Source: Natronosalvus halobius
GTDB taxonomy: Archaea > Halobacteriota > Halobacteria > Halobacteriales > Natrialbaceae
DNA length: 64,000 bases
NCBI RefSeq assembly: GCF_024138145.1
Contig: NZ_CP099997.1
Span: 2,108,001 to 2,172,000 of the forward strand
Reading direction: 5' to 3'
In this document: in pieces, positions 1 to 64,000 of the stretch
Layout of the letters: each line of letters starts with the position of its first letter
Numbering within the stretch: position 1 is the first letter of the stretch
The notes under the pieces: model-generated
The model's database searches: none
What the model was told of the DNA's origin: nothing
What the model saw: the letters and a program-made list of their open reading frames with translations, nothing else
Program-made: the position numbers and the translations under genes

Positions 1-2
1 CC

Positions 3-569
3 GACGAGGAGGCTAATATATACAGCAAACCGTATGAATCTGATGGCGCGATGATCTGGCGGCTTACCGAACAGATAGGGATTGACGCCGATTTTGTGAC
101 CTGGTGGTTGGCAGCTATCTCCTTCAACGACGACGGCGGGCCTTTCTACTTGGTTCATGAACGATCTGACCAAATCAGGCTGAGCGGCGTTAAACTCGAG
201 GATTTACCGAGGCTTGCGGAGGGCTTTCAGGCCGTTGAAAAGCATTGGTTAGAGGAAAGAGACCAACAGAAAGTAGAGGAAACCCGGCAAGAAGGAACGT
301 CCCTTCCAGCAGTATCTGAGATCCCACCAGCAAAATTCACAGATGACGATTGGGAGTGGATTTTGGATTCCAAAGCAGCGAAAAGTGGGGGAGATACGTT
401 AGCGATTAGGCGAGCCCCAGTACTCGATCAAGGTTCGCTCAGCACCTATGTTCTTGAACGGCGAAACGCTTCCAAAGATGACAGTTCAATTCCGATCGGG
501 GCATTTTGGGGCCATCACGGTGGATTCTTTCAGAGCGCCATCGAAGAGGCATATGATCGGTTAATATAA
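3..569 (+). CDS. C-terminal part of an unrecognised protein, cut by the left edge
   Basis: The reading frame is already open at base 3, so the ATG at 51 need not be the start; this is probably the C-terminal end of a longer protein. What remains is about 188 residues, acidic, with Trp-rich stretches (residues such as DFVTWWLAAIS near the left, GAFWGHHGG near the end) and no membrane segment. I do not recognise a domain. It precedes pglX on the same strand with a 129-bp gap, so in a BREX island it could be a BREX component or an accessory gene; a BrxC C-terminus cannot be confirmed or excluded by eye. The product is left unnamed. Confidence 0.6.
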   Translation, partial: DEEANIYSKPYESDGAMIWRLTEQIGIDADFVTWWLAAISFNDDGGPFYLVHERSDQIRLSGVKLEDLPRLAEGFQAVEKHWLEERDQQKVEETRQEGTSLPAVSEIPPAKFTDDDWEWILDSKAAKSGGDTLAIRRAPVLDQGSLSTYVLERRNASKDDSSIPIGAFWGHHGGFFQSAIEEAYDRLI

Positions 570-698
570 TTTTGTATCCGGCAAGGTAGATAGTCAGGTC
601 GGCGAAACACTAGATTGATACGGATGCTGTCTGTGTTAGGTATCATACTGTGTCGGGGATGACACCATCGTTCCCGAACCAACGGACATACATCTACT

Positions 699-3600
699 AT
701 GGCAGCTACGACCCATCAGAACGGCCTCAGTGCGGACGATCGATCAGACATTCGAAGTACCATCCTGAGCGCGCGATCGACACTCGAGGAGGAGTTCGAA
801 CGCCAACTCGAGCGCTACGGCATTTACGACGACGATCGTGTGCCGGTGAATTCGCTCTCACACCTCTCAGTGGAAGATATCGCGACCCGAAAGGAGATTG
901 ACGCGGCGTTAGAACGCGAACTCGAGGCAACTGACGGACTCTACGGCCGAGCCTACCAGAACTACATCCGCGAGGCGACCAAGGAGTATCTCAACCGCTT
1001 CGTGGGGATGAAGACGATCGAGGCGCGGGAGCTGGTCACCGAAACCCTCCGTAGGCGACCGGAGTACGGTGGACGGTCGTACATGCACTACACCGTCGAC
1101 GAGATTGCAGGGGAGTTGACTGACGCAACCGACGACGGCCTCGGGGCTGCTCTGGATCTTGCCTACCAGGAGATCGGCTCGGAGATCCGAGTGTTATTCG
1201 ATGGCTCCGACTACACAGCCCTCGAGCCGGATTTCGCGATTCGACGGGAGATTCTTGAGGAACTCGACAAGCTCGGTGATGACGTATGGCAGTCAGACGA
1301 GGCGATGGGCTGGGTGTATCAGTTTTTCGGAGAGAACGAACGAGAGGAGATCGACCAGCGGATCAACGATGAGAACTACAAAGTGCAAGATACGGACGTA
1401 GCGACGAAGACCCAGTTGTTCACGCCGCGCTACATCGTCGAGTGGATGGTTGACAACTCGCTGGGACGATTGTGGCTCGAGATGCACGGCGACAAGACGA
1501 ATATTGACGACGAAGACAAGTGCTTCCACCTCGCGCCGCTCGAAAAGTCGTTGATCGACCGCGACGTGAAAGACGTGCGTGAGATCAAGGTGCTGGATCC
1601 AGCGTGTGGCAGCGGTCACATGCTGTTCTATGCTTTTGACGTATTATACGAGATGTATCTCGAGCAGAGTGATATCCCTGAAAGCCACATCCCGCGGGAG
1701 ATTTTGAAGCAAAATCTCTATGGGGTCGACATTGATGAAGGGGCGGCCCAGATCGCAGCCCTAGCTCTGTACGTGAAGGCGAAGAGCCACGCACCGGAGG
1801 TAGCTATCGAAGGGATGAATATCGTCTCGGCAAACGCGGTGCTCATTAACGGCGATAAGAAACGGCAAGTACTCGAAAGAGCGGATTCGGAACTCGAACG
1901 ACGTGTCCTCGAGCAGGTCTGGGCGAGTTTTGAACATATTCGCGAGTGGGGGAGTCTTGTCCGGATCGAGGAGCAGATCGAAGCGATCATCGAAGAAGAA
2001 ATCGAGGAAGTCAAGGCGACGGGCCAGACCCGGTTTACACACGACGGGCTGGCAAAGCAGTCGTCCGTAATGTCGTACTCAGGTGAGGAGGAATCGTGGG
2101 AGCAGGTGAAAGTGGGGCTGCTCGAACAAGTTACTGCGCTAGCTGAGGAAGCTCTGGAGCAGAACGACCCGATCGAAGAACTGTTCGCGAACGAGGTTGA
2201 AAAAAGCGTCCAGTTGGTTGATCTCTTTCTTCACAAGTACGATATCGTCATCTCTAATCCGCCGTATTTGGGCAGCGGAAAAATGAGCGAAAGCTTGAAG
2301 GAATACGTGTACGACAACTACCCGGATTCGAAAAGTGACGTATATGGAGCGTTTATCGAACGGTGTTGGGATTTTTCCAAGGAAGATGGCTATGCGACGC
2401 TAGTGACGCCTGAAAACTTCATGTTCCAGTACCATTTCAGAAATCTTAGATCTACGCTGATTGACAATGTAGAAGTCATAGAAGGAGCACACTTATCGGG
2501 GTACAGCTTTTCGATGAAAGATCGGCCGTTCACCATCCCATTTGTGATCAGAAATAGCGCTCCTTCTGATCTCGCTAAATCTCGATTCTACCGATTAACA
2601 CATGAACAAGTGGAGTACTCCGGATACGAGGAGAAGATTGACGGACTAACTGAAGTGACGAAATCCCTACGGCAGGGCAGAAATCACGAAGATGTCACTG
2701 TTGTAAATCAGCGTAATTTCAAAAAGATACGAAGGAGTCCGTTCGTTTATTGGTTTGGTAACGATATTTTGAATCTATTTAGCGAACATCATCAACTGGG
2801 CGATGTGTATGACGTTGTGAAAGGGCTCGAAACCGGCGACGACGACACGTACACCAGAAACTGGTGGGAGGTTCCCGAGAATCGGATTGGAGAGAAATAC
2901 GCCTGGCTCATGCACGGGGGCGACTATAACAGATACCACGATTCCACGGAAAAGCTAGTGCTGTGGGAGAATGACGGGAAAGAAATAAAAGAATTTGGAA
3001 AAAGTTATCCGCGGAATACCGATTACTATCGAAAACACGGTATTACCTTTAGACGTCTGAGCAAGTATTTCACTGCACGGATCCACCGCGAAAACCACCT
3101 GTTTAGCCACGCTGCACACTTCATTCACACCGGAGACGAAGACACAGATCTCTCGTTACTCGGATATCTCAACTCGTCTCTGGTGAGATACATAATGAAC
3201 GGCATAAACCCCGGAATTGACTTTCAAGTAGGCGATGCGAAAAACATACCGGTAAAGGATGACCACGTCAGCAGGAAACTGACCGCGCTCTCAACATACG
3301 GCATTCAAGCGCAAACTCAGAAATTTAGAACAATAGAATCAAAATACGAGTTTGATTCGTCAAATTTCATTGACTCCTCAGAGGATCTCCTCTTCTTACA
3401 TGATGTGCTGGAGTCAGACATCGAGATTGTCTCGGGGTTGATTGATAAGGCAGTGTTCGAGGAGTACGCTATACCGGACAGCGTGCGGAGGAAATTGTAC
3501 GAAGACCTCCCCTCGAACTTGGCCGTACTCCCACATATAGCCAACGCCGGAGAATTAGAAACGGGCGAAAAGCCATTCAGAGAGCACGTCGACGTCGAAA

Positions 3601-4412
3601 AACTCTCTGACAAGGAGTATGAGAGGCTGCTCTCCGAAATCGAATCGGCGGATGAAGAAGACGTCCGTTCTTTAGCCGAAAAACTCAACGTCTCCCCGTA
3701 TACCATCGCGATGGCGCGGAGGAACCACAGCCTGTACTCGAATGACAGGGTAAAAGAGTCCGCTGGTCGTCTCCTTTCGTATTATTTCGGCGTCCTCTTC
3801 AAACGTTGGGACAACCTCGAGAACCAAATCACCCCTACCGAAGATGGCATTCTCGTCTTCGACAATCAGTTTGACAACAACGTCACCGATCGTATCCGCG
3901 AGTGCATCGAGGCTACCTTCGACGACGTCTACGAGAAGGAAGCCGAGATTGAGGAACTGCTCAATAAGGACATGACCGACTGGCTCCGCGAGAACTTTTT
4001 CCGCTATCACCACACGAAGGAGTACCGCCGTCGCGGCCAACGCATCCCCATCTACTGGCACCTCGAGAGCAACGATGGGGCGTTCAGTTGTTTCCTCTAC
4101 TACCACGCGATGGATGCCGACACCCTTCCCAAGCTTCGGGGCCAGTACGTCGACGCCAAGATCGAAACGCTCGAGAACCGCCTCGAAAGCATCGAAAGCC
4201 GGCTCGACCGAGCCGGCGGCGACCAGCAACGGGAACTCAACACGGAACTCGAGGAGGTGCAGGAACAACTCGACGATATTCGGGACTTCGGGGACCGGCT
4301 CGACGAACTGATCGACGATGGGTTCGAGCCGGACTTCGAAGCCGGGATCTGGGAGAATATTCAGAAGGTGGACGAGTACGATCTACTGCAGACGGAACTT
4401 GATAAACTCTGA
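699..4412 (+). CDS. pglX: BREX adenine-specific DNA methyltransferase PglX
   Basis: 1237 residues, the usual size of BREX type 1 PglX. It carries the SAM-binding motif DPACGSG at about residues 300-306 and the N6-adenine catalytic motif NPPY at 520-523. The C-terminal end (about 1100-1237) is a charged helical region rich in Glu/Arg. In BREX, PglX methylates a non-palindromic site to mark self DNA and is also needed for phage exclusion. The ATG at 699 fits the start of the conserved helical N-terminus. Codon use is mosaic: the ends are GC-rich with many CTCGAG, while about 2400-3560 (after NPPY, the expected target-recognition part) is AT-richer with AGA and ATA codons. Downstream, pglZ and brxL follow after an inserted block. 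Confidence 0.95.
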   Translation: MAATTHQNGLSADDRSDIRSTILSARSTLEEEFERQLERYGIYDDDRVPVNSLSHLSVEDIATRKEIDAALERELEATDGLYGRAYQNYIREATKEYLNRFVGMKTIEARELVTETLRRRPEYGGRSYMHYTVDEIAGELTDATDDGLGAALDLAYQEIGSEIRVLFDGSDYTALEPDFAIRREILEELDKLGDDVWQSDEAMGWVYQFFGENEREEIDQRINDENYKVQDTDVATKTQLFTPRYIVEWMVDNSLGRLWLEMHGDKTNIDDEDKCFHLAPLEKSLIDRDVKDVREIKVLDPACGSGHMLFYAFDVLYEMYLEQSDIPESHIPREILKQNLYGVDIDEGAAQIAALALYVKAKSHAPEVAIEGMNIVSANAVLINGDKKRQVLERADSELERRVLEQVWASFEHIREWGSLVRIEEQIEAIIEEEIEEVKATGQTRFTHDGLAKQSSVMSYSGEEESWEQVKVGLLEQVTALAEEALEQNDPIEELFANEVEKSVQLVDLFLHKYDIVISNPPYLGSGKMSESLKEYVYDNYPDSKSDVYGAFIERCWDFSKEDGYATLVTPENFMFQYHFRNLRSTLIDNVEVIEGAHLSGYSFSMKDRPFTIPFVIRNSAPSDLAKSRFYRLTHEQVEYSGYEEKIDGLTEVTKSLRQGRNHEDVTVVNQRNFKKIRRSPFVYWFGNDILNLFSEHHQLGDVYDVVKGLETGDDDTYTRNWWEVPENRIGEKYAWLMHGGDYNRYHDSTEKLVLWENDGKEIKEFGKSYPRNTDYYRKHGITFRRLSKYFTARIHRENHLFSHAAHFIHTGDEDTDLSLLGYLNSSLVRYIMNGINPGIDFQVGDAKNIPVKDDHVSRKLTALSTYGIQAQTQKFRTIESKYEFDSSNFIDSSEDLLFLHDVLESDIEIVSGLIDKAVFEEYAIPDSVRRKLYEDLPSNLAVLPHIANAGELETGEKPFREHVDVEKLSDKEYERLLSEIESADEEDVRSLAEKLNVSPYTIAMARRNHSLYSNDRVKESAGRLLSYYFGVLFKRWDNLENQITPTEDGILVFDNQFDNNVTDRIRECIEATFDDVYEKEAEIEELLNKDMTDWLRENFFRYHHTKEYRRRGQRIPIYWHLESNDGAFSCFLYYHAMDADTLPKLRGQYVDAKIETLENRLESIESRLDRAGGDQQRELNTELEEVQEQLDDIRDFGDRLDELIDDGFEPDFEAGIWENIQKVDEYDLLQTELDKL

Positions 4413-4457
4413 CTCGCTCGAGTAGTCTTTGGGCTGACCGCCTGGGTCGACCGCGAC

Positions 4458-4467
4458 TTATTTATTA
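4458..4467 (+). promoter_or_regulatory. TATA-like box upstream of the wHTH-membrane gene
   Basis: An AT-rich run (ttatttatta) lies about 30 nt before the ATG at 4495 in an otherwise GC-rich spacer. This is the spacing of a haloarchaeal TATA box for a leaderless or very short-leader transcript. It suggests the inserted gene has its own promoter rather than depending on read-through from pglX. Confidence 0.45.
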
Positions 4468-4494
4468 CTTGCTTCTAAACGGAAGACTACGCGA

Positions 4495-5427
4495 ATGAGA
4501 GACCGGCCGCTGTGGATGGAACCCCTCGACGAGGACATCCTTCACTATCTTAAGGAGACCGACGCCGAACTGACTCCATCCGCTATCGCCCGGAATCTCG
4601 ACCCTCACTCGTACGGGGAAATACGTTTTCGGATAGCAGACCTTGAGAGACAGGGTTTCATCGAAAAAACACACGAAGAGTGGGGCTACTATGGCATTTC
4701 GAAGACTGGCCGAGAGTATCTCGATGGACGCCTGAACGAGTCACTATCAAGCGACCATGACCTACCTGATGACGACGATGCTGTGGGAGATGGTACTATT
4801 GACTCGCAGACTACTGGGACGACATCTGATTACCGACGTATTCTGCTCACCGATATTCAACAAGAATATGAACGGCAACTAGACTCCTACAAGACGCTCG
4901 ACAATACAGCACTGCGAGGTGTCCGAACTGGATTTGTCGTTATCGGCGTCCTCGTAACCGGTTTCAGTATTGCAGATCTCCCAGATCCTGCCGAGATACA
5001 CTGGGGAATCCCGACCCTCATCATCTCTGCGATTATGCTATTTCTCTCGGCGATCCTTCTTGGATGGATTGTCGTCAACATCACCGACTTCGAACACGGT
5101 GTTGGCCCAGTTCATCGAGATAGTGTACTTGACGACCCATCTGAACCTATCGAAGAAACGATCGACAGATACGATTCGCTTGGCTCACAACTCGATGCAG
5201 AAATCGAGCGCAATACGAACGTCCTTTCGCTCATGCACGTCTCGATTTTTATTGGTGTGTGCGTTCTCATAATCGCTAGTGGGCTCTACGTCTTTACAAC
5301 CATCTACGAGTGGCAACTTTTGCACGCTGGACTCGCTTCGATTTTACCACCAATTCTGGCCTTTGTAGGAGCGGTACTATTATACAGGATGGCCGCAAAT
5401 AGCACCATAGACAATGGTACCAGATAA
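4495..5427 (+). CDS. Winged-helix protein fused to four membrane helices, BREX-embedded
   Basis: 310 residues in two parts. Residues about 1-80 look like a winged helix (helices around EDILHYLKE and TPSAIARNL, then a wing ending GYYGISKTGREYL), as in haloarchaeal PhiH1-repressor-like domains. After an acidic linker and an amphipathic helix (about 120-140) there are two hydrophobic hairpins: TM1-2 around 142-200 and TM3-4 around 245-303, separated by a charged helical stretch. It starts 82 bp after pglX on the same strand. No enzymatic motif is visible. The layout (sensor-like N-terminus plus paired membrane helices, inside a defence operon) suggests a membrane-acting accessory or a membrane-tethered regulator; this is inference. 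I know of no named BREX component with this architecture. Confidence 0.8.
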   Translation: MRDRPLWMEPLDEDILHYLKETDAELTPSAIARNLDPHSYGEIRFRIADLERQGFIEKTHEEWGYYGISKTGREYLDGRLNESLSSDHDLPDDDDAVGDGTIDSQTTGTTSDYRRILLTDIQQEYERQLDSYKTLDNTALRGVRTGFVVIGVLVTGFSIADLPDPAEIHWGIPTLIISAIMLFLSAILLGWIVVNITDFEHGVGPVHRDSVLDDPSEPIEETIDRYDSLGSQLDAEIERNTNVLSLMHVSIFIGVCVLIIASGLYVFTTIYEWQLLHAGLASILPPILAFVGAVLLYRMAANSTIDNGTR

Positions 5428-5560
5428 CGGCTCAAATAATGGCGACAGTTCCCGCCGATTTCGTGGGGGTAGCCCCCTGACGAGAGCCTTCTGGAGAAAA
5501 GTTGGAGTCATGTCGGTTCGTGAAGAACGGGCGATGAAAGCCGACGAAAACGGCAACTAA
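5414..5560 (+). CDS. Possible 48-residue small protein overlapping the membrane gene
   Basis: An ATG at 5414 opens a frame that overlaps the last 14 nt of the preceding gene and runs to TAA at 5558. The peptide is polar and basic in the middle (RRFRGG, then TRAFWRKVG), with no membrane segment, and ends in a charged tail. Overlapping stop and start would allow translational coupling. It is short, and no homologue is recognised, so it may be spurious; it is reported because the remaining spacer holds no other plus-strand candidate. Confidence 0.35.
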   Translation: MVPDNGSNNGDSSRRFRGGSPLTRAFWRKVGVMSVREERAMKADENGN

Positions 5561-5579
5561 CCCTCAGATTTTAACGCGA

Positions 5580-5691
5580 GTTACGCTCTCGCCACCTGTT
5601 CGTAGGACTCGAGAATTGACGCTCGGACATCGTCTGTGATCTCGTTTGTAGTCCGCAATTCGACCGTATACTTGAACGAGCCACGCCACTT
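5580..5691 (-). pseudogene. Remnant of a decayed gene (C-terminal fragment)
   Basis: On the minus strand a 38-codon open stretch encodes a protein-like end (SSKWRGSFKYTVELR, then a segment ending ESYEQVARA) followed by TAA. The alternation of strand-like and helical segments and the codon use look genuine, yet a TGA lies four codons upstream in the same frame and no start is available. It is best read as the surviving C-terminus of a gene lost when the insert between pglX and pglZ was assembled. The family is not recognised. The rest of 5561-5800 holds nothing else I can support. Confidence 0.4.
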
Positions 5692-5800
5692 CGAGCTCGG
5701 AGGATCTCACTGAACTGACTGTTTTCGTTCGGCGTCCGTAACGGCGGTTCACGAACCGATTCTCTACTGAACCTGACCGTACGGTATAATCTCTATTGAA

Positions 5801-7615
5801 TTATGTTCGGTCCCTAATGCCGACATTTTCCACGATGTGTGTTTTGATTGCCTTCTCTCGCTCGAGCACAAACGTATCGAAATCGTCCTGTTTTAGAGAC
5901 TCGTATGCTTGATCAGAGATGAAATGACTACGTAAGAGTTCTCTGACTGCTTCTTCATCCCCGTGTTTGGCGATCATCATCTGGAGATATTTCGATGGTC
6001 GCTTCGTTTTGATATTGTTATTCGTGCCGTCCAAGATTAGAGTTCTGTTAACGATCGAATCCTTTGCACTGGCAAATGTTTGGGATTTTTCGGGAGCCAA
6101 GCCCGTGACCTTTTTCGGGAAGATGTGGTGATCGTTGATCTTCTGTTCGGAGAAATCTCCCGTCCCAACGGTTCGACCCTTGTAGAAATCTTTTGCATTG
6201 TGCAACGCCAACAAACAAATGATCGCATTGTATCTGGCAGATCCTTTATCCACGGATCTGAGATCGAGTTCATCAATGAACTCCTCATCGATCTTCATAA
6301 TTCGTTCGATGGGATTGCCACCATCAATCCACTCCTTCCAATCACGGAAATCCTTGGCCATAACGGTGTCTGACGAACCACTGTAATCCTGAGAGAGGAC
6401 TGCCGACCAGTACCACTGACTGAGTGTTTGCTTAAATTCAGGATCGTCAGTATCACCATCATATTCCCAGAGAATAGCCGCCAAGACCGGTACAATAGTA
6501 CTGTTGGGAATGAAGCCAGTCTTTATCGCTCCGAACTCCGCATCGCCCGTATTCATGATAATCTCTCGAGCCTGTTCCATATACGAACAGGACGTGTTCC
6601 ACAACTGTTCAAACTCCTCGCCTGACTCAACCAATACCTCCTCGTACCTACTACCAGTGCTATCTTTTCTAGTTACTTCCTCACCAGGAATGAGATTATA
6701 GAGATATTTTGACGAACAGTAATTTTGTTTGACCAACGAAATTGTCTTTAGAAGATATTCGTTCATATTCGAGTCGATACTCTTCAGCGTCTCGTTGTCC
6801 ATTTTCTCCCAGAGTTCTTTTCGAAGTTTGACTCCACTTGGATAGAGGAAAGCGTTCATCAGATCGAACGTTGAGAGTTTCATTCCGCTTGCGTTCACCT
6901 TCGCAAAAATATTACAAATATCGTGAATGTCTCGGTCGTTGCTCAGTGGATAGTCAACGAAGGTATAATCTAAAATACTCACAAATACATCCCGAACGTC
7001 CCACGGTTTGATGTCTGCTGGTAAATCCGACCTCCGTTCCTTAATGAACTGATCAATCCACACTTCGAATTCCTGTGAATCGATGTATTTTTTGTTTGGG
7101 TACTTCGAATCAGTAGCCGAGAGAATACAAAGTGGAACCTTTCCGTGATCTATCCAGCTTTCTCTATTCTTCCGCAACTGATCCCAGTCACGATAATTCT
7201 GAAAGTATCGATAGGAGACCGACTCTTCATATTCCTCGTTCAGAACCGAAATCAGATCCAGATAAAAGACATAGTAGGATTTTCGACTGGGGAATTTCTC
7301 CTCTGGGTTGTGAATTGCGTAGTACAGAGAGGAGAGTCGTTGCTGGCCGTCAAGAACTGCCTTCTCGGGGGTATTTTCGAGGGTTGCACCCCAAATCGGA
7401 TCCCATTTTTCTTCCTCCCCGCGTTTAGTATCTAAATCCCAAAACAACAGTAGCCCAGTGTAGTAATTTTGAAGGATAGACTCGAAAAGTTCGGCGACCA
7501 TCGAAGGTTGCCACTCGAATCCTCGCTGGAAATACGGAATGACGTACGATCCATCCTCAACATTCTGTAAGAGAGTTTCTACCTGCTTTGTCCCCGGGTT
7601 CTCAACATCAACCAT
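5801..7615 (-). CDS. DUF262/DUF1524 GmrSD-type (BrxU-like) modification-dependent nuclease
   Basis: 604 residues. The N-terminal DUF262 half has the family motifs IPYFQRGFEW (about 26-35) and DGQQRL (89-94), plus FAKVNASGMKLSTFDL in the middle. The C-terminal DUF1524 half has an HNH-like centre, DHHIFPK, with His496-His497 and Pro500, followed by the usual NRT...NN..K..PS.YL block. In this family the DUF262 half binds NTP and the DUF1524 half is the nuclease; GmrSD enzymes cut phage DNA with modified (for example glucosylated) cytosines. It lies antisense between pglX and pglZ, comparable to BrxU encoded inside some bacterial BREX islands. The gene is clearly AT-richer than its neighbours, which suggests transfer. 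Which modification it recognises cannot be told from sequence. Confidence 0.88.
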   Translation of the reverse strand: MVDVENPGTKQVETLLQNVEDGSYVIPYFQRGFEWQPSMVAELFESILQNYYTGLLLFWDLDTKRGEEEKWDPIWGATLENTPEKAVLDGQQRLSSLYYAIHNPEEKFPSRKSYYVFYLDLISVLNEEYEESVSYRYFQNYRDWDQLRKNRESWIDHGKVPLCILSATDSKYPNKKYIDSQEFEVWIDQFIKERRSDLPADIKPWDVRDVFVSILDYTFVDYPLSNDRDIHDICNIFAKVNASGMKLSTFDLMNAFLYPSGVKLRKELWEKMDNETLKSIDSNMNEYLLKTISLVKQNYCSSKYLYNLIPGEEVTRKDSTGSRYEEVLVESGEEFEQLWNTSCSYMEQAREIIMNTGDAEFGAIKTGFIPNSTIVPVLAAILWEYDGDTDDPEFKQTLSQWYWSAVLSQDYSGSSDTVMAKDFRDWKEWIDGGNPIERIMKIDEEFIDELDLRSVDKGSARYNAIICLLALHNAKDFYKGRTVGTGDFSEQKINDHHIFPKKVTGLAPEKSQTFASAKDSIVNRTLILDGTNNNIKTKRPSKYLQMMIAKHGDEEAVRELLRSHFISDQAYESLKQDDFDTFVLEREKAIKTHIVENVGIRDRT

Positions 7616-7807
7616 ATCTTCCTTCTTTCATCAATAGATACTAAAGGTGAGGGAAGTACTGCTCATGGACACTAAGCAGACATCGGTAAATTGACTCAGA
7701 TCGTTTGACAAAGCTAACTACCAGACTCTTATAGTAACAGTCACTCAATGACGGGTAAGTGAGAATATGCGACGTGGGAAACTAAATGCGACAGTGGTGG
7801 TTCGCTA

Positions 7808-10246
7808 ATGGCCGATACGGTCACACAGGTTATCTCCGAACTCAAGGAGAAGTTCGAGCGCCATCCCGTCTGGGTCTGGTACGACTCGAGCGAAAAGTAC
7901 GGGAACGTCATCGACGAGATCGAAGCCGCGATGGAAGATCGTGGCGTCAACGTCGCTCGATACAACGGGAGCTTCCTCGAGCTCAAGCGCCGGCTCTGGG
8001 AGGAAGACAACGACATCGACGAGCAGTGGCTGTTCTATGTCCCGAAGTGGCGTGACGACGCCGACTGGTTCATGGACGTTCACCGGCTCGGGCGCCAATA
8101 CCGACCTAGTGCGACGGTTGGCGATCGACCTGCCTCAAAATACCTCGTTGGAAAAGAAGATCGAATCCCGGATGAGTACGCCAACTGGGGGCAAAACGAA
8201 ACACAACTGAGCCGGGCGTTTTTTTGCGTCCTGTTCGATACACCGAATCACTCCCCACGAGACTACCTCGTCGAGTATCTCGCCGATCCGGACGCATACC
8301 GAGATACGATCGAAGAACACGGCCAGGCACACGAGTGGACGCACCTCCTCGAGGAAACCTACGGGATTGCAGCCGGTCTCGATGCCGAGGAAATCGCAAC
8401 CGAATTGCTCTTCGGCGAACTCGAACACACCTCACCCACCGACCGCTACTCACGGCTTGCAGCCGACGGTACGAGAGAAGCAGCGCGTTTCTGTGAGTAC
8501 TGGCAGAAGATCGATACCGCGACCTACCTCGAATACGCGGCCGTCGTGAGCGACGATCGAAACCTTACCGAGGAAGTCATCGCCTCGGACGCACTCGAGT
8601 GGGAATCCAACGCATTTCGGCAGATCGACGATGGACTCGTCCGGCTCTGCCTGAATCGCCTCCTAGACGCCGACTACGACGAACTTCCAGCGCTCGCAAC
8701 TGACCTCGAACCCGTCGTCGAACGCCGACAGAACGGCTTCTGGTACGATGAGGGCCACGCAGGCTACTGGGATATTCTCGAGCACGGTCTCGAGGTACTT
8801 CATGAGACTGGCTCGGCGATCGAAGAAATCGAAGCCGAAGGTTACGACCCACAGACCATTGCTGACCGGTACACCGAGGAGTGGTGGACGATCGACGCTG
8901 CCTATCGTCGATACGTTCGGAGCGTTCAGGATAACCGCCGTGCGGTCGACGAACTCCATGGCGTCCGTGACCAAATTACGGCGTCGTACGTCTCCTTCCT
9001 TCGAACGCTCAATCGGCCAGTCGCCGAAGGGTTGGCCACCGACCCCGCGCTCGGTACACCACAGACCGACTTCTTCGACGCGTACGTCGAACGAGAGGAG
9101 GGAACCGCCGTTCTCATTTGTGACGGGCTTCGCTACGAATTAGCTCGAGAACTCGAGCAGCGGTTTGAATCCGACGAGGAGACAGACCAACAGATGAAGT
9201 TCACCTCGGCAGCCCTCCCCTCGATTACAGAGGTCGGTATGGCGACACACCTCCCCGGCGAACTGTCACTCAAACTCGACTCGGATGACGAATTGGTCGT
9301 CTCGGTCGATGACACTGAAATGTCGGATAAAGGCGATCGAAAAGCGCGCTTCGCCGATGCTGGTTTTACCGTCGCCGATATCGATGATATCCTCGACGAC
9401 CCCCAGTCGGCTCTGAAAGAAGCGGGAACGCCACCAAGGATCGTCTACTCCGGAACCATCGACAAGCTCGGAGAAAGCTTCGACGACGACAAAGCGTTCG
9501 GACAGGTTGCCGATCACGTTCGCGACGTCGAAGACGTTATTCAGCGACTCCGTGCGGTTGGGTATACCCGATTCGTCGTTACTGCAGATCACGGCTTCCT
9601 CTACACCGAAGAACTCCCGAACAAGGACAAAGTCGACTCACTCGACGGTGTTGCGTTCACGAAACGACGGTTTGCCGTCGCTGACGCGGATGCACCGGTT
9701 ATTCCCGGTGACGAAATCATCGAGTTCGATGATGAACAGCTACAGAAACTCGGCATTGATGCGGCCGATCTGCGGCTGTTTTTCCCACGAAGCGTGGCCT
9801 GTTTCTATGCTGCCGGTGGGAACATGCGCTACTTCCATGGTGGGATCTCGATGCAAGAGCTCGTCGTCCCCTGTCTCACGGTGACGACTGTTGAACGCGA
9901 GGACGAGGATGCGCCGATCGAGTACGAGGTCACGTTCCCAGAGAGCGTCTCGAACACGATTGTCGACGTGACGATTACGGCCCGTAGTGGCCAGCTGTCG
10001 TTCACCCGGACACCCACCCTCCGACTCACTGCGACGGTTGATGGTAGAGAGGTGGCCGAGCCAAAACGCGTCGAGATAAATCAAGGCGAAAATGAGACCA
10101 CCATCCGTCTGAAGAGTGGGGAACTTGATGAGGACGCAACCATTTTGTTCGAAGCGATCGATGAGGAAACCCGAGAAACGGTGGCCACTGGTGAAGCAAC
10201 GAATAACATCATTATGCGGGAGGACTTCGAGTTCGATATTGAATGA
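7808..10246 (+). CDS. pglZ: BREX phosphatase-like protein PglZ
   Basis: 812 residues, typical of BREX-1 PglZ type A. The alkaline-phosphatase-superfamily core is visible: VLICDGLRYE with Asp439 (metal site) and VVTADHGF with Asp594-His595, followed by a C-terminal beta-rich domain (about 690-812). PglZ is essential for BREX protection in studied systems; the family is a putative metal-dependent phosphodiesterase/phosphatase. The ATG at 7808 is 192 bp from the divergent DUF262 gene, so promoters for both genes must lie in 7616-7807. Its stop overlaps the brxL start (ATGA), so the two are translationally coupled. Confidence 0.95.
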   Translation: MADTVTQVISELKEKFERHPVWVWYDSSEKYGNVIDEIEAAMEDRGVNVARYNGSFLELKRRLWEEDNDIDEQWLFYVPKWRDDADWFMDVHRLGRQYRPSATVGDRPASKYLVGKEDRIPDEYANWGQNETQLSRAFFCVLFDTPNHSPRDYLVEYLADPDAYRDTIEEHGQAHEWTHLLEETYGIAAGLDAEEIATELLFGELEHTSPTDRYSRLAADGTREAARFCEYWQKIDTATYLEYAAVVSDDRNLTEEVIASDALEWESNAFRQIDDGLVRLCLNRLLDADYDELPALATDLEPVVERRQNGFWYDEGHAGYWDILEHGLEVLHETGSAIEEIEAEGYDPQTIADRYTEEWWTIDAAYRRYVRSVQDNRRAVDELHGVRDQITASYVSFLRTLNRPVAEGLATDPALGTPQTDFFDAYVEREEGTAVLICDGLRYELARELEQRFESDEETDQQMKFTSAALPSITEVGMATHLPGELSLKLDSDDELVVSVDDTEMSDKGDRKARFADAGFTVADIDDILDDPQSALKEAGTPPRIVYSGTIDKLGESFDDDKAFGQVADHVRDVEDVIQRLRAVGYTRFVVTADHGFLYTEELPNKDKVDSLDGVAFTKRRFAVADADAPVIPGDEIIEFDDEQLQKLGIDAADLRLFFPRSVACFYAAGGNMRYFHGGISMQELVVPCLTVTTVEREDEDAPIEYEVTFPESVSNTIVDVTITARSGQLSFTRTPTLRLTATVDGREVAEPKRVEINQGENETTIRLKSGELDEDATILFEAIDEETRETVATGEATNNIIMREDFEFDIE

Positions 10247-12270
10247 CTCGTCGTGAACTCGATCAAAAGGCGCTCGAGCACTTTTCTGGACGTGTCGTCC
10301 GGAAAGACCTCGTCCAGGACATCAAATCAGGGGCGAACGTTCCGACGTACGTTCTCGAATACCTCGTTGGGAAATACTGTGCGACGGATAGCGAGGCCGC
10401 GATCGAAGAGGGAGTCGACACAGTCAAGCAGATCCTGAAAAAGCACTACGTCAGACCTGATGAGGCTGAGTTCATTAAATCAGAAGTCCGCGAACGGGGG
10501 CGGTACCGTGTCATCGACAAAGTGACCGTCCACCTGGACGAGCGCCAGGATGCCTACGTCGGCTCGTTCGTCAATCTGAATCTCACGGACGTTGAAATTA
10601 ACGAGCACCTCGTCAGCAAACACCCGAAGCTGCTTGGTGGAGGTGTCTGGGCGATAATCGATCTGGAATACATTCCGGACAACGTCGGCTCCGAACACAG
10701 CCTCTTCGGGATCGACTCGTTCCAGCCGATTCAGGTATCGAGCCTCGACCTCGACGAAATTAAAGAGCAACGCAAGGAGTTCACGCGCGATGAATGGAGG
10801 GATCTATTGCTACACAGCATGGGATATGACCCCTCAAGTTTCACTAATCGAGAGAAGATGCTGTTTCTCACTCGTTGTCTCCCTCTCTGTGAGAATAATT
10901 ACAATTATGTCGAACTCGGGCCGCGTGGAACTGGGAAGAGCTTCCTGTATCGCGAGATCAGCCCACACTCGATTCTCATCTCCGGTGGAAAAACGACGGT
11001 TGCGAAGTTGTTCTTGAACCTCAATACAGGCCAGATTGGGCTTGTCGGACGGTGGGATGTTGTCGCCTTCGACGAAGTAGGCGGATTGCGATTCTCCGAT
11101 TCGGAAGCCGTCCAAATGCTCAAGGATTACATGGAGTCGGGGAGCTTCTCACGAGGGACAGAGGAACTCACAGCACGTGCATCAATGGTCTATGTTGGGA
11201 ATATCGACCTCGACGTAGAGGGGGTGTTGAAAAGTTCACACCTCTTCAAGCCCTTCCCGGACGAGATGCAGGATCTTGCGCTGATCGATCGCTTCCACTA
11301 CTATCTTCCCGGCTGGGAAATTCCGAAAATGCGATCGGAATTCTTCGACGACCAGTTCGGCTTTATCGTCGATTATTACTCCGAATTCATGCGCGAGCTC
11401 CGGAAAGAATCGCAGGGGGATGCGATCAACGAATACTTCGCATTCGGAGACCACCTGAATCAGCGTGACGAGAAAGCCGTCCGAAAAACTGTATCAGGTT
11501 TTCTCAAGATGCTTCACCCAGATGGGGAATACACAAAGGAAGAACTCCAGGAGTATCTCGAGTTCGCGATGGAAGGCCGACGACGGGTGAAAGAGCAGCT
11601 CAAGCGAATGGGTGGGATGGAATACAGAGCAGTCAACTTCTCGTACACAGATTTGGACACTCGAGAGGAGATATTTGTCACTGTCCCAGAGGAAGCAGAG
11701 GAGACGCTCATTCCTCAAGGATCCCAACAACCAGGTTCGATATACACAATCGGGAATTCGGAGTCCAGTAATGCAGTCTTCCGGATTGAAACCCAAGCGC
11801 TACCAGGGAAAGGGAAGAAAAGCATCTCAGGCACCCCTGGATCTAAAATGAAAGAAGAGTTCCAGACTGCCTACGACTACCTCAAAGCAAATATGCGGGA
11901 GCTCTCTCGAGACGAAACTCTCGACGATCACGACATCAAAATCCAGGTTTTGAACCCTTCAGATGCCTCTGAAGGAACGTCTACCAGCGTCGGGTTCTTA
12001 GTAGGGATAATCTCCAGTATCCTCGATCGACCGGTACGGCCACGCCTTGTCGTACTTGGAAGCATGAGCCTCATGGGAGAACTCGTCGAAGCAAGCTCGC
12101 TCGTCGATAAGCTTCAGCTGGCAGTCGATTCAGGAGCGGGAACGGTACTCCTTCCCGCTAAAAACAAAGACAGCTTCAGCAAGATACCGGACGAGATTCT
12201 CGACGAACTCGAATTGGTGTTCTATACCGACCCAATCGAAGCCGCTAGCAAGGCGTTACAACTGGAGTGA
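10243..12270 (+). CDS. brxL: BREX Lon-like AAA+ protein BrxL
   Basis: 675 residues, the usual BrxL length. The AAA+ centre has Walker A GPRGTGKS (226-233) and Walker B VVAFDEV (Asp277-Glu278). The C-terminal 100 residues resemble the Lon protease fold (EGTSTSVG at 577-584, then SSLVDKLQLA). Aligned by eye with Lon, Ser580 sits where the catalytic Ser would be, but the catalytic Lys position is Val621, so proteolysis is doubtful. BrxL is known as a DNA-binding ring needed for phage restriction in BREX type 1. It overlaps pglZ by 4 nt and ends the cluster. Confidence 0.95.
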   Translation: MTRRELDQKALEHFSGRVVRKDLVQDIKSGANVPTYVLEYLVGKYCATDSEAAIEEGVDTVKQILKKHYVRPDEAEFIKSEVRERGRYRVIDKVTVHLDERQDAYVGSFVNLNLTDVEINEHLVSKHPKLLGGGVWAIIDLEYIPDNVGSEHSLFGIDSFQPIQVSSLDLDEIKEQRKEFTRDEWRDLLLHSMGYDPSSFTNREKMLFLTRCLPLCENNYNYVELGPRGTGKSFLYREISPHSILISGGKTTVAKLFLNLNTGQIGLVGRWDVVAFDEVGGLRFSDSEAVQMLKDYMESGSFSRGTEELTARASMVYVGNIDLDVEGVLKSSHLFKPFPDEMQDLALIDRFHYYLPGWEIPKMRSEFFDDQFGFIVDYYSEFMRELRKESQGDAINEYFAFGDHLNQRDEKAVRKTVSGFLKMLHPDGEYTKEELQEYLEFAMEGRRRVKEQLKRMGGMEYRAVNFSYTDLDTREEIFVTVPEEAEETLIPQGSQQPGSIYTIGNSESSNAVFRIETQALPGKGKKSISGTPGSKMKEEFQTAYDYLKANMRELSRDETLDDHDIKIQVLNPSDASEGTSTSVGFLVGIISSILDRPVRPRLVVLGSMSLMGELVEASSLVDKLQLAVDSGAGTVLLPAKNKDSFSKIPDEILDELELVFYTDPIEAASKALQLE

Positions 12271-12532
12271 GAGCTACGCGGATCCATCACCCCCGTTCCG
12301 TGTGCATCACCTCGAGCTCGCGGAGGCGTAAGTAATTTTTTGAGCACGTGCCCTTAGGCACACTCAGTAAGAGGGGTTTCCCACCCGCTGGGACGAGATT
12401 TGACCCAACAAGCCCGATTCGTCGAATACGCGCAAAACATCCCTCGAGTCGAAACCAAGGGTTAGCCAAAATACAGCGAAAACAGCCGCTAATTAGCCCT
12501 GTACGATAGTGTTGCCACTCACCAGGACAGCG

Positions 12533-14158
12533 CTATCTGAGGGTCGGATTTACCTTTCCGTACTCCCAGGTCTCGGGAGCCGTCTGCCACTGGACGGTCG
12601 CCTCTCGAAGCTCGAGCGGATCGCGACCGATTGCTCGCCACGCACGAATCGCTTCCTCGAGCACGTCCTGGATTCGAGGGTTGGATGAGCTCTTCAGCTT
12701 CGAGAGCACCATATCGATCCGCAGCGTCGTCTCACCGCCCTCAGCGACCTCGACGAGGGCGGCCCCGTACTTGTTGCAGAACTTCTGCCACGCGTTCGAC
12801 GACGCGCCTTTCGTCTCGAGGTTGTAGAGATTTGACACGCGATCGGCTGCGTTCTCGATGCCGAATTCGACCTGGTCGACGATCGCGGTGATATCCTGTT
12901 CGAACTTCTGGCTCGCGAACGAAACGCTTGCGTTGTCGTTCCGAAGAATACCCCGGAGCCGATCGAGCGTCCGGTAGATCGTGCTGATGCTCCGCCCTGT
13001 CTTGTCCGCCAGCTCGTTCGGGTGTACTTCCCCGCCATCGGTAACGAGCGTCTGGAGAACCCGTTCGTCGCTCTCACGGAGCCCGACGAACGTCTGCAGG
13101 ATCATCGTGTTCTGTTCGGTCTCGAGTTCAGGCGTCGGATCGGCGAACAGTTCGACGGGGTCGTCCGCCGCTACCGCGTCGAAGTGATCGTCCGGGACGT
13201 ACGTCGTGTGGTCGGGTTTGACCGGGACGTTGCTCCAGGAGAGAGTGTTGATGAGCGTCTCGTCGATCTCTCGCCTGAGCTTTCGGTGATCTTCCCATCG
13301 AAACGATCGATTGCTGTTCAGCTTCTTCTTCAGGAGAACACCCACCTTCGGATGGTACAGTGGATCGGTCTCGTCTTTCTCGCGAACGTATTTCGGGTGG
13401 TAGTGCTTGATCTGCTTCCCGTACTGGTGGCCAGAGATCAGCCGTCTCGCGTCTGGCGTTGGTAACCGAACACGGTGGTTGTACCCGACAATGTCCTCGT
13501 TGTCGACGCGATACTCGAACTTGCTCCCTTTCTCGGTCGCACAGAGGTGCATCAGCCGCTGCATGATGCCAGCTCGGCCGACGACCTTCGAGCTCCACGA
13601 CCGATTGAGTCGAACGTATCGCTCGTAGGTCGTGATGTTGCTCATCTCGTGTGGCCGGCTCGCGAAGTAGTCCGTGTTGATCGGGAGACTCCCCTCTTGA
13701 GCCAGTACCTGGACGAATGTCGGCAGCAGCCGTCGGAACTCGGTTGGCTCGAGGTTAGAGCCGGCAAAGCGGACATTGATCCCCTCGTCCTCGGGGATGT
13801 TGTCAAAGGGCGTCGAGACGCGCTCACCGGTTTCGTGGTGGCGCATGTCGGCGAACCGGGGTTGGATGAGGAAGTTCGCCTTTCGCTCTCCAGGTCCGTA
13901 CCCGCTGATCCGATACTCGTGAAGTCGACTGCTCGCTACGTCGTCCTCGAGGCGTGGCGCGATCCCACTTTTCTGGTACTTGAGGTTGATCGTCCACGTC
14001 TCGCCGTCGACCTCCGTCTCTATCTCGCCGGAGTAACCATCGAACCGTTGGATAAGCAATCGACCGAGGATCCAGTAGGGACTTAGACCGTTCTCGGTGA
14101 AGATGAGGTTCCCTTCGCACTCGTGAGGCGCGGTGGCGATCTGCCTCACGGGCGACAC
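12533..14158 (-). CDS. DUF7845 family winged-helix protein, island-associated
   Basis: 541 residues matching a haloarchaea-restricted family now called DUF7845, from memory of its conserved blocks (TAPHECEGNLIF at the N-terminus, EMSNITTYERYVR, YHPKVG). A winged-helix segment (about 365-405: VLQTLVTDGGEVHPNELADK, then STIYRTLDRLRG) indicates DNA binding. Members are often found in plasmids, proviruses and tRNA-linked islands. Here it lies between brxL (convergent) and tRNA-Thr (same strand, 78 bp upstream). Its function is unknown; replication or control of the mobile element would be reasonable guesses. Confidence 0.75.
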   Translation of the reverse strand: MSPVRQIATAPHECEGNLIFTENGLSPYWILGRLLIQRFDGYSGEIETEVDGETWTINLKYQKSGIAPRLEDDVASSRLHEYRISGYGPGERKANFLIQPRFADMRHHETGERVSTPFDNIPEDEGINVRFAGSNLEPTEFRRLLPTFVQVLAQEGSLPINTDYFASRPHEMSNITTYERYVRLNRSWSSKVVGRAGIMQRLMHLCATEKGSKFEYRVDNEDIVGYNHRVRLPTPDARRLISGHQYGKQIKHYHPKYVREKDETDPLYHPKVGVLLKKKLNSNRSFRWEDHRKLRREIDETLINTLSWSNVPVKPDHTTYVPDDHFDAVAADDPVELFADPTPELETEQNTMILQTFVGLRESDERVLQTLVTDGGEVHPNELADKTGRSISTIYRTLDRLRGILRNDNASVSFASQKFEQDITAIVDQVEFGIENAADRVSNLYNLETKGASSNAWQKFCNKYGAALVEVAEGGETTLRIDMVLSKLKSSSNPRIQDVLEEAIRAWRAIGRDPLELREATVQWQTAPETWEYGKVNPTLR

Positions 14159-14197
14159 CCCAATTTATGATGGTTGGGACTGTACGGTTCAGGTAGC

Positions 14198-14219
14198 TTT
14201 CCCCCTTTTCCGGGGGAAA
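14198..14219. terminator. 8-bp hairpin between tRNA-Thr and the DUF7845 gene
   Basis: tttccccc, loop ttttcc, gggggaaa: a perfect 8-bp inverted repeat just after the 3' end of the tRNA on the minus strand and 40 bp before the DUF7845 start. It could end the tRNA transcript or act as an operator for the next gene. Which of the two cannot be decided from sequence. Confidence 0.4.
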
Positions 14220-14236
14220 TTGAAGGAATCGTATTA

Positions 14237-14308
14237 AGCCTAGGCCGGGATTTGAACCCGGGCTCTCGTCCTTACCAAGGACGCGCTTTACCGCTAAGCT
14301 ACCCAGGC
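14237..14308 (-). tRNA. tRNA-Thr (anticodon GGU)
   Basis: Read on the minus strand, the 72-nt sequence folds as a cloverleaf. The acceptor arm GCCTGGG pairs with CCTAGGC (one G-T pair), the anticodon stem CGTCC/GGACG encloses loop TTGGTAA with anticodon GGT, and the T arm GAGCCCGGGTTCAAATC is typical. No CCA is encoded. Its 3' end faces the BREX/DUF7845 island, the usual polarity for island integration at a tRNA. A duplicated tRNA 3' end was not found to the left within the window. Confidence 0.95.
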
Positions 14309-14397
14309 AGGCATGCGTTGGTTGACCGGAGTCGTCTTTATGGGTTTCGATTCCCCCCTGAGTGTGTGTCAGGGTGACAGAGGTCCGTACGAACCGC

Positions 14398-15342
14398 TCA
14401 GTGGTCTCCGGTGGACGTCACGCGGTCGGTCGGGATCTCCGTTTCGACCGGCGGTCGCTCGAGGTCGCGTTTACGTTTGTCTTCGCTTGTGTCTTCATCC
14501 GTGCTCTCGCCTACACCTGCACCTGCATCGTCACTATCGCGCTCGTCATCAGCATCGACCTCGAACGCCTCGAGGTCCGGGAGACACTCTGCAGCGGGTA
14601 GGAACGCGAGGCCGGCATCGGTGGTGACGGTGGCGTCGGCGACCTCGGTGGCCACTGCGAGCAGCTCGGGCGTCGGGTCGGCATCGGCAACCGTCGCACC
14701 CGTTCGGATCGCGAGTTCCAGGACGTCCTGTTCGAGGTTCCCGTCCAGGACGGCGGCGTCCGTCTCGTCGGCGTCCACGCGGGTGGTCTGGTCGCGACCG
14801 AAGCGGCGAACAGTCCGAACGGCGGTGTCGGCGGCGTCGGTGCGGGCGAGGAGGTAGAAGCCGCGAGCGACGAGAATGTCGGCGGCGAGGATCTCGAGGT
14901 CGGCGCGGCTGTCGCCCGTGGTTTCGGCCCAGGGTTCGTCGTGGGCGAGCGCTCGGGTCAGTCGCAGGCCTTCGTAGATGAGCTGGACGCCGGCGGCGTG
15001 GTGAGCAATTCCCTCGAGGGAATCGCCGGATTCGCCGGACGTCGGGTCGTCGGCCGCCGGCCGATTCTCGGTTTCGGGTGCTCCTGGACTCTCCCTGCTC
15101 GCAGTTTCACCGTTCGATTCGTCATGGCCGTCGCTTCGCTCGTACTTCGCACCGCTCGAGTCCTGGTCGCCCGTCGGCCGCGACTCCGCGCGCTCGAGGA
15201 CGGACGCGGACGCGAGCGTCAACACACCGGGCGTCATCGAGGCCGTCTCGAGGGTGTCGGTGAGAAAGTCGTGTAGCGCTGCCGGTTCGACGTCCGCGAG
15301 CGCGTCGCGAGCGGCTCCTCGGCAGGTATCGACCCGATCCAT
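14398..15342 (-). CDS. DUF7114 family protein
   Basis: 314 residues from ATG at 15342 (a second ATG immediately upstream ends at 15345). It contains the conserved haloarchaeal core HHAAGVQLIYEGLRLTR and LEILAADILVARGFYLLA, all helical, with an acidic insert around 70-110 and an acidic, low-complexity C-terminus. Helical shape and an RxVRRFGRDQT segment are reminiscent of all-helical isoprenoid-type folds, but no DDxxD motif is present and the function is unknown. It is divergent from the enoyl-CoA hydratase gene with a 60-bp spacer that must hold both promoters. Confidence 0.75.
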   Translation of the reverse strand: MDRVDTCRGAARDALADVEPAALHDFLTDTLETASMTPGVLTLASASVLERAESRPTGDQDSSGAKYERSDGHDESNGETASRESPGAPETENRPAADDPTSGESGDSLEGIAHHAAGVQLIYEGLRLTRALAHDEPWAETTGDSRADLEILAADILVARGFYLLARTDAADTAVRTVRRFGRDQTTRVDADETDAAVLDGNLEQDVLELAIRTGATVADADPTPELLAVATEVADATVTTDAGLAFLPAAECLPDLEAFEVDADDERDSDDAGAGVGESTDEDTSEDKRKRDLERPPVETEIPTDRVTSTGDH

Positions 15343-15402
15343 CATCGGATGGTTACGGCGGAGCAGGCAAAGACCTTTGGAAAGGTGCCACCGACGAGTG
15401 GC

Positions 15403-16098
15403 ATGATCGACAGTCGATCGGACGGATCGGTTCGGACGATTCGATTGAACCGGCCGGCCGCGCGAAACGCGCTCACGGTCGACGGGCTCGAGGCGCTCGA
15501 GGAGGCTATCCGCGCCGCCCAGGAACCAGTGATCTACCTCGAAGGAGCCGGGCCGGCCTTCTGTGCCGGCGCCGACCTGGACACCGTCGCCGACCTGGAT
15601 CGCGAGGGGGCCGAGGCGTTCGCCCGGTTGGGCCAGCGAGCCGCGCGAGCGCTCGAAACCGCGGACGCCATCACCGTCGCCGGGATCGACGGGCCGGCCA
15701 GGGGTGGCGGGCTCGAGCTGGCGCTGGCCTGCGACGTTCGCGTGGGAACGCCGTCGGCGACGTTCGGCGAGCCAGGGGTCACGTTCGGCCTGTTCGGCGC
15801 CTGGGGCGGGACGGTTCGCCTGCCGCGGATCGTCGGCGAGGGGAACGCACTCGACGTCGCGTGTACGGGGCGGGTGCTCGAGGCCGAGGAGGCCCTCCGG
15901 ATGGGACTGCTGTCGCGAATCGAGGCCGATCCGCGGGCGGTCGCGGCGTCGATCGCGACGCATCCGGCCGATACCCTCCGGGTGCTCAAGGAACGCCTGC
16001 GGGACGACGCCGATCGAGACTCACAGGAGACACGCGAGGCGACAGCGTTCGGGCGGTTGCTCGAGGCGCACGCAGACGAAATCGCTGCGCGTCGATAG
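15403..16098 (+). CDS. Enoyl-CoA hydratase/isomerase (crotonase) family protein
   Basis: 231 residues from ATG at 15403; an in-frame GTG at 15349 would add 18 residues lacking family similarity. The crotonase fold is visible: IRLNRPAARNALT near the start, GAGPAFCAGADLDTV with the oxyanion-hole glycine, and the ARGGGLELALACDVRVG segment forming the second oxyanion element and trimer helix. The proteins bind acyl-CoA; the Glu residues used by true hydratases are not clear, so hydratase, isomerase or another crotonase activity is possible. It stands alone, divergent from the DUF7114 gene. Confidence 0.85.
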   Translation: MIDSRSDGSVRTIRLNRPAARNALTVDGLEALEEAIRAAQEPVIYLEGAGPAFCAGADLDTVADLDREGAEAFARLGQRAARALETADAITVAGIDGPARGGGLELALACDVRVGTPSATFGEPGVTFGLFGAWGGTVRLPRIVGEGNALDVACTGRVLEAEEALRMGLLSRIEADPRAVAASIATHPADTLRVLKERLRDDADRDSQETREATAFGRLLEAHADEIAARR

Positions 16099-16163
16099 CG
16101 CTGGCGAAGGGGCGAACGATCGAACGGTCGAACGGTCGAGTCGAGGAGAACGCAGCCGGCAGG

Positions 16164-16331
16164 TTACCGCCAGGTCGAGAGCGTCGGCGCGTCGTCCGCT
16201 CCCATCGAAAGCCACGCATCGTCGACGGAGATGTCCGCGATGACGTACTCGTCGCGGCGTCCGTCGGAGTCGATCGAACCGAGAACCGTGTCATCCGACA
16301 CGGCTGCACCAGGGATGTTATTCGCCACCAT
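16164..16331 (-). CDS. DUF7556 family small protein
   Basis: A 55-residue protein starting MVANNIPGA and ending with DEYVIADISVDDAWLSM followed by an acidic tail. This C-terminal pattern matches a short haloarchaeal family (recalled as DUF7556). The frame is open further upstream, but the ATG at 16331 agrees with the family start. It is soluble and acidic, of unknown function. It lies between the crotonase and CBS genes on the opposite strand. Confidence 0.65.
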   Translation of the reverse strand: MVANNIPGAAVSDDTVLGSIDSDGRRDEYVIADISVDDAWLSMGADDAPTLSTWR

Positions 16332-16427
16332 GCGAGTAGTTCGCTTGCACGCGAATATAAACTCGTCGGATGTGCTCGACGAGGCTCGAGTTCGAGCTTC
16401 GCGGCGAACAACCACAGAAGCACTGCC

Positions 16428-16433
16428 TTTATA
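16428..16433 (+). promoter_or_regulatory. TATA box of the CBS-domain gene
   Basis: tttata centred about 28 nt before the ATG at 16459. With the archaeal spacing of about 26 nt from TATA to transcription start, the mRNA would begin at or next to the start codon, that is, leaderless. Confidence 0.6.
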
Positions 16434-16458
16434 CCGATTTTGACCGTACCGAGGTGGT

Positions 16459-17310
16459 ATGAACGTAGCCGACGCGATGACGGTCCGCGACGACGTGGTG
16501 TCCGTCTCGCTGCCGGGAACCCGAACAGACGTACTCGAGTACTTTCAGGAGCGAGCGTTTTCCTCCGTGCCGGTCGTCCAGTCCGGCGACGGCACGGCCG
16601 AGTACCGCGGACTCGTCTCTCGAGAGACGCTGATCGAACAGCCCGACGAGGACCAGCTCGTCATGCTGATGGAGAACGTGCCGACGACGACGGCCGAGAC
16701 GAGTCTCGAGGAAGTCGCGAGGGTGATGGTCGAGGAGGGTGCGCGACGCGTTCCCGTCGTGGATGGCGAGTTCGAGGGAATCGTCACGGTCACTGACGTC
16801 GTCCACGCAATTGCAAGGGGGGCGGCCGAAACCGACGCCGAAGTCGGCGACTACGCCACCCGAAGCGTGAACACGACCTACGAGGACGTTCCGCTCCCCG
16901 TCGCGGAGCGGGAACTCCACTACGCGAACGCCCCGTACGCGGTCGTCCTGGACGACGACGGGCGGATGAGTGGCGTCATCACCGAGGTCGACGTCATCGA
17001 CGTCGCTCGAATCGTCGAAGGAGAGGAGGAGACGGGCAACAACTTCCCGGACCAGGACGCCGACTACTCCTGGGAGGGGATCAAGGGGGTCGGCAGTCGG
17101 TCCCTTCCCACCCGCGACATCGAGTTGCCGACCAGTCCGGTCAGCGAGTTCATGACCGAGGATGTGGTGACCGTCTCGCGGTCGAAGTCCGTCGAGGGGG
17201 CTGCTCAGCTGATGATTAGCAACGACATCGAGCAGATTCCGATGGTCACTGGCGACGACCTGGTCGGGATCGTCCGGGATATCGACCTCGTGCGGTCGCT
17301 GTACGAGTGA
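16459..17310 (+). CDS. Protein with four CBS domains
   Basis: 283 residues made of two CBS pairs. Repeats of the pattern MTxxVVSVS...A.....F..VPVV and G.V...D.. are seen from residue 1, about 68, about 135 and about 223 (SEFMTEDVVTVSRSKSVEGA). CBS pairs usually bind adenosyl ligands such as AMP, ATP or SAM and sense energy state. No partner enzyme domain is attached. A TATA box 28 nt upstream suggests a leaderless single-gene transcript. Confidence 0.88.
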   Translation: MNVADAMTVRDDVVSVSLPGTRTDVLEYFQERAFSSVPVVQSGDGTAEYRGLVSRETLIEQPDEDQLVMLMENVPTTTAETSLEEVARVMVEEGARRVPVVDGEFEGIVTVTDVVHAIARGAAETDAEVGDYATRSVNTTYEDVPLPVAERELHYANAPYAVVLDDDGRMSGVITEVDVIDVARIVEGEEETGNNFPDQDADYSWEGIKGVGSRSLPTRDIELPTSPVSEFMTEDVVTVSRSKSVEGAAQLMISNDIEQIPMVTGDDLVGIVRDIDLVRSLYE

Positions 17311-17543
17311 GCGACGTCACAAAGTAATTTCCTGAATGGTGTTACTGAGCGACTTCACTGAACGGCTTCACTGAGCGATTTTCGACGATCGACTGCCGAC
17401 GCTCGATCACGTATCGACCGGGCTCCTCGAGCCGATTTACCACGGATTCGAGTCGACTTGCCATGGATTCGAGCCGACTCGACCCTGTGATCCCGTAACG
17501 CGGCCTCGAAAGTGACTTTTGTCCGGCGGGGTTCGAGACGAGT

Positions 17544-19292
17544 ATGAGCGACGAGGCTACGAGCCAGAAACTGACCGAACTCGCCAAGCGCCGCGGCTAC
17601 TTCTTCCAGTCCTCAGACGTCTACGGCGGCGTCGGCGGATTCTACACGTTCGGTCCGCAGGGTGCCGCGCTGAAGGGGAATCTCGAGGACGCCTGGCGGG
17701 ATCGATTCGCCGTCGAGGAGGGCAACATGGAGATCGACGCGCCGACGATCATGCCCGAACCGGTCTTCGAGTCCTCGGGTCACCTCGACACCTTCGACGA
17801 CATGCTGGTCGAGTGTCCCGAGTGCGGCGAGAGCCACCGGGCAGACCACGTCGTCGAGGACAACACCGAGTACGAGGACGCCGAGGGCCTTCCCATTCCG
17901 GAAGTCGAGGAGATCGTCGCCGAGTACGAACTCGTCTGCCCCTCCTGTGGCGCCGGCCTGGCCGGTCAGGCGATCGACGACTTCAACCTCATGTTCGCGA
18001 CGAACATCGGTCCCGGCGACTCTCAACCGGGGTACCTCCGCCCCGAGACCGCCCAGGGCATCTTCGTCGAGTTCCCGCGGCTCAAGGAGTACGCCCGCAA
18101 CACGCTCCCGTTCGGCGTCACCCAGATCGGTCGCGCCTACCGAAACGAGATCAGCCCCCGGCGCTCGATCATCCGAACCCGGGAGTTCACCCAGGCCGAA
18201 CTCGAGTTATTCGTCGATCCCGAGGGCGACAACCCGGACCTATCGGCGGTCGAAGACGTACCCGTCCGCCTGTACCCGGCGACCGAGCAGGAGGCCGTTG
18301 ATGGCGAGATCCTCGAGACGACCATCGGCGAAGCCGCCGAGAAGGGGATCGTCGCCAGCCCATGGATCGCCTACTACCTGGGCGTCGCCCGCGAGTGGTA
18401 CGCCGCCGTCGGCGTCGACGTGGATCGCTTCCGATTCCGCCAGCACCTCGCCGGCGAGCGATCGCACTACGCGAGCGATTGCTGGGACGCCGAGGGCCTG
18501 ATCGACGGCAACTGGATCGAACTCGCCGGTTTCTCCGACCGGGGCGACTACGACCTCTCGAAACACGCCGAGGGCTCGGGCGAGCGCTTCACCGTCTTCC
18601 GCCAGTACGACGAACCTCAGACCGTCGAGCGCGCGAGCGTCGACCCCGACATGAGCTACCTGGGTCCGGAGTTCGGCGGCGACGCCGCCGCCGTCGCCGA
18701 CGCCCTGAAATCGCTGGCCGAACGCGACCGCGAGGCCTTCTCCGGCGACGTCGTCGAAATCGACCTCGAGGGCGAGAGCCACGAGATTCCCGTCGAGAAG
18801 ACGGGCTTCACCGTCCAGGACGAAACCATCGCGGGCGAACACGTCACCCCGCACGTCATCGAGCCCTCCTTCGGCGTCGACCGGTTGCTCTACACCGTGC
18901 TCCACCATGCCTACGCCGAGGACGAGGTCGACGGCGAGGACCGGACCTACCTCGCTCTCGAGCCAGAAATCGCCCCGACCTTCGTCGGCGTCTTCCCGCT
19001 CCAGAGCGACGACGACCTCGAGGCGACGGCCGACGAGATCGCCGCGGCCCTTCGAGCCGAGGGCCTCTCAGTCACCTACGACGACTCGGGCAACATCGGC
19101 CGGCGCTACCGCCGCCAGGACGAGGTCGGCACCCCGTTCTGCGTCACGGTAGACTATGAAAGCCTGGAGGACGGCGCGGTGACGGTTCGAGAACGTGATT
19201 CGACCGCTCAGACGCGGCTGGCCATCGGCGACCTCTCGGAGGCGCTGGCGGCGCTTCGGGCCGGCGATGTCGAATTCGAGGATCTCGCGTAG
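17544..19292 (+). CDS. glyS: Glycyl-tRNA synthetase
   Basis: 582 residues, class II dimeric archaeal/eukaryotic type. The N-terminus reads KLTELAKRRGYFFQSSDVYGG; class II motif 2 follows at YRNEISPRR, and motif 3 lies near PSFGVDRLLYTVLHHA. Cys91/Cys94 and Cys132/Cys135 form two CxxC pairs that probably bind zinc. The C-terminal anticodon-binding domain (about 470-560) contains SVTYDDSGNIGRRYRRQDE. It charges tRNA-Gly in the cytoplasm. It is essential and a reliable marker that this part of the window is core chromosome. Confidence 0.97.
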   Translation: MSDEATSQKLTELAKRRGYFFQSSDVYGGVGGFYTFGPQGAALKGNLEDAWRDRFAVEEGNMEIDAPTIMPEPVFESSGHLDTFDDMLVECPECGESHRADHVVEDNTEYEDAEGLPIPEVEEIVAEYELVCPSCGAGLAGQAIDDFNLMFATNIGPGDSQPGYLRPETAQGIFVEFPRLKEYARNTLPFGVTQIGRAYRNEISPRRSIIRTREFTQAELELFVDPEGDNPDLSAVEDVPVRLYPATEQEAVDGEILETTIGEAAEKGIVASPWIAYYLGVAREWYAAVGVDVDRFRFRQHLAGERSHYASDCWDAEGLIDGNWIELAGFSDRGDYDLSKHAEGSGERFTVFRQYDEPQTVERASVDPDMSYLGPEFGGDAAAVADALKSLAERDREAFSGDVVEIDLEGESHEIPVEKTGFTVQDETIAGEHVTPHVIEPSFGVDRLLYTVLHHAYAEDEVDGEDRTYLALEPEIAPTFVGVFPLQSDDDLEATADEIAAALRAEGLSVTYDDSGNIGRRYRRQDEVGTPFCVTVDYESLEDGAVTVRERDSTAQTRLAIGDLSEALAALRAGDVEFEDLA

Positions 19293-19528
19293 GCTCGAGA
19301 CCTGCCCGAGTCAGTTCCTGCCCGAGTTGGGTCCACGCCAGCCGTTCACCAGAGCAGTTAACTCGGAGTCCCTCGAGGCTCTGCGTAGAGCTGAACGATG
19401 ACCGATTTCTTCCGTTGAGACCGTTCTCGCCGTTATCGATACTACCGTATTCGTCGGCGTGAGTTGTCAGTGGCGCTGTCTCGTACGCTAGTTATATCCG
19501 CAACGATTGACCGACACGACCGACAGAA

Positions 19529-20098
19529 ATGACAGAACCGACGTTCATCACCACCGACCGACTCGAGTTACGACCGCCCGAAGAATCGGACGTTCCCTTC
19601 CTCCAGGAGGGAGTGAATCACCCGAAGGTACGCCGGTACATCAGCGCCTTCAGGACGCCCTACAGCGAGGAGCACTACCGAGACGAGTTGTGGGACCGCG
19701 ACGTCGACGCCGATCCGACCTTGCTCGTCGTCCCGAAAGCGGGCGAGTTTGAGGGCGATCCCGTCGGCTCCGTCTCGCTCTCGCCGTTGATCGAGCGCGA
19801 CGGCTACGCCAACCTCGGCGTCTGGTTCCACCCGAAGGCCTGGGGGAACGGTTACGCCCTCGAGGCCAGCGCCCACCTCCTCGAGTACGGCTTCCGGGAA
19901 CTCCGTCTGCACCGCGTGTCGGCGACGGCGATGGCGCCGAACGACGCCTCCCGGCGTCTGTGTGAGCGCCTCGGATTCGTCCACGAGGGGACCGCCCGCG
20001 AGACGCAGTTCGCCGACGGCGACTACGTCGACGTCGAGCGCTACGGCCTGCTCGAGCGCGAGTGGGATGGTCCGAACACCGTGCTGGACGCCGATTGA
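19529..20098 (+). CDS. GNAT family N-acetyltransferase (RimJ/RimL-like)
   Basis: 189 residues opening with the RimJ/L pattern ITTDRLELRPPEESD. It contains the acetyl-CoA-binding region NLGVWFHPKAWGNGYALEA and the late motif NDASRRLCERLGFVHEGTARE. Such proteins acetylate N-termini or amino groups of proteins or small molecules; the substrate is unknown. A ttatat box near 19492 lies about 35 nt before the ATG. Confidence 0.88.
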   Translation: MTEPTFITTDRLELRPPEESDVPFLQEGVNHPKVRRYISAFRTPYSEEHYRDELWDRDVDADPTLLVVPKAGEFEGDPVGSVSLSPLIERDGYANLGVWFHPKAWGNGYALEASAHLLEYGFRELRLHRVSATAMAPNDASRRLCERLGFVHEGTARETQFADGDYVDVERYGLLEREWDGPNTVLDAD

Positions 20099-20186
20099 GG
20101 CGAACGGAACCTACGGCGGACGACGAAACCGGAAGATACCGGGCGCAAGGCCAACCGTTTTGTTCGAATTCGTCGATATTCCTGGC

Positions 20187-20393
20187 ATGGTGACGGATTC
20201 GAACGCGACGTGGGAGTACGAGACGGTCAGGCCGCCTCGAGAGGTCACCATGCGCGAAGCCGCCGATCCGAAAGACCTGCTCAACGAGTTCGGACAGAAA
20301 GGGTGGGAGTTCGTCGACACGATCGATTACACCGAGGGCGGCACGAAGTACCTCGTCTTCAAGCGGCGACGCTCCGGTGACGACGATGACTGA
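20187..20393 (+). CDS. DUF4177 family small protein
   Basis: 68 residues: WEYETVRPPREVTMREA, then LLNEFGQKGWEFVDTI and KYLVFKRRR. The W-E-Y start and the L..G..GWE..... block are the DUF4177 signature. The ATG at 20187 fits the family; the same frame is open for longer upstream without similarity. The stop overlaps the start of the next membrane-protein gene by 8 nt, so the two are probably co-translated. Function unknown. Confidence 0.78.
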   Translation: MVTDSNATWEYETVRPPREVTMREAADPKDLLNEFGQKGWEFVDTIDYTEGGTKYLVFKRRRSGDDDD

Positions 20394-21396
20394 CGACCAG
20401 GTCAGCACCGCCGACACGATGCGCGAACGCGCCGACGAGAGTCGGCTCAAACTCTGGCTGCTCGTCGGCGCCAACCGACTCGTCGTCACCGCGGTCCTGA
20501 CGGCCGCGTTTTTCGCCCTGTTCTCGCTCGGGACGATACTCGAGCCGGGACTCTCGACGATCATGCAAGACCGGGCCGTCATCGAAGGGCTGTTCACCTC
20601 GATGCTCACGGCGGTCATCACCACCGCCACCCTGGTGGTGACCATCGGCCAGCTAATCGTCTCCCAGGAGAACGGGCCCCTCGGCGAGCAGCGACAGCGC
20701 ATGAGTGCGACGATGGACGTCCGTGGCTACGTCGCCGAACTGACCGGCCACCCCGCGCCCGCCGACCCGTCGGCGTTCCTCCGGGCGCTCGTCGTCGCGA
20801 CGCGCGAACGGGCGACCGCACTCGAGGAGGCCACCGAGGATCTGTCGAACGAGACGGCCAGGGGCGAACTCGAGGAGTTCGTCGACAGCATTCTCGGCAA
20901 CGCAGACACCGTCACCGACAAACTCGATGGGGCCCGCTTCGGCACGTTCGACGTCGTTCACGCCGCTCTCGATTTCAACTACGGCTGGAAGGTCTTCCAG
21001 ACCGAGCGCCTCGAAGACGAGTATGCAGATGTGCTCGACGAGAGCCAGCGTACCGCCCTCCAGGACCTCCGACAGTCGCTCGCGATGTTCGGCCCCGCTC
21101 GCGAGCACGTCAAGACACTGTACTTTCAGTGGGAACTGATCAACCTCTCGCGGCTGATCCTCTACGCGAGCGTCCCGGCGTTGCTCGTCAGCGGTATGAT
21201 GCTGACGTTTGTCGACGCGACGACGGTCGTCGGAACGACCCTGGGCGTACAGAACCTGCTCTGGCTCGTCGCCGTCGCGTTCACGCTTACGCTCGTCCCG
21301 TTCTTCCTCTTGCTGGCGTACATCCTCCGCGTCACGACGGTGGCCAAGCGGACGCTCGCCATCGGGCCGCTGATCCTCCGTGACTCCCAGCGGTGA
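20386..21396 (+). CDS. Haloarchaeal membrane protein with four predicted TM segments
   Basis: 336 residues from ATG at 20386 (a GTG at 20377 is the alternative). Two hydrophobic segments lie near the N-terminus (about 18-45 and 63-90), then a long charged helical region (about 95-240), then two more (about 255-280 and 285-315). Architecture and sequence resemble widespread uncharacterised haloarchaeal membrane proteins. No catalytic motif is seen. It overlaps the DUF4177 gene. Confidence 0.75.
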   Translation: MTDDQVSTADTMRERADESRLKLWLLVGANRLVVTAVLTAAFFALFSLGTILEPGLSTIMQDRAVIEGLFTSMLTAVITTATLVVTIGQLIVSQENGPLGEQRQRMSATMDVRGYVAELTGHPAPADPSAFLRALVVATRERATALEEATEDLSNETARGELEEFVDSILGNADTVTDKLDGARFGTFDVVHAALDFNYGWKVFQTERLEDEYADVLDESQRTALQDLRQSLAMFGPAREHVKTLYFQWELINLSRLILYASVPALLVSGMMLTFVDATTVVGTTLGVQNLLWLVAVAFTLTLVPFFLLLAYILRVTTVAKRTLAIGPLILRDSQR

Positions 21397-21439
21397 CCGA
21401 TTATCGATGTCGTAACCGACGAACTGAATACGCCGGCCA

Positions 21440-22045
21440 ATGAGCACCCACGGGATGGCCGATGAACTCAAGCGACGGCTCGTCCACGCCAGCGGGTCGG
21501 GACTCGTCGCGCTCTATCTTCTCGCGGACGCCCTCGAGCTGGGGCTAACCTGGCCCCGGTTTCAGGTCCTGATGGTGGTTCTCGCACTCGGTGCTGTCGT
21601 CCTCGAGGTCCTTCGCTTGTACGTGGGTCTCGAGTGGTGGCTCTACGAGAAACTCACTCGCGAGTACGAGCAGAACCAGTTCGCGGGCTACGGCTACTAC
21701 ATGGTGAGCATGACAATCGTCGTCCTCCTCTTCCCCGAGGACATCGCCCTACCGGCGATGTTGATGCTCGCCATCGGCGACCCAATCGCGGGCTACGTCT
21801 CCGCGGACACCCTCACCCGATTCAAGGACCGCAAGACGCTCGTCACGATGTTCGTCGTCAGCACGCTCCTGGCACTGCCGTTCTTCCTCGAGACGCCGCT
21901 GGTCGCCGTGGCCGCTGCCCTCGGGGCAACGATCGCCGACGGCATCACCATTCGTGTCCGCGAGTTCGTCGTCGACGACAACCTGACGATTCCGTTGTAC
22001 GCGGCCGTCCTCGGCTCCGTAGCGCTCGCGATTGTGCCAGCCTGA
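21440..22045 (+). CDS. Dolichol kinase (CTP-dependent polyprenol kinase family)
   Basis: 201 residues with about six TM helices. The family hallmarks are KRRLVHASGSG near the start, IGDPIAGYVS around 115 and the late GATIADGITIRV. SEC59/VTE5-family kinases phosphorylate polyprenols such as dolichol using CTP and supply lipid carriers for N-glycosylation of the S-layer. It lies 43 bp after the preceding membrane-protein gene on the same strand. Substrate is inferred from the family. Confidence 0.85.
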   Translation: MSTHGMADELKRRLVHASGSGLVALYLLADALELGLTWPRFQVLMVVLALGAVVLEVLRLYVGLEWWLYEKLTREYEQNQFAGYGYYMVSMTIVVLLFPEDIALPAMLMLAIGDPIAGYVSADTLTRFKDRKTLVTMFVVSTLLALPFFLETPLVAVAAALGATIADGITIRVREFVVDDNLTIPLYAAVLGSVALAIVPA

Positions 22046-22097
22046 GACGGCGGGTATCGCCGACCGTTGTACCGACCGCTACCCGTCGCGAGCGTCG

Positions 22098-23564
22098 TTA
22101 CCAGCGAAACGTATCCGGCACCCATTTGCGGTTTGGATCCTCGGTGCGCTCCATCCAGTCCACGAGTCGATCGGCCATCGCGTCCCGGACGTCGGCGTAG
22201 GCCGGGTGGTCCACGAGGTTCTGCAGTTCGGCGGGGTCGGCCTCGAGATCGTACAGTTCGTTCCGATCGGGGCCGTTGTAGACGAACTTGTGCCCGCGCG
22301 TGCGGACCATCCGCTGGGTGTAGAGGCCGAACTCCTCGCCGTGGTACTGGGAGAACGTCGAGTCGGGCCACGCCGGGTTCTCGCCCGCGAGCAACGGGAC
22401 GAGACTCCGGGAGTGGAACGATTCAGGTACCTCGAGGCCGCCAATCTCGAGAAACGTCGCCGCCAGGTCGTGGAGGTGAACCGGCTCGTCGCGAGTCGTA
22501 CCGGGGTCGGTGACGCCCGACCAGCGAATCTGCAGCGGAATGTGGTAGGTCTCGTCGTACATCAGCGGCCCCTTGTTGAACTGACGGTGTGAGCCCGTGA
22601 AGTCGCCGTGGTCGGAGGCGTGGACCACGACCGTCTCCTCGGCGAGGCCGAGTTCCTCGAGCGCCTCGAGGATCCGTCCCATCTGGTGGTCGATGAGCGT
22701 CACGAAGCCGAAGTACTTCGCGACGGCCTCGGCCCAGGTGTCCCAGCCGAAGTCCTGGACGCCCCGATAGCGCAGAAACTGTTCGTGGACCGCCGGTTTG
22801 CCCGCGTAGGTCTCGGCGTAGGTGTCCCAGGGTTCGAGGTCCTCGGGGTCGTACATCGAGGCGTAGGGTTCGGGGACGACGTAGGGGTGGTGTGGGCCGT
22901 AGAAGTCGGCGCGGTGGAAGAACGGAGACCTGTCGTCACCTGCGGACTCATCTCGGCCGTCGGCGTGCGCCTCGAGCGCCTCGATCGTCCGCTCGGCGAG
23001 GAAGTACGCCCGCGTGTCCTCGACGTCGACTGGCGTCTTCGCCGCGACGAGAGTGCCGGATTCGGACCCACCCGCGGTGTGAATCTCGTCCTGGAGGTCG
23101 GTCTCCTCGATGGGGGTGCCGCGGCGCTCGCGGTACTCCTGGTACGCATCGTCGATGTCGTCGTGGTGGACGTCGCTGCCACCCAGGTACTCGAAGCCGA
23201 AGTCCTCGGGCGTCTGGTCGCGTCCGACGTGCCACTTGCCGGTGTAGGTCAGGTCGTATCCGCTCTGGGCGAGCAGCTCCGAGAAGGTCGGCAACTCGGG
23301 CGAGAGGTTCGGCTGGATCGCGTCCGCCTCGTGGGAGTTGTTGAGCATGCCGTGGGCGTGGGGAAACAGCCCCGTCAGCAGAGACGCGCGGGCGCTCGTG
23401 CAGATGCTGATCGGCGTTACGGCGTGGGTGAACCGGACGCCCTCACTCGAGAGGCGGTCGAACGTTGGCGTCTCGACCGGCGGGCCGTCGGGTGTCGTAC
23501 AGTCGTACCGTTCCTGGTCGGTGAGGACGAACAGGACGTTCGGGTTCGAGGGCGAGTCGGTCAT
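22098..23564 (-). CDS. Sulfatase family hydrolase with atypical CTSAR motif
   Basis: 488 residues of the type I sulfatase fold: LFVLTDQERYD with metal-binding Asp16, the nucleophile region around Cys55 (CTSAR, then ASLLTGLFPHAHG), and a late ASDHGDFTG metal site. Sulfatases cleave sulfate esters after Cys is converted to formylglycine. The usual maturation signature is C-x-P-x-R; here the proline position is Ser57, so maturation by the standard enzyme is uncertain. No signal peptide is visible, which suggests a cytoplasmic enzyme. It is convergent with the dolichol kinase gene. Confidence 0.88.
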   Translation of the reverse strand: MTDSPSNPNVLFVLTDQERYDCTTPDGPPVETPTFDRLSSEGVRFTHAVTPISICTSARASLLTGLFPHAHGMLNNSHEADAIQPNLSPELPTFSELLAQSGYDLTYTGKWHVGRDQTPEDFGFEYLGGSDVHHDDIDDAYQEYRERRGTPIEETDLQDEIHTAGGSESGTLVAAKTPVDVEDTRAYFLAERTIEALEAHADGRDESAGDDRSPFFHRADFYGPHHPYVVPEPYASMYDPEDLEPWDTYAETYAGKPAVHEQFLRYRGVQDFGWDTWAEAVAKYFGFVTLIDHQMGRILEALEELGLAEETVVVHASDHGDFTGSHRQFNKGPLMYDETYHIPLQIRWSGVTDPGTTRDEPVHLHDLAATFLEIGGLEVPESFHSRSLVPLLAGENPAWPDSTFSQYHGEEFGLYTQRMVRTRGHKFVYNGPDRNELYDLEADPAELQNLVDHPAYADVRDAMADRLVDWMERTEDPNRKWVPDTFRW

Positions 23565-23860
23565 CGGGTTCGGTACATCGAGTGGAGGGAAAAGCCTGGT
23601 CGGTCACTCGGTTACTCGGTCACGAGGCAGTATAGAAATCCTCGAGTGATGATGAGTTCAAGCAGTCGTGCTGAATACAAAGCGCGAATGTTGCACGAGA
23701 TTTGGCACAGTTTGTGAAGGTGATGGTCGGTCAGTACAGGTGGTGCGGTTTTCGAGCAAGCACTTCGTCTCTCCAATCACTGTCATAAACGACGTGCTGA
23801 ATATCGACTGGAGTCAGTCACCCCCAGAAGATATTCAATATGTGAAGTAGTTGATATGGT
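23565..23860. other. Intergenic stretch without a supported gene
   Basis: Between the sulfatase start and the small membrane protein gene. A 60-codon open frame (23668-23850) is Cys-rich and has no codon bias typical of this genome. The composition is AT-richer than the flanks. It must contain the sulfatase promoter; I see no other structure. Confidence 0.4.
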
Positions 23861-24007
23861 ATGTCAATCCCCGGCGGCCTTGAAGTATTCCTCATCCCCG
23901 CTTTGCTCCTGCTCGCCTTCCTCGGACTTGCGTCGAAATACCTATTGAAATGGTTTCGGCAGGGATATGAGGACGATTCGGGAGAGGGTTCCAAAAACCG
24001 TTCGTGA
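23861..24007 (+). CDS. Small single-span membrane protein (48 residues)
   Basis: ATG at 23861 to TGA at 24005. After MSIPGGLEVF comes a strongly hydrophobic helix (about residues 10-27, LIPALLLLAFLGLA), then the positively charged KYLLKWFRQ and an acidic, polar tail. This follows the positive-inside pattern of a real single-pass protein and is unlikely by chance. It is not recognised. It is followed by a hairpin at 24117. Confidence 0.55.
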   Translation: MSIPGGLEVFLIPALLLLAFLGLASKYLLKWFRQGYEDDSGEGSKNRS

Positions 24008-24116
24008 TTTAGCACACCGCCCGATGTTACATTCCTGATTAGTTGTCTCGCATTCAATAAGCACGTGTAGTGAGCGGATGGTTCATAGATCTCGTCGTGA
24101 AACAAACGTGATTGTT

Positions 24117-24145
24117 GTGCTGCACTTATCCTCTATATGCAGCAC
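24117..24145. terminator. Hairpin between convergent genes
   Basis: gtgctgca / tgcagcac, an 8-bp perfect stem with a 13-nt AT-rich loop. It sits between the small membrane protein gene and the end of the MFS transporter gene, where a bidirectional terminator would be expected. Confidence 0.45.
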
Positions 24146-24155
24146 GCAATTCCTA

Positions 24156-25475
24156 TCAACGGTTGAAAGTTTCACCAGAGGCGGTCACGAGCAAGCCGGC
24201 ACAGACGAGCGTCGCGACGGCGACGGTCCCCGCGAGGAGCCAGAACGCCGGTCGGAAGCCAGCCGTTTCCGAGAGGACGCCGACGACGGCAGGGGCGACC
24301 GCACCCGCGCCCATCAACAGGGTCCGGACGACGCCGAGACTGCCGCCAGCGATAGAGTCGGGAATGGTCTGGACGAGGTAGGCTCCGCGGACGGGCCGGA
24401 ATCCGTGGGATCCCAGGCCGATTCCGACGAGCGCAACGCCCAGTGCCAGCGCGGATCCGCTTCCCGTGAGGACCACGAACGCGACCGTGGCAGCCGTAGC
24501 CAGCGCCAGCGCGGCGACGATCACCGGCAACGTGCCGACCCGGTCGCTGAGTTCGCCGCTCGCGAGCTGGACGACGCTGACGGCGAACAGGGCACCGTAG
24601 AGGAGGTTCGCCGTAGCCGACTCGAGGCCGGCCTCGTTCGTCAGGTACAGCGGCGCGAACGCGACCAGGCCGTTGTAGGTGAACGAGAAGCAGATCGTCG
24701 CGAGGACGAACGCGGCGAATCGACGGTCGCGAAACAGGCTCGCGTATCGGCGGAGGCCGGGGTCAGACGGTGAACTCGAGCCGTCCGCCTGGGACTCGCC
24801 GGAACGCGAGTCGACGCCTCGAGCAGCGCCCGGCAATCGTTTGGGCACCCGAACGAGAAAGAGCGCTCCCAGGACGAGTCCGAGCGCGCCAGCGACGAGA
24901 AAGAGGAGCCGCCAGCCGGGGACCGCGAGGGACAGTCCCGCGACGAGGACGACCGCAGTCGGGGCGACGACGCCCGCATAGGTGCCGAGCGTGTCGAGAA
25001 ACCCCAGCGCGCGGCCCGTCCGCTCCGGGTAGGTTCGCGACAGCAAGCGGACGGCGACGGTCTTGTGTGCACCGGTGCCAGCCCCCATGACGAGCATCGC
25101 GCCCACGAGCACGACGAAGGGAGAATCGACAACCAGGACGAGCGCCCCGAAGGAAGCGAGGACGACGCCACCGACGATCACCGTCACGGCGCCGATTCGG
25201 TCGGCGAGCACGCCCGAAGGGAACTGCATGGCGGCGTAGACGAGCATGAAGCCAGTGAACGCGGTGCCGAGGACGGCGTTCGAGACGCCATAGCTCGCCT
25301 GGAAGGCGTCGAACAGCGGCGGGAAGGCGTACCGGAGGAACTTCGCGAGAAACCAGATCAGGGCGGTCAGGACGAGCGCGTCGTAGCGGGCGAGCCCCGC
25401 CAGCGAGGATCTCGACAGCGCCGCCCCGACTCGAGCCATCGCCTCGAGGTCGAGGGGCCAGCCACGAGTACGCAT
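24156..25475 (-). CDS. MFS transporter
   Basis: About 439 residues from ATG at 25475; ATG at 25439 (427 residues) and 25538 are alternatives. Twelve hydrophobic segments are visible with the MFS signature between TM2 and TM3 (PSGVLADRIGAV) and its repeat in the second half (ASGELSDRVGTL). A charged loop in the middle (about 215-250) separates the two six-helix halves. The first TM begins about 22 residues after the 25439 ATG. Substrate is unknown. It is convergent with the small membrane protein gene. Confidence 0.85.
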   Translation of the reverse strand: MRTRGWPLDLEAMARVGAALSRSSLAGLARYDALVLTALIWFLAKFLRYAFPPLFDAFQASYGVSNAVLGTAFTGFMLVYAAMQFPSGVLADRIGAVTVIVGGVVLASFGALVLVVDSPFVVLVGAMLVMGAGTGAHKTVAVRLLSRTYPERTGRALGFLDTLGTYAGVVAPTAVVLVAGLSLAVPGWRLLFLVAGALGLVLGALFLVRVPKRLPGAARGVDSRSGESQADGSSSPSDPGLRRYASLFRDRRFAAFVLATICFSFTYNGLVAFAPLYLTNEAGLESATANLLYGALFAVSVVQLASGELSDRVGTLPVIVAALALATAATVAFVVLTGSGSALALGVALVGIGLGSHGFRPVRGAYLVQTIPDSIAGGSLGVVRTLLMGAGAVAPAVVGVLSETAGFRPAFWLLAGTVAVATLVCAGLLVTASGETFNR

Positions 25476-25611
25476 CGGTTCCGGCAGCGGGCGCTGGTCC
25501 GACTGCGCGTTCGGCTGGCAGTAGATGTAGATGCTCATTCGCCTGCGCGTTCGTCCGACAGCTGCCGTCACCGTGACAGGAACCGACGGCGCCGACTCGA
25601 GCACCGATTCC

Positions 25612-26235
25612 CTACTTCGTCGTCTGGGAGTACTCCGCCACCCACTCCTTCAGCGTAATCCCCATCGTCGCCTGGGTAATCGCGTTCGAACTCGCCGAGT
25701 TGGCGCTCTTGACCAGTTCCGCCTCGAGCGTCCGGGTCGGCACCTCCCCGAGGAAGTGCGGGATCGCCCGCTGAACCGCGAGCGGACAGCCCACCTCGTG
25801 GGCCAGCGCATACCCCGAGATCGAGTGGGGAATCTCCTCACTGCAGTAGGTCGGATCGGGGTCGACCAGATCGTCGTCCACGAAGTCGACGTACTCGTAG
25901 CACTTGCCCACGTCGTGGAGCAGACAGGCCGCGACCAGGACGTCCTCGTCGGGGTCGGCGCCGTGGAACTCGCGCTGGATCTCAGCGGACTCGAGGGCGA
26001 CTTTCGTCGTCCCGCGGACGTGCTCGACGTTGTCGACCTCGTGGATGTTCCAGGCGTAGGGAACGTCGTGGATATCCTGCCAGCCCCCGCGCTCGAGCGC
26101 TAGCGTCCACGCCTCGATCACCTGCTCGCGGAGGTCGTCGTCCGCGATGGCCTCGAGTTCGGGGAAGGCCTCGCGGACCTGGCTCTCGTAGTCGGATTCG
26201 GAGCCCTCGCCGGACTCCGAGTCGAGGTCGCTCAT
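25612..26235 (-). CDS. HD-domain metal-dependent phosphohydrolase
   Basis: 207 residues. HD-superfamily metal ligands are visible: His72 (NVEHVRG) and His107-Asp108 (LLHDVGK), with a later PHSISGYALAHEVG block. HD proteins hydrolyse phosphomonoesters, phosphodiesters or nucleotides; the substrate is not evident. The start lies 3 bp after the stop of the EthD-repeat gene on the same strand, so the two form an operon. Confidence 0.87.
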   Translation of the reverse strand: MSDLDSESGEGSESDYESQVREAFPELEAIADDDLREQVIEAWTLALERGGWQDIHDVPYAWNIHEVDNVEHVRGTTKVALESAEIQREFHGADPDEDVLVAACLLHDVGKCYEYVDFVDDDLVDPDPTYCSEEIPHSISGYALAHEVGCPLAVQRAIPHFLGEVPTRTLEAELVKSANSASSNAITQATMGITLKEWVAEYSQTTK

Positions 26236-26238
26236 CCG

Positions 26239-26964
26239 TCAGTCTCCGTCCGTCCGGTCGACCTGCAGCGTCTCCTGACCGATGAAGCGCGGGCGCTCCT
26301 CGATGGCGAGGAAGTTGTCCACATCCTCGCGGGCCTCCTTCGCCTTGCCGCGGTCGGGATCGTAGTCGCGCGAGCCCTCGCTCCCGAGGGCGTCGTAGAG
26401 CGCCTCGAGGTCCTCGAAGTAGAGTTCAGCAATGCCGTCGAACTCCGCGTTCTCGGGATCGGCGGGGAGGACGGTCGCGTAGCGGGCGACCCCCTCAATC
26501 TCGCGGGCGATCGGCGTATGTTCGTTCTGCCAGTGGTCGACGAACTCCTCGTGGGTCATGCCCTCCTGGCGGACGAGGAACGCCGAGTGCTTGTACAGGC
26601 CCGTCGTGTCCCCGTCGGTCTCGTCTTTCTGGACGATTTCCTCGCCGATGAATCGGGGGCGACCCTCGAGGTCGAGGAAGTTGTCTACGTCCGCACGGGC
26701 CTCGGCGGCGACCTCCTTCGTCGGGTCGTAGTCCCGGGAGCCGGAGCTACCGAGCGCGTCGTGGAGGTCCTCGAGCGTCTCGAAGTAGAGTTCGGCGAGG
26801 CCGTCGAACTCGGCGTGCTCGGGTTCGGTGGGGAGCACGGTCTGGTAGCGGACGACGCCCTCGATGTCGCGGGCGATGGGCGTGTGCTCGTTCTGCCAGT
26901 AGTCGACGAACTCCTCGTGGCTGAGGTCGTCTCTCCGGACCAGCAACGCGACGTGTTTGTACAT
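26239..26964 (-). CDS. Protein with two tandem EthD-like (dimeric alpha/beta barrel) domains
   Basis: 241 residues consisting of two near-identical halves. Each starts YKHxAxLVR, continues HEEFVDxWQNEHTPIA and ends RPRFIGxE; the repeats begin at residues 2 and about 123. The pattern R/W-x-x-H..(A) belongs to the EthD family of ferredoxin-like fold proteins, normally one domain per chain acting as a dimer. This protein is therefore a covalent pseudo-dimer. Role unknown; EthD-type proteins are linked to ring modification or degradation of ethers. Upstream partner of the HD gene, 3-bp spacing. Confidence 0.8.
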   Translation of the reverse strand: MYKHVALLVRRDDLSHEEFVDYWQNEHTPIARDIEGVVRYQTVLPTEPEHAEFDGLAELYFETLEDLHDALGSSGSRDYDPTKEVAAEARADVDNFLDLEGRPRFIGEEIVQKDETDGDTTGLYKHSAFLVRQEGMTHEEFVDHWQNEHTPIAREIEGVARYATVLPADPENAEFDGIAELYFEDLEALYDALGSEGSRDYDPDRGKAKEAREDVDNFLAIEERPRFIGQETLQVDRTDGD

Positions 26965-27203
26965 ACGTCTCGAGAGACGGCGCGTTCGCTCAAAAAAGGT
27001 GAGGAACCGCGGTCAGGGTTCGGCGCTCCCGCGGGTGGGGTCGGGCGTGGCGCGGCCGGAGGTCGGGGGTCGGCGACCGGGCGCTCCCGCGGTCGTCCGA
27101 TCGACGAAAACGAGGCTCGAGACCGGCCGGTAGGATTAACCCCGTCGCGCTCGGCTTCTCGAGCGAACGCCGCGGCGACCAGCCCCGGCACGGTCCCGAG
27201 ATC

Positions 27204-27971
27204 ATGGCCCGTACCGCCCTCGTCCACCTCGTCCTCTTCATCGCGGTCGTGAGCGTCGCCACCCTCGCCGTCGGCGTGCTCGTCACCGAATCCGGCCTCT
27301 ACGCGGACGCCCTCGAAGACGAGAGTGACCGCGAGCGCGCCGTCCTGGAGACCGAACTGACGATCGTCAACGATCCCGAGTCGGGCGCGACCTACGACGG
27401 GAACGGAACGACCACGGTGTACGTCAAGAACGTCGGCGGAAAGACCCTCGAGCCGAGCGACCTGGAGGTCGTCCTCGATGGCGAGTACGTCACCGCACCC
27501 GAAACCAGAGTCGTCGACGGCGACCGCTGGCGCGAGGGGACGGTCCTCGAAGTGACGATCGACCGCCCGCTCGAGCGGGGCGATCACCGCGTCGCCGTCT
27601 CCCTCGACGAGGCGTGGGCGACGCTCGAGTTTGCCCACCGCGTCGTCTTCTGGCTCGACAGCCAGCCACCCGCGACGTGTTCGGCCGACGAGTGTACCGT
27701 CAACGCCAGCGAGGAGACCCTGACGCTGACGATGGGAACCGATCCCGTCGAGGAAGGCGTCGACGTGACCTACTCGCTGAACGACTCCGCGGATGAAAAC
27801 GTGACGCTCGAACGCACCACGGGGACGACGGACGCAGGCGGCGAGAACGCCACCGTACTCGACTTTAGCCCGCTGGCCAACGAGATCAGCGTCTCTGAAT
27901 CGGTGCTGGTGACCGTCGACGCGGGCTGGGATACGCAGACGCTGGTCGTCCGGATCGAGTCCGAGGGGTGA
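27204..27971 (+). CDS. FlaG-like exported protein with N-terminal anchor
   Basis: 255 residues. An N-terminal hydrophobic helix (about 6-28, LVHLVLFIAVVSVATLAVGV) is followed by a beta-rich domain with TTTVYVKNVGGKTL and a DGEYVTAP turn, as in archaellum protein FlaG/FlaF and related pilin-like proteins. A further domain of about 100 residues with two Cys follows. No other archaellum genes are nearby, so it is probably an orphan surface protein. Several NxT/S sites could be glycosylated. Confidence 0.65.
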   Translation: MARTALVHLVLFIAVVSVATLAVGVLVTESGLYADALEDESDRERAVLETELTIVNDPESGATYDGNGTTTVYVKNVGGKTLEPSDLEVVLDGEYVTAPETRVVDGDRWREGTVLEVTIDRPLERGDHRVAVSLDEAWATLEFAHRVVFWLDSQPPATCSADECTVNASEETLTLTMGTDPVEEGVDVTYSLNDSADENVTLERTTGTTDAGGENATVLDFSPLANEISVSESVLVTVDAGWDTQTLVVRIESEG

Positions 27972-28049
27972 CGATCTTCGCCAATCACGGCGTTCGTGAC
28001 TGCCACCTGCTTGCAAAGCGGTTATTCGACCGGCCGTTGAGCGTTACCT

Positions 28050-29582
28050 GTGCGACTCGTCCAGCTATCGGTTCCAGAGGGAAAACTCGAGGCCGTCCGC
28101 AAGGCCCTTGACGAGGACGAACTCCCCTACGTCGTCACGGACGAGACCAGCGGCCGCGGCCACGAGGCGCTCGTCTACATTCCGCTGCCGACGGGGATGG
28201 TCGAGTCGACGCTCGATACGCTGCGCGCCCGCGGCATCGGTGAGGACGCCTACACGGTCGTCGTCGACGCCGAGACGGTCATCTCCGAGGAGTTCGATGC
28301 GCTCCAGGACGAGAACAACGGCGGGGACGTCGAGTCCGAGCGCATCTCGAGACAGGAATTGCGGACCGAGGCCACCGAACTGACGCCGCCGCTCGACGTG
28401 TTCGTCGTGATGACGGTCGTCAGCACCGTCGTCGCCACGGCAGGACTCCTCCTCGACTCGGCGGCCGTGGTCGTCGGCTCGATGGTGATCGCGCCGCTGA
28501 TCGGGCCCGCCCTGGGCGCGAGCGTCGGCTCCGTGATCAACGACGAGGAGTTGCTCGCCACGAGCGTCAAGTACCAGCTTCTCGGAGTCGTCCTGGCGAT
28601 CGTCGCGGCGGCGGTCTTCGCCTGGCTCGTCAGGCTGGGGAACATCGTGCCGCCGGGGCTCGCCATCAGCGGCGTCGGCGAGATTGAAGAGCGCCTCACC
28701 CCAGACCTGCTCTCGCTGGCCGTCGCGCTCGGGGCCGGTGTCGCCGGCGTGGTGAGCATCACGACGGGCATCTCTGTCGCTCTCGTCGGGGTCATGATCG
28801 CCGCCGCCCTTATCCCGCCGGCCGCCGCGGCCGGCATTGCCATCGCCTGGGGCGAACCGATGGCCGCCGTCGGATCGACCGTCCTCGTCCTCGTGAACGT
28901 CCTCTCGGTGAACCTCGCCGGACTCCTCACGCTCTGGTACGCCGGCTACCGACCTGAACGACTCTTCGATCGCGGCCTCGCCGAACGTCGCGTTCGCAAA
29001 CAGGTCGTCGGCCTGATCGTCGTCGTCCTGGTGTTCTCGACGTTCCTGGGTGGGATCACCTACTCGAACTTTACGACCGCTACCTTCGAGGACGACGCTC
29101 GGACCGAAACCCAGGAACTGCTCGAGCAAGAGCAGTACGCGGCTTACGAACTCATCGCCCTCGATATCGAACTCACCGACGACTTCCCCTTCCGCGGGCC
29201 CGAACGGGTGATCGTCACCATTGGTGGCCCGCCCCAGGACGCCCCGATCGGCATCGCGACCGACCTCGAGGAACGCATCTCGGCACAGACCGACGACCCC
29301 GTCGCGGTCACCGTCCGCTACGTCGACGTCATTTCCCTCGGTCCGGAAAACGACAGTGACGAGGAGACGACCGACGGCGACGGGGCGGGTGCCGGTGAAG
29401 ACGGGACGACGTCGCTTCAGCAACCGACGTCGCTCGAGGTGCACGAGTGGACGCGAGAGAGGACCCGAGAAGTGGGAGTCGATCAGCGATCTCGAGACGG
29501 CAACTCCGGCTCGTACCCGATGGCGTCGACGGCGGCCTCGAGCACCGCGTCGACGTTTTCGCCGGTCTCGACGCTCATGTAG
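28050..29582 (+). CDS. DUF389 (TIGR00341) family membrane protein
   Basis: 510 residues from GTG at 28050. An N-terminal ferredoxin-like part (about 1-110, RLVQLSVPEGKLE) precedes six hydrophobic segments with the family block DSAAVVVGSMVIAPLIGP and the motif ITTGISVALVGVMIAAALIPPAAA. A soluble C-terminal domain follows. The last 30 residues run antisense into the GTPase gene with a 100-nt tail-to-tail overlap and look less protein-like, so the frame may be shifted near the end. Function of the family is unknown. Confidence 0.82.
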   Translation: MRLVQLSVPEGKLEAVRKALDEDELPYVVTDETSGRGHEALVYIPLPTGMVESTLDTLRARGIGEDAYTVVVDAETVISEEFDALQDENNGGDVESERISRQELRTEATELTPPLDVFVVMTVVSTVVATAGLLLDSAAVVVGSMVIAPLIGPALGASVGSVINDEELLATSVKYQLLGVVLAIVAAAVFAWLVRLGNIVPPGLAISGVGEIEERLTPDLLSLAVALGAGVAGVVSITTGISVALVGVMIAAALIPPAAAAGIAIAWGEPMAAVGSTVLVLVNVLSVNLAGLLTLWYAGYRPERLFDRGLAERRVRKQVVGLIVVVLVFSTFLGGITYSNFTTATFEDDARTETQELLEQEQYAAYELIALDIELTDDFPFRGPERVIVTIGGPPQDAPIGIATDLEERISAQTDDPVAVTVRYVDVISLGPENDSDEETTDGDGAGAGEDGTTSLQQPTSLEVHEWTRERTREVGVDQRSRDGNSGSYPMASTAASSTASTFSPVSTLM

Positions 29583-30451
29583 AAGTCGGCCTCGACGTCG
29601 CGTGAGCGGTCGGCCTTGTTACAGACGGTGAACACCGGCAGGTCCGCGAACTGCTCGGCGATGGCGTCGCGCAACTCGAGTTGGTCTGCGATCGGGTAGC
29701 CACACGCCTCGCTGGCGTCGACGAAGACGAGGACGCAGTCGCCCAGATGCTCGAGGGCGCTGACGGCCTGGGACTCGATCTCGTTTCGCTCCTGTGGCGG
29801 CCGGTCGAGCAGCCCCGGCGTGTCGACGATCTGGTGGCGGATGTGATCGCTGGTGAAGTGACCCAGGCCGATACCCCTCGTCGTGAACGGGTAGGAAGCC
29901 GTCTCGCCGCGGGCGTTGGTGACGGCGTTGACGAACGAGGACTTGCCGACGTTGGGGTAGCCGGCGACGACGATGGTCGGCTCCTCCGGGTTGATCTCGG
30001 GCAGGTCCCGTAGGTCGTTGCGCGAGTCGTTGATGTAGCGCAGTTCGTCGTCGACCTGCTCGACGATGTCCGCCAGGCGGGCGAACGCTTGCTTGCGGTA
30101 CTTCCTGGCCGTGTCGACGTCAGTCTTGCGCAGCCTCGGCTGGTACTCCTGGTGGATCTCGCGGGTCTTTCGGCTGGCCCACATCACCTCCGAGAGGCTC
30201 TGGCGGAGGCGGTCGACGTCGACGATGGCGTCGGCCAGTTCCTCGTAGAACGGGTGGACGTCGTACTCGAAGTCAGGCCAGGAGGTGACGACGTTCTCGA
30301 GGTTGTCCGAGAGGATGTTCGCCGCCGTCTGGAGCATCGACTGCTGGGCGTCGAGTCCCTTCTGGGCCCGACCGGCCCGTGAGGCCCGGGAGAACGCCTT
30401 GTCGATCAGCTCTTCCGACGTGGGCGTGGTCGGAAGGTCTTCGAAAATCAT
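29483..30451 (-). CDS. NOG1-family GTP-binding protein
   Basis: 322 residues from ATG at 30451; an in-frame ATG at 30457 adds two residues. G-protein motifs: G1 GYPNVGKS (164-171), G3 DTPG (210-213), G4 NKAD (278-281). The N-terminal helical bundle (1-150) is typical of NOG1, a GTPase acting in large-subunit ribosome assembly. A minus-strand ttttaag box at about 30474-30480 supports a leaderless start at 30451. Convergent overlap with the DUF389 gene. Confidence 0.9.
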   Translation of the reverse strand: MIFEDLPTTPTSEELIDKAFSRASRAGRAQKGLDAQQSMLQTAANILSDNLENVVTSWPDFEYDVHPFYEELADAIVDVDRLRQSLSEVMWASRKTREIHQEYQPRLRKTDVDTARKYRKQAFARLADIVEQVDDELRYINDSRNDLRDLPEINPEEPTIVVAGYPNVGKSSFVNAVTNARGETASYPFTTRGIGLGHFTSDHIRHQIVDTPGLLDRPPQERNEIESQAVSALEHLGDCVLVFVDASEACGYPIADQLELRDAIAEQFADLPVFTVCNKADRSRDVEADFYMSVETGENVDAVLEAAVDAIGYEPELPSRDR

Positions 30452-30622
30452 ACCCATACTAGCCCCTGGGAGCTTAAAAGGTCGTTCGATACGCGGCGGT
30501 CGCTCGCGAGCGGTGCGGTCTCGAGCGATTCGCTCTGCCGCAATCGCCGCGGGCCTCGAGTTCCGGACCGAACAGTCGGTTCCGGCGGACGATATATGCG
30601 CCTCGAGCCCCTTCCTCCCGGT

Positions 30623-30994
30623 ATGACCGACTGGCATGCAGCCGGAATCGGCTTCCTCACGATTGTCGTTCTGAGCGTCTTCGGCGTCGTCGCCCCCGGC
30701 CTCGGCCAGCTGACCGCGGGACTCGTCGGCGGGTTCGTCGCAGGCTACCTCGCCGGCGGCGGCCTCGGCTCCGGGTTCTGGCACGGCCTGCTCGCTGGCT
30801 CGCTCGGGGGCATCATCGCCGGTGTAATCCTGGCGCTCGTCGTCGCCGTCGCGGGCTTCGCGCTCGGTCCCGTCGGCGCCGCCATCTCGAGCGCCGCTGG
30901 CGTGGGGATATTCCTCGTCGCCCTCGTCCTCGCCATCGTCATGGCGCTCGAAAGCGCCGTCGCGGGGGCACTCGGGGCCGTGCTCAATCCCTGA
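30623..30994 (+). CDS. DUF5518 family membrane protein
   Basis: 123 residues from the ATG at 30623; upstream in-frame codons add a non-conserved extension. Four hydrophobic, Gly/Ala-rich segments with the family motif TAGLVGGFVAGYLAGGGLGSGFWHG split over two helices. Common in haloarchaea, function unknown. It is divergent from the NOG1-like gene and convergent with the amidase gene. Confidence 0.8.
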   Translation: MTDWHAAGIGFLTIVVLSVFGVVAPGLGQLTAGLVGGFVAGYLAGGGLGSGFWHGLLAGSLGGIIAGVILALVVAVAGFALGPVGAAISSAAGVGIFLVALVLAIVMALESAVAGALGAVLNP

Positions 30995-31024
30995 GGCGGC
31001 TTCCGGATCCCCACCCGGGTCGCT

Positions 31025-32101
31025 TCAGGCCGTCTGCAGGTAATCGACGACCGACCAGCCGACGGAGCCGTCGTTCCACTCGATGTGCCACCACTGGTAG
31101 CCGTCGCCGGTCTGTGGCCCCTGGGTGACGACACCGCGGGTTCCCCCGGGAACCGTCGAGCGAACGCCGTTGGAGACGCTCGGCCCGGAACGGACGTTCA
31201 GATCCGTCGTCGACTCGACGCGCGTCCCGTGACAGAACGTGGGGCAGGCCTCGAGCCAGGGTTCAGCACACCAGGCCCAGACGTTCTCCGCGTGGAAGTG
31301 CAGCCCCCACCAGGTGTAGCCGTCGGCGGACTCCGGCCCGTTGATGACCCGGCCGGCAGACCCCTCGGGCATCGTCGCGACGATGGTCGAGTCGGTACCG
31401 GGCTGTTCGCGGGCGTTGAGGTTGGCCGTGGTGTGGACGGCCTGGTCCATCTCGAATTTGACACCTCCGCCGCCACCACCGCCGCCGTCGCCCACGAAGT
31501 CCATCAGCCGCGATCCCGACCAGTCGGGTCCTGGACAGGCCGTCGCGTTCGAACTCGAGCAGTAACTATTGGTCGGCGCGTGGCGGTGTTCGATGATTCC
31601 GCCGCTCGCGTTGCACGGCGCCGACATCGACGTGTAGTAGTTTCTCGGGATGTCGTAGGTGTCCGCCAGGTAGTCGATGAGGGCCGCCGAGCGCTGGTAC
31701 ATCGTGTCCGAGATGTACCCCTGTGATTCGGTCCACTCGTGTTCGATACCGATCGCGCTCGAGTTGAAGCCGCTGGCGTGCCAGGCGACGTTCGACTCGT
31801 CGACCATCTTCGTCGTGTGGCCGTCCGAGTTGCGGATCACGTAGTGGGCGGAGACGTTCGCATCGGGGTTCTGGAACCAGCTGATCGCGCCCGAGTACGA
31901 CCCGACCGTCGTATGCACGACGATCCAGTTGATGTCGTCGACACCGCGGTCTGCCCACGAGTAGTTGCTCGAGTCCGCCGCGACCCAGCGATCGACCGGT
32001 TCCTCGGCCGCGAGTGCCGACGTGCTGGTCGCTGCAAGCGATGCCGCGCCGCCGACCGAGAGGCCAGCCGCTTTCAGGAGTGTTCGCCTGTTTGCATCCA
32101 T
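31025..32101 (-). CDS. Tat-exported N-acetylmuramoyl-L-alanine amidase with two SH3 domains
   Basis: 358 residues from ATG at 32101. A Tat signal (NRRTLLKAAG, then a hydrophobic stretch ending ALAAEE) directs export. The Amidase_2 domain spans about 35-203 with putative zinc ligands His63 and His172 or His174, the CPGPD block at 189-193 carrying the third ligand, and Glu120. A poly-Gly linker (206-213) leads to two bacterial-type SH3 domains (about 220-285 and 300-358), each with an LN(A/V)R core. These enzymes cut the amide bond between muramic acid and the stem peptide of bacterial peptidoglycan, which archaea lack. A minus-strand AT box at about 32127-32132 favours the 32101 start over ATG 32113. 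Confidence 0.9.
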   Translation of the reverse strand: MDANRRTLLKAAGLSVGGAASLAATSTSALAAEEPVDRWVAADSSNYSWADRGVDDINWIVVHTTVGSYSGAISWFQNPDANVSAHYVIRNSDGHTTKMVDESNVAWHASGFNSSAIGIEHEWTESQGYISDTMYQRSAALIDYLADTYDIPRNYYTSMSAPCNASGGIIEHRHAPTNSYCSSSNATACPGPDWSGSRLMDFVGDGGGGGGGGVKFEMDQAVHTTANLNAREQPGTDSTIVATMPEGSAGRVINGPESADGYTWWGLHFHAENVWAWCAEPWLEACPTFCHGTRVESTTDLNVRSGPSVSNGVRSTVPGGTRGVVTQGPQTGDGYQWWHIEWNDGSVGWSVVDYLQTA

Positions 32102-32126
32102 ACTGTCTAGCATATAAGATAATGAA

Positions 32127-32132
32127 ATAAAT
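32127..32132 (-). promoter_or_regulatory. TATA-like box of the amidase gene
   Basis: The stretch from 32114 to 32150 is strongly AT-rich. A minus-strand TTTATT lies about 26 nt before the ATG at 32101, the spacing expected of a leaderless haloarchaeal transcript. Confidence 0.45.
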
Positions 32133-32288
32133 AATTTTTGTTTAGTCAGGTATAGGAATTTTGGGCACACGTCCGGTATCGAGTGCCTGCCGGGGCTTGG
32201 GGAGACGCTATCGACGCACGAGGACGCTCCCGCTGACGATCACCTACCATTATACGACGGCGCACGTACTGTCCGCCAGCGAAAACGC

Positions 32289-32792
32289 ATGTTCGACGAG
32301 ATCATGGAGAAATTCGAGGGGTCGCCGAGCCAGCAGGCGGTCATCCGCCTCCTCCTGGAACGAGGCTTCTCGGTCAACGACGAGGGCCGGGTCGTCTCGG
32401 GCGGAATCGAGATCCCCAACACGGGCATCGCTCGCGAAATCGACGTCGACCGGCGCGTCGTCGACTCGACGACGGACGTCATCCTGGAGGACCCCGAGTT
32501 GCGACGGATCTTCCAGAACATCTCGCAGGTACCGAGCCTGATGGATCTGGCGCCCGTCCTGGACCTGACGGTGCTCTCGGTCGAGGTCGCTGACGCCGAA
32601 CAGGAAGGGATCGTCGCCTCGGTGACGAGGATCCTGGCCGACCACGGCATTTCGATCCGCCAGACGATTAGCGAGGATCCGGAGTTCACCGACGAACCCC
32701 GCCTCCACCTCGTTACCGACGAGGACCTGCCGGGCGAGGTCATCACCGACATCCGCGCGCTGTCGTTCGTGCGCTCGATCGAGTTGCAGTAG
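32289..32792 (+). CDS. ACT-domain regulator of amino acid metabolism
   Basis: 167 residues. A helix-turn-helix-like N-terminus (about 10-60: QQAVIRLLLERGFSVNDEGR and EIPNTGIAREIDVDRR) is followed by an ACT domain (about 98-167: LTVLSVEVADAEQEGIVA, then ILADHGISIRQTIS). The family is a haloarchaeal putative transcription regulator that probably responds to an amino acid. It stands alone, 118 bp from the amidase promoter region on the opposite strand. Confidence 0.82.
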   Translation: MFDEIMEKFEGSPSQQAVIRLLLERGFSVNDEGRVVSGGIEIPNTGIAREIDVDRRVVDSTTDVILEDPELRRIFQNISQVPSLMDLAPVLDLTVLSVEVADAEQEGIVASVTRILADHGISIRQTISEDPEFTDEPRLHLVTDEDLPGEVITDIRALSFVRSIELQ

Positions 32793-32950
32793 TCCTTCGA
32801 TCCGTCGAGTTCCGGACCGCCTCGAGTCGTCGTTTCTGTGTGCCGATATTGCTATAGAAGGGATGCTTATACAATACAAAAAGTATAGTAAAGACAGGCC
32901 AGCGAATCGGAAACCGTTCGTTATTCACCGCTGCACTCGAAGCCCCACGT

Positions 32951-34486
32951 ATGGACCGACGCAGACCGCCACAGACCGAGGAAGGCTGGTACGTGCTACA
33001 CGACTTCCGGTCGGTCGACTGGGACGCCTGGCGAAACGCCCCGGAACGCCGGCGCGAGCGCGCGCTCGATGAGGGCATCGACTACCTCTCGAGTGCGACG
33101 TCCCTGACCGACGTCGACGCCGAGGAGGGTGGTTCGGCCGTCTTCTCCGTCATCGGCCACGAGGCCGATTTCATGGTGCTTCACCTCCGGCCGACGATCG
33201 CCGACCTCGACGCCCTCGAGCGCCGCTTCGAGGGGACGGCCCTGGCCGAGTTTACCGAGCACACCGACTCCTATCTCTCCGTTACGGAGGTCTCGGGCTA
33301 CATGTCCGAGGAGTACTTCGAAGAGGGTGGAAAGGCGGACTCCGGCATCGCCCGCTACATCGAGTCCCGCCTCGAACCCGAGATTCCCGACGCCGAGTAC
33401 GTTTCCTTTTACCCGATGGACAAGCGCCGCGACGCCGAGTGGAACTGGTACGACCTGCCGTTCGACGAACGCGCGGAGTACATGTCCGGCCACGGTGACA
33501 TCGGTCGGAAGTACGCCGGTCGCGTCACCCAGATCATCTCCGGAAGCGTCGGCCTCGACGACCACGAGTGGGGCGTGACGCTGTTCGCGGACGATCCGGC
33601 CGACATCAAGGAACTGCTCTACGAGATGCGGTTCGATCCCTCGAGTTCGCGCTTCGGAGAGTTCGGCCGGTTCCGCTTCGGGCGGCGGTTCGCGCCCGAA
33701 AACCTGGGGGCACTCCTGGCGGGCGAGCGAGTGTCGCAAGAAGTAGACGACGGGCACGGGCACGGACACGGCTCGAACCACCACGGCGAGGGCGGACGCG
33801 GCCATCACGATCACGGCTCGAGCGGTCACGGCCGTGGCAAAAGTGGCGACTCGAGCGGCCACGATCACGCACACGGGAGCGACGGCGGAGACGACAGCGA
33901 CGTCCGCGACGAACTCGAGGACCTCGGGGTCTACGCCGGGAAGCCCCACGGCGAGGACGTCCACGCGGTGGTGCTCTACTCCGCCGCCGACGTCGACGAC
34001 CTCTTCGAGGAGGTCCAGGGCCTCCGGGCGAACTTCGATCACTACGACAGCCACGTCAAGACGGCCGTCTACGACGCCGAAGGCGACGGAGGCGACGAAG
34101 CCGCCGTCGTCAGCCTCTGGGAGACCGAACGCGCCGCGAACACGGCTGCTGGCTTCCTCGGGGACCTCCCCGACGTCGTCCGACAGGCGGGCGACGACGG
34201 CGACTCATGGGGCACGATGGGGATGTTCTACGCCGTCGAACCGGATCACCGCGGGGACTTCGTCGGAACCTTCGAGGACGTCGGCGACGCGCTCGCGGAC
34301 ATGGACGGCCACCGGAAGACTACCCTACTAGCGAATCTCGAGGACGAGAACGACATGTTCATCGCCAGCCGCTGGGACGCCCGCGAGGACGCGATGGCGT
34401 TCTTCCGCAGCGACGCGTTCGCCGAGACCGTCGAGTGGGGCCGCGACATCTTGACCGAACGCCCACGCCACGTGTTCCTGGCCTGA
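32951..34486 (+). CDS. pitA: PitA: chlorite-dismutase-like haem protein fused to a monooxygenase-like domain
   Basis: 511 residues. Residues about 1-240 are a chlorite dismutase-family domain (GWYVLHDFRSVDW start, VSFYPMDKRRDAEWNWY, a block matching coproheme decarboxylase HemQ/AhbD-like proteins). A His/Gly/Asp-rich linker (about 265-317) joins an antibiotic-biosynthesis-monooxygenase-type ferredoxin-like domain (about 320-511). This fusion is known in haloarchaea as PitA. The Cld-like half suggests haem binding or haem synthesis; the His-rich linker may bind metal. The upstream spacer (32848-32900) is AT-rich and contains gctatagaa. Confidence 0.88.
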   Translation: MDRRRPPQTEEGWYVLHDFRSVDWDAWRNAPERRRERALDEGIDYLSSATSLTDVDAEEGGSAVFSVIGHEADFMVLHLRPTIADLDALERRFEGTALAEFTEHTDSYLSVTEVSGYMSEEYFEEGGKADSGIARYIESRLEPEIPDAEYVSFYPMDKRRDAEWNWYDLPFDERAEYMSGHGDIGRKYAGRVTQIISGSVGLDDHEWGVTLFADDPADIKELLYEMRFDPSSSRFGEFGRFRFGRRFAPENLGALLAGERVSQEVDDGHGHGHGSNHHGEGGRGHHDHGSSGHGRGKSGDSSGHDHAHGSDGGDDSDVRDELEDLGVYAGKPHGEDVHAVVLYSAADVDDLFEEVQGLRANFDHYDSHVKTAVYDAEGDGGDEAAVVSLWETERAANTAAGFLGDLPDVVRQAGDDGDSWGTMGMFYAVEPDHRGDFVGTFEDVGDALADMDGHRKTTLLANLEDENDMFIASRWDAREDAMAFFRSDAFAETVEWGRDILTERPRHVFLA

Positions 34487-34490
34487 TCGC

Positions 34491-34676
34491 CTAGATCCCC
34501 GCCTCGGGCGACTCGTCGTAAAAGAAGTAGCCGGCGACCCCCGCGAGGCCGAGCACGAGGGTCACGAAGGGCCACTTTCCGAGTTCTCTGTCCGTGAACG
34601 TCGCGTGAACCGTGACGAAAATCGTGAGTCCCACGTGCGCAGCGAGCGTCGCCGCGAGGAACGTCTGGAGGTCCAT
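34491..34676 (-). CDS. Small two-span membrane protein (61 residues)
   Basis: Two hydrophobic helices (about 6-26 and 36-53) around a charged turn TDRELGKWP, with an acidic C-terminus DESPEAGI. This pattern, start to stop, is typical of small conserved haloarchaeal membrane proteins. It is tail-to-tail with pitA, 4 bp between stop codons. Function unknown. Confidence 0.65.
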   Translation of the reverse strand: MDLQTFLAATLAAHVGLTIFVTVHATFTDRELGKWPFVTLVLGLAGVAGYFFYDESPEAGI

Positions 34677-34777
34677 TGCTCGCAGGTTCGACCGCGAGCG
34701 GATAGGAATGGTGATTTCGACTCGATGAGCACGACGAGAGGGAAAAGTACACCACGATCCACCCTCGAGAGTCGTGT

Positions 34778-35257
34778 GTGAATCGCCGCGCGTTCCTCGC
34801 TTGCGCCCCCGCTGTCGCCCTCGCCGGCTGTTTCTATCGTCTCGGGCTCGCCGAGCGCGTCGTCGTCCTGGAGAAGTCGATCGAGGGGGTCGAGGTCGAC
34901 ATCGAGACGGGTGAGCGACGAACGGTCACGCTCCTCACCAGGCGTGACGGCCTCGAGGGACCGACCTATGAAACCGTTCACGAGGACCTCGAGGAGACGG
35001 TTGCCGACGGCGAGCCGCTGGTGCTCGGGGGCGACCTCCGCCAGGAACTCGAGTCGACGTACCCCGAGATTCGGCTCCGTGCTCGAGTCTGCGATTCTGT
35101 CCCCATCGACGAACCCGACGCCGTGAGTGGCTGTCGCTCGGTCTCAATCGTGAGCGAGGACTTCGACGAGGTTCGCGTCGGCGACGTGATCGATGTGCGC
35201 GAAAGCGACGACGGAATCGGGCTGCTCGAAGTCCATCAACGGCGCGAGGATCGGTGA
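34778..35257 (+). CDS. Tat lipoprotein of unknown function
   Basis: 159 residues from GTG at 34778. The N-terminus MNRRAFLACAPAVALAGC has the twin-arginine signal and a lipobox with Cys18 as the likely lipidated residue, so it should be anchored outside the membrane. The mature part is a small beta-rich domain (RTVTLLTRRDG, VRVGDVIDVRESD) with two further Cys (about 108 and 119) that could form a disulfide. Not recognised beyond that. Confidence 0.72.
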   Translation: MNRRAFLACAPAVALAGCFYRLGLAERVVVLEKSIEGVEVDIETGERRTVTLLTRRDGLEGPTYETVHEDLEETVADGEPLVLGGDLRQELESTYPEIRLRARVCDSVPIDEPDAVSGCRSVSIVSEDFDEVRVGDVIDVRESDDGIGLLEVHQRREDR

Positions 35258-35468
35258 GTCGAGGCAGTTTCGACTCGAGTTCTCGAACGCCCTACCGGGC
35301 TCAGTAACAGCGATCACCACCACGTGGCCGCAAGCGAGCATCGCCGAATAGGCGATGGTCGCGAGTCGGGGAAGGGCAGGCGGTCGGTCGCCAGCCCAGT
35401 AATTGCACCGCGAGCGAGGCGTCGCCGAGCGAGCGGGCTGACGAGCGACCAACGGGAGTGAGGAATGC

Positions 35469-35557
35469 TTTTGGTCCAGCTTTTGCCGAAGGACGACGCG
35501 CTGTGCGCCAGCTATGCTGGCGTCAGCGCGTTAGACTGCAGCGCAAAAGGTGGGTCC
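35469..35557. repeat. Imperfect inverted repeat of haloarchaeal intergenic type
   Basis: ggtccagcttttgcc (35473-35487) is mirrored by gcgcaaaaggtgggtcc at 35541-35557, enclosing a GC-rich core with its own short inverted repeats. The right arm reaches the stop of the DUF5611 gene. From 35258 to 35468 I see no gene, only GC-rich sequence with gagcgag-type runs common in intergenic regions of these genomes. The element could fold as a terminator or be a dispersed repeat. Confidence 0.5.
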
Positions 35558-35940
35558 TAGAAGTCGTGGTCCGGATCGTCCTCGACCGCTCGCTTGAGCG
35601 ACTCGCGCCGGGACTTGGCGTCGCGGGCGGTCGCCTCGAGCAGGAAGTCGTTCTTCGCGGAGACGGCCTCGCCGGCGGCCTCGAGTTCGTCGGGGCCGAG
35701 TTCGGTGGGGTCGCGTTCGACGAAGTCGACGGCGAGTTTGTCCTTCTTGCCGGAGTACTGGACGGCACCGACGGTGATGCGCTCGAAGACGGGGTTGTCG
35801 GGTTCTTCGACGACGTAGAGGTCGCTTCCCTTGAACTCCTCGGTGTCCGTGATCGAGCCGAAGTAGTCTTCGACGGTGGCTTTCATGTCGGGGATTCGGT
35901 CCTCGAGATGTTCACCGCGGCGCATCTTGTACTCCTTCAT
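35557..35940 (-). CDS. DUF5611 family protein
   Basis: 127 residues from ATG at 35940, starting MKEYKMRRGEHLED. It continues with GSDLYVVEEPDNPVFERI and a helical C-terminus. An in-frame ATG at 35979 would add 13 residues, but a gtaaac box about 26 nt upstream of 35940 favours the shorter, leaderless form. Found in haloarchaea and some methanogens; function unknown. Confidence 0.8.
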   Translation of the reverse strand: MKEYKMRRGEHLEDRIPDMKATVEDYFGSITDTEEFKGSDLYVVEEPDNPVFERITVGAVQYSGKKDKLAVDFVERDPTELGPDELEAAGEAVSAKNDFLLEATARDAKSRRESLKRAVEDDPDHDF

Positions 35941-36090
35941 GGCAGAGTCATGTACGGGGTAGTGTTTACCTCTTTTCATCGTCGCCAGCGGCTGTGAGGT
36001 GGGAGTCCGTTGCAGGCGGCGACCGGCCTGGATCGAGTCGTTGGCTCGAGGTCGTCGAGAGGGAGGGGGTTGTGTTCGGTGCTCGAGGTT

Positions 36091-36216
36091 GGAACGGGCT
36101 CCAGGTCTGGAACGGGCTCCAGGTCTGGAACGGGCTCCAGGTCTGGAACTGGACCGAGACCTGGAACTAGGCCGAGACCTGGGATGGGATCGTGGTCTGG
36201 AACGGACTCGAGCACC
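36091..36216. repeat. 18-bp tandem repeat, about seven copies
   Basis: Three exact copies of ggaacgggctccaggtct (36091-36144) are followed by four diverged copies (36145-36216), all in register. The surrounding spacer 35941-36278 holds no convincing gene. Because 18 is a multiple of 3, the minus strand reads as a Pro/Asp/Leu repeat in one frame, but there is no family support for a protein. Confidence 0.85.
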
Positions 36217-36278
36217 GAGGGCGAGACCGAAATCAGGGACGTCGAGACCAAAATAAGGGACGAGACGAAGGAATCGGC

Positions 36279-37259
36279 CTACCGTTCGCGCTCGCCGAGG
36301 TATCCCTTGCGACACTCAGGGCAGATGTCGCCCGCGCGAAGGGAGCCGCGGTCGCCGGGAGCGACGAACGAACACTGCGGACAGAAGAACTCGGTGTTGG
36401 CGCCACCCTGTGTCGTGGCTTTGCTCGGGTCGGGTGCGGCCTGTGCGCTAGCGATACCGGTGTAAGAGTCCGATTGCTGGGGCGACGGTTCCGGTTCGGC
36501 GTCGACGAACACCGCGTCGTCGGTGACCGGTTCGTCTCGAGTGGCTTCGTTTTCGGTCACGGTCTCGTTTTCGCCTGTATTCACGTTCGTGTTCGCGCCC
36601 GCACCGACGTCCTCCTCGACGAACGTCGTCTCGAGATCGTCGGACTCGACCGACGAGTCGTCCCCGTTCCCGTCCCCGTCGGCGCCTTCCTCCTCGGGCC
36701 ACGCGGTCGGTTCGGCCGCCGAACCGACCGGCGGGCCGACGTCGTCCGACTCGGGCCACTCGCCGTGTTCCCGGTCGCCGTCATCGGGATCGGGTTCGGT
36801 CAGAATTTCGGCGTCGTCGGTGATCGGGTCGCCGTTTTCGTCCGTGGGAATCTCGAGGTCGTCGTCTCCGTCTTCGTCCTCCTCCGCCGTCTCGTCCGCA
36901 TCCCCGGCTACGGCTTCAGCTTCGGCTTCGACATCGACTTCAGCCGCATCACTGGGATCCCCAGCGCTCGTCGCCGCTTCCTCGGTCGATTCACCGTCCT
37001 GGAGACCGCCACTGGCTGGATCGTCGATCCCGGGAGACGGGGGCTGGTCGGATGCAGATTCGTCTGGGGAACGCGCGGCGGTATCGGGACCGAGGGCGGT
37101 CACCTCAGTGTTCTCGCTGATGACGTTCTTCTCGCCACAGCGCTGACACCGCTGGTACTCGGTCACGGTGACGACGACCTCGCTTCCCCGTTCTTCGCGC
37201 TCGCGGTCGACTTCAGTCTCGCCGAAGTCGTGCCCGAGCAGCGAACATCGAAGGGCCAT
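36279..37259 (-). CDS. DUF7093 family zinc-ribbon protein
   Basis: 326 residues from ATG at 37259 (MALRCSLLGHDFGETE). Two terminal zinc-binding parts are visible: YQRCQRCGEKNV near residue 37 and, at the C-terminus, FFCPQCSF plus ICPECRKGYLGERE. Between them lies about 220 residues of acidic low-complexity sequence. CxxC pairs at both ends suggest protein or nucleic acid binding. A minus-strand T-rich box around 37281-37290 is at leaderless distance. Family name recalled, function unknown. Confidence 0.75.
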   Translation of the reverse strand: MALRCSLLGHDFGETEVDREREERGSEVVVTVTEYQRCQRCGEKNVISENTEVTALGPDTAARSPDESASDQPPSPGIDDPASGGLQDGESTEEAATSAGDPSDAAEVDVEAEAEAVAGDADETAEEDEDGDDDLEIPTDENGDPITDDAEILTEPDPDDGDREHGEWPESDDVGPPVGSAAEPTAWPEEEGADGDGNGDDSSVESDDLETTFVEEDVGAGANTNVNTGENETVTENEATRDEPVTDDAVFVDAEPEPSPQQSDSYTGIASAQAAPDPSKATTQGGANTEFFCPQCSFVAPGDRGSLRAGDICPECRKGYLGERER

Positions 37260-37363
37260 TGTCAGACCGTTCCAACCCAGGCCATAAAAAACGTACTGCA
37301 AGAACCGCCGTCGAGTGGGACAACGGCAAACGTCAAATCCCAGCGTCACGAAGGGCAGACCGG

Positions 37364-37660
37364 ATGAGAGCGAAACGGGAGTTCCGGGACCGGTCCGCGA
37401 CGGAGGTCGCCGTGCTCGACGCGCTCGTCGACCGAACCGAGAACGGGATGACGGTCTTCGAGCTTCGAGCCGAGGTCGCCGTCAGCATCGACGACCTCGA
37501 GGAGGCCCTCGCGACGCTCAAGGACGACGGGCTCATCGTGATCGACAACCAGACGAGCCGGACGGTCATCAAACCGGACGAGCGCGTCGTTCCCGACGAG
37601 AACGACCTCGACGAAGAGGACTCCCTGCTCGAGCGATTGCGCGAACGGTTTTCGTTATAG
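37364..37660 (+). CDS. DUF6432 family winged-helix-like protein
   Basis: 98 residues from ATG at 37364, beginning MRAKREFRDRSATEVAVLDAL. The helical pattern GMTVFELRAEV, then DDLEEALATLKDDGLI, is a winged helix-turn-helix. Upstream in-frame sequence (from 37259) overlaps the divergent DUF7093 start and is not conserved. Probably a small DNA-binding protein; target unknown. Confidence 0.78.
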   Translation: MRAKREFRDRSATEVAVLDALVDRTENGMTVFELRAEVAVSIDDLEEALATLKDDGLIVIDNQTSRTVIKPDERVVPDENDLDEEDSLLERLRERFSL

Positions 37661-37824
37661 GTGGCCCAGGCAGCCTCGGTGGCGGGCGTTCTCGCTTCTA
37701 ACTCCTGACTCCGCCAGAACGAGGCGAAGATGCGAGGCAGCCGTCGGTTTCGATTGGCTCGAACGCCTCGCTCAGCTCGAGCAAAAACGCACCACCTAAA
37801 CCCGACCGACCCCTTCACTGGCAC

Positions 37825-38484
37825 GTGCCCGATACGCCGCCGACCGACGCCGATCCCGCGTTTCCAAGCGAACGACACGTCCTGGAGGCCGATTGCGCGC
37901 GCTGTCCTCACCTCGTCGACCACCGCGAGTGTATCTCCTGGGGGACCGGCCCGCTCGCGGCCTCGGTGCTCGTCGTCGGCGAGGCCCCCGGCCAGGGTGA
38001 TCCGGAGGCCGAACGCTGGCGCGGCGGGAACTGGACCGGCATGGCTTACACCTCGCGACACTCCGGTCGACGCATTCGCGAGTTGCTCGAGGCGGTGGGC
38101 TACGGAGACGACGTCTTCTACACGAACGCGGTGAAGTGCTTTCCGGCGGACTCGAAGGATCCGACGACGAATCGCGAGCCGACCGCCGAGGAACGGTCGG
38201 CCTGCCGGGGGCACCTGCTGACCGAACTCGAGCGGGCCGATCCCGCCGTGATCCTCGCGACGGGTAGGCACGCAACGACGACGGTGCTGGCGTTCGAGGA
38301 CGATTCACTCGACGGCTTTCTGGAGACGGTGCTCGAGCCCAGGTGGTGTGATCGCCTGGAGGCGTGGCTGTTGCCGATCCTGCACCCATCGTACCAGGAT
38401 GTGTGGCTCGGGCGGTTGGGGTACGACCCCAAGGAGTACCGCGCGGACCTGCGGGCGCAACTCGACGCGCTGGTCGACGGCTGA
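37825..38484 (+). CDS. Family 4 (iron-sulfur) uracil-DNA glycosylase
   Basis: 219 residues from GTG at 37825. Motifs: VVGEAPGQGDPEA (GEAPG at 52-56), FYTNAVKC (100-105) and LPILHPSY with His187. Four cysteines in the family pattern (Cys24, Cys27, Cys105, Cys127) should bind a [4Fe-4S] cluster. The enzyme removes uracil from DNA, starting base-excision repair; C deamination is relevant in a GC-rich genome. Confidence 0.9.
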   Translation: MPDTPPTDADPAFPSERHVLEADCARCPHLVDHRECISWGTGPLAASVLVVGEAPGQGDPEAERWRGGNWTGMAYTSRHSGRRIRELLEAVGYGDDVFYTNAVKCFPADSKDPTTNREPTAEERSACRGHLLTELERADPAVILATGRHATTTVLAFEDDSLDGFLETVLEPRWCDRLEAWLLPILHPSYQDVWLGRLGYDPKEYRADLRAQLDALVDG

Positions 38485-38493
38485 CCATTGCCG

Positions 38494-38625
38494 CGAAGCC
38501 ACTGTCTAGACGCGAACTTACAACCCGAGTTCGAAGCCACTGTCTGGACGCAAAGCCGCTGCCTGGACCCGAACCCGCTGCCTGGACCCGAACCCGCTGC
38601 CTGAGCGCGAAGCCACCGCTCGGGA
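38494..38625. repeat. 18-19-bp tandem repeat between the glycosylase and HIT genes
   Basis: About six copies of a unit close to cgaacccgctgcctggac, from cgaagccactgtctagac at 38494 through two identical copies at 38570-38606 with a 1-bp spacer, to a decayed copy ending near 38625. There is one 20-bp interruption (38512-38531). The repeat lies in a 240-bp spacer that must also hold the HIT promoter. Confidence 0.75.
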
Positions 38626-38725
38626 CGCACCGACGCGACTCGAGCAGGGAAAGTCGTCGGTCGAGCCGGCCCCGCGACCGTCGCCGGTGGCAACGTTCTT
38701 TGATCAGGCCGTCCCATCGTCTCGT

Positions 38726-39145
38726 ATGTCGACGATATTCAGCCAGATCGTCGCGGGCGACATTCCCGCGCGGGTCGTGTACGAAGACGAAACCACGTTC
38801 GCCTTCCTCGACGCCAACCCGCTCGCGCCGGGGCACACGCTGGTGATCCCGAGAGACGAGTACGAGCGGCTGAACGACGTCCCCGAGGACGTCGCCGCGG
38901 ATCTGTACGCGACGATCCACCGCCTCGTACCGGCGGTCGAAGACGTCGTCGATGCCGACGCGACGACCGTAGCGTTCAACAACGGCGAGGCCGCCGGCCA
39001 GGAGGTGCCCCACGTTCACTGCCACATCGTCCCGCGATTCGACGGCGACGGTGGCGGCCCGATTCACGCCGTCGCGGGCGAGACGCCGGACCTCGAGGAC
39101 GACGAACTCGACGAAATCGCGGCCGCGATCGACGAACGGGTCTGA
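38726..39145 (+). CDS. HIT family protein
   Basis: 139 residues from ATG at 38726. It has the histidine triad EVPHVHCHIVPRF (His96, His98, His100) and the N-terminal pattern IFSQIVAGDIPARVVYEDE. HIT proteins hydrolyse nucleotide conjugates such as AMP-lysine or adenosine phosphoramidates. The upstream in-frame extension runs through the tandem repeat and is not part of the protein. Confidence 0.93.
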   Translation: MSTIFSQIVAGDIPARVVYEDETTFAFLDANPLAPGHTLVIPRDEYERLNDVPEDVAADLYATIHRLVPAVEDVVDADATTVAFNNGEAAGQEVPHVHCHIVPRFDGDGGGPIHAVAGETPDLEDDELDEIAAAIDERV

Positions 39146-39248
39146 AGCCGGAACGGCGAGACGAACCCGGGTGCTGCGTGCCGCTAGTCGTGCCAGCCTG
39201 CAACCGAAGGCCGGGAGTCTTATTTCGTTCGACCGCGAGCCTCGAGCC

Positions 39249-39488
39249 ATGCGCGGGATCGCCGGTATCGGCGCGCGGTTTCGAGCCCATCCGGTCGCTA
39301 CAGCGATCGAGCTCGGGAGTTTTCTGACCTGTTTTCTCCTGTTGTTCGCGACCGTCGCGGCCGTCGCGAGCGGACCACCGACTGGGGCCGTTACCGGCGA
39401 TCGGCTGTGGCTCGTCGTGATCGCCGCCGGCGGCGTCTTCGTCCTGTTCTGGACGCTCGTCGTGCCGCTGTACGAACGACTGCTGTAA
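39249..39488 (+). CDS. Small two-span membrane protein (79 residues)
   Basis: ATG at 39249 gives MRGIAGIGARFRAHPVAT, then two hydrophobic helices (about 21-41 and 53-74) around a short Pro/Gly loop, ending YERLL. It resembles a common haloarchaeal small membrane protein in size and layout. The long upstream extension in this frame overlaps the HIT gene and is not real. Function unknown. Confidence 0.68.
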   Translation: MRGIAGIGARFRAHPVATAIELGSFLTCFLLLFATVAAVASGPPTGAVTGDRLWLVVIAAGGVFVLFWTLVVPLYERLL

Positions 39489-39559
39489 GCGCAACCGGAT
39501 AACGGACGCCGACGCAGTGAGATTGCCACCACACAGCACACAATTCGCGTACCACGCCG

Positions 39560-39565
39560 TTTACA
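39560..39565 (+). promoter_or_regulatory. TATA-like box of the thiamine importer operon
   Basis: tttaca centred about 28 nt before the ATG of the binding-protein gene in a GC-rich spacer. The distance fits a leaderless transcript, which leaves no room for a TPP riboswitch between promoter and start. Confidence 0.45.
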
Positions 39566-39590
39566 TACCACCCGGTTCAACCACGAGGTA

Positions 39591-40754
39591 ATGAGACGAC
39601 GCACGTTTCTCACGAGTACGGCTGGCGGCACGATCGTCGGCGTGGCGGGGTGCATCCAGGATACGTCGGACGGGGACGGGGACGGGAACGGAAATGGAAA
39701 CGGGGACGGCGCTAACGGAAACGGCGACGCAAACGATAGCAATGGTAATGGCAATGGCAACGGCAACGCTGACGACGACACGCTCCACGTCGCCACCTAC
39801 ACCTCGTTCGTCGACGCACCGAGTGACAGCCCCGGCGTCTGGATCAAAGAGGAGTTCGAACAGCGCTACGACGCCACCCTCGAGTGGCACACGCCCGAGC
39901 GCGAACTCACTCACTACGTCGAACGCTACAACGAGGGCGCCGAGATCGAACCCGAGCTCTACTACGGAGCGAGCCCCCACGACCTCGTCCGCGTCGACGA
40001 GAACACCGACGGCGACCTCTTCGTCGAAACCGACCGCTCGGTGCTCGAGAACGCAGACGACATCGGCGAGCAACACGAGTTCGATCCTCAGGGACGCGTG
40101 ATCCCGACCTACCGGGCCCTCTGTGCAATCGTTTACGACGGCCGTACCGGCCTGACGCCTGAGACGTTCGAGGATTTGCTCGATCCGGCCTACGAGGGAC
40201 AGATCGGCATCCCGACTCCCCAGGATACGACGGGACTTCTATTCTTGCTGTGGACGCTCAACGAGTTCGGCGAGGGCGGTGAGTACGACTACCTCGACTA
40301 CTGGTCGGACCTGCTCGACAACGGTGCCCGCGTGCTCGACTCCTGGAGCGACGTCTACACCCAGTTCGAGAACGACGAACTCCCGATCATCGTCTCCTAC
40401 GCGAACGACCGCGTCTACGCCAAACGCTTCGGCAACGACCTCGAGAAACACCAGGTCGCGCTGCTCGACGGGCAGTCCTACGCCAACTACTCCGGCGTCG
40501 TCCGCTTTTCGAGCGGGACGAACGACGACCTGGCCCACAAGTTCATAGATTTCGTCCTCGATCCGGAGGTCCAGGCGGTCGTCGCCGAGCGTAACGTCAC
40601 CGGGCCGACCAACGAGAAGACGGAACTACCGGAGGTGTTCGAGGAGTACGCCAGAGAGCCCGAAGAGCCCGTCTTTTACGACTACGAGGAACTCAGCGGC
40701 AACCTCTCGGGGTGGCTCGACGACTGGAGTCGCATGGCCGCCGGCGGCCGCTGA
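39591..40754 (+). CDS. Thiamine ABC transporter substrate-binding lipoprotein (ThiB/TbpA-like)
   Basis: 387 residues. Tat signal MRRRTFLTSTAGG and lipobox GVAGC with Cys21 anchor the protein on the outer face of the membrane. A Gly/Asn/Asp linker (about 25-60) precedes a periplasmic-binding-protein fold typical of thiamine-binding proteins (LHVATYTSFVD start, AICAIVYDGR-like region, TNEKTELPEVFEEY). It captures thiamine or its phosphates for the permease and ATPase encoded at 41298 and 43156. A convergent thiamine-binding MTH1187-family gene lies directly downstream, supporting the substrate. Confidence 0.88.
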   Translation: MRRRTFLTSTAGGTIVGVAGCIQDTSDGDGDGNGNGNGDGANGNGDANDSNGNGNGNGNADDDTLHVATYTSFVDAPSDSPGVWIKEEFEQRYDATLEWHTPERELTHYVERYNEGAEIEPELYYGASPHDLVRVDENTDGDLFVETDRSVLENADDIGEQHEFDPQGRVIPTYRALCAIVYDGRTGLTPETFEDLLDPAYEGQIGIPTPQDTTGLLFLLWTLNEFGEGGEYDYLDYWSDLLDNGARVLDSWSDVYTQFENDELPIIVSYANDRVYAKRFGNDLEKHQVALLDGQSYANYSGVVRFSSGTNDDLAHKFIDFVLDPEVQAVVAERNVTGPTNEKTELPEVFEEYAREPEEPVFYDYEELSGNLSGWLDDWSRMAAGGR

Positions 40755-40842
40755 GCGCGACACGAAAATCGAGATGTTCGCCTCCGTCCCGCCGTATCGC
40801 GTCCCCTCGCCGCGCACCTCGAGTGTGGCGTCAGCGCCGACC

Positions 40843-41160
40843 TCACTCCTCGCGCTGACTCCTGGCGTCGCGCCCGAGTTCGCCCTCGACAGCGTCGACC
40901 TTGTCGCTCGCGGTCATCTCGACCTCACGCTTGTCGTCGACCTGGACGAGCGTCTGGACGTGCGCGCGGTCGACGGCCTCGTGGGCTGCCGCACACGCCG
41001 CGAACAGTTCGTGGACGTCGTCGGCCTCGAGCGTCGTCGCCATCGGCGTCGTCTCGTAGGTGACGTTGTAGTCCTCGAGGGCGTCGATGGCGGCGGCCAC
41101 GTCGGTCGTGATGTCGTCCTCGGTGATGGGCGAGACGCGGAGCAGTGCAAAGACGGTCAT
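40843..41160 (-). CDS. MTH1187 family thiamine-binding protein
   Basis: 105 residues from ATG at 41160. The ferredoxin-like DUF77 fold pattern is visible: MTVFALLRVSPI, then VAAAIDALEDYNVTYETTPM and the TTLEADDVHELFAACAAAHE helix. Relatives such as YkoF bind thiamine. It lies antisense between the binding-protein and permease genes of the thiamine importer, so a role in holding or handing over thiamine in the cytoplasm is likely (inference). Confidence 0.85.
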   Translation of the reverse strand: MTVFALLRVSPITEDDITTDVAAAIDALEDYNVTYETTPMATTLEADDVHELFAACAAAHEAVDRAHVQTLVQVDDKREVEMTASDKVDAVEGELGRDARSQREE

Positions 41161-41297
41161 AGTCGGGCGTTGGCGCGAGCGGGAGTTAGTGGTGACGGTC
41201 GCCGACGTCGGGCCCGTCCTGGACGGTTCAGCGTCCAGCGTCGCTCTCGATCCTGGGCTCGAGTCCGAACGCGACCACGACCGACGGAGGCACCAAC

Positions 41298-43175
41298 GTG
41301 ACGACCGATCCCGACCGTACAAGCCCCGACGGCGGTGACGCGAGTGCGGCGATGCCGGGGAGTCCCTCCGGCGGCGGGTCGGGTCGATCCCCCACCCCCC
41401 ACCGAACCGTCCGCGACCGCCTCGAACGGCGGGCGCTCGCCGCCGGCGCCGTCGTCACGATTGGGTTGCTGCTCGCGATGTTTTACTACCCCGTGGCGAC
41501 GGTGTTCGTCGAATCGGTCGTCGTCGACGGCGTCCTCACGCTCGCAGTCTTCGCCGACCTGGTGACCGATCCGTTCTACTTCGGCGACTTCGCGAGACTC
41601 CTCGCCGGCGAACCCCCGTTCGAGGTCCTCTCGGACCTGCTCACGAGCGACCGTCGGCTGGGCATCGTCGGCTTCACCGCCTACCAGGCGTTCCTCTCGA
41701 CGCTCCTCTCGCTCGCGCTCGGCCTGCCGATGGCCTACCTGCTCGCGCGCTACGAGTTCCGGGGACGACGCACGCTGCGCTCGCTGACGATTCTCCCCTT
41801 CGTCATGCCGTCGATCATGGTCGCCGTCGGCTTCGTCGCCACCTTCGGCCGGAGCGGCACGCTCAACGCCGTCCTCGAGCCCCTCGGGCTGGGACCGGTC
41901 TCGCTCATGTACAGTCTCGAGGCGATCCTGATAGCTCACGCCTTCTACAACGCGCCGCTGATCGCACGGGTGACGACGGCGGCCTGGGAGTCCGTCGACG
42001 CCAGCGCGTTCGAGACCGCTCGCAGCCTCGGGGCCGGGCCGTTCCGGGCCTTCCGAGACGTGGTCGCCCCGCAGCTGTACCCCGCCGCGCTGATGGGGGC
42101 AGCGCTGACGTTCGTCTTCACGTTCGGCACCTTCCCCATCGTCCTCGCACTCGGAGGCATCCGGCTGTCGACCGTCGAGGTGTTCGTCTACCAGCTCGTC
42201 CAGGACCTGAACTACGCCGAGGCCGCCGCCCTGGCGATCGTGGAGCTGCTGATCTCGCTCGGCGTACTCTACGGCTACCTCCGTTATGAGGCGAAACACA
42301 CGGTTCGCTCGAGCGGAATTCGACCGCTTCCCCGGAAGTCGCTCGCACCGTCGTCGTTCTCTATGCGCGAACTCCTTCCCCGAATCGGCCTGGCCGTCTA
42401 CGGCGTGATCGCCCTGTTCGTCTTCGTCGCCCCCATCGCGAGCCTGCTCGTCCGGAGTGTCACCACCCCCGGCGGCGAGTTCACTCTGGCCCACTACGGC
42501 TTCCTCCTCGAGCGCCAGGCGACCGCGGCGGCGTTCCAGGTTCGGCCCTGGCCCGCCATCCGTAATTCCCTGCTGTTCGCCGCCGCGGCACTTGCCGTCT
42601 CCCTCCCGATGGGTGTCGTCGTCTCGGTGCTGACGACGCGGCGCTACCGCGGGCGGAAACTCGTCGACGTGGTCGCCATGGCCCCGCTCGCCGTCTCCGG
42701 CATCGTCGTCGGTATCGGCCTGCTTCGTGGCCCGGTCTTCGGATTCGAGGTCTGGCACTACCGAATCACCGTCACGGGCGCGGTGGCCATCGTCGCCGCC
42801 CACGCCGTCGCCTGTTACCCGTTCGTCGTCCGCACCGTCGCGCCGGGGCTCGAGTCGATCGATCACAGCCTCCTCGAGTCCGCTCGTGCACTCGGGGCCT
42901 CCCGAACCAGAGCGTTGCTCGACGTCGAGTTGCCCCTGGTCTGGCCGGGCGTCGTCGCAGGCGCGGCGTTTGCGGTGGCGATTTCGATGGGCGAGTTCTC
43001 CGCGACGGTGATTCTCGCGACGGGTACCGACCAGTACACGATGCCGATCGCGATCGAACGATTCATCGGTCGTCGCCTCGGACCAGCGACCGCCATGGGC
43101 GTCGTCTTGCTCGTCGTCACCGCGTTCAGTTTCGTCGTCATCGACCGCCTCGGGGGTGATCGCGTTGGCCTCTGA
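41298..43175 (+). CDS. Thiamine ABC transporter permease (ThiP-like, fused double domain)
   Basis: 625 residues from GTG at 41298. Two permease domains in one chain, each with the EAA-type loop: ESVDASAFETARSLGAG-like in the first half (about 230-250) and ESIDHSLLESARALGAS in the second (about 520-540). About twelve TM helices. The first 40 residues are polar and disordered. It forms the membrane channel with the ATPase encoded immediately after; its last 20 nt overlap that gene. Confidence 0.9.
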   Translation: MTTDPDRTSPDGGDASAAMPGSPSGGGSGRSPTPHRTVRDRLERRALAAGAVVTIGLLLAMFYYPVATVFVESVVVDGVLTLAVFADLVTDPFYFGDFARLLAGEPPFEVLSDLLTSDRRLGIVGFTAYQAFLSTLLSLALGLPMAYLLARYEFRGRRTLRSLTILPFVMPSIMVAVGFVATFGRSGTLNAVLEPLGLGPVSLMYSLEAILIAHAFYNAPLIARVTTAAWESVDASAFETARSLGAGPFRAFRDVVAPQLYPAALMGAALTFVFTFGTFPIVLALGGIRLSTVEVFVYQLVQDLNYAEAAALAIVELLISLGVLYGYLRYEAKHTVRSSGIRPLPRKSLAPSSFSMRELLPRIGLAVYGVIALFVFVAPIASLLVRSVTTPGGEFTLAHYGFLLERQATAAAFQVRPWPAIRNSLLFAAAALAVSLPMGVVVSVLTTRRYRGRKLVDVVAMAPLAVSGIVVGIGLLRGPVFGFEVWHYRITVTGAVAIVAAHAVACYPFVVRTVAPGLESIDHSLLESARALGASRTRALLDVELPLVWPGVVAGAAFAVAISMGEFSATVILATGTDQYTMPIAIERFIGRRLGPATAMGVVLLVVTAFSFVVIDRLGGDRVGL

Positions 43176-44301
43176 ACGGAACGGGCTCGATCGCGTACGG
43201 ACAATCGACGGATCGGCCGACGACGGCGACGGTGAGGCGCCGATCGCGCTCGAACTCACGGGCGTCTCGAAAACGTACGGCGAGACGACGGCCGTCGACG
43301 ACGTCTCGATCCGCGTCCGCGAGGGCGAGTTCTTCACCCTCGTCGGCCCCTCGGGCTGTGGGAAGACCACGACGCTCCGGCTCGTCGCCGGGTTCGAGGC
43401 ACCAAGTACAGGGACTGTCCGGTTCCACGACGAGGACGTGACCGACGTCCCGCCCGAGGATCGCGACGTCGGCGTCGTCTTCCAGAACTACGCGCTGTTC
43501 CCACACATGACCGTCGGCGAGAACGTCGCCTACGGGCTCAACTTCGCCGACCCGCCAGGGGACGTCTCGCGCGAGGAGCGAGTACGGGAGTTGCTCGAGC
43601 TGGTCGACCTCGAGGGGATGGCCGACCGCGACCCGGACGAACTCTCGGGCGGCCAGCAACAGCGTGTGTCCATCGCCCGCGCGCTGGCGCCCGGCCCGGA
43701 CGTCCTCCTGCTCGACGAGCCGATGAGCGCCCTGGACGCGCAACTCCGAGAGCGCCTTCGCGTCCAGGTGAAAGCGATCCAGCGGGAATTGGGGATTACG
43801 ACGGTGTACGTCACCCACGACCAGGAGGAGGCCCTCGCCATCTCCGACCGCGTGGCCGTCATGCGCGCGGGGGCGCCCGAGCAGGTCGCCCCGCCTCGAA
43901 CGATCTACCACCGCCCCCAGACGCGCTTCGTCGCCGAGTTCGTCGGGGACAACAACGTCTTCGAGGGCGAGGTGGTCGGCGTCGATGTCGACGGCTACGG
44001 CGGCGAGACGCGAGCTCGAGTCGGCGTCGCTGGAACCGAGTTCGACATCGCGGCTGACCAGAGCAACGTGGCGAACCGAGGCGAGGCGCTGACCTTCTGC
44101 GTTCGCCCCGAACACCTCGCGCTCGAGGCGCCGACGAACACGTTCGTGGGCACCGTCGAGAGTTCGGAGTTCCTCGGTGAGACGACGCGCGTTCACCTGG
44201 ATTGGCAGGGCCGGGACGTCGTGTTGCGAACGCGCGAGCCGCTCTCAGGGGAGGTCCGGGTCGGGTTCGAGCCGGGTGACGCGCACGTCGTCGGTCAGTG
44301 A
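43156..44301 (+). CDS. Thiamine/iron-type ABC transporter ATP-binding protein
   Basis: 381 residues from GTG at 43156. Walker A GPSGCGKT (64-71), Q-loop Gln110, signature LSGGQ (163-167), Walker B LLLDEP with Glu188, and the H-loop in VYVTHDQEEA. A C-terminal TOBE-like domain (about 265-381) is present, as in POT/FbpC-type ATPases. It overlaps the permease gene by 20 nt, showing translational coupling. Start choice is uncertain (TTG at 43165 is an alternative). Confidence 0.92.
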   Translation: MIALASERNGLDRVRTIDGSADDGDGEAPIALELTGVSKTYGETTAVDDVSIRVREGEFFTLVGPSGCGKTTTLRLVAGFEAPSTGTVRFHDEDVTDVPPEDRDVGVVFQNYALFPHMTVGENVAYGLNFADPPGDVSREERVRELLELVDLEGMADRDPDELSGGQQQRVSIARALAPGPDVLLLDEPMSALDAQLRERLRVQVKAIQRELGITTVYVTHDQEEALAISDRVAVMRAGAPEQVAPPRTIYHRPQTRFVAEFVGDNNVFEGEVVGVDVDGYGGETRARVGVAGTEFDIAADQSNVANRGEALTFCVRPEHLALEAPTNTFVGTVESSEFLGETTRVHLDWQGRDVVLRTREPLSGEVRVGFEPGDAHVVGQ

Positions 44302-44403
44302 GCGGTGAGCCGAAAACTCACGTGAGCAGAGACAGACGGCGCCGAACGCAGCCGTACCCGATCTCCCGGATAGATTCATCACCCTCGAGTCGAAGGGACA
44401 CGT

Positions 44404-45204
44404 ATGCCAGTCGAGCGACTCTACCGGCTGAACACGGCGACGTGGACCTTCGACAACAGCGCCGCGACCCAGCTCCAGGACCCCGGCGAACCCTACGTCG
44501 GCTGGTGTCCGTGCTACCTGCTCGAGCACCCCGACGGACTCGCCCTGTTCGATACGGGCGTGAGCCACGAGATGGCGACGGCGCCGCTCGAATACGGCCC
44601 GCGAGGAGCACCCCACATGGCCGAATTCGCCGAGACGATCGACCTCTCGGCGGGGAAGCCCCCGGTCGAGCACCTCGCGGACCTCGGTTACGAACCAGAG
44701 GACGTGGACACAGTCGTCCTCTCACACCTCCACACGGATCACGCGGGGAATCTCGATTCGTTCCCCGAGGCGACGGTCGTCGTCCGGAAGGAGGAACTGC
44801 GCTACGCGTTCTGGCCCGACGGCCCCCAGCGGCTGTTCTACCTCGAGGGCGACTTTCGCCACCTCCGGGAACTCGACGCCGACGTCGTCGCGATCACGGG
44901 CGAGTACGACGTCTTCGGCGACGAATCGGCCGTCGCCTTCCCGACGCCTGGACACACGCCGGGTCACCAGTCCCTCGAAGTGGGCCTCACATCGGGGACG
45001 ACGATCCTCACGGCCGACGCGGCGAACAGTCGCGCGGGCTACGAGCAGGAACTGGCGGCCTCGTTCGCGTGGTCGCTCGAGGCGTCGGTCGACTCGATCG
45101 CCGCGATCAAGGATCGCGCCCGGGTCGCCGACGCGGACGTCGTCGTCCACCACGATCCAGACGAACAGCGACGCCTGCCGGACCCGCCGAACGCACTCGA
45201 GTGA
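44404..45204 (+). CDS. MBL-fold hydrolase of the N-acyl homoserine lactonase type
   Basis: 266 residues. Metallo-beta-lactamase metal site HLHTDH (His108, His110, Asp112, His113), further ligands in TPGHTPGH (184 or 188) and LTADAANS (Asp205). The N-terminal CYLLEHPDGLALFDTG and the overall spacing match AiiA-like quorum-quenching lactonases. The substrate may be another lactone. No acyl-homoserine lactone synthase is seen in the window. Stand-alone gene, 102 bp after the thiamine ATPase gene. Confidence 0.82.
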   Translation: MPVERLYRLNTATWTFDNSAATQLQDPGEPYVGWCPCYLLEHPDGLALFDTGVSHEMATAPLEYGPRGAPHMAEFAETIDLSAGKPPVEHLADLGYEPEDVDTVVLSHLHTDHAGNLDSFPEATVVVRKEELRYAFWPDGPQRLFYLEGDFRHLRELDADVVAITGEYDVFGDESAVAFPTPGHTPGHQSLEVGLTSGTTILTADAANSRAGYEQELAASFAWSLEASVDSIAAIKDRARVADADVVVHHDPDEQRRLPDPPNALE

Positions 45205-45238
45205 GTCGTGTCACCTGAACATACAAAATAACACATGG

Positions 45239-45278
45239 TTATATTTATGAGGTTGTCACACGCTACTATGGCCCATAG
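45239..45278 (+). promoter_or_regulatory. AT-rich promoter and 13-bp palindrome upstream of the terpene-synthase-like gene
   Basis: gttatattta (45239-45248) is a good TATA candidate. About 20 bp further is ctatggcccatag (45266-45278), a perfect palindrome around one central base, placed near the predicted transcription start where a repressor would block. A second AT run, ctatata, lies just before the ATG at 45372. Operator function is inferred from position only. Confidence 0.4.
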
Positions 45279-45371
45279 CGCGCGCCACCCTGTCAACTGA
45301 CACCGACGAGTCGCACCCTCGGTGACACCTCGGACCGAAAAACGTCCTTCGTCGTACCGACCCCCTATATA

Positions 45372-46358
45372 ATGACCACACCGAACACAAATCTCACTGG
45401 CACGGCCCACCTCGAGCAGATCGAGCAAACTGCCCTTCCCGCGTCCGTTTCGACCCTCCTGGAGACCTACGAGGACACCGTCGACGAACGGGACCGCTTC
45501 CTCTGGAGGTGGCTCTACTTCCTCTTTCCGGAGATTACCCTCTCGTGCGTCCGTCCCGGCGACAGCCAGCAGGTCCGAGAGAGTAAGCTACTGGCGTCGC
45601 TGTACGTCACCATCCTCGACGACCTCGCAGAACGCGACGAGGACGTACACACGTTTCGTGAGGCCGCGAAAGCGCCGTTCGACCACCAGGTGGCCGACGA
45701 GACGCGTCCGGAGGTCGACGCGGCGGCCGTCACACTCGCCCACGAGGTCTGGGCGCACGTCGCCGACGGACTCGAGTCGGCACCCCGGTACGCGGAATTT
45801 TGTGACCTGCTCCAGTTCGACCTCGATCGAACCAACACCGCCATCGAGTACACCTACCTGCTGAACCACCACCTCGAGCTGGCATCCCTCGAGGAAACCA
45901 CCGTCTACGACAGTCACAACATGATGTTGTTCACCTACGCCTCTATCGATCTACTGTACTCGCCGTCGTTCGACCGTTCCGAACTCGGACAGCTGCGAGA
46001 CGTGCTCAGACGTGCCCAGCAGATGACCCGTATCGGCAACTGGGTCACCACGTGGGAGCGCGAACTCGAGGAGGGAGACTGCAGTTCTGGCGTCGTCGTC
46101 TCCGCCCTGGAACGGGACATCGTTTCACGCGAGCAACTCGAGCGATTGCGTGCGGATCCTGCGACCGCCGACCGAGACGAGATCGTCGCACGGATCCAGG
46201 AGGCGAATATCGAAGACCGGTTACTCGAACGGTGGTCGGAACATTACAAGCGGGTCGAGGGGTACGCCGCTGACATCGAGAGCGTCGACGTCCGAGCGCT
46301 TCTCGAGGGGCTCGAGACTGTGCTCGCGTGCCATCTGGAAAGCCGGGGCCGAAAATGA
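45372..46358 (+). CDS. Class I terpene-synthase-like protein
   Basis: 328 residues, all-helical. Two features fit class I terpene cyclases: an Asp-rich metal motif ILDDLAERDED (Asp83-Asp84 ... Glu87) on one helix, and IGNWVTTWERELEEGD (Asn223, Thr227, Glu231) matching the NSE pattern N-D-(L/I/V)-x-(S/T)-x3-E except that Trp224 replaces Asp. Spacing of about 140 residues between them is right. Such enzymes ionise prenyl diphosphates with Mg2+. It could also be a related prenyl-chain enzyme without cyclase activity. It is followed by a FilR1-like regulator 127 bp downstream. Confidence 0.68.
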   Translation: MTTPNTNLTGTAHLEQIEQTALPASVSTLLETYEDTVDERDRFLWRWLYFLFPEITLSCVRPGDSQQVRESKLLASLYVTILDDLAERDEDVHTFREAAKAPFDHQVADETRPEVDAAAVTLAHEVWAHVADGLESAPRYAEFCDLLQFDLDRTNTAIEYTYLLNHHLELASLEETTVYDSHNMMLFTYASIDLLYSPSFDRSELGQLRDVLRRAQQMTRIGNWVTTWERELEEGDCSSGVVVSALERDIVSREQLERLRADPATADRDEIVARIQEANIEDRLLERWSEHYKRVEGYAADIESVDVRALLEGLETVLACHLESRGRK

Positions 46359-46485
46359 CGGGGCGGGGAAATACGAGCGTGAACGGGAACACGAACGCGA
46401 GAATAGCCGTTCGGAAACGGACACCGACTCGCCACGACCGGAGGCAGCCGACCACACGAACGCCCCGTTTCGGCGGTGATGGGAC

Positions 46486-47277
46486 GTGACTGACCGAGAG
46501 CGAACCGATCCGGAACCCCGCCGGAATCGAGACTTCGTCCAGGAGGTGATGACTCGATCCGAGCTCCTGGAACGACTGGCCGATCAACCGCGGACGGCCC
46601 GCGAACTGGCCGACCAGCTCGAGATGGCCCGGTCGACCGTTCACCGGGCGGCCGATGCGCTCGAGGCGCACGGGCTCGTCGAGAAACCGGCCGACCGCTT
46701 CGAGAGCACCGGCCTCGGCGACGTCGTCGCCGGCGAACTTCGCACGCTTCGAACGAACCTCGAGGCCGCGCGACGGATCGAGCCGTTTCTGAACACGATC
46801 GACGATTCGGCGCCGGAGCTCCCGATCGAGCACTTCACCGACGCGACCGTGACCTGTTCGGGCCACCGGCAGGCACACGTCGGCGTCAAGCGCATCACCG
46901 ATCTCATCGAAGCGACGGACTCCCTCCGAATGTTCTCGAGTATCATCTCGCCACTCTACGTCGACGTGGCCCGACGGGAGATCCTGGACGGCACGGAAAT
47001 CGAGGTGATCTTCGACCAACGGATCATCGATATCATCCTCGAGCAACACGTCGAGGAGGCGATGGAGGCGTTCGAGACCGGGCGATTCGAGGTCTACGTC
47101 GCCGAAAACGTTCCGTTCGAACTCTTTCTCTTCGACGAGCGGGTGGGCCTGGCGGCACACGACGAGTCGGGCATCGCCCGTGCGTTCGTCGAGACGACCG
47201 ATCCCGGGGCGCGGTCGTGGGCCGAATCGCTCTACGCGGAGTACGCGGCGGACACGGACGCGTTCCGGATGGAGTGA
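46486..47277 (+). CDS. FilR1-like (DUF1724) winged-helix transcription regulator
   Basis: 263 residues from GTG at 46486. A winged helix at about 18-75 (LLERLADQPRTARELADQ, then RSTVHRAADALEAHGLV) is followed by the DUF1724 effector domain with HVGVKRITDLIEATDSLRMF and GTEIEVIFDQRIID. The family includes the methanogenesis regulator FilR1 and many haloarchaeal regulators. Its neighbour upstream is the terpene-synthase-like gene, a plausible target. Confidence 0.87.
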   Translation: MTDRERTDPEPRRNRDFVQEVMTRSELLERLADQPRTARELADQLEMARSTVHRAADALEAHGLVEKPADRFESTGLGDVVAGELRTLRTNLEAARRIEPFLNTIDDSAPELPIEHFTDATVTCSGHRQAHVGVKRITDLIEATDSLRMFSSIISPLYVDVARREILDGTEIEVIFDQRIIDIILEQHVEEAMEAFETGRFEVYVAENVPFELFLFDERVGLAAHDESGIARAFVETTDPGARSWAESLYAEYAADTDAFRME

Positions 47278-47383
47278 CGGAAATCTCGATTCCGCCACGC
47301 GAGACGCTGGAATCAGCGACTGCTGGCGTCTCGAGATGGCTGTCCCTGGACGATTCGACGCCTCCTGGACGTCCTCGATTGCC

Positions 47384-47453
47384 GTATCAGCGTGTGCTGT
47401 TCGATCGATGCAACTTGTTCGATCAATGCAACTCGTTCGACTGATACAAAGCT
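47384..47453. repeat. Three 18-bp direct repeats framed by a 7-bp inverted repeat
   Basis: ttcgatcgatgcaacttg (47400-47417), ttcgatcaatgcaactcg (47418-47435) and the diverged ttcgactgatacaaagct (47436-47453). gtatcag at 47384-47390 is mirrored by ctgatac at 47441-47447. The 320-bp spacer 47278-47597 otherwise shows only a tatata stretch near 47520 that may be the promoter of the HalOD1 gene. Confidence 0.6.
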
Positions 47454-47597
47454 GTCGAACGTTCGGAAACGTCCCGTTTATGGGATTCAGACGATTCGTT
47501 GCCGGATTATTCCATCGGGTATATACAACTCGCTGGTGTCCGTTTCGAACGATGGGGCGTCGTTCCCTTCGAACGGACGACTCACAGAGATCCACCA

Positions 47598-47888
47598 ATG
47601 ACCAGTATGGACCGTAATCTCGATACCGTGGTACGGGAAACCTCTACAGACGCGTACGAACTTCGACTCGACGACGACCGCGAAACGACAGTGTCGATCG
47701 CCGAGGCAATGGCGACGATTCAGGGCTGTTCGTCGACCGATCTGCGACCGCTCTACCACGATGTCGATCCAGCCCTGCTCGAACGCGTCGGCTCCCGGTC
47801 GAGCCGACAGTCGTTTCACTTCGTGAGCAACGGCTTCGATGTCACTGTCCGTGGCACCGGCACGGTTCGAATCGAGCACCTGGACTGA
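47598..47888 (+). CDS. HalOD1 output domain protein
   Basis: 96 residues from ATG at 47598 (ATG 47607 is an alternative). It matches the haloarchaeal output domain HalOD1: TVSIAEAMATIQGCSSTDLRP, LYHDVDPALLERV, then FHFVSNGFDVTVRGTGTVRI. HalOD1 is found at the ends of haloarchaeal signalling proteins and as a free small domain; its molecular role is unknown. Confidence 0.82.
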   Translation: MTSMDRNLDTVVRETSTDAYELRLDDDRETTVSIAEAMATIQGCSSTDLRPLYHDVDPALLERVGSRSSRQSFHFVSNGFDVTVRGTGTVRIEHLD

Positions 47889-48148
47889 TCGTTCGAGCCT
47901 TCGAGCGGTTGAGCAATCGAGCGAGCAACGCATAACGAGCAGGATCCCTCCGAGCCGCAACTGTCGTGCACAACACGACTCGTCGCTCACGAACAGCCGC
48001 CGTTTTCTGACCGCTGGATCCAGGAGCCGTCGGTCGTCAGCTCCTCGCGGAACGTTCACGTGGTCCGAACGGTACGGAAAATCCGGTCAAAACACGTAGG
48101 AACCGAGATTATTCCCGTCACCACCCAACCCCGGAGTACGATCAGCAC

Positions 48149-48550
48149 ATGACGACGAACATCCCATCACCAGCGCTGTTCGAGCAGCCCAACGTAGCGA
48201 CCTCGACGTTCGACCTTCTGGCCGACCAGCGGCGCCGCGTGGTGGTACGGTACCTCGAGGAAACGACCGGCCCGGCGACCCTCGGGGAATTAGCCGAGGA
48301 AATCTCGTCTCGCGAATCGAGCCATCGGTTGCACTCGATCTCAGACCACGCGGACGCCCAGCACGACCACCTCCGGTCGATCACGATCTCGCTCCACCAC
48401 GTACACATTCCAAAACTCGCTGACGCGGACGCGATCGACTACGACCCGGAGACGAAGACAGCCCTCCTCACCGAAACCGGGGAACGCATCGCCGCCCGGA
48501 TGGACGCGATCTGTGGCGAGCCACGAGACACCTACGATCGCTCGTCGTAG
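48149..48550 (+). CDS. DUF7344 winged-helix protein
   Basis: 133 residues. The N-terminal TFDLLADQRRRVVVRYL followed by TLGELAEEIS is the DUF7344 (ArsR-like) DNA-binding start. A helical region with DHLRSITISLHHVHIPKLADA and DYDPETKTALLTETGE completes the winged helix. Very common in haloarchaea, mostly of unknown targets. The spacer 47889-48148 holds nothing else recognisable. Confidence 0.82.
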   Translation: MTTNIPSPALFEQPNVATSTFDLLADQRRRVVVRYLEETTGPATLGELAEEISSRESSHRLHSISDHADAQHDHLRSITISLHHVHIPKLADADAIDYDPETKTALLTETGERIAARMDAICGEPRDTYDRSS

Positions 48551-48641
48551 CCCCCCGCGACCTCCGACCTGTCGTCGTAGCCTCCGCGCCTCGAGCTCGA
48601 TAACCGGTACCGTTTTGCACGGCCGCGTGACACAGTGAGGT

Positions 48642-50327
48642 ATGAACCACGCCAGGGGACCACTGCTCACGATCGACCTCGAGAACCGTTCGTGGGAGAC
48701 CGAATCGATCGACGACGTACTCGAGCACTACGTCGGCGGTCGTGCGGTCGGGACAAAACTCGCTCACGACCGAATTCCGTTCGACGCGGACCCGTTCGGG
48801 CCCGAGAACCGCCTCTTCTTCGCGACGGGGCCGCTCCAGCACTCGACGATGAGTTTTACCGGACGGATGTCGGCGACAGGGCTTTCGCCGCTGACCGACG
48901 GCCTGCTCTCCTCGAACGCCGGGGGCTTCCTCTCGCGGAACTTCACGGCGACGGGCTACGGCGCCGTCGAGGTCGCGGGCGAGAGCGACGACCTCGTGAT
49001 CGTGCACGTTACGGACAACGGCGTCGAGTTCGAGGACGCGTCGGCGCTCGAGGGGGCCGAGACGAGCGAAATCTGTGAGTACATCGAGGACGAACACGGC
49101 CTCGAGGCCGAGCACACGGTGACGATCGGCCCCGCAGGCGAGAACCGGGTTCGCTTCGCCTCGATCATGACCTCCCGCGAACGCGCGTTCGGCCGCGGCG
49201 GCCTCGGAGCCGTGCTCGGGTCGAAGAAAGTCAAGGCGATCACCTTCGACGGAGATTCGACGCACGACGTCGAGATTCCGCCCCTTCAGATGGACGTCCA
49301 CCGCGAGGCCGCCCAGTCCGACCACATCATGAAACGGCAGGGCACCTCCTCGATGACCGAGTTCGCGAGCACGGTCGAGGCCCTACCGACGCGGTACTTC
49401 TCGGAACTGAGCTTCGAGGGCGCCGAAGGCATCAGCGGCGACCGGGTCGAGGAGAAGAAGTACAAGAAGGGGACCTGCTCGGCATGTGCGTTCGCCTGCA
49501 AACTCCCGACCAGGGACGACGAATCCGGCCTCGAGACCGAGGGCCCGGAGTACGAGACGGTGATGGCGTTCGGCTCGAACGCCGGCGTCGACGACATCGT
49601 CGACGTGATGCAGTCGAACAAACTGTGTGACGAACTCGGGATGGACACCATCTCCGCGGGCGACGTCGTCTCGGCGTACCTCGCGAGCGAGGACGCCTTC
49701 GGCGACGCCGACCTGATCCACGAGACCGTCGAAAGAATCGCCCACCGGGAGGGAATTGGCGATACGCTCGCCGAGGGCGTCGACCGCATCCACGACGAAC
49801 TGGGCGTCGACAACTGGTCGGTCAAGGGCCTCGAGTTCCCCGCCCACGACGGCCGCACGCTCAACGGGCAGGGACTGTCCTTTGCCACGTCCAACCGCGG
49901 TGCCGATCACATGTACGCCGAGTTCTACTCGCTCGAGTACCCGCTGGTCGACCAGGACCAGGCAATCGACAAGGAGGGGCTCGAGGGGAAACCCTCGAAG
50001 GTCGTCGAGAAGGAGAACCTGAACGTCGTCAAGGACAGCGCGGTCCTGTGTAAGTTCTCCCGGGACTTCGTCGACGCCGACCGCCTCGAGACGCTGCTCG
50101 ACGCGGACTACGACGACCTGCTGGCTATCGGCGGTGAGGTCGTCGCGATGGAGCGCCACTTCAACAACCGGCGCGGCATGGATCGGGCTGACGACCGACT
50201 GCCCTACGATCTTCCGGGCTTCGACGACGCCCTGTCGGCGTATTACGCCGAGCGTGGCTGGAACGACGACGGCACCGTCCCGACAGAAGCCGTCGGTGCG
50301 GGCGAGCCGGTCTCGAGCGACGACTGA
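48642..50327 (+). CDS. Aldehyde ferredoxin oxidoreductase family protein
   Basis: 561 residues, a typical AOR length. The N-terminal domain has HYVGGRAVGTKLAHD and RMSATGLSPLTDG. Iron-sulfur ligands are Cys279, Cys282, Cys286 (CSACAFAC) and Cys470 (VLCKFS). The family uses a tungsten- or molybdenum-bispterin cofactor to oxidise aldehydes to acids with ferredoxin as acceptor. No ferredoxin or cofactor gene is adjacent. Substrate cannot be assigned. Confidence 0.9.
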   Translation: MNHARGPLLTIDLENRSWETESIDDVLEHYVGGRAVGTKLAHDRIPFDADPFGPENRLFFATGPLQHSTMSFTGRMSATGLSPLTDGLLSSNAGGFLSRNFTATGYGAVEVAGESDDLVIVHVTDNGVEFEDASALEGAETSEICEYIEDEHGLEAEHTVTIGPAGENRVRFASIMTSRERAFGRGGLGAVLGSKKVKAITFDGDSTHDVEIPPLQMDVHREAAQSDHIMKRQGTSSMTEFASTVEALPTRYFSELSFEGAEGISGDRVEEKKYKKGTCSACAFACKLPTRDDESGLETEGPEYETVMAFGSNAGVDDIVDVMQSNKLCDELGMDTISAGDVVSAYLASEDAFGDADLIHETVERIAHREGIGDTLAEGVDRIHDELGVDNWSVKGLEFPAHDGRTLNGQGLSFATSNRGADHMYAEFYSLEYPLVDQDQAIDKEGLEGKPSKVVEKENLNVVKDSAVLCKFSRDFVDADRLETLLDADYDDLLAIGGEVVAMERHFNNRRGMDRADDRLPYDLPGFDDALSAYYAERGWNDDGTVPTEAVGAGEPVSSDD

Positions 50328-50368
50328 CTGGTTCGGCTGTTTCTGCCGCTCTCGCCGTTCTCGCCGTT

Positions 50369-51997
50369 TCAGCTGTCCACGCCGGGTTCGAACGCCTCGA
50401 GCCGCCGTCTCGCGTATCGATACCCGCCGAGCCCCGCGACTCCACCGGAGACGCCACAGAGGGCCACCGTCGCCGCAATTCCCACGAGCGAGTCGGCGAT
50501 CTCCGTCCCGAATCCGACGAAGAGCGGGCTCGCGACGACGACCATCGCGGCGAGGTAGACGAGCATGGCGTACAGTTCGGGCGGCGACAGGGAGGCGGGC
50601 GTCGGTCCCTCCAGGTTCGGGAGGTAGGCGCCGACGGCGAGCGAGAGGCCCGTCCCGCCAATCGTCACCAGCGTCGCGGCGACCGCGAATCCGACGCTCG
50701 TCAGAGGTGGATAGCCGGCGGCGGCACCGACGAGGAGCGCGGCGGTGGCGACGACTGGCACACCGGGGACGAGCGCGGCGAGGGCGTGCCCCCGGAGGAT
50801 GGCGTCCGGCCCGCCCGGCGTGGTCCGCACGAGTTCCAGGACGACCCGTTCGTTCCCGAGGGGGTTGAGCGTCGTCCCGAGGCCGACCGCCGAAGCGGCG
50901 TACAGGACGACGAGCGGCGCGAGCAGGGCGGGTGCCGTCGTCGACACGTCGGCGGTCACCGGACCCACGAACGCCAGCGGCAGGACGACGTAGAGCATCG
51001 CCCGCGGCGACCGACGCATCCGTCGCCACACCGCCGCGGTCGCTCCCGCCGTCGCCCGGCCGAATCGCGCCTCGAGCGCCCGTCCCACGAAACGCGTCGG
51101 CCGGCCGGGACGCGAGTCGGAGACGATACCGTCGTCCAGGACGGTCTCGGCGAACCACAGCGAGCGGCCGGAAACGAGGGTCGTTCCCAGGGCGAGGGGG
51201 ATCACGCCTGTGGCGACGAGCAGTGCAGCCCCGGCCTGGACTGGCCCCGCCTCGAGACCGGGCGTGGTCGCGAGCGCGAGGTCGCCGTACCAGCCGAGCG
51301 GCGTCGAGCCGAGCACGCCGGCGACCCGACGGCTGACGGCGAGTCCAACGAAGGTGACGAACAGGAGGAGGACGCTCACGGCGTACCGGGCGCTGTAGAG
51401 TCGCGGGGAACGTCGGATGGCGGCCCGAATGGCGACGCCGACGGCGGTTCCGGCGAGCAGGCCGGTCAGGAGGATGGCGCCGCCGCCGACGACTGCGCCA
51501 GCCAGCGTCGCGGGAGACCCCGTCCCGGCCGTGAACGCCAGGGCAGCCCCCAGCGTGGCCGGGGCGACGAACCAGCCGTGCTCGAGCAGGGCTGCCCCCA
51601 GGACGCCGGTGATCGCCGACGAGAGCGGGACTGCGGTGACGGCCTCGGTCGGTGGGGTCTCCCAGCCGTCGCTCGTCGTCGCCCCCAGCGCGCCGAGACC
51701 CGCCGTCAGAACGAGTCCCGTCGCCGCGAGTTCGCGCGTACGTTCCAGGACGCGGTCGCTCTCGGTGCCGACGAGGGTGCCGTAGTGGTAGGCGCCGGGT
51801 TCGGGCCAGACGGACTCGTAGAGGGGGACCGGAACGGTGCCGACGAGCAACAGCGTGGCGAACGTCGCGCCGAGCACGACGGCGGCCGCCAGTTGCGGGT
51901 GGCGACGACGGCGCCGGAGTTCGACGCGATGGCGAACCGCCGCAATCTGTCCCGCGGCGCGAGCGGCGGCGAGGACGCGCTGACTCGAGGAGGTCAC
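50369..51997 (-). CDS. Polytopic membrane protein, ABC-2-type permease-like
   Basis: 542 residues with at least ten hydrophobic Ala/Val/Gly/Leu-rich segments spread through the chain, and basic loops such as RRRRRHPQL near the N-terminus and RRMRRSPRAM in the middle. The duplicated half-structure and an early motif VPLYESVWPEPGAYHYGTLVG resemble haloarchaeal permease components, but no ATPase is adjacent. The substrate is unknown. A set of AT-rich repeats lies 70-160 bp upstream. Confidence 0.7.
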   Translation of the reverse strand: MTSSSQRVLAAARAAGQIAAVRHRVELRRRRRHPQLAAAVVLGATFATLLLVGTVPVPLYESVWPEPGAYHYGTLVGTESDRVLERTRELAATGLVLTAGLGALGATTSDGWETPPTEAVTAVPLSSAITGVLGAALLEHGWFVAPATLGAALAFTAGTGSPATLAGAVVGGGAILLTGLLAGTAVGVAIRAAIRRSPRLYSARYAVSVLLLFVTFVGLAVSRRVAGVLGSTPLGWYGDLALATTPGLEAGPVQAGAALLVATGVIPLALGTTLVSGRSLWFAETVLDDGIVSDSRPGRPTRFVGRALEARFGRATAGATAAVWRRMRRSPRAMLYVVLPLAFVGPVTADVSTTAPALLAPLVVLYAASAVGLGTTLNPLGNERVVLELVRTTPGGPDAILRGHALAALVPGVPVVATAALLVGAAAGYPPLTSVGFAVAATLVTIGGTGLSLAVGAYLPNLEGPTPASLSPPELYAMLVYLAAMVVVASPLFVGFGTEIADSLVGIAATVALCGVSGGVAGLGGYRYARRRLEAFEPGVDS

Positions 51998-52065
51998 TGC
52001 TCGAGGTTACACCGGGGGGTGGTTCACTCTCACGGTTTGGCATTTGGTGCGACCGGAGGATGAGA

Positions 52066-52158
52066 CAATAGTATAGAACATATAGGAATTGTCTCCACTC
52101 AATAGTATAGAACATATAGTAATTGGCATAGCTCATTGCTATAGAAAATATAGTAACA
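52066..52158. repeat. Three AT-rich repeats with 34-bp period
   Basis: caatagtatagaacatatag starts at 52066 and again at 52100; a third, diverged copy (cattgctatagaaaatatag) starts at 52134. Copies share the core TATAGAANATATAGNAA and are imperfect palindromes. They are strikingly AT-rich within GC-rich DNA. They sit upstream of the permease-like gene (start 51997, minus strand) and about 130 bp from the end of the gene at 52290. Attgctatagaa is also found before pitA (32848-32859). Confidence 0.75.
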
Positions 52159-52289
52159 GTCTGTGTCGAGGTGGGTGGGCTAGCTGGCGTGGCTCACCAA
52201 TCGCTGGAGACGCCGTACTCGTCACTCGACCTGACGTCGGTGGTCGCCGTCAGTCCGTGCCGTCCGAGTGTCCCGGCGAGGTCCGGCGC

Positions 52290-52685
52290 TCACTCGCGGT
52301 CGCCCTCGTCGGCCCCGAGGTCCTCGAGGTCCTCGAGCGGCGCGGGATCGTTCCACTCGTCTTCGGCATCAGCGTCTCCGCTTCCATCCTCACCCACATC
52401 CTCGTCGGTCCCCGACCGAACAGTCCAGGGCACCTCGTCGGCCCTCGAGGGGTGGACGTTGACGGCGCCGCCCCGGTAGGGGTCCGTCTCGGGGTCGTAG
52501 TCCAGTTCGCTGCGAGCGAGCAAGTAGACGATGGCGCCGTAGACCGGCACCGCGAACACGATCACGGCCCACTTCCGCGGGTTAGACATCCCGACTTCGC
52601 GGGCGTCGCGGTAGACGTACGCAGCGAGACCGGCGAAAAACGTGATCGAGGCGAGAACGAGCGTGGCGAGCCCCAGCGAGTCCAT
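52290..52685 (-). CDS. Membrane protein with two TM helices and an acidic tail
   Basis: 131 residues. Two helices (about 3-24 and 38-60) flank the loop YRDAREVGMSNPRKWA; the C-terminal half is very acidic and cytoplasmic-looking (EDLEDLGADEGD). The N-terminal half resembles a frequent haloarchaeal membrane-protein family with a positive loop of this type. Function unknown. Confidence 0.7.
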   Translation of the reverse strand: MDSLGLATLVLASITFFAGLAAYVYRDAREVGMSNPRKWAVIVFAVPVYGAIVYLLARSELDYDPETDPYRGGAVNVHPSRADEVPWTVRSGTDEDVGEDGSGDADAEDEWNDPAPLEDLEDLGADEGDRE

Positions 52686-52740
52686 ATCGGTGGTTGGCGC
52701 TCGAGGGTTCTAAACGGATTGCCTCCAGATATCTAGAACT

Positions 52741-53979
52741 CTAGTTGTACCACTCCCGCCGCGCCCGGAGCACACGGGCGATCAACGGCAGGTCCCGAAC
52801 GCCGAGGAGTTTCGCGAGCGCGAGTCGGCTCCCTTTGTTAGCCTGGGCCAGCGTGTCGGTGTCGAAGCGGTTCAGGTCCGCCATGAGGTCGTCGTAGCGG
52901 TCGTTCGAGGCGAGGTAGAGCAGGTGGGTCATCAGGAGCCGCGTGTCCACGTTCGGGGCGACGTCCCGGTGCCAGAGCGTGTCGTAGACCGCGAGATTGT
53001 CGGCGGTGGGCTCGATCTGGCCGTGTTTGAGACAGCTGTCGGCGGCGACGGCGGCCGCCCGCCCGGACTTCATGCAGGTGTGGATTCCCTCGCCCCACAG
53101 CGGGTCGACGGTCGGGACGGTGTCGCCGATCGCCATGAACCGATCGGTGTGGATCTGGCCTGGCGGCTGGATGTGCGCCGATCCGCGATGCTGGCGGCCC
53201 TCGATTCGCTCGGCCTCTGCGAATCGGGGATCGGTGTCGATCCAGTGCTGGAGGTAATCGTCGATGTTGAAGTTGTCCCGGCCGTGCTGGTGGTGACTGT
53301 CGTTCTGGATGTAACAGACGCCCACCTTCGCGGTGTCCTCGCCGGTGTGGAAGATCCAGGAGTAACCCCCCGGCGCGATGTCGTGGTCGAGGCGCAACAT
53401 CATGGCGTCGGTCAGGTCGGCGTAGTCGGGGTGGTCGACCTCGATCCCCTCGAGTTCGTACTCGATCCCGATGGCGTGGTTCTTCCGCTTGAGGTCGCTC
53501 ACGCCGAGTTTCTTCGCCAGCGGCGCCGCGGGACCCGTCGCGTCGATCACGATGTCGGCGAGGAGTTCCTCGGAGCCGCTGTAGGTGACGCCGACGGGTT
53601 CGTCACCCTCCGTGATCGGCGCTGTCGCTCGCGAGTCGAAGCGGTACTCCGCACCCTTCTCGCGGCCGTCCTCGACCAGGAATCGCTTGAACTTCCCGAA
53701 GTCCAGGACGGCACCTGGCTGATCCTGCACGTAGTAGTCGTTCGGCGACTCGAGCACCACGGATTCGGTGAACTGCTGGACGACGTCGTCGGGAATCCCG
53801 AACGAGGCCATCATCGATGGGAACGTGCCAGCCGTCGACTTGTTGCTCTGTTTCGGGAACTCGTCTTCCGCCTCCGTCTCGAGGACGACGACGTCGTATC
53901 CGCGGGCAGCCAGGTCCCGCGCACACTGCGCACCAGCGGGCCCAGCCCCGGCGATCACTACGTCGCAATCTCCGTTCAT
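52741..53979 (-). CDS. Geranylgeranyl reductase family FAD-dependent protein
   Basis: 412 residues from ATG at 53979; ATG at 54003 is an alternative, but a minus-strand cataat box at about 54001-54006 favours the shorter, leaderless start. N-terminal FAD-binding VVIAGAGPAGAQCARDL, a later IVIDATGPAAPLAKKLG and the GD motif in FMAIGDTVPTVDPLWGEG. The family saturates double bonds of isoprenoid chains, as in archaeal membrane lipids (digeranylgeranylglycerophospholipid reductase), or of quinones. Substrate is inferred. Confidence 0.85.
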   Translation of the reverse strand: MNGDCDVVIAGAGPAGAQCARDLAARGYDVVVLETEAEDEFPKQSNKSTAGTFPSMMASFGIPDDVVQQFTESVVLESPNDYYVQDQPGAVLDFGKFKRFLVEDGREKGAEYRFDSRATAPITEGDEPVGVTYSGSEELLADIVIDATGPAAPLAKKLGVSDLKRKNHAIGIEYELEGIEVDHPDYADLTDAMMLRLDHDIAPGGYSWIFHTGEDTAKVGVCYIQNDSHHQHGRDNFNIDDYLQHWIDTDPRFAEAERIEGRQHRGSAHIQPPGQIHTDRFMAIGDTVPTVDPLWGEGIHTCMKSGRAAAVAADSCLKHGQIEPTADNLAVYDTLWHRDVAPNVDTRLLMTHLLYLASNDRYDDLMADLNRFDTDTLAQANKGSRLALAKLLGVRDLPLIARVLRARREWYN

Positions 53980-54150
53980 AAGGCACAGACTGTGCTGGAG
54001 CATTATGAGTATACCCAGTTATGTTCGCGAATGAACGTCACACTCGCGTGAGATATGCGACCACCTTGCACTCGTAGGCTGAACGAACCGGCCGCCACGC
54101 CTGCAGTCACCGGTGGCGATATTACGTATCTCGACCTCGTAGCACGACGT

Positions 54151-54573
54151 ATGTCACTCGAGACGCTCGCCCGGAGCGACGTCGTCACCGCGTCGCCGGA
54201 CAGTTCCATTCGAGACGTCGCGTCCATGATGGACGAAGAGATGGTCGGCAGCGTGGTCGTCACCGAAGGAGACGAACCGGTCGGCATCGTGACCGATCGC
54301 GACCTCGCGCTCGCGGTCCTGGTCGACGGCGACGACCCCGAATCGGCGACCGTCCAGGATGTCATGTCCGGGACGGTTCACACGATCGGCGTCGACGCAG
54401 GATTCTACGACGCGACCGAACGGATGAACGAACGCAACGTCCGGCGGTTGCCGGTCGTCGACGACGACGGCTCCCTCGTGGGGATCATCACGCTCGACGA
54501 CCTGAGCGAACTGCTGGCGGACGAACAGAGCGAACTCGTCGGCGTGATCCGTGAGCAGCGCGCGCCGTACTGA
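54151..54573 (+). CDS. CBS domain pair protein
   Basis: 140 residues from ATG at 54151: a single CBS pair, domains about 8-62 (VVTASPDSSIRDVASMM) and 72-128 (TVHTIGVDAGFYDATERM). A tattac stretch around 54119 is at TATA distance. Upstream in-frame codons from 54055 are not conserved. Probably a small adenosine-ligand sensor. Its stop codon directly abuts the palindromic element at 54574. Confidence 0.87.
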   Translation: MSLETLARSDVVTASPDSSIRDVASMMDEEMVGSVVVTEGDEPVGIVTDRDLALAVLVDGDDPESATVQDVMSGTVHTIGVDAGFYDATERMNERNVRRLPVVDDDGSLVGIITLDDLSELLADEQSELVGVIREQRAPY

Positions 54574-54685
54574 TATAGTAGTCGTCGAAACGATTCACCC
54601 ATCCGTCGCAGGCGAACGGCCGGAACCAGCCGTTCTGGCCGTACAGTCGCGACCGAGGGTGCAATGACGTTCAACGCCTGCTATA
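54574..54685. mobile_element. 112-bp palindromic MITE-like element
   Basis: The ends form a long imperfect inverted repeat: tatagtagtcgtcgaaacg on the left matches the reverse complement of the right end, tatagcaggcgttgaacg, both continuing to a caccc. The centre is a near-perfect hairpin cggccggaaccagccgttctggccg (54617-54641, 10-bp stem with one G-T pair). It carries no coding capacity. Structure fits a non-autonomous palindromic element of haloarchaea; target duplications are not evident by eye. Confidence 0.6.
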
Positions 54686-54695
54686 GTGACCGTGT

Positions 54696-55622
54696 TCACG
54701 TTTCGAAGAGGCACTCGGCGACGACCTGCGTCCGTGCCGTGAGCGCCGTCGTCGTCTTCGAACTCGCCTGGAGCGAGTCGTTGATCGCCCCGTAGAGCGC
54801 GTCGAACGCGAGGTCGCCGTCCTCATCGCGCCAGTCTTCGAGCGCAGGCGACTCGAGGCCACAGGTCGGGCACTGGCGGGACGAGTCGGGGTCGAAAACG
54901 GCGGGGTCGTCCGCGCCCTCGAGCCCCGTGAAACAGCCGTAACAGCACCCGAGTCCGACCGCGATACCGTCCGAGAGTTCGACCACCTCGCGGAGGTCGC
55001 GCTGGAGGCTCCGCGCCGCGGTGCAGAACGATTCGAGTGTCGTCGAGAGCGTTTCGGCTGGCGGGTCGTCGTTCGCTTCGCCCGTTTCGTCGGCCGCTTC
55101 GCCCGTTTCGTCGGCCGCTTCGCCCGTTTCGTCGGCCGCTCCCGCCGCAAGCGCCTCGAGATCAGACTCGGCCGGCGCCCGCTCGAGCGGGTCGAGGGTC
55201 GCGTCGACCATCGCGAGCGCGAGGCAGGCGTCCTGGCGAGCGGTGACGTAGGTCGCGCGGTCGTTCTCGCCCTCCTCGATCGCCGCCGGCAACTGCGTCG
55301 CGAGTGAGGCGAACGAGGCGACGGTCGAGATGGCGTCGCTCTGTCGTCTCGTCACGTCGCGAATCGTCTCGAAGAGGCGCGTTCGCTCGTCGAAAACGCC
55401 GTCCTGAGAGCGGTGCAGCGTCCGAAAACAGTCGTCACAGACGGTGACGAGCGCGCTCTCGTGAACCGTGCCCTCGAGGTCGACGTCGCCGACCGCCGCG
55501 ACGCGGCAGGACGACGAGTCGGTACGGGAGCCGGAGTCGCTGTCGCAGTATCGGCACGCGTGATCGTCGCGTTCGAAGATCGCCTCGCGATCCGCCTGCC
55601 AGGGTCGAGCGTCGGGTTCCAC
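54696..55622 (-). CDS. HNH-endonuclease-like protein with internal GEAADET repeats
   Basis: 308 residues from GTG at 55622. The N-terminus resembles an HNH/zinc domain: REAIFERDDHACRYC, then VTVCDDCFRTLHRS, giving two Cys pairs. The middle carries three copies of a GEAADET 7-mer (encoded by 21-bp repeats, about 55080-55142). A second zinc-ribbon-like pair lies near residue 245 (QCPTCGLESP). The nuclease reading is inferred; a complete HNH core was not confirmed. Confidence 0.65.
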   Translation of the reverse strand: MEPDARPWQADREAIFERDDHACRYCDSDSGSRTDSSSCRVAAVGDVDLEGTVHESALVTVCDDCFRTLHRSQDGVFDERTRLFETIRDVTRRQSDAISTVASFASLATQLPAAIEEGENDRATYVTARQDACLALAMVDATLDPLERAPAESDLEALAAGAADETGEAADETGEAADETGEANDDPPAETLSTTLESFCTAARSLQRDLREVVELSDGIAVGLGCCYGCFTGLEGADDPAVFDPDSSRQCPTCGLESPALEDWRDEDGDLAFDALYGAINDSLQASSKTTTALTARTQVVAECLFET

Positions 55623-55697
55623 GACTGGTGGTCACGCCGGCGGCGCAAAAACGCTCCGGCTGTCGACGTGCGCGAGACCGGGCGCTTCGTCGTCACG

Positions 55698-56591
55698 TCA
55701 GACTGTCGCCGTCGTGGTCGCCGACACTTCCGCGAGGAACGACGTGAGCACGTCGTTCACCCGGTCGGCCTGCTCGAGGAAGCAGGCGTGGGAGCCACCG
55801 TCGAGCTCGAGGAACTGGACGTTCGGGAGTTTCGCCTCGAACAGACGACCGTTCTCGACCGGGACGATCCGATCCTCGCTCCCGTGGATCACGAGCGTCG
55901 GCAGGCGAATGCCCTCGAGGCGGTCGCTCACGTCGAACCCGGTCATCGCTCCCAACTGGGACTCGAGCGCCGGGTTCGACGGCGCCTGGGCGAGTTGCCA
56001 CTCGACCAGGCGATCCAGCAGGTGGGGGTTGCGGTTGGTGAAGCGTTCGGTGAAGAGCGGACGCAGTCGCTCGCGAGCGGTCTCGCGGGACGAATCGGCG
56101 CTCGCGAGGAGTTCCGACAAGACGTCCTCGTCCATCGCCATCGCGTCGACCCCGCCGTGGCTCGTCCCGATCAGGGTGAGGGAGGCCGCGCGCGAGTACT
56201 CGAGCGCGTAGCGCTGGGCGACCATCCCGCCCAGGTCGAGGCCGACGAGGTGGGCCTCTCGAACCCCGGCGTCCTCGAGTACGGCCTCCAGATCGGCAGC
56301 GAGTCCGCCCACGGAGTAGCTCAGGCGCGACCGCAGGAGCGGCGACCGGAGGCGTCGCGGGAGTCGGCCGACGAGCGGGGGGAGCCCGGCGTCGGAGCGA
56401 TCCGTACCCCGCGTGTCGGGAGCGATCAGGTCGTACTCGCCGGTACCGGCGAGCGCCTCGCGCTGCCAGCGCCACTGCCAGCGCCCGAAGCCCAGTCCCT
56501 GCAGGAAGACGACGGGTACCCCCTCGCCTCGTCCGTCCCCTCGCTCGCGCTCGTAGTGAATCGACACCCCATCTCGCGTGACCCGTGGCAT
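55698..56591 (-). CDS. Alpha/beta hydrolase with Asp at the nucleophile position
   Basis: 297 residues from ATG at 56591. The fold is clear: VPVVFLQGLGFGRWQW oxyanion region, YDLIAPDTRGTDRSD, nucleophile elbow VGLDLGGM with Asp119, acid HGSEDRIVP (Asp240) and base GGSHACF (His268). Ser is usual at the elbow; Asp is typical of haloalkane dehalogenases and epoxide hydrolases. The native substrate is unknown. Divergent from priL. Confidence 0.85.
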   Translation of the reverse strand: MPRVTRDGVSIHYERERGDGRGEGVPVVFLQGLGFGRWQWRWQREALAGTGEYDLIAPDTRGTDRSDAGLPPLVGRLPRRLRSPLLRSRLSYSVGGLAADLEAVLEDAGVREAHLVGLDLGGMVAQRYALEYSRAASLTLIGTSHGGVDAMAMDEDVLSELLASADSSRETARERLRPLFTERFTNRNPHLLDRLVEWQLAQAPSNPALESQLGAMTGFDVSDRLEGIRLPTLVIHGSEDRIVPVENGRLFEAKLPNVQFLELDGGSHACFLEQADRVNDVLTSFLAEVSATTTATV

Positions 56592-56713
56592 GCCTCGAGG
56601 TACGAGGTCGGGCCTCTTGAACGGACACCACTGCCGACTGCCGACCCGGGCCCAGGTCGAGCGCGTTCTGGCACCTGCCCGGTAAGATAAATGGCCGAAC
56701 GAGTAAACCGTGT

Positions 56714-56719
56714 GTTTAA
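56714..56719 (+). promoter_or_regulatory. TATA-like box of priL
   Basis: gtttaa about 27-32 nt before the ATG at 56746. This spacing favours the third in-frame ATG (56746, MKRLHARYPF) over 56734 or 56710 as the start, giving a leaderless mRNA. Confidence 0.5.
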
Positions 56720-56745
56720 CCACCCCCGGCGGAATGTATGGATTG

Positions 56746-57831
56746 ATGAAACGGCTCCACGCTCGCTACCCCTTCCTCGAGGCCGCTCGCGAGGCCGTCG
56801 CCACCGAGGCGGTCGACCTGGCGACGGTCGTCGAGCAGGACCGGGCGGTCGTCGAGCGCGCCCGCGAGCGCGTCGTCGCCGCCCTCGAGGACGGCGGAAC
56901 GGGCGAGCCGAGTCGCGACGCCCGCGTCGAACTGCTCTCCTACCCGGTCGCGCGCGTCCTCGTGTCGCTGGTCGCCGAGAACGTCCTGATTCGAAAGTAC
57001 GCCCGCGCGGAGGCCGAGACGGCGTTCGATCGGTTCACGGCCGACTTCACGGACACGACCGAACTCAAGAGCGTCGAGTCGACCGGGGTCGACCTCGAGA
57101 CGCTACTCGCGGAGTTCGACCTCGGGCCATCGGTGTGGTCGGTCGCCGACGACCCCCCAACGTATCGGATCGACGTCGGTGCCTACCTTCCGCTCGCGGA
57201 CGACCTCTGGGCGGACGAGTGGCGACTGGTCAACCGGGCGCTCGCCGACGGCGAAGTGCCGATCACCGAAGCCGAACTCCTGACGCTCGTCCGCGAGGCC
57301 GTCCGGACTCGCGTCCAGGACGGCCTCCCCTTCGACGTGCCCGAACCAATCGCGGCCGCCCTGGAGGACGAGGCCGCCGAGATCCGCGAGGTGCTGGCCG
57401 AGATGGACCTCACGCGGGAGATCGACACCGTCGTTCCGGACCTGTTCCCACCCTGCATGAAGGCGCTGCTCGACGACGTTCAGAAGGGCGAGCACCTGCC
57501 TCACCACTCACGGTTCGCGATCACCGCCTTTTTGACGAGTATCGGGATGACCACCGATCAGATCGTCGACCTCTATCGGGTCAACTCGAGTTTCGGCGAG
57601 GAGATGACGCGCTACCAGACTGACCACATTCGGGGCGATAGCTCCCCGACGGAGTACTCGCCGCCGTCGTGTGCCACCATGCAGTCGTACGGCGACTGCG
57701 TGAACAAGGACGATCTCTGTGAGCGGATTCCACACCCGATGGCCTACTACGAACACCGAATCGACGACGCCGACGAGGACGACCTCGAGGACTGGCGTGC
57801 CGAGAGTGGGCAGTCGGCCGAGGGCGACTGA
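56746..57831 (+). CDS. priL: DNA primase large subunit PriL
   Basis: 361 residues. The N-terminus HARYPFLEAAREAV and the C-terminal iron-sulfur domain are characteristic. The [4Fe-4S] ligands are Cys237 (FPPCMKALL), Cys309, Cys318 and Cys325 (PPSCATM, GDCVNKDDLC). PriL works with PriS to make RNA/DNA primers for replication and repair. The small subunit gene is not in the window. Start chosen from family conservation and the TATA-like box. Confidence 0.95.
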   Translation: MKRLHARYPFLEAAREAVATEAVDLATVVEQDRAVVERARERVVAALEDGGTGEPSRDARVELLSYPVARVLVSLVAENVLIRKYARAEAETAFDRFTADFTDTTELKSVESTGVDLETLLAEFDLGPSVWSVADDPPTYRIDVGAYLPLADDLWADEWRLVNRALADGEVPITEAELLTLVREAVRTRVQDGLPFDVPEPIAAALEDEAAEIREVLAEMDLTREIDTVVPDLFPPCMKALLDDVQKGEHLPHHSRFAITAFLTSIGMTTDQIVDLYRVNSSFGEEMTRYQTDHIRGDSSPTEYSPPSCATMQSYGDCVNKDDLCERIPHPMAYYEHRIDDADEDDLEDWRAESGQSAEGD

Positions 57832-57874
57832 CGTCGCAGGATCTCGGGGATCGTGTGGTCGGCGGAACGAATGT

Positions 57875-57950
57875 GAAGAAGCGAGCGCGAAGAAGCGAGC
57901 GTGAAGAAGCGAGCGCGAAGAAGCGAGCGTGAAGAAGCGAACGTGAAGCG
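57875..57950. repeat. 14-bp tandem repeat, five copies plus a partial one
   Basis: gaagaagcgagcg followed by c or t, repeated from 57875 to 57944 with a final gaagcg. The period is not a multiple of three and the region lies after priL, so it is noncoding. The c/t alternation suggests expansion in 28-bp steps. Confidence 0.85.
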
Positions 57951-58005
57951 TAGCGATGCAAGCGGGATCGAACCGACTCGAGTTTCAGGCCGACGTGTCG
58001 GTTGT

Positions 58006-58233
58006 TCAGGCCGATGCGTCGACGGAATCGTTCGTCACGTACGCGAGTGCGACGCCGACCGCCAGCATGAGCACGACGAAACCGATGATCGTCCCCACGA
58101 GCAGCTGTCCGCCCTCGGGGGTAAGCGTCCCGTTCGTCTTGTAGTTCTCGCCGACGACCATCATCGCGCCGATCATGATGGCCACCATCGGGATTGCGAC
58201 GCCGATTTCGATGAGTCGGTCGCGCTCGAGCAT
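58006..58233 (-). CDS. DUF7472 family small membrane protein
   Basis: 75 residues: MLERDRLIEIGVAIPM start, two hydrophobic helices (about 8-28 and 44-66) around a polar loop with NGTLTPEGG, a pattern I associate with the haloarchaeal DUF7472 family. Function unknown. It is divergent from the Sec61 beta gene. Confidence 0.75.
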   Translation of the reverse strand: MLERDRLIEIGVAIPMVAIMIGAMMVVGENYKTNGTLTPEGGQLLVGTIIGFVVLMLAVGVALAYVTNDSVDASA

Positions 58234-58324
58234 GATAGCGTGGATTTCGTCGCGGCGATCAAAAGCGCTTCGAAGGGTCGGTCGGGGTCGAAAGACTTAG
58301 TGTGGGGCTGACGTATGATCAGGT

Positions 58325-58486
58325 ATGGATAAAGGACAGAACACCGGCGGGCTGATGTCCAGTGCGGGACTCGTTCGCTACTTCGACGCTGAGGACAACC
58401 GCGGGATTCGCATCGATCCGAAGACGGTCATCGCCTTCGGCGTCCTGCTCGGCGTTCTCGTACAGCTGTTGACGTTCGTCGCGTAG
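58325..58486 (+). CDS. Preprotein translocase subunit Sec61 beta (SecG)
   Basis: 53 residues, ATG at 58325 to TAG at 58484. The sequence [14 protein letters not shown] and [16 protein letters not shown], followed by one hydrophobic helix (about 33-52), is the conserved archaeal Sec61 beta pattern. It is the small single-span subunit of the SecYE-beta protein-conducting channel. Easily missed because of its length. Confidence 0.92.
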
Positions 58487-58660
58487 GTCGCTCTTCGGTG
58501 CCTTTCGCGCCATCGAACGCCTCGAACGCCTCGAACCACCAGGCAAGGAGATCCCGACGAGTCACTACTGTACGCCCCAGCGCACGACCGTTCGGGTCCT
58601 GGATTGCCGTCTCGCATTCGTGACGCGCCATTTTTCTCCCTACCCCCACTACGGCAAGCT

Positions 58661-59239
58661 ATGACTCTGGTTGCGGGCGTCGTCGGGGTGCAGGGGAACG
58701 TCAGCGAACACACGACGGCCATCGAACGCGCCTGCGAGGCGCGAGGCGAGGACGTCGTCGTCCACGAAATTCGAACCGACGGCGTGGTGCCCGAGTGCGA
58801 CCTGCTCGCGATGCCCGGCGGTGAGTCGACGACCATCTCGCGGCTGATCCACCGCGAGAGAATCGCCGAGGAGGTCGTCGACCACGTCGACGCCGGGAAA
58901 CCGCTGCTCGCCACCTGTGCGGGCCTGATCATCGCCGCGGCCGACGCCCAGGACGACCGCGTCGAGACGCTGAACCTCCTGGACGTCCACGTCGAGCGCA
59001 ACGCCTTCGGCCGGCAGAAAGACAGCTTCGAGGCTCCGCTCGATGTCGCGGGACTCGAGGAACCGTTCCCTGGCGTCTTCATCCGCGCGCCGGTGATCGA
59101 CCAGGTCGGCGACGCGACGGTGCTCGCCGAGTGGGAGGGGCGCCCGGTTGCGGTTCAACAGGGATCGGTCGTCGCCACGTCGTTCCACCCGGAACTGACG
59201 CAGGACGACCGAATCCACGAACTGGCGTTTTTCGAGTGA
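58661..59239 (+). CDS. pdxT: Pyridoxal 5'-phosphate synthase glutaminase subunit PdxT
   Basis: 192 residues from ATG at 58661. Glutaminase triad: Cys86 (ATCAG), His176 and Glu178 (SFHPEL), plus the oxyanion motif MPGGES (51-56). PdxT releases ammonia from glutamine for PdxS, which makes pyridoxal 5'-phosphate. pdxS is not adjacent. Upstream in-frame codons from 58604 do not belong to the family. Confidence 0.94.
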   Translation: MTLVAGVVGVQGNVSEHTTAIERACEARGEDVVVHEIRTDGVVPECDLLAMPGGESTTISRLIHRERIAEEVVDHVDAGKPLLATCAGLIIAAADAQDDRVETLNLLDVHVERNAFGRQKDSFEAPLDVAGLEEPFPGVFIRAPVIDQVGDATVLAEWEGRPVAVQQGSVVATSFHPELTQDDRIHELAFFE

Positions 59240-59356
59240 GCCGAGACAACGTGGGTCAGCAGCTACGGTAGTCGGCCGGCGCCGTCTCCCGCCGCAGGAA
59301 GACGGTTCGCTCGAGAGGAGCCGTCTCCACGGGGGAGAGCCGACAAATCCACCATA

Positions 59357-59372
59357 TTTAGGCCTGCCTAAA
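59357..59372. promoter_or_regulatory. DtxR-type iron box 1
   Basis: tttaggcctgcctaaa is a perfect 16-bp palindrome matching the TTAGG...CCTAA half-sites bound by DtxR/IdeR/SirR-type iron regulators. It lies about 12 bp upstream of the TATA box of the siderophore-binding-protein gene. Confidence 0.75.
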
Positions 59373-59383
59373 GATCGAGGGAG

Positions 59384-59389
59384 TTATAT
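59384..59389 (+). promoter_or_regulatory. TATA box of the iron-uptake operon
   Basis: ttatat, about 26 nt before the ATG at 59413, so the transcript is probably leaderless. It is bracketed by the two iron boxes. Confidence 0.7.
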
Positions 59390-59391
59390 TG

Positions 59392-59408
59392 GTTTAGGCG
59401 AGCCTAAC
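59392..59408. promoter_or_regulatory. DtxR-type iron box 2
   Basis: gtttaggcgagcctaac, a near-perfect palindrome with the same half-sites as box 1, about 36 bp centre to centre. It covers the stretch between TATA box and start codon, so a bound repressor would block initiation. Expected effect: repression when iron is plentiful. Confidence 0.75.
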
Positions 59409-59412
59409 TCGC

Positions 59413-60660
59413 ATGTCGAGACAAGCGGGGACTCGCCGAGGGCTGACCCGGCGAGAGACGATCGCGTACAGTGGAACCGTCCTCGGTGGTAGCGTACTCT
59501 CTGGCTGTCTGTCCGGAGAGGGGAACGGAGACGGGGGTTCGCCCACGTCGACCGGGTCGGGTGCCGAAGGCGATCCGAACGGCGAAGCCACCCGCTCCGA
59601 AGGCGAACCTCACACCGCCACACTGGCGCCCGTGGGCGAGGTGACGTTCGACGCGGTTCCGGAATCCGTCTTCACCGTCTTCCCCTGGTACGCCGACATG
59701 GCGGTCGCGCTCGGACACGGCGACAGTATCAACTCACTGTGGTGGGCCGAGGAGTTCGACGCGATCTTGCAGTACTTCACCGCGGACCTCGAGGGCGTGT
59801 CGGTCTCGTGGGCAGACCTCGAGGGCGAGTACGGGGCGAACGAGGAGCGACTGTACGAACTCGACAGCGACCTCCACCTCGTCGACCCCGCCTGGCTGTC
59901 GACCCAAGACGGCTGGGACCGCGACGCCATCGATCGAATCGCCGACACCGTCGCACCGTGGTTCGGCAACCAGTACAGTAACCTCCACCAGACGCCGCCC
60001 GAGGCGTGGGCCGCCGATTACGAGTACTACACGCTCTGGGAACTATTCGAACAGGTTGCCGCCGTCTACCGCGAGCGAGCCCGGTACGAGGCGCTGGCGT
60101 CGGTCCACGCTGACCTCCTCGCCAGGATCGAGCGCGACCGGCCGGCACAAGCGGATCGTCCAACCGTTGGCTACCTCCAGCTGCCGACCGACCTCAGCGC
60201 CGTCTCCGTCCTCCGGTTGAACGCCCCCGGCTACTACAACGCCCACACGCGACCGCTCGGGTCGACCGACGCGTTCGAAGACCTCGAGATCACCGGCGAG
60301 TTCGCCTCGGTGGACTTCGAGACGCTGCTCGAGGCCGACCCCGACGTCCTCCTCGTGCTCTGGGGGATGACGTCGTCGGTGGATCTCGAGGCGTTGCGCG
60401 CAAATCTCGAGGATCACTCCATTGGTGGCCACCTCTCCGCGGTCCAGGAGGGGCGAGTGTACACGCAGGGAACGCGGTTCCAGGGACCGCTCATGAACCT
60501 GTTCCAGCTCGAGATGACGGCCAAACAGCTCTATCCGGAGCAGGTCGGCGAGTGGCCGGGATACGAAGACGGCGACAGCTATCCCGACTTCGACGCGGAC
60601 GAGCAGTTGTTCGATCGCCAGCGGGTGAGCACTATCGTTACGGAGGGTAGCGACGCATGA
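59413..60660 (+). CDS. Iron-siderophore ABC transporter substrate-binding lipoprotein
   Basis: 415 residues. A Tat-type signal (LTRRETIAYSGTVLGG) and lipobox LSGC anchor it outside the cell. A Gly/Ser linker precedes a FepB/BtuF-like helical-backbone binding fold with VTFDAVPESVFTVFPWY and a later GRVYTQG. Two iron boxes flank its promoter, supporting a role in ferric-siderophore uptake. Permease and ATPase genes are not in the window. Its stop overlaps the next ATG (ATGA). Confidence 0.85.
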   Translation: MSRQAGTRRGLTRRETIAYSGTVLGGSVLSGCLSGEGNGDGGSPTSTGSGAEGDPNGEATRSEGEPHTATLAPVGEVTFDAVPESVFTVFPWYADMAVALGHGDSINSLWWAEEFDAILQYFTADLEGVSVSWADLEGEYGANEERLYELDSDLHLVDPAWLSTQDGWDRDAIDRIADTVAPWFGNQYSNLHQTPPEAWAADYEYYTLWELFEQVAAVYRERARYEALASVHADLLARIERDRPAQADRPTVGYLQLPTDLSAVSVLRLNAPGYYNAHTRPLGSTDAFEDLEITGEFASVDFETLLEADPDVLLVLWGMTSSVDLEALRANLEDHSIGGHLSAVQEGRVYTQGTRFQGPLMNLFQLEMTAKQLYPEQVGEWPGYEDGDSYPDFDADEQLFDRQRVSTIVTEGSDA

Positions 60661-60926
60661 GCAGCGACGATTCACGCCCCCAGAACCGACGGCGCCGTAC
60701 GTCGAGACGAGCGGGAACGGGATCCGGCCCGTCGACCGACGACCGGCCTCGCATGCTGGCCCGGACGTGGGTCCTGGCGGCCCGATTCGGCGACCCGGCC
60801 GACTACGACGTCCCGACGGTACCGGCGTGGACCGTCCTCGAGCCGGAGTCGGGTGGCATCGCGTTCGCCGCGGACGGCGCCGAGCCGTTCATCCACGCCG
60901 AACGGCCAGCGACCGTGCGGCGGTAA
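60657..60926 (+). CDS. Small DUF7552-like protein in the iron operon
   Basis: 89 residues, starting in the ATGA overlap with the binding-protein gene. A basic N-terminus (RPQNRRRRTSRR) is followed by MLARTWVLAARFGDPADY and an acidic end. No membrane helix or catalytic motif is seen. The family name is recalled, not verified. Tight coupling puts it under the same iron boxes. Confidence 0.6.
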   Translation: MSSDDSRPQNRRRRTSRRAGTGSGPSTDDRPRMLARTWVLAARFGDPADYDVPTVPAWTVLEPESGGIAFAADGAEPFIHAERPATVRR

Positions 60927-60934
60927 CGAGAGCG

Positions 60935-61906
60935 ATGGTCGGAACGACGCTCCAGGCCATCCGAACCCACCTCGAGGGGCTGGCCAGCGAGGGCGGCGAG
61001 TATTCGCTCGTCTGCGCCCGGTACGGCGACCGACCGGTACCGGCCGCCGACCTCCGGTTCGAGAGCCGAGCGACCGCCCGCCTGGCTGCCAGGGCCACCG
61101 AACAGTATCGCGATACGCTCCGTCGGTACGACCCACAATTGCCCTACTACGACGTGATCGTTCGTCAGGAACACCCACCGGGCGACTGGGCTGTGATCGG
61201 GGACCAGAACTCGAGCACCCGTCCAGCCAGCGGCGTCGCTTCGAACGCTTCCTCGAAATCGGATGCTGGGCGGTGGACGGGCGAGGGACGTGACCTCGTC
61301 GAGTTCTGTCACCGCGTTGCCGGTGCCGCGTTCGAAACGATGTCGACCCACGGCTACGACGCCCTCGAATCCGCGGTCATGGACGCCTACCTCGCACTCG
61401 CCGAACGCCTCTCGAGTCCCGACGGGCTCTGTCTCTGCTTGCTCGAGAGTACGGCGATCGAACTCGCTACCCGGCTGTCGCCGACCGATCAGGTGACGTT
61501 CCTCTCGGCGACGGCGGCTCGGCTGAACGTGAGCGACGACCCGAGCGTCGATCCGAGCCACGGTCGAGTGGAACGATCCATCGACGGATCGCTCTCGCGA
61601 CTCCGGGCCGTCGGCATCCTCGAGACGTTCGAGTGTGTGCGAACGGGGCCCACCGAGACGACGCCTGCCTCGAGACGGGCCGTGATCGACCTCGGTGAGT
61701 ACGCGCTGTCGCCCAACGAGGGCCGACTTCCGCTCTTGCCCGTCGTCGTCGAGTGGTATCGCTGTCAGCAGGCCTGGCTTCCCGTGTCCGCGACCGCGAG
61801 CGATTCGACGAACGGGTGGCGGGTCGAGGTCGTCGATAGACCCGAGCGTCTCGAGGTCGCGGTTGTGGACAGGGCGAAGAGCCCGCTTGCGCCGCGTATC
61901 TCCTGA
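60935..61906 (+). CDS. DUF7551-like protein in the iron operon
   Basis: 323 residues from ATG at 60935, 8 bp after the previous stop. The N-terminal block (MVGTTLQAIRTHLEGL, YSLVCARYGDRPVP, RATARLAARATEQYRDTLR) matches a haloarchaeal domain recalled as DUF7551. The remaining 200 residues are alpha-helical with a mid-chain Gln/Arg pattern and no known motif. Function unknown; co-transcription with an iron-siderophore binding protein suggests a role in iron acquisition or its control. Confidence 0.68.
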   Translation: MVGTTLQAIRTHLEGLASEGGEYSLVCARYGDRPVPAADLRFESRATARLAARATEQYRDTLRRYDPQLPYYDVIVRQEHPPGDWAVIGDQNSSTRPASGVASNASSKSDAGRWTGEGRDLVEFCHRVAGAAFETMSTHGYDALESAVMDAYLALAERLSSPDGLCLCLLESTAIELATRLSPTDQVTFLSATAARLNVSDDPSVDPSHGRVERSIDGSLSRLRAVGILETFECVRTGPTETTPASRRAVIDLGEYALSPNEGRLPLLPVVVEWYRCQQAWLPVSATASDSTNGWRVEVVDRPERLEVAVVDRAKSPLAPRIS

Positions 61907-62046
61907 TTTTCATCCACGATCCGAGCGCAGACTCGACCACGTTCGAACGAGGCCGCCAAGCATTTCACCGCCTCCGTGGACGATTCGAATTCGACGAGAC
62001 CAGCGCGTACCTACTCTTTTTCTCACCCGCCGTCGTGAGAAGCCGT

Positions 62047-62511
62047 ATGAAGGCATCGATCGACGCGGTTCGCGTCGCGGGAACCCCACAAGGACCGGTT
62101 CCGGTCGTCGTCCTGGAGGTCGAAGGGGAGACGGACGTGGTCCCGATATTCATCGGCTTCGAGGAGGCGACCAGCATCGTCCGCGGCCTCGAGGCCGAGG
62201 ACATCGGCCGGCCGCTGACCCACGACCTGTTGCTCGACGTGATGGAGGAACTGGGCGGCCGGGTCGACCGCATCGTCGTGAGCGAACTCTCCGAGCGCGA
62301 CGACGGGCGGGGCGGCACCTACATCGCGGACCTGCACGTCCAGACGCCCCGAGAGACGGTCGTCGTCGACGCCAGGCCGAGCGATTCGCTGGCGCTGGCC
62401 GCCCGGACGAACGTACCGATCGAGGTCACCGAGGGCGTCTTCGAGGCCGGACGAGACGACAGCGAGAAGTTCGAACAGTTACAACCCCTCGACGAGACCG
62501 GTGACCTGTAG
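62047..62511 (+). CDS. DUF151 (bifunctional nuclease) family protein
   Basis: 154 residues from ATG at 62047 (GTG at 62035 adds four). The DUF151 pattern is clear: VVLEVEGETDVVPIFIGFEEA, then HDLLLDVMEELGGRVDRIVV and ARPSDSLALAARTNVPI. Relatives have nuclease activity in plants and bacteria; the archaeal role is unknown. The stop is immediately followed by the hisE start (TAGATG), so the genes form an operon. Confidence 0.85.
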   Translation: MKASIDAVRVAGTPQGPVPVVVLEVEGETDVVPIFIGFEEATSIVRGLEAEDIGRPLTHDLLLDVMEELGGRVDRIVVSELSERDDGRGGTYIADLHVQTPRETVVVDARPSDSLALAARTNVPIEVTEGVFEAGRDDSEKFEQLQPLDETGDL

Positions 62512-62796
62512 ATGGACGACACGCTCGAGGCCCTGTTCGCGGTGATCGAGGATCGCAAAGAAACGCTCCCGGCAGACTCGTACACGGCGTCGCTGTTCAC
62601 CCACGAGAAAGGGGAAAACGCCGTCCTCGAGAAACTCGGCGAGGAGTCGACGGAACTCGTACTGGCGGCCAAAGACGACGACCGCGAGGAGATCGCCCAC
62701 GAGGCCGCAGACATCGTCTATCACCTGCTCGTCCTGCTCTCGATGAAGGGCATAGACCTGGCGGAACTCGAGGCGGAACTCGAGGCGCGCCGCTGA
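62512..62796 (+). CDS. hisE: Phosphoribosyl-ATP pyrophosphatase HisE
   Basis: 94 residues of the MazG-like all-helical fold: LFAVIEDRKETLPADSYTAS, GENAVLEKLGEESTELVLAA (with the EExxE metal-binding pattern), DIVYHLLVLL. Catalyses the second step of histidine biosynthesis, phosphoribosyl-ATP to phosphoribosyl-AMP. It abuts the DUF151 gene and is followed by the phosphatase gene 12 bp later. Confidence 0.95.
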   Translation: MDDTLEALFAVIEDRKETLPADSYTASLFTHEKGENAVLEKLGEESTELVLAAKDDDREEIAHEAADIVYHLLVLLSMKGIDLAELEAELEARR

Positions 62797-62808
62797 CGCC
62801 CGTTTCTC

Positions 62809-63414
62809 GTGACTGCTTCTCCGACGGCCGAACCGACGACGCTCACCTTCGTCCGCCACGCCCACTCTCCCTACGTGCCGAACCGGGAGGCTGAACGAGG
62901 ACTCTCCAAGCGAGGGCATCGCGACGCTGCTCGGGTCGCCGACGTGGTCGCTCGCGACGGGCGCCCCGTCGACGCTGTCGTCTCGAGCCCCTATGCGCGG
63001 GCGGTCGAGACCGTCCAGCCGATAGCCGTAGCCGCCGGAACGGACGTCGTCACGGACGATGGGTTCCGGGAGCGGGCGCTGGCCGGGAGCCACGTCGAGG
63101 ACTTCGAGGCAGCAATCGAGAGAGTCTGGTCGGAACCCACGTTCGCCTGGCCGGGCGGCGAGTCGAACGACGAGGCGCAGGTGCGCGGCCTCGAGGCCGT
63201 CGAGCGAACGCTCGAGCGGTGGCCCGGCGACCACGTGATCGTCGGCACCCACGGTAACCTCCTGGCGCTGATCTTGCGTGCCTACGACGACCGGTACGAT
63301 TTCGATTTCTGGCAGGAAATCACGATTCCGGACGTGTACCAGGTGACCTACCGGTGCGGAACCCCGGAACAGATCACGAGAATCGACCCCGGCGCTCGAG
63401 GTGCCAGTAATTGA
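62809..63414 (+). CDS. Histidine phosphatase superfamily protein
   Basis: 201 residues from GTG at 62809. The catalytic RHA motif is FVRHAHSPYV near residue 15, with SSPYARAVETVQPI and the late VGTHGNLLALI, as in the phosphoglycerate-mutase-like family. Substrate unknown. It follows hisE on the same strand; involvement in histidine biosynthesis (histidinol-phosphate dephosphorylation) is possible but unproven. Confidence 0.85.
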   Translation: MTASPTAEPTTLTFVRHAHSPYVPNREAERGLSKRGHRDAARVADVVARDGRPVDAVVSSPYARAVETVQPIAVAAGTDVVTDDGFRERALAGSHVEDFEAAIERVWSEPTFAWPGGESNDEAQVRGLEAVERTLERWPGDHVIVGTHGNLLALILRAYDDRYDFDFWQEITIPDVYQVTYRCGTPEQITRIDPGARGASN

Positions 63415-63504
63415 CGGGGCGGTCGGCGCCCGGACGCTCGAACGCCGACAGAGCCGAAGAACATTGGCAAAGCCGAACGGCAGACCGTTGGAGCCTCCCG
63501 GGAA

Positions 63505-64000
63505 TCACCACGACTCCAGGAGGTCTCCGGGTTTTCGGTCCGGAACCACGTCGTCCGGCAAGACGTCCCAGTCGAGGCGCGCCTCGTCCGGATCGACGTC
63601 GGTCTCGAACCCGGGGTCGTTGGCCGGCGGGCCGCCGCGTTCGGCCGGAGGCGGCGCGCCGTGAGCGTGGGTGCCGTCGGGGTGTGGAACGGTCCAGACG
63701 TGCAGCACGCACGGCGTCCGACAGGGGAGCGAGAGATTCCCCTCTCGGTAGTCGCGTTCGTACACCTGACGGTAGTATTTCCACGCGAAGCGGCCGGGCA
63801 GGCCGCGGTGGTAGTGCCAGGGCGAACACCGACGCTTCGCGGCAGACGAGTCGCCTGCTCCGTCGCTCTCCGCGTCCTCTCGCGCGTAGAGCGCCGGCGG
63901 GCGGTCGACCGGGTCGCCGTCGACGGTGGCGATAAACATGACGCCGATGGGGCGCCAGAACTCGTTGTCGACGAGGACCGCCTCGGGACGGTCGGGGTCC
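63505..64000 (-). CDS. Unrecognised protein, cut by the right edge
   Basis: The frame stays open to the window end, past the ATG at 63939, with NEFWRPIGVMFIATVDGD encoded across it, so the gene starts outside. About 165 residues are visible, Pro-rich, with CSPWHYHRGLPGRFAWKYY and LPCRTPCVLHVWTVPHPDGTH near the middle: three Cys and several His that could bind metal. No family recognised. It is convergent with the histidine phosphatase gene. Confidence 0.6.
   Translation of the reverse strand, partial: DPDRPEAVLVDNEFWRPIGVMFIATVDGDPVDRPPALYAREDAESDGAGDSSAAKRRCSPWHYHRGLPGRFAWKYYRQVYERDYREGNLSLPCRTPCVLHVWTVPHPDGTHAHGAPPPAERGGPPANDPGFETDVDPDEARLDWDVLPDDVVPDRKPGDLLESW

Follow-up and report, generated by a model that had tools for sequence, protein, structure and literature searches.

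The window, a stretch of 64,000 nucleotides (C1:2108001-2172000), is part of a haloarchaeal main chromosome, in a genome of 3.85 Mb. The genes brxA, brxB and brxC are located just 5' of the window (L005), and pglX, pglZ and brxL are located within it, so that the type 1 BREX operon is complete at this locus. The gene under study stands between pglX and pglZ, convergent with a gene of the GmrSD family (5801–7615, minus strand), whose product is presumed to be a type IV restriction enzyme. The features of this part of the window are as follows:

699–4412, plus strand: pglX methyltransferase (PADLOC PglX, E = 1e-155; stop codon at 4410–4412)
4413–7715, no strand: pglX–pglZ interval, a variable slot (blastn comparison with L132, L128 and L130; contents of 23 other loci)
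4495–5427, plus strand: candidate gene for a 310-aa protein with a winged helix-turn-helix (wHTH) domain and four transmembrane (TM) segments (ORF, hydropathy and model)
5594–5756, minus strand: decayed, frame-shifted remnant of a small gene (78% DNA identity to a slot gene of genome G120)
5801–7615, minus strand: GmrSD-family gene (DUF262/DUF1524; Pfam GmrSD_N, E = 1.9e-30; PADLOC HEC-05)
7808–10246, plus strand: pglZ (Pfam and PADLOC)
10243–12270, plus strand: brxL (Pfam and PADLOC)

Almost all of the haloarchaeal BREX loci examined share a 200-aa protein (35–96% identity), which is encoded here directly upstream of brxA (L005:12157-12759). It has no match in Pfam or PADLOC, and its gene is a candidate for a conserved component of haloarchaeal BREX. 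A 238-aa protein of unassigned family (L005:17853-18569; window positions 1–569) is encoded between brxC and pglX; no homologues of it were found in the other 23 BREX loci, and this interval is a second variable slot of the BREX locus.

The candidate gene starts 83 bp after the pglX stop codon and, together with the upstream box and a short overlapping reading frame, is composed of the following elements:

4458–4467, plus strand: TATA-like box, TTATTTATTA (sequence inspection; approximately 33 nt before the ATG)
4495–4749, plus strand: winged-helix domain, residues 1–85 (model, fold match and homologues)
4750–4812, plus strand: acidic linker, residues 86–106, disordered in the model (pLDDT <50 at residues 86–107)
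4813–4971, plus strand: long helix, residues 107–159, with a cytoplasmic part carrying the family motif (D136, A139 and R144), running into TM1
5005–5082, plus strand: TM2, residues 171–196 (hydropathy and model)
5149–5310, plus strand: long helix, residues 219–272, with a cytoplasmic part carrying conserved Y226 and N240, running into TM3
5329–5418, plus strand: TM4, residues 279–308, missing in the shortest family members (hydropathy, model and alignment)
5414–5560, plus strand: 48-codon ORF overlapping the candidate stop codon, not separable from chance

By its sequence, TTATTTATTA is consistent with a TATA box serving a leaderless haloarchaeal transcript, in agreement with the original prediction, which had placed the gene directly behind pglX with a TATA-like box of its own. 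The protein was modelled with AlphaFold2 from a 12-sequence alignment (mean pLDDT 68, pTM 0.49). Hydropathy marks TM segments at residues 142–160, 176–194, 243–261 and 278–296, and the model contains long helices at residues 107–159, 171–196, 219–272 and 279–308, mostly with pLDDT values of 70–90. By these positions, the first and third long helices are predicted to begin in the cytoplasm and to enter the membrane from there, and the TM part is folded as two long helix/TM hairpins, an arrangement modelled with moderate confidence. In a Foldseek search of the whole model, no solved structure scored below E = 0.001; the structural relatives found by profile (a designed coiled coil, helical-bundle pore formers and claudins, E = 2e-6 to 0.1) were set aside as matches of helix and TM composition.

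The N-terminal head is modelled, at low confidence, as three helices (13–21, 28–34 and 37–52), two strands (56–60 and 65–68) and a last helix (70–85). It has weak HTH matches in Pfam, and a fold search of the model aligns it with a winged helix of the ADAR1 Zbeta type (prob 0.92); as modelled, the head is a winged-helix fold. The combination of a winged helix with four membrane helices, proposed earlier from the reading frame, is thus upheld by the model and by the four TM segments. The same proposal included the tiny ORF that overlaps the stop codon. Its frame is indeed open at 5414–5560 and may be translated, but we do not count it as a gene: chance predicts approximately 4.7 ATG-initiated ORFs of 48 codons or more on each strand of the 3.3-kb slot, where four to five are seen, and the best matches of this ORF among 61 genomes (E = 0.002 to 0.1) lie in frames that are unrelated or nonsense.

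The DNA that holds the candidate gene is sharply bounded. Homology to the flanks of the nearest BREX operon (genome G175, 93–94% DNA identity) ends at the pglX stop at 4412 and restarts at 7716, 92 bp before pglZ. BrxL is present in 23 of 391 haloarchaeal genomes, which gives 24 loci, and the core genes were mapped in the 23 loci other than that of the window, three of which end at contig or sequence edges. The distance from pglX to pglZ ranges from approximately 28 bp (five loci) up to 3.5 kb, with the slot occupied in 19 of the 24 loci and empty in five. Seven loci hold paralogues of the TATA-binding protein (L113:13687-14226, with a Pfam TBP match at E = 7e-44, and L114, L116, L122, L124, L126 and L112), a case of a basal transcription factor as BREX cargo. 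An 833-aa SMC/AAA-type ATPase occupies the slot in two genomes (L118:8930-11431 and L131:11643-14144, 77% identical), a 353-aa protein and a 172-aa protein occur in three loci each, and an unrelated GmrSD, a possible restriction endonuclease and others make up further contents. In the closest BREX relative, the slot (L132:10870-13751) encodes a 631-aa protein with approximately five C-terminal TM segments and a 329-aa protein that by eye is KwaB-like, a likeness for which Pfam gave no confirmation; these two genes form another membrane pair in the same slot.

The window retains a trace of this variability. The remnant at 5594–5756 has an intact counterpart of 123 aa in the BREX slot of genome G120 (L128:11313-11684, minus strand), and since the contents also differ among loci, the slot turns over its cargo. 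The candidate gene lies inside BREX in one of the 24 haloarchaeal BrxL loci, that of the window, and the G175 operon lacks it. Because the stretch is bounded by conserved BREX DNA and differs in content between loci, the candidate is a one-off cargo of a variable BREX slot, beside a GmrSD gene and a fossil gene. The idea of a BREX accessory, as put forward in the original prediction, does not survive in the sense of a conserved, co-inherited gene, with this single occurrence and with the only other full-length fusion outside BREX. A true BREX component, acting with PglX or PglZ, would account for the position between these two genes, but the absence of the gene from 23 other haloarchaeal BREX loci, including the near-identical G175 operon, makes such a role very improbable.

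A search with the TM part of the protein recovered relatives in 45 of 391 haloarchaeal genomes, from which 46 distinct members were collected; neither Pfam nor PADLOC has a family for this haloarchaeal TM module. The members share a motif before TM1 (E-x-R...D-x-Q...IDDKAMRtVRTA), and a tyrosine and an asparagine in the second cytoplasmic helix. Most are standalone proteins, and the job of the module is therefore independent of a fused DNA-binding head. A second full-length fusion is found in the same genus (G277), at 28–29% identity and outside BREX. The search of genome contigs with the candidate protein as single query gave no match. The family pattern gave no match for the TM module in IMG/VR, and we dropped a viral origin of the module on that result; the wHTH peptides of the window likewise have no IMG/VR match, and one phage record has a wHTH match of 43%.

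The head is close to widespread small haloarchaeal wHTH regulators, which also occur in Haloferax virus Halfgib1 and share approximately 40–50% identity with residues 1–85 of the candidate; those regulators are standalone proteins of approximately 100 aa, whereas the candidate domain is fused to a membrane module. In six of the 46 TM-family members, such a wHTH is either fused (the window and G277) or encoded by the gene immediately before, on the same strand; the genes of these adjacent pairs are -22 to 195 bp apart. One wHTH/TM gene pair is that of G237 (L068:9497-9808 and 9808-10434). Among the approximately 43 members found without using the wHTH, four are paired, against approximately 0.3 expected from control regions (p ~ 2e-4, a value sensitive to the background rate and to the relatedness of members). 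The pairing is thus also seen away from BREX and, as a Rosetta-stone signal, indicates that the two parts function together whether or not BREX is present.

A head of this kind fits a membrane-tethered one-component regulator, in which the TM part would respond to osmotic or envelope conditions and the wHTH, on the cytoplasmic side, would bind DNA and perhaps control its own promoter or the BREX slot. The wHTH fold is real by model and fold match, the domain belongs to a family of small haloarchaeal regulators, one of them viral, and the gene has its own TATA-like box in a clean promoter region. In addition, a separate haloarchaeal family (L030:1462-2058, L033 and L026) combines three TM segments with a C-terminal wHTH of the same type and is likely to consist of membrane-tethered regulators. 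However, 40 of the 46 TM-family members have no such wHTH, so that sensing on behalf of a fused DNA-binding domain does not by itself explain the module; the gene also sits in a cargo slot, and its TM module is PycTM-like (see below). We regard this regulator, the main rival to the reading that we favour, as possible but unlikely.

The genomic surroundings of the TM family do not single it out. Within 4 kb of 19 family members, PADLOC matches (E = 1e-12 or better, on ORFs called by a crude script) were no richer than in 19 control regions of the same contigs. General enrichment of the family in defence islands was accordingly not seen, and the co-occurrence with BREX or other defence genes that the original prediction had proposed to test was not found, apart from the one BREX locus among 24 and one other case. 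In Halopenitus malekzadehii (L079:6094-13288), a gene of the TM family (10035-10505, minus strand) stands between an HmaC/DUF499-like ATPase and an HmaB-like methyltransferase, which belong to a system class related to BREX (PMC12839542); relatives of this member with 77–80% identity are not beside Hma genes in the surrounding DNA compared. Because PADLOC matches equal those of controls, the TM family is not a defence family by neighbourhood alone, and its members enter BREX and BREX-related operons.

These counts speak for a neutral or selfish hitchhiker, i.e., a common membrane gene of unrelated function that entered a permissive slot and has no defence role. Members of the family occur in 45 of the 391 haloarchaeal genomes, and most stand clear of defence genes, which are as frequent around them as in the controls; the family occurs in BREX once, and slot turnover has left fossils. 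On the other hand, the slot lies within an operon and holds GmrSD and SMC-like genes, and neither the affinity of the module to PycTM nor its pairing with a wHTH is random; we consider a hitchhiker distinctly unlikely.

PycTM proteins disrupt membranes in Pycsar defence (PMC11224242), and several comparisons point from the TM family to them. PADLOC PycTM models are matched by eight of 27 family members (best E = 1.5e-6), with a best E among relatives of 0.016 for the Pfam model, and the nearest full-length relative, that of G277 (P0001), matches at E = 1.9e-4 over residues 120–196, its first hairpin. The window protein itself matches neither PycTM nor other defence models of Pfam and PADLOC. 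A profile–profile alignment of the family with three haloarchaeal PycTM sequences gave prob 76 and E = 2.3e-5 over 129 colinear columns; in a small control, two of the three PycTM sequences scored above 20 unrelated TM proteins and the third scored at background, to which reversed sequences also fall. On these sequence comparisons, common ancestry of the TM family with PycTM is likely but unproven.

The likeness may extend to architecture. By the colinear profile alignment, PycTM (Pfam PF18967; PADLOC PDLC02363/02364) would share the order of a first cytoplasmic helix, bearing a motif of the D-x-K-A type, then TM1, TM2, a second cytoplasmic helix and TM3, after which the short members of the haloarchaeal family also stop. 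Unlike PycTM, the window protein has an additional TM4 and the wHTH head, and its motif reads DNTA in place of DDKA or DNKA. No pyrimidine cyclase (PycC) or other activator is found next to the candidate, the neighbours being pglX, GmrSD, pglZ and brxL. The candidate may also be comparable with the SLATT and 2TM effectors (CBASS-type and DRT10-SLATT; PMC12632851), small TM effectors with cytoplasmic helices, but no nucleotide signal synthase, reverse transcriptase or SLOG partner was found with it; one family member matches the PADLOC "2TM effector" model and two match DUF4231 weakly, these weak matches being confined to relatives. The resemblance to membrane-acting abortive effectors seen in the original prediction gains some support from the remote PycTM-likeness of the family and from the recurrent wHTH pairing.

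Non-core genes are established within BREX operons as a complementary layer. In type 1 BREX, BrxU/GmrSD is embedded between brxC and pglX (PMC8565348), and a 2026 survey describes the auxiliary effectors of BREX as nuclease and RNase backups (PMC12839542); the main text of that survey makes no mention of transmembrane proteins, SLATT or PycTM. The candidate resembles BrxU in being such a gene inside the operon, and differs from it both in product, a membrane protein instead of a nuclease, and in place, the pglX–pglZ interval instead of the brxC–pglX interval.

The reading that we tentatively favour, and that we hold to be somewhat short of probable, is that the pglX–pglZ slot has acquired, as cargo for backup defence, a membrane effector under the control of its wHTH. 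The gene would have been inserted into this slot of a type 1 BREX operon as defence cargo, and its product, from a haloarchaeal family with a remote likeness to PycTM, would be a membrane effector. On the cytoplasmic side, the wHTH would restrain or trigger the membrane module, either in cis, as an autorepressor or nucleic-acid-binding domain, or by interacting with a protein; restraint by nucleic acids or nucleotides has been proposed or demonstrated for other TM effectors (PMC12632851, PMC12657218). Once infection lifts the restraint, the two amphipathic helix/TM hairpins would oligomerise and breach the membrane, providing a membrane-acting backup beside BREX and GmrSD. The analysis establishes the gene, the fold of its TM part at moderate confidence, the slot, the family and the recurring combination of wHTH and TM module. 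We infer the effector function, the toxicity, the trigger, the orientation and any link to BREX activity, as well as the steps that lead from the sequence to toxicity, trigger and antiviral effect. In a more specific form of this reading, which we consider quite improbable, the wHTH would sense nucleic acid and gate a PycTM-like effector directly, with no cyclic nucleotide as a signal, forming a membrane backup within BREX; a headless relative stands in the Hma/DUF499 operon of another species.

If the effector reading is true, a membrane-acting layer would be added to BREX, whose described add-ons are nucleases, and archaea would possess a PycTM-like effector family in which a protein sensor replaces the nucleotide signal. 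Even if the candidate is not an effector, the exact pglX–pglZ cargo slot has been mapped in haloarchaeal BREX, a source of further defence candidates, and a common haloarchaeal membrane family, missing from the libraries searched, has been defined.
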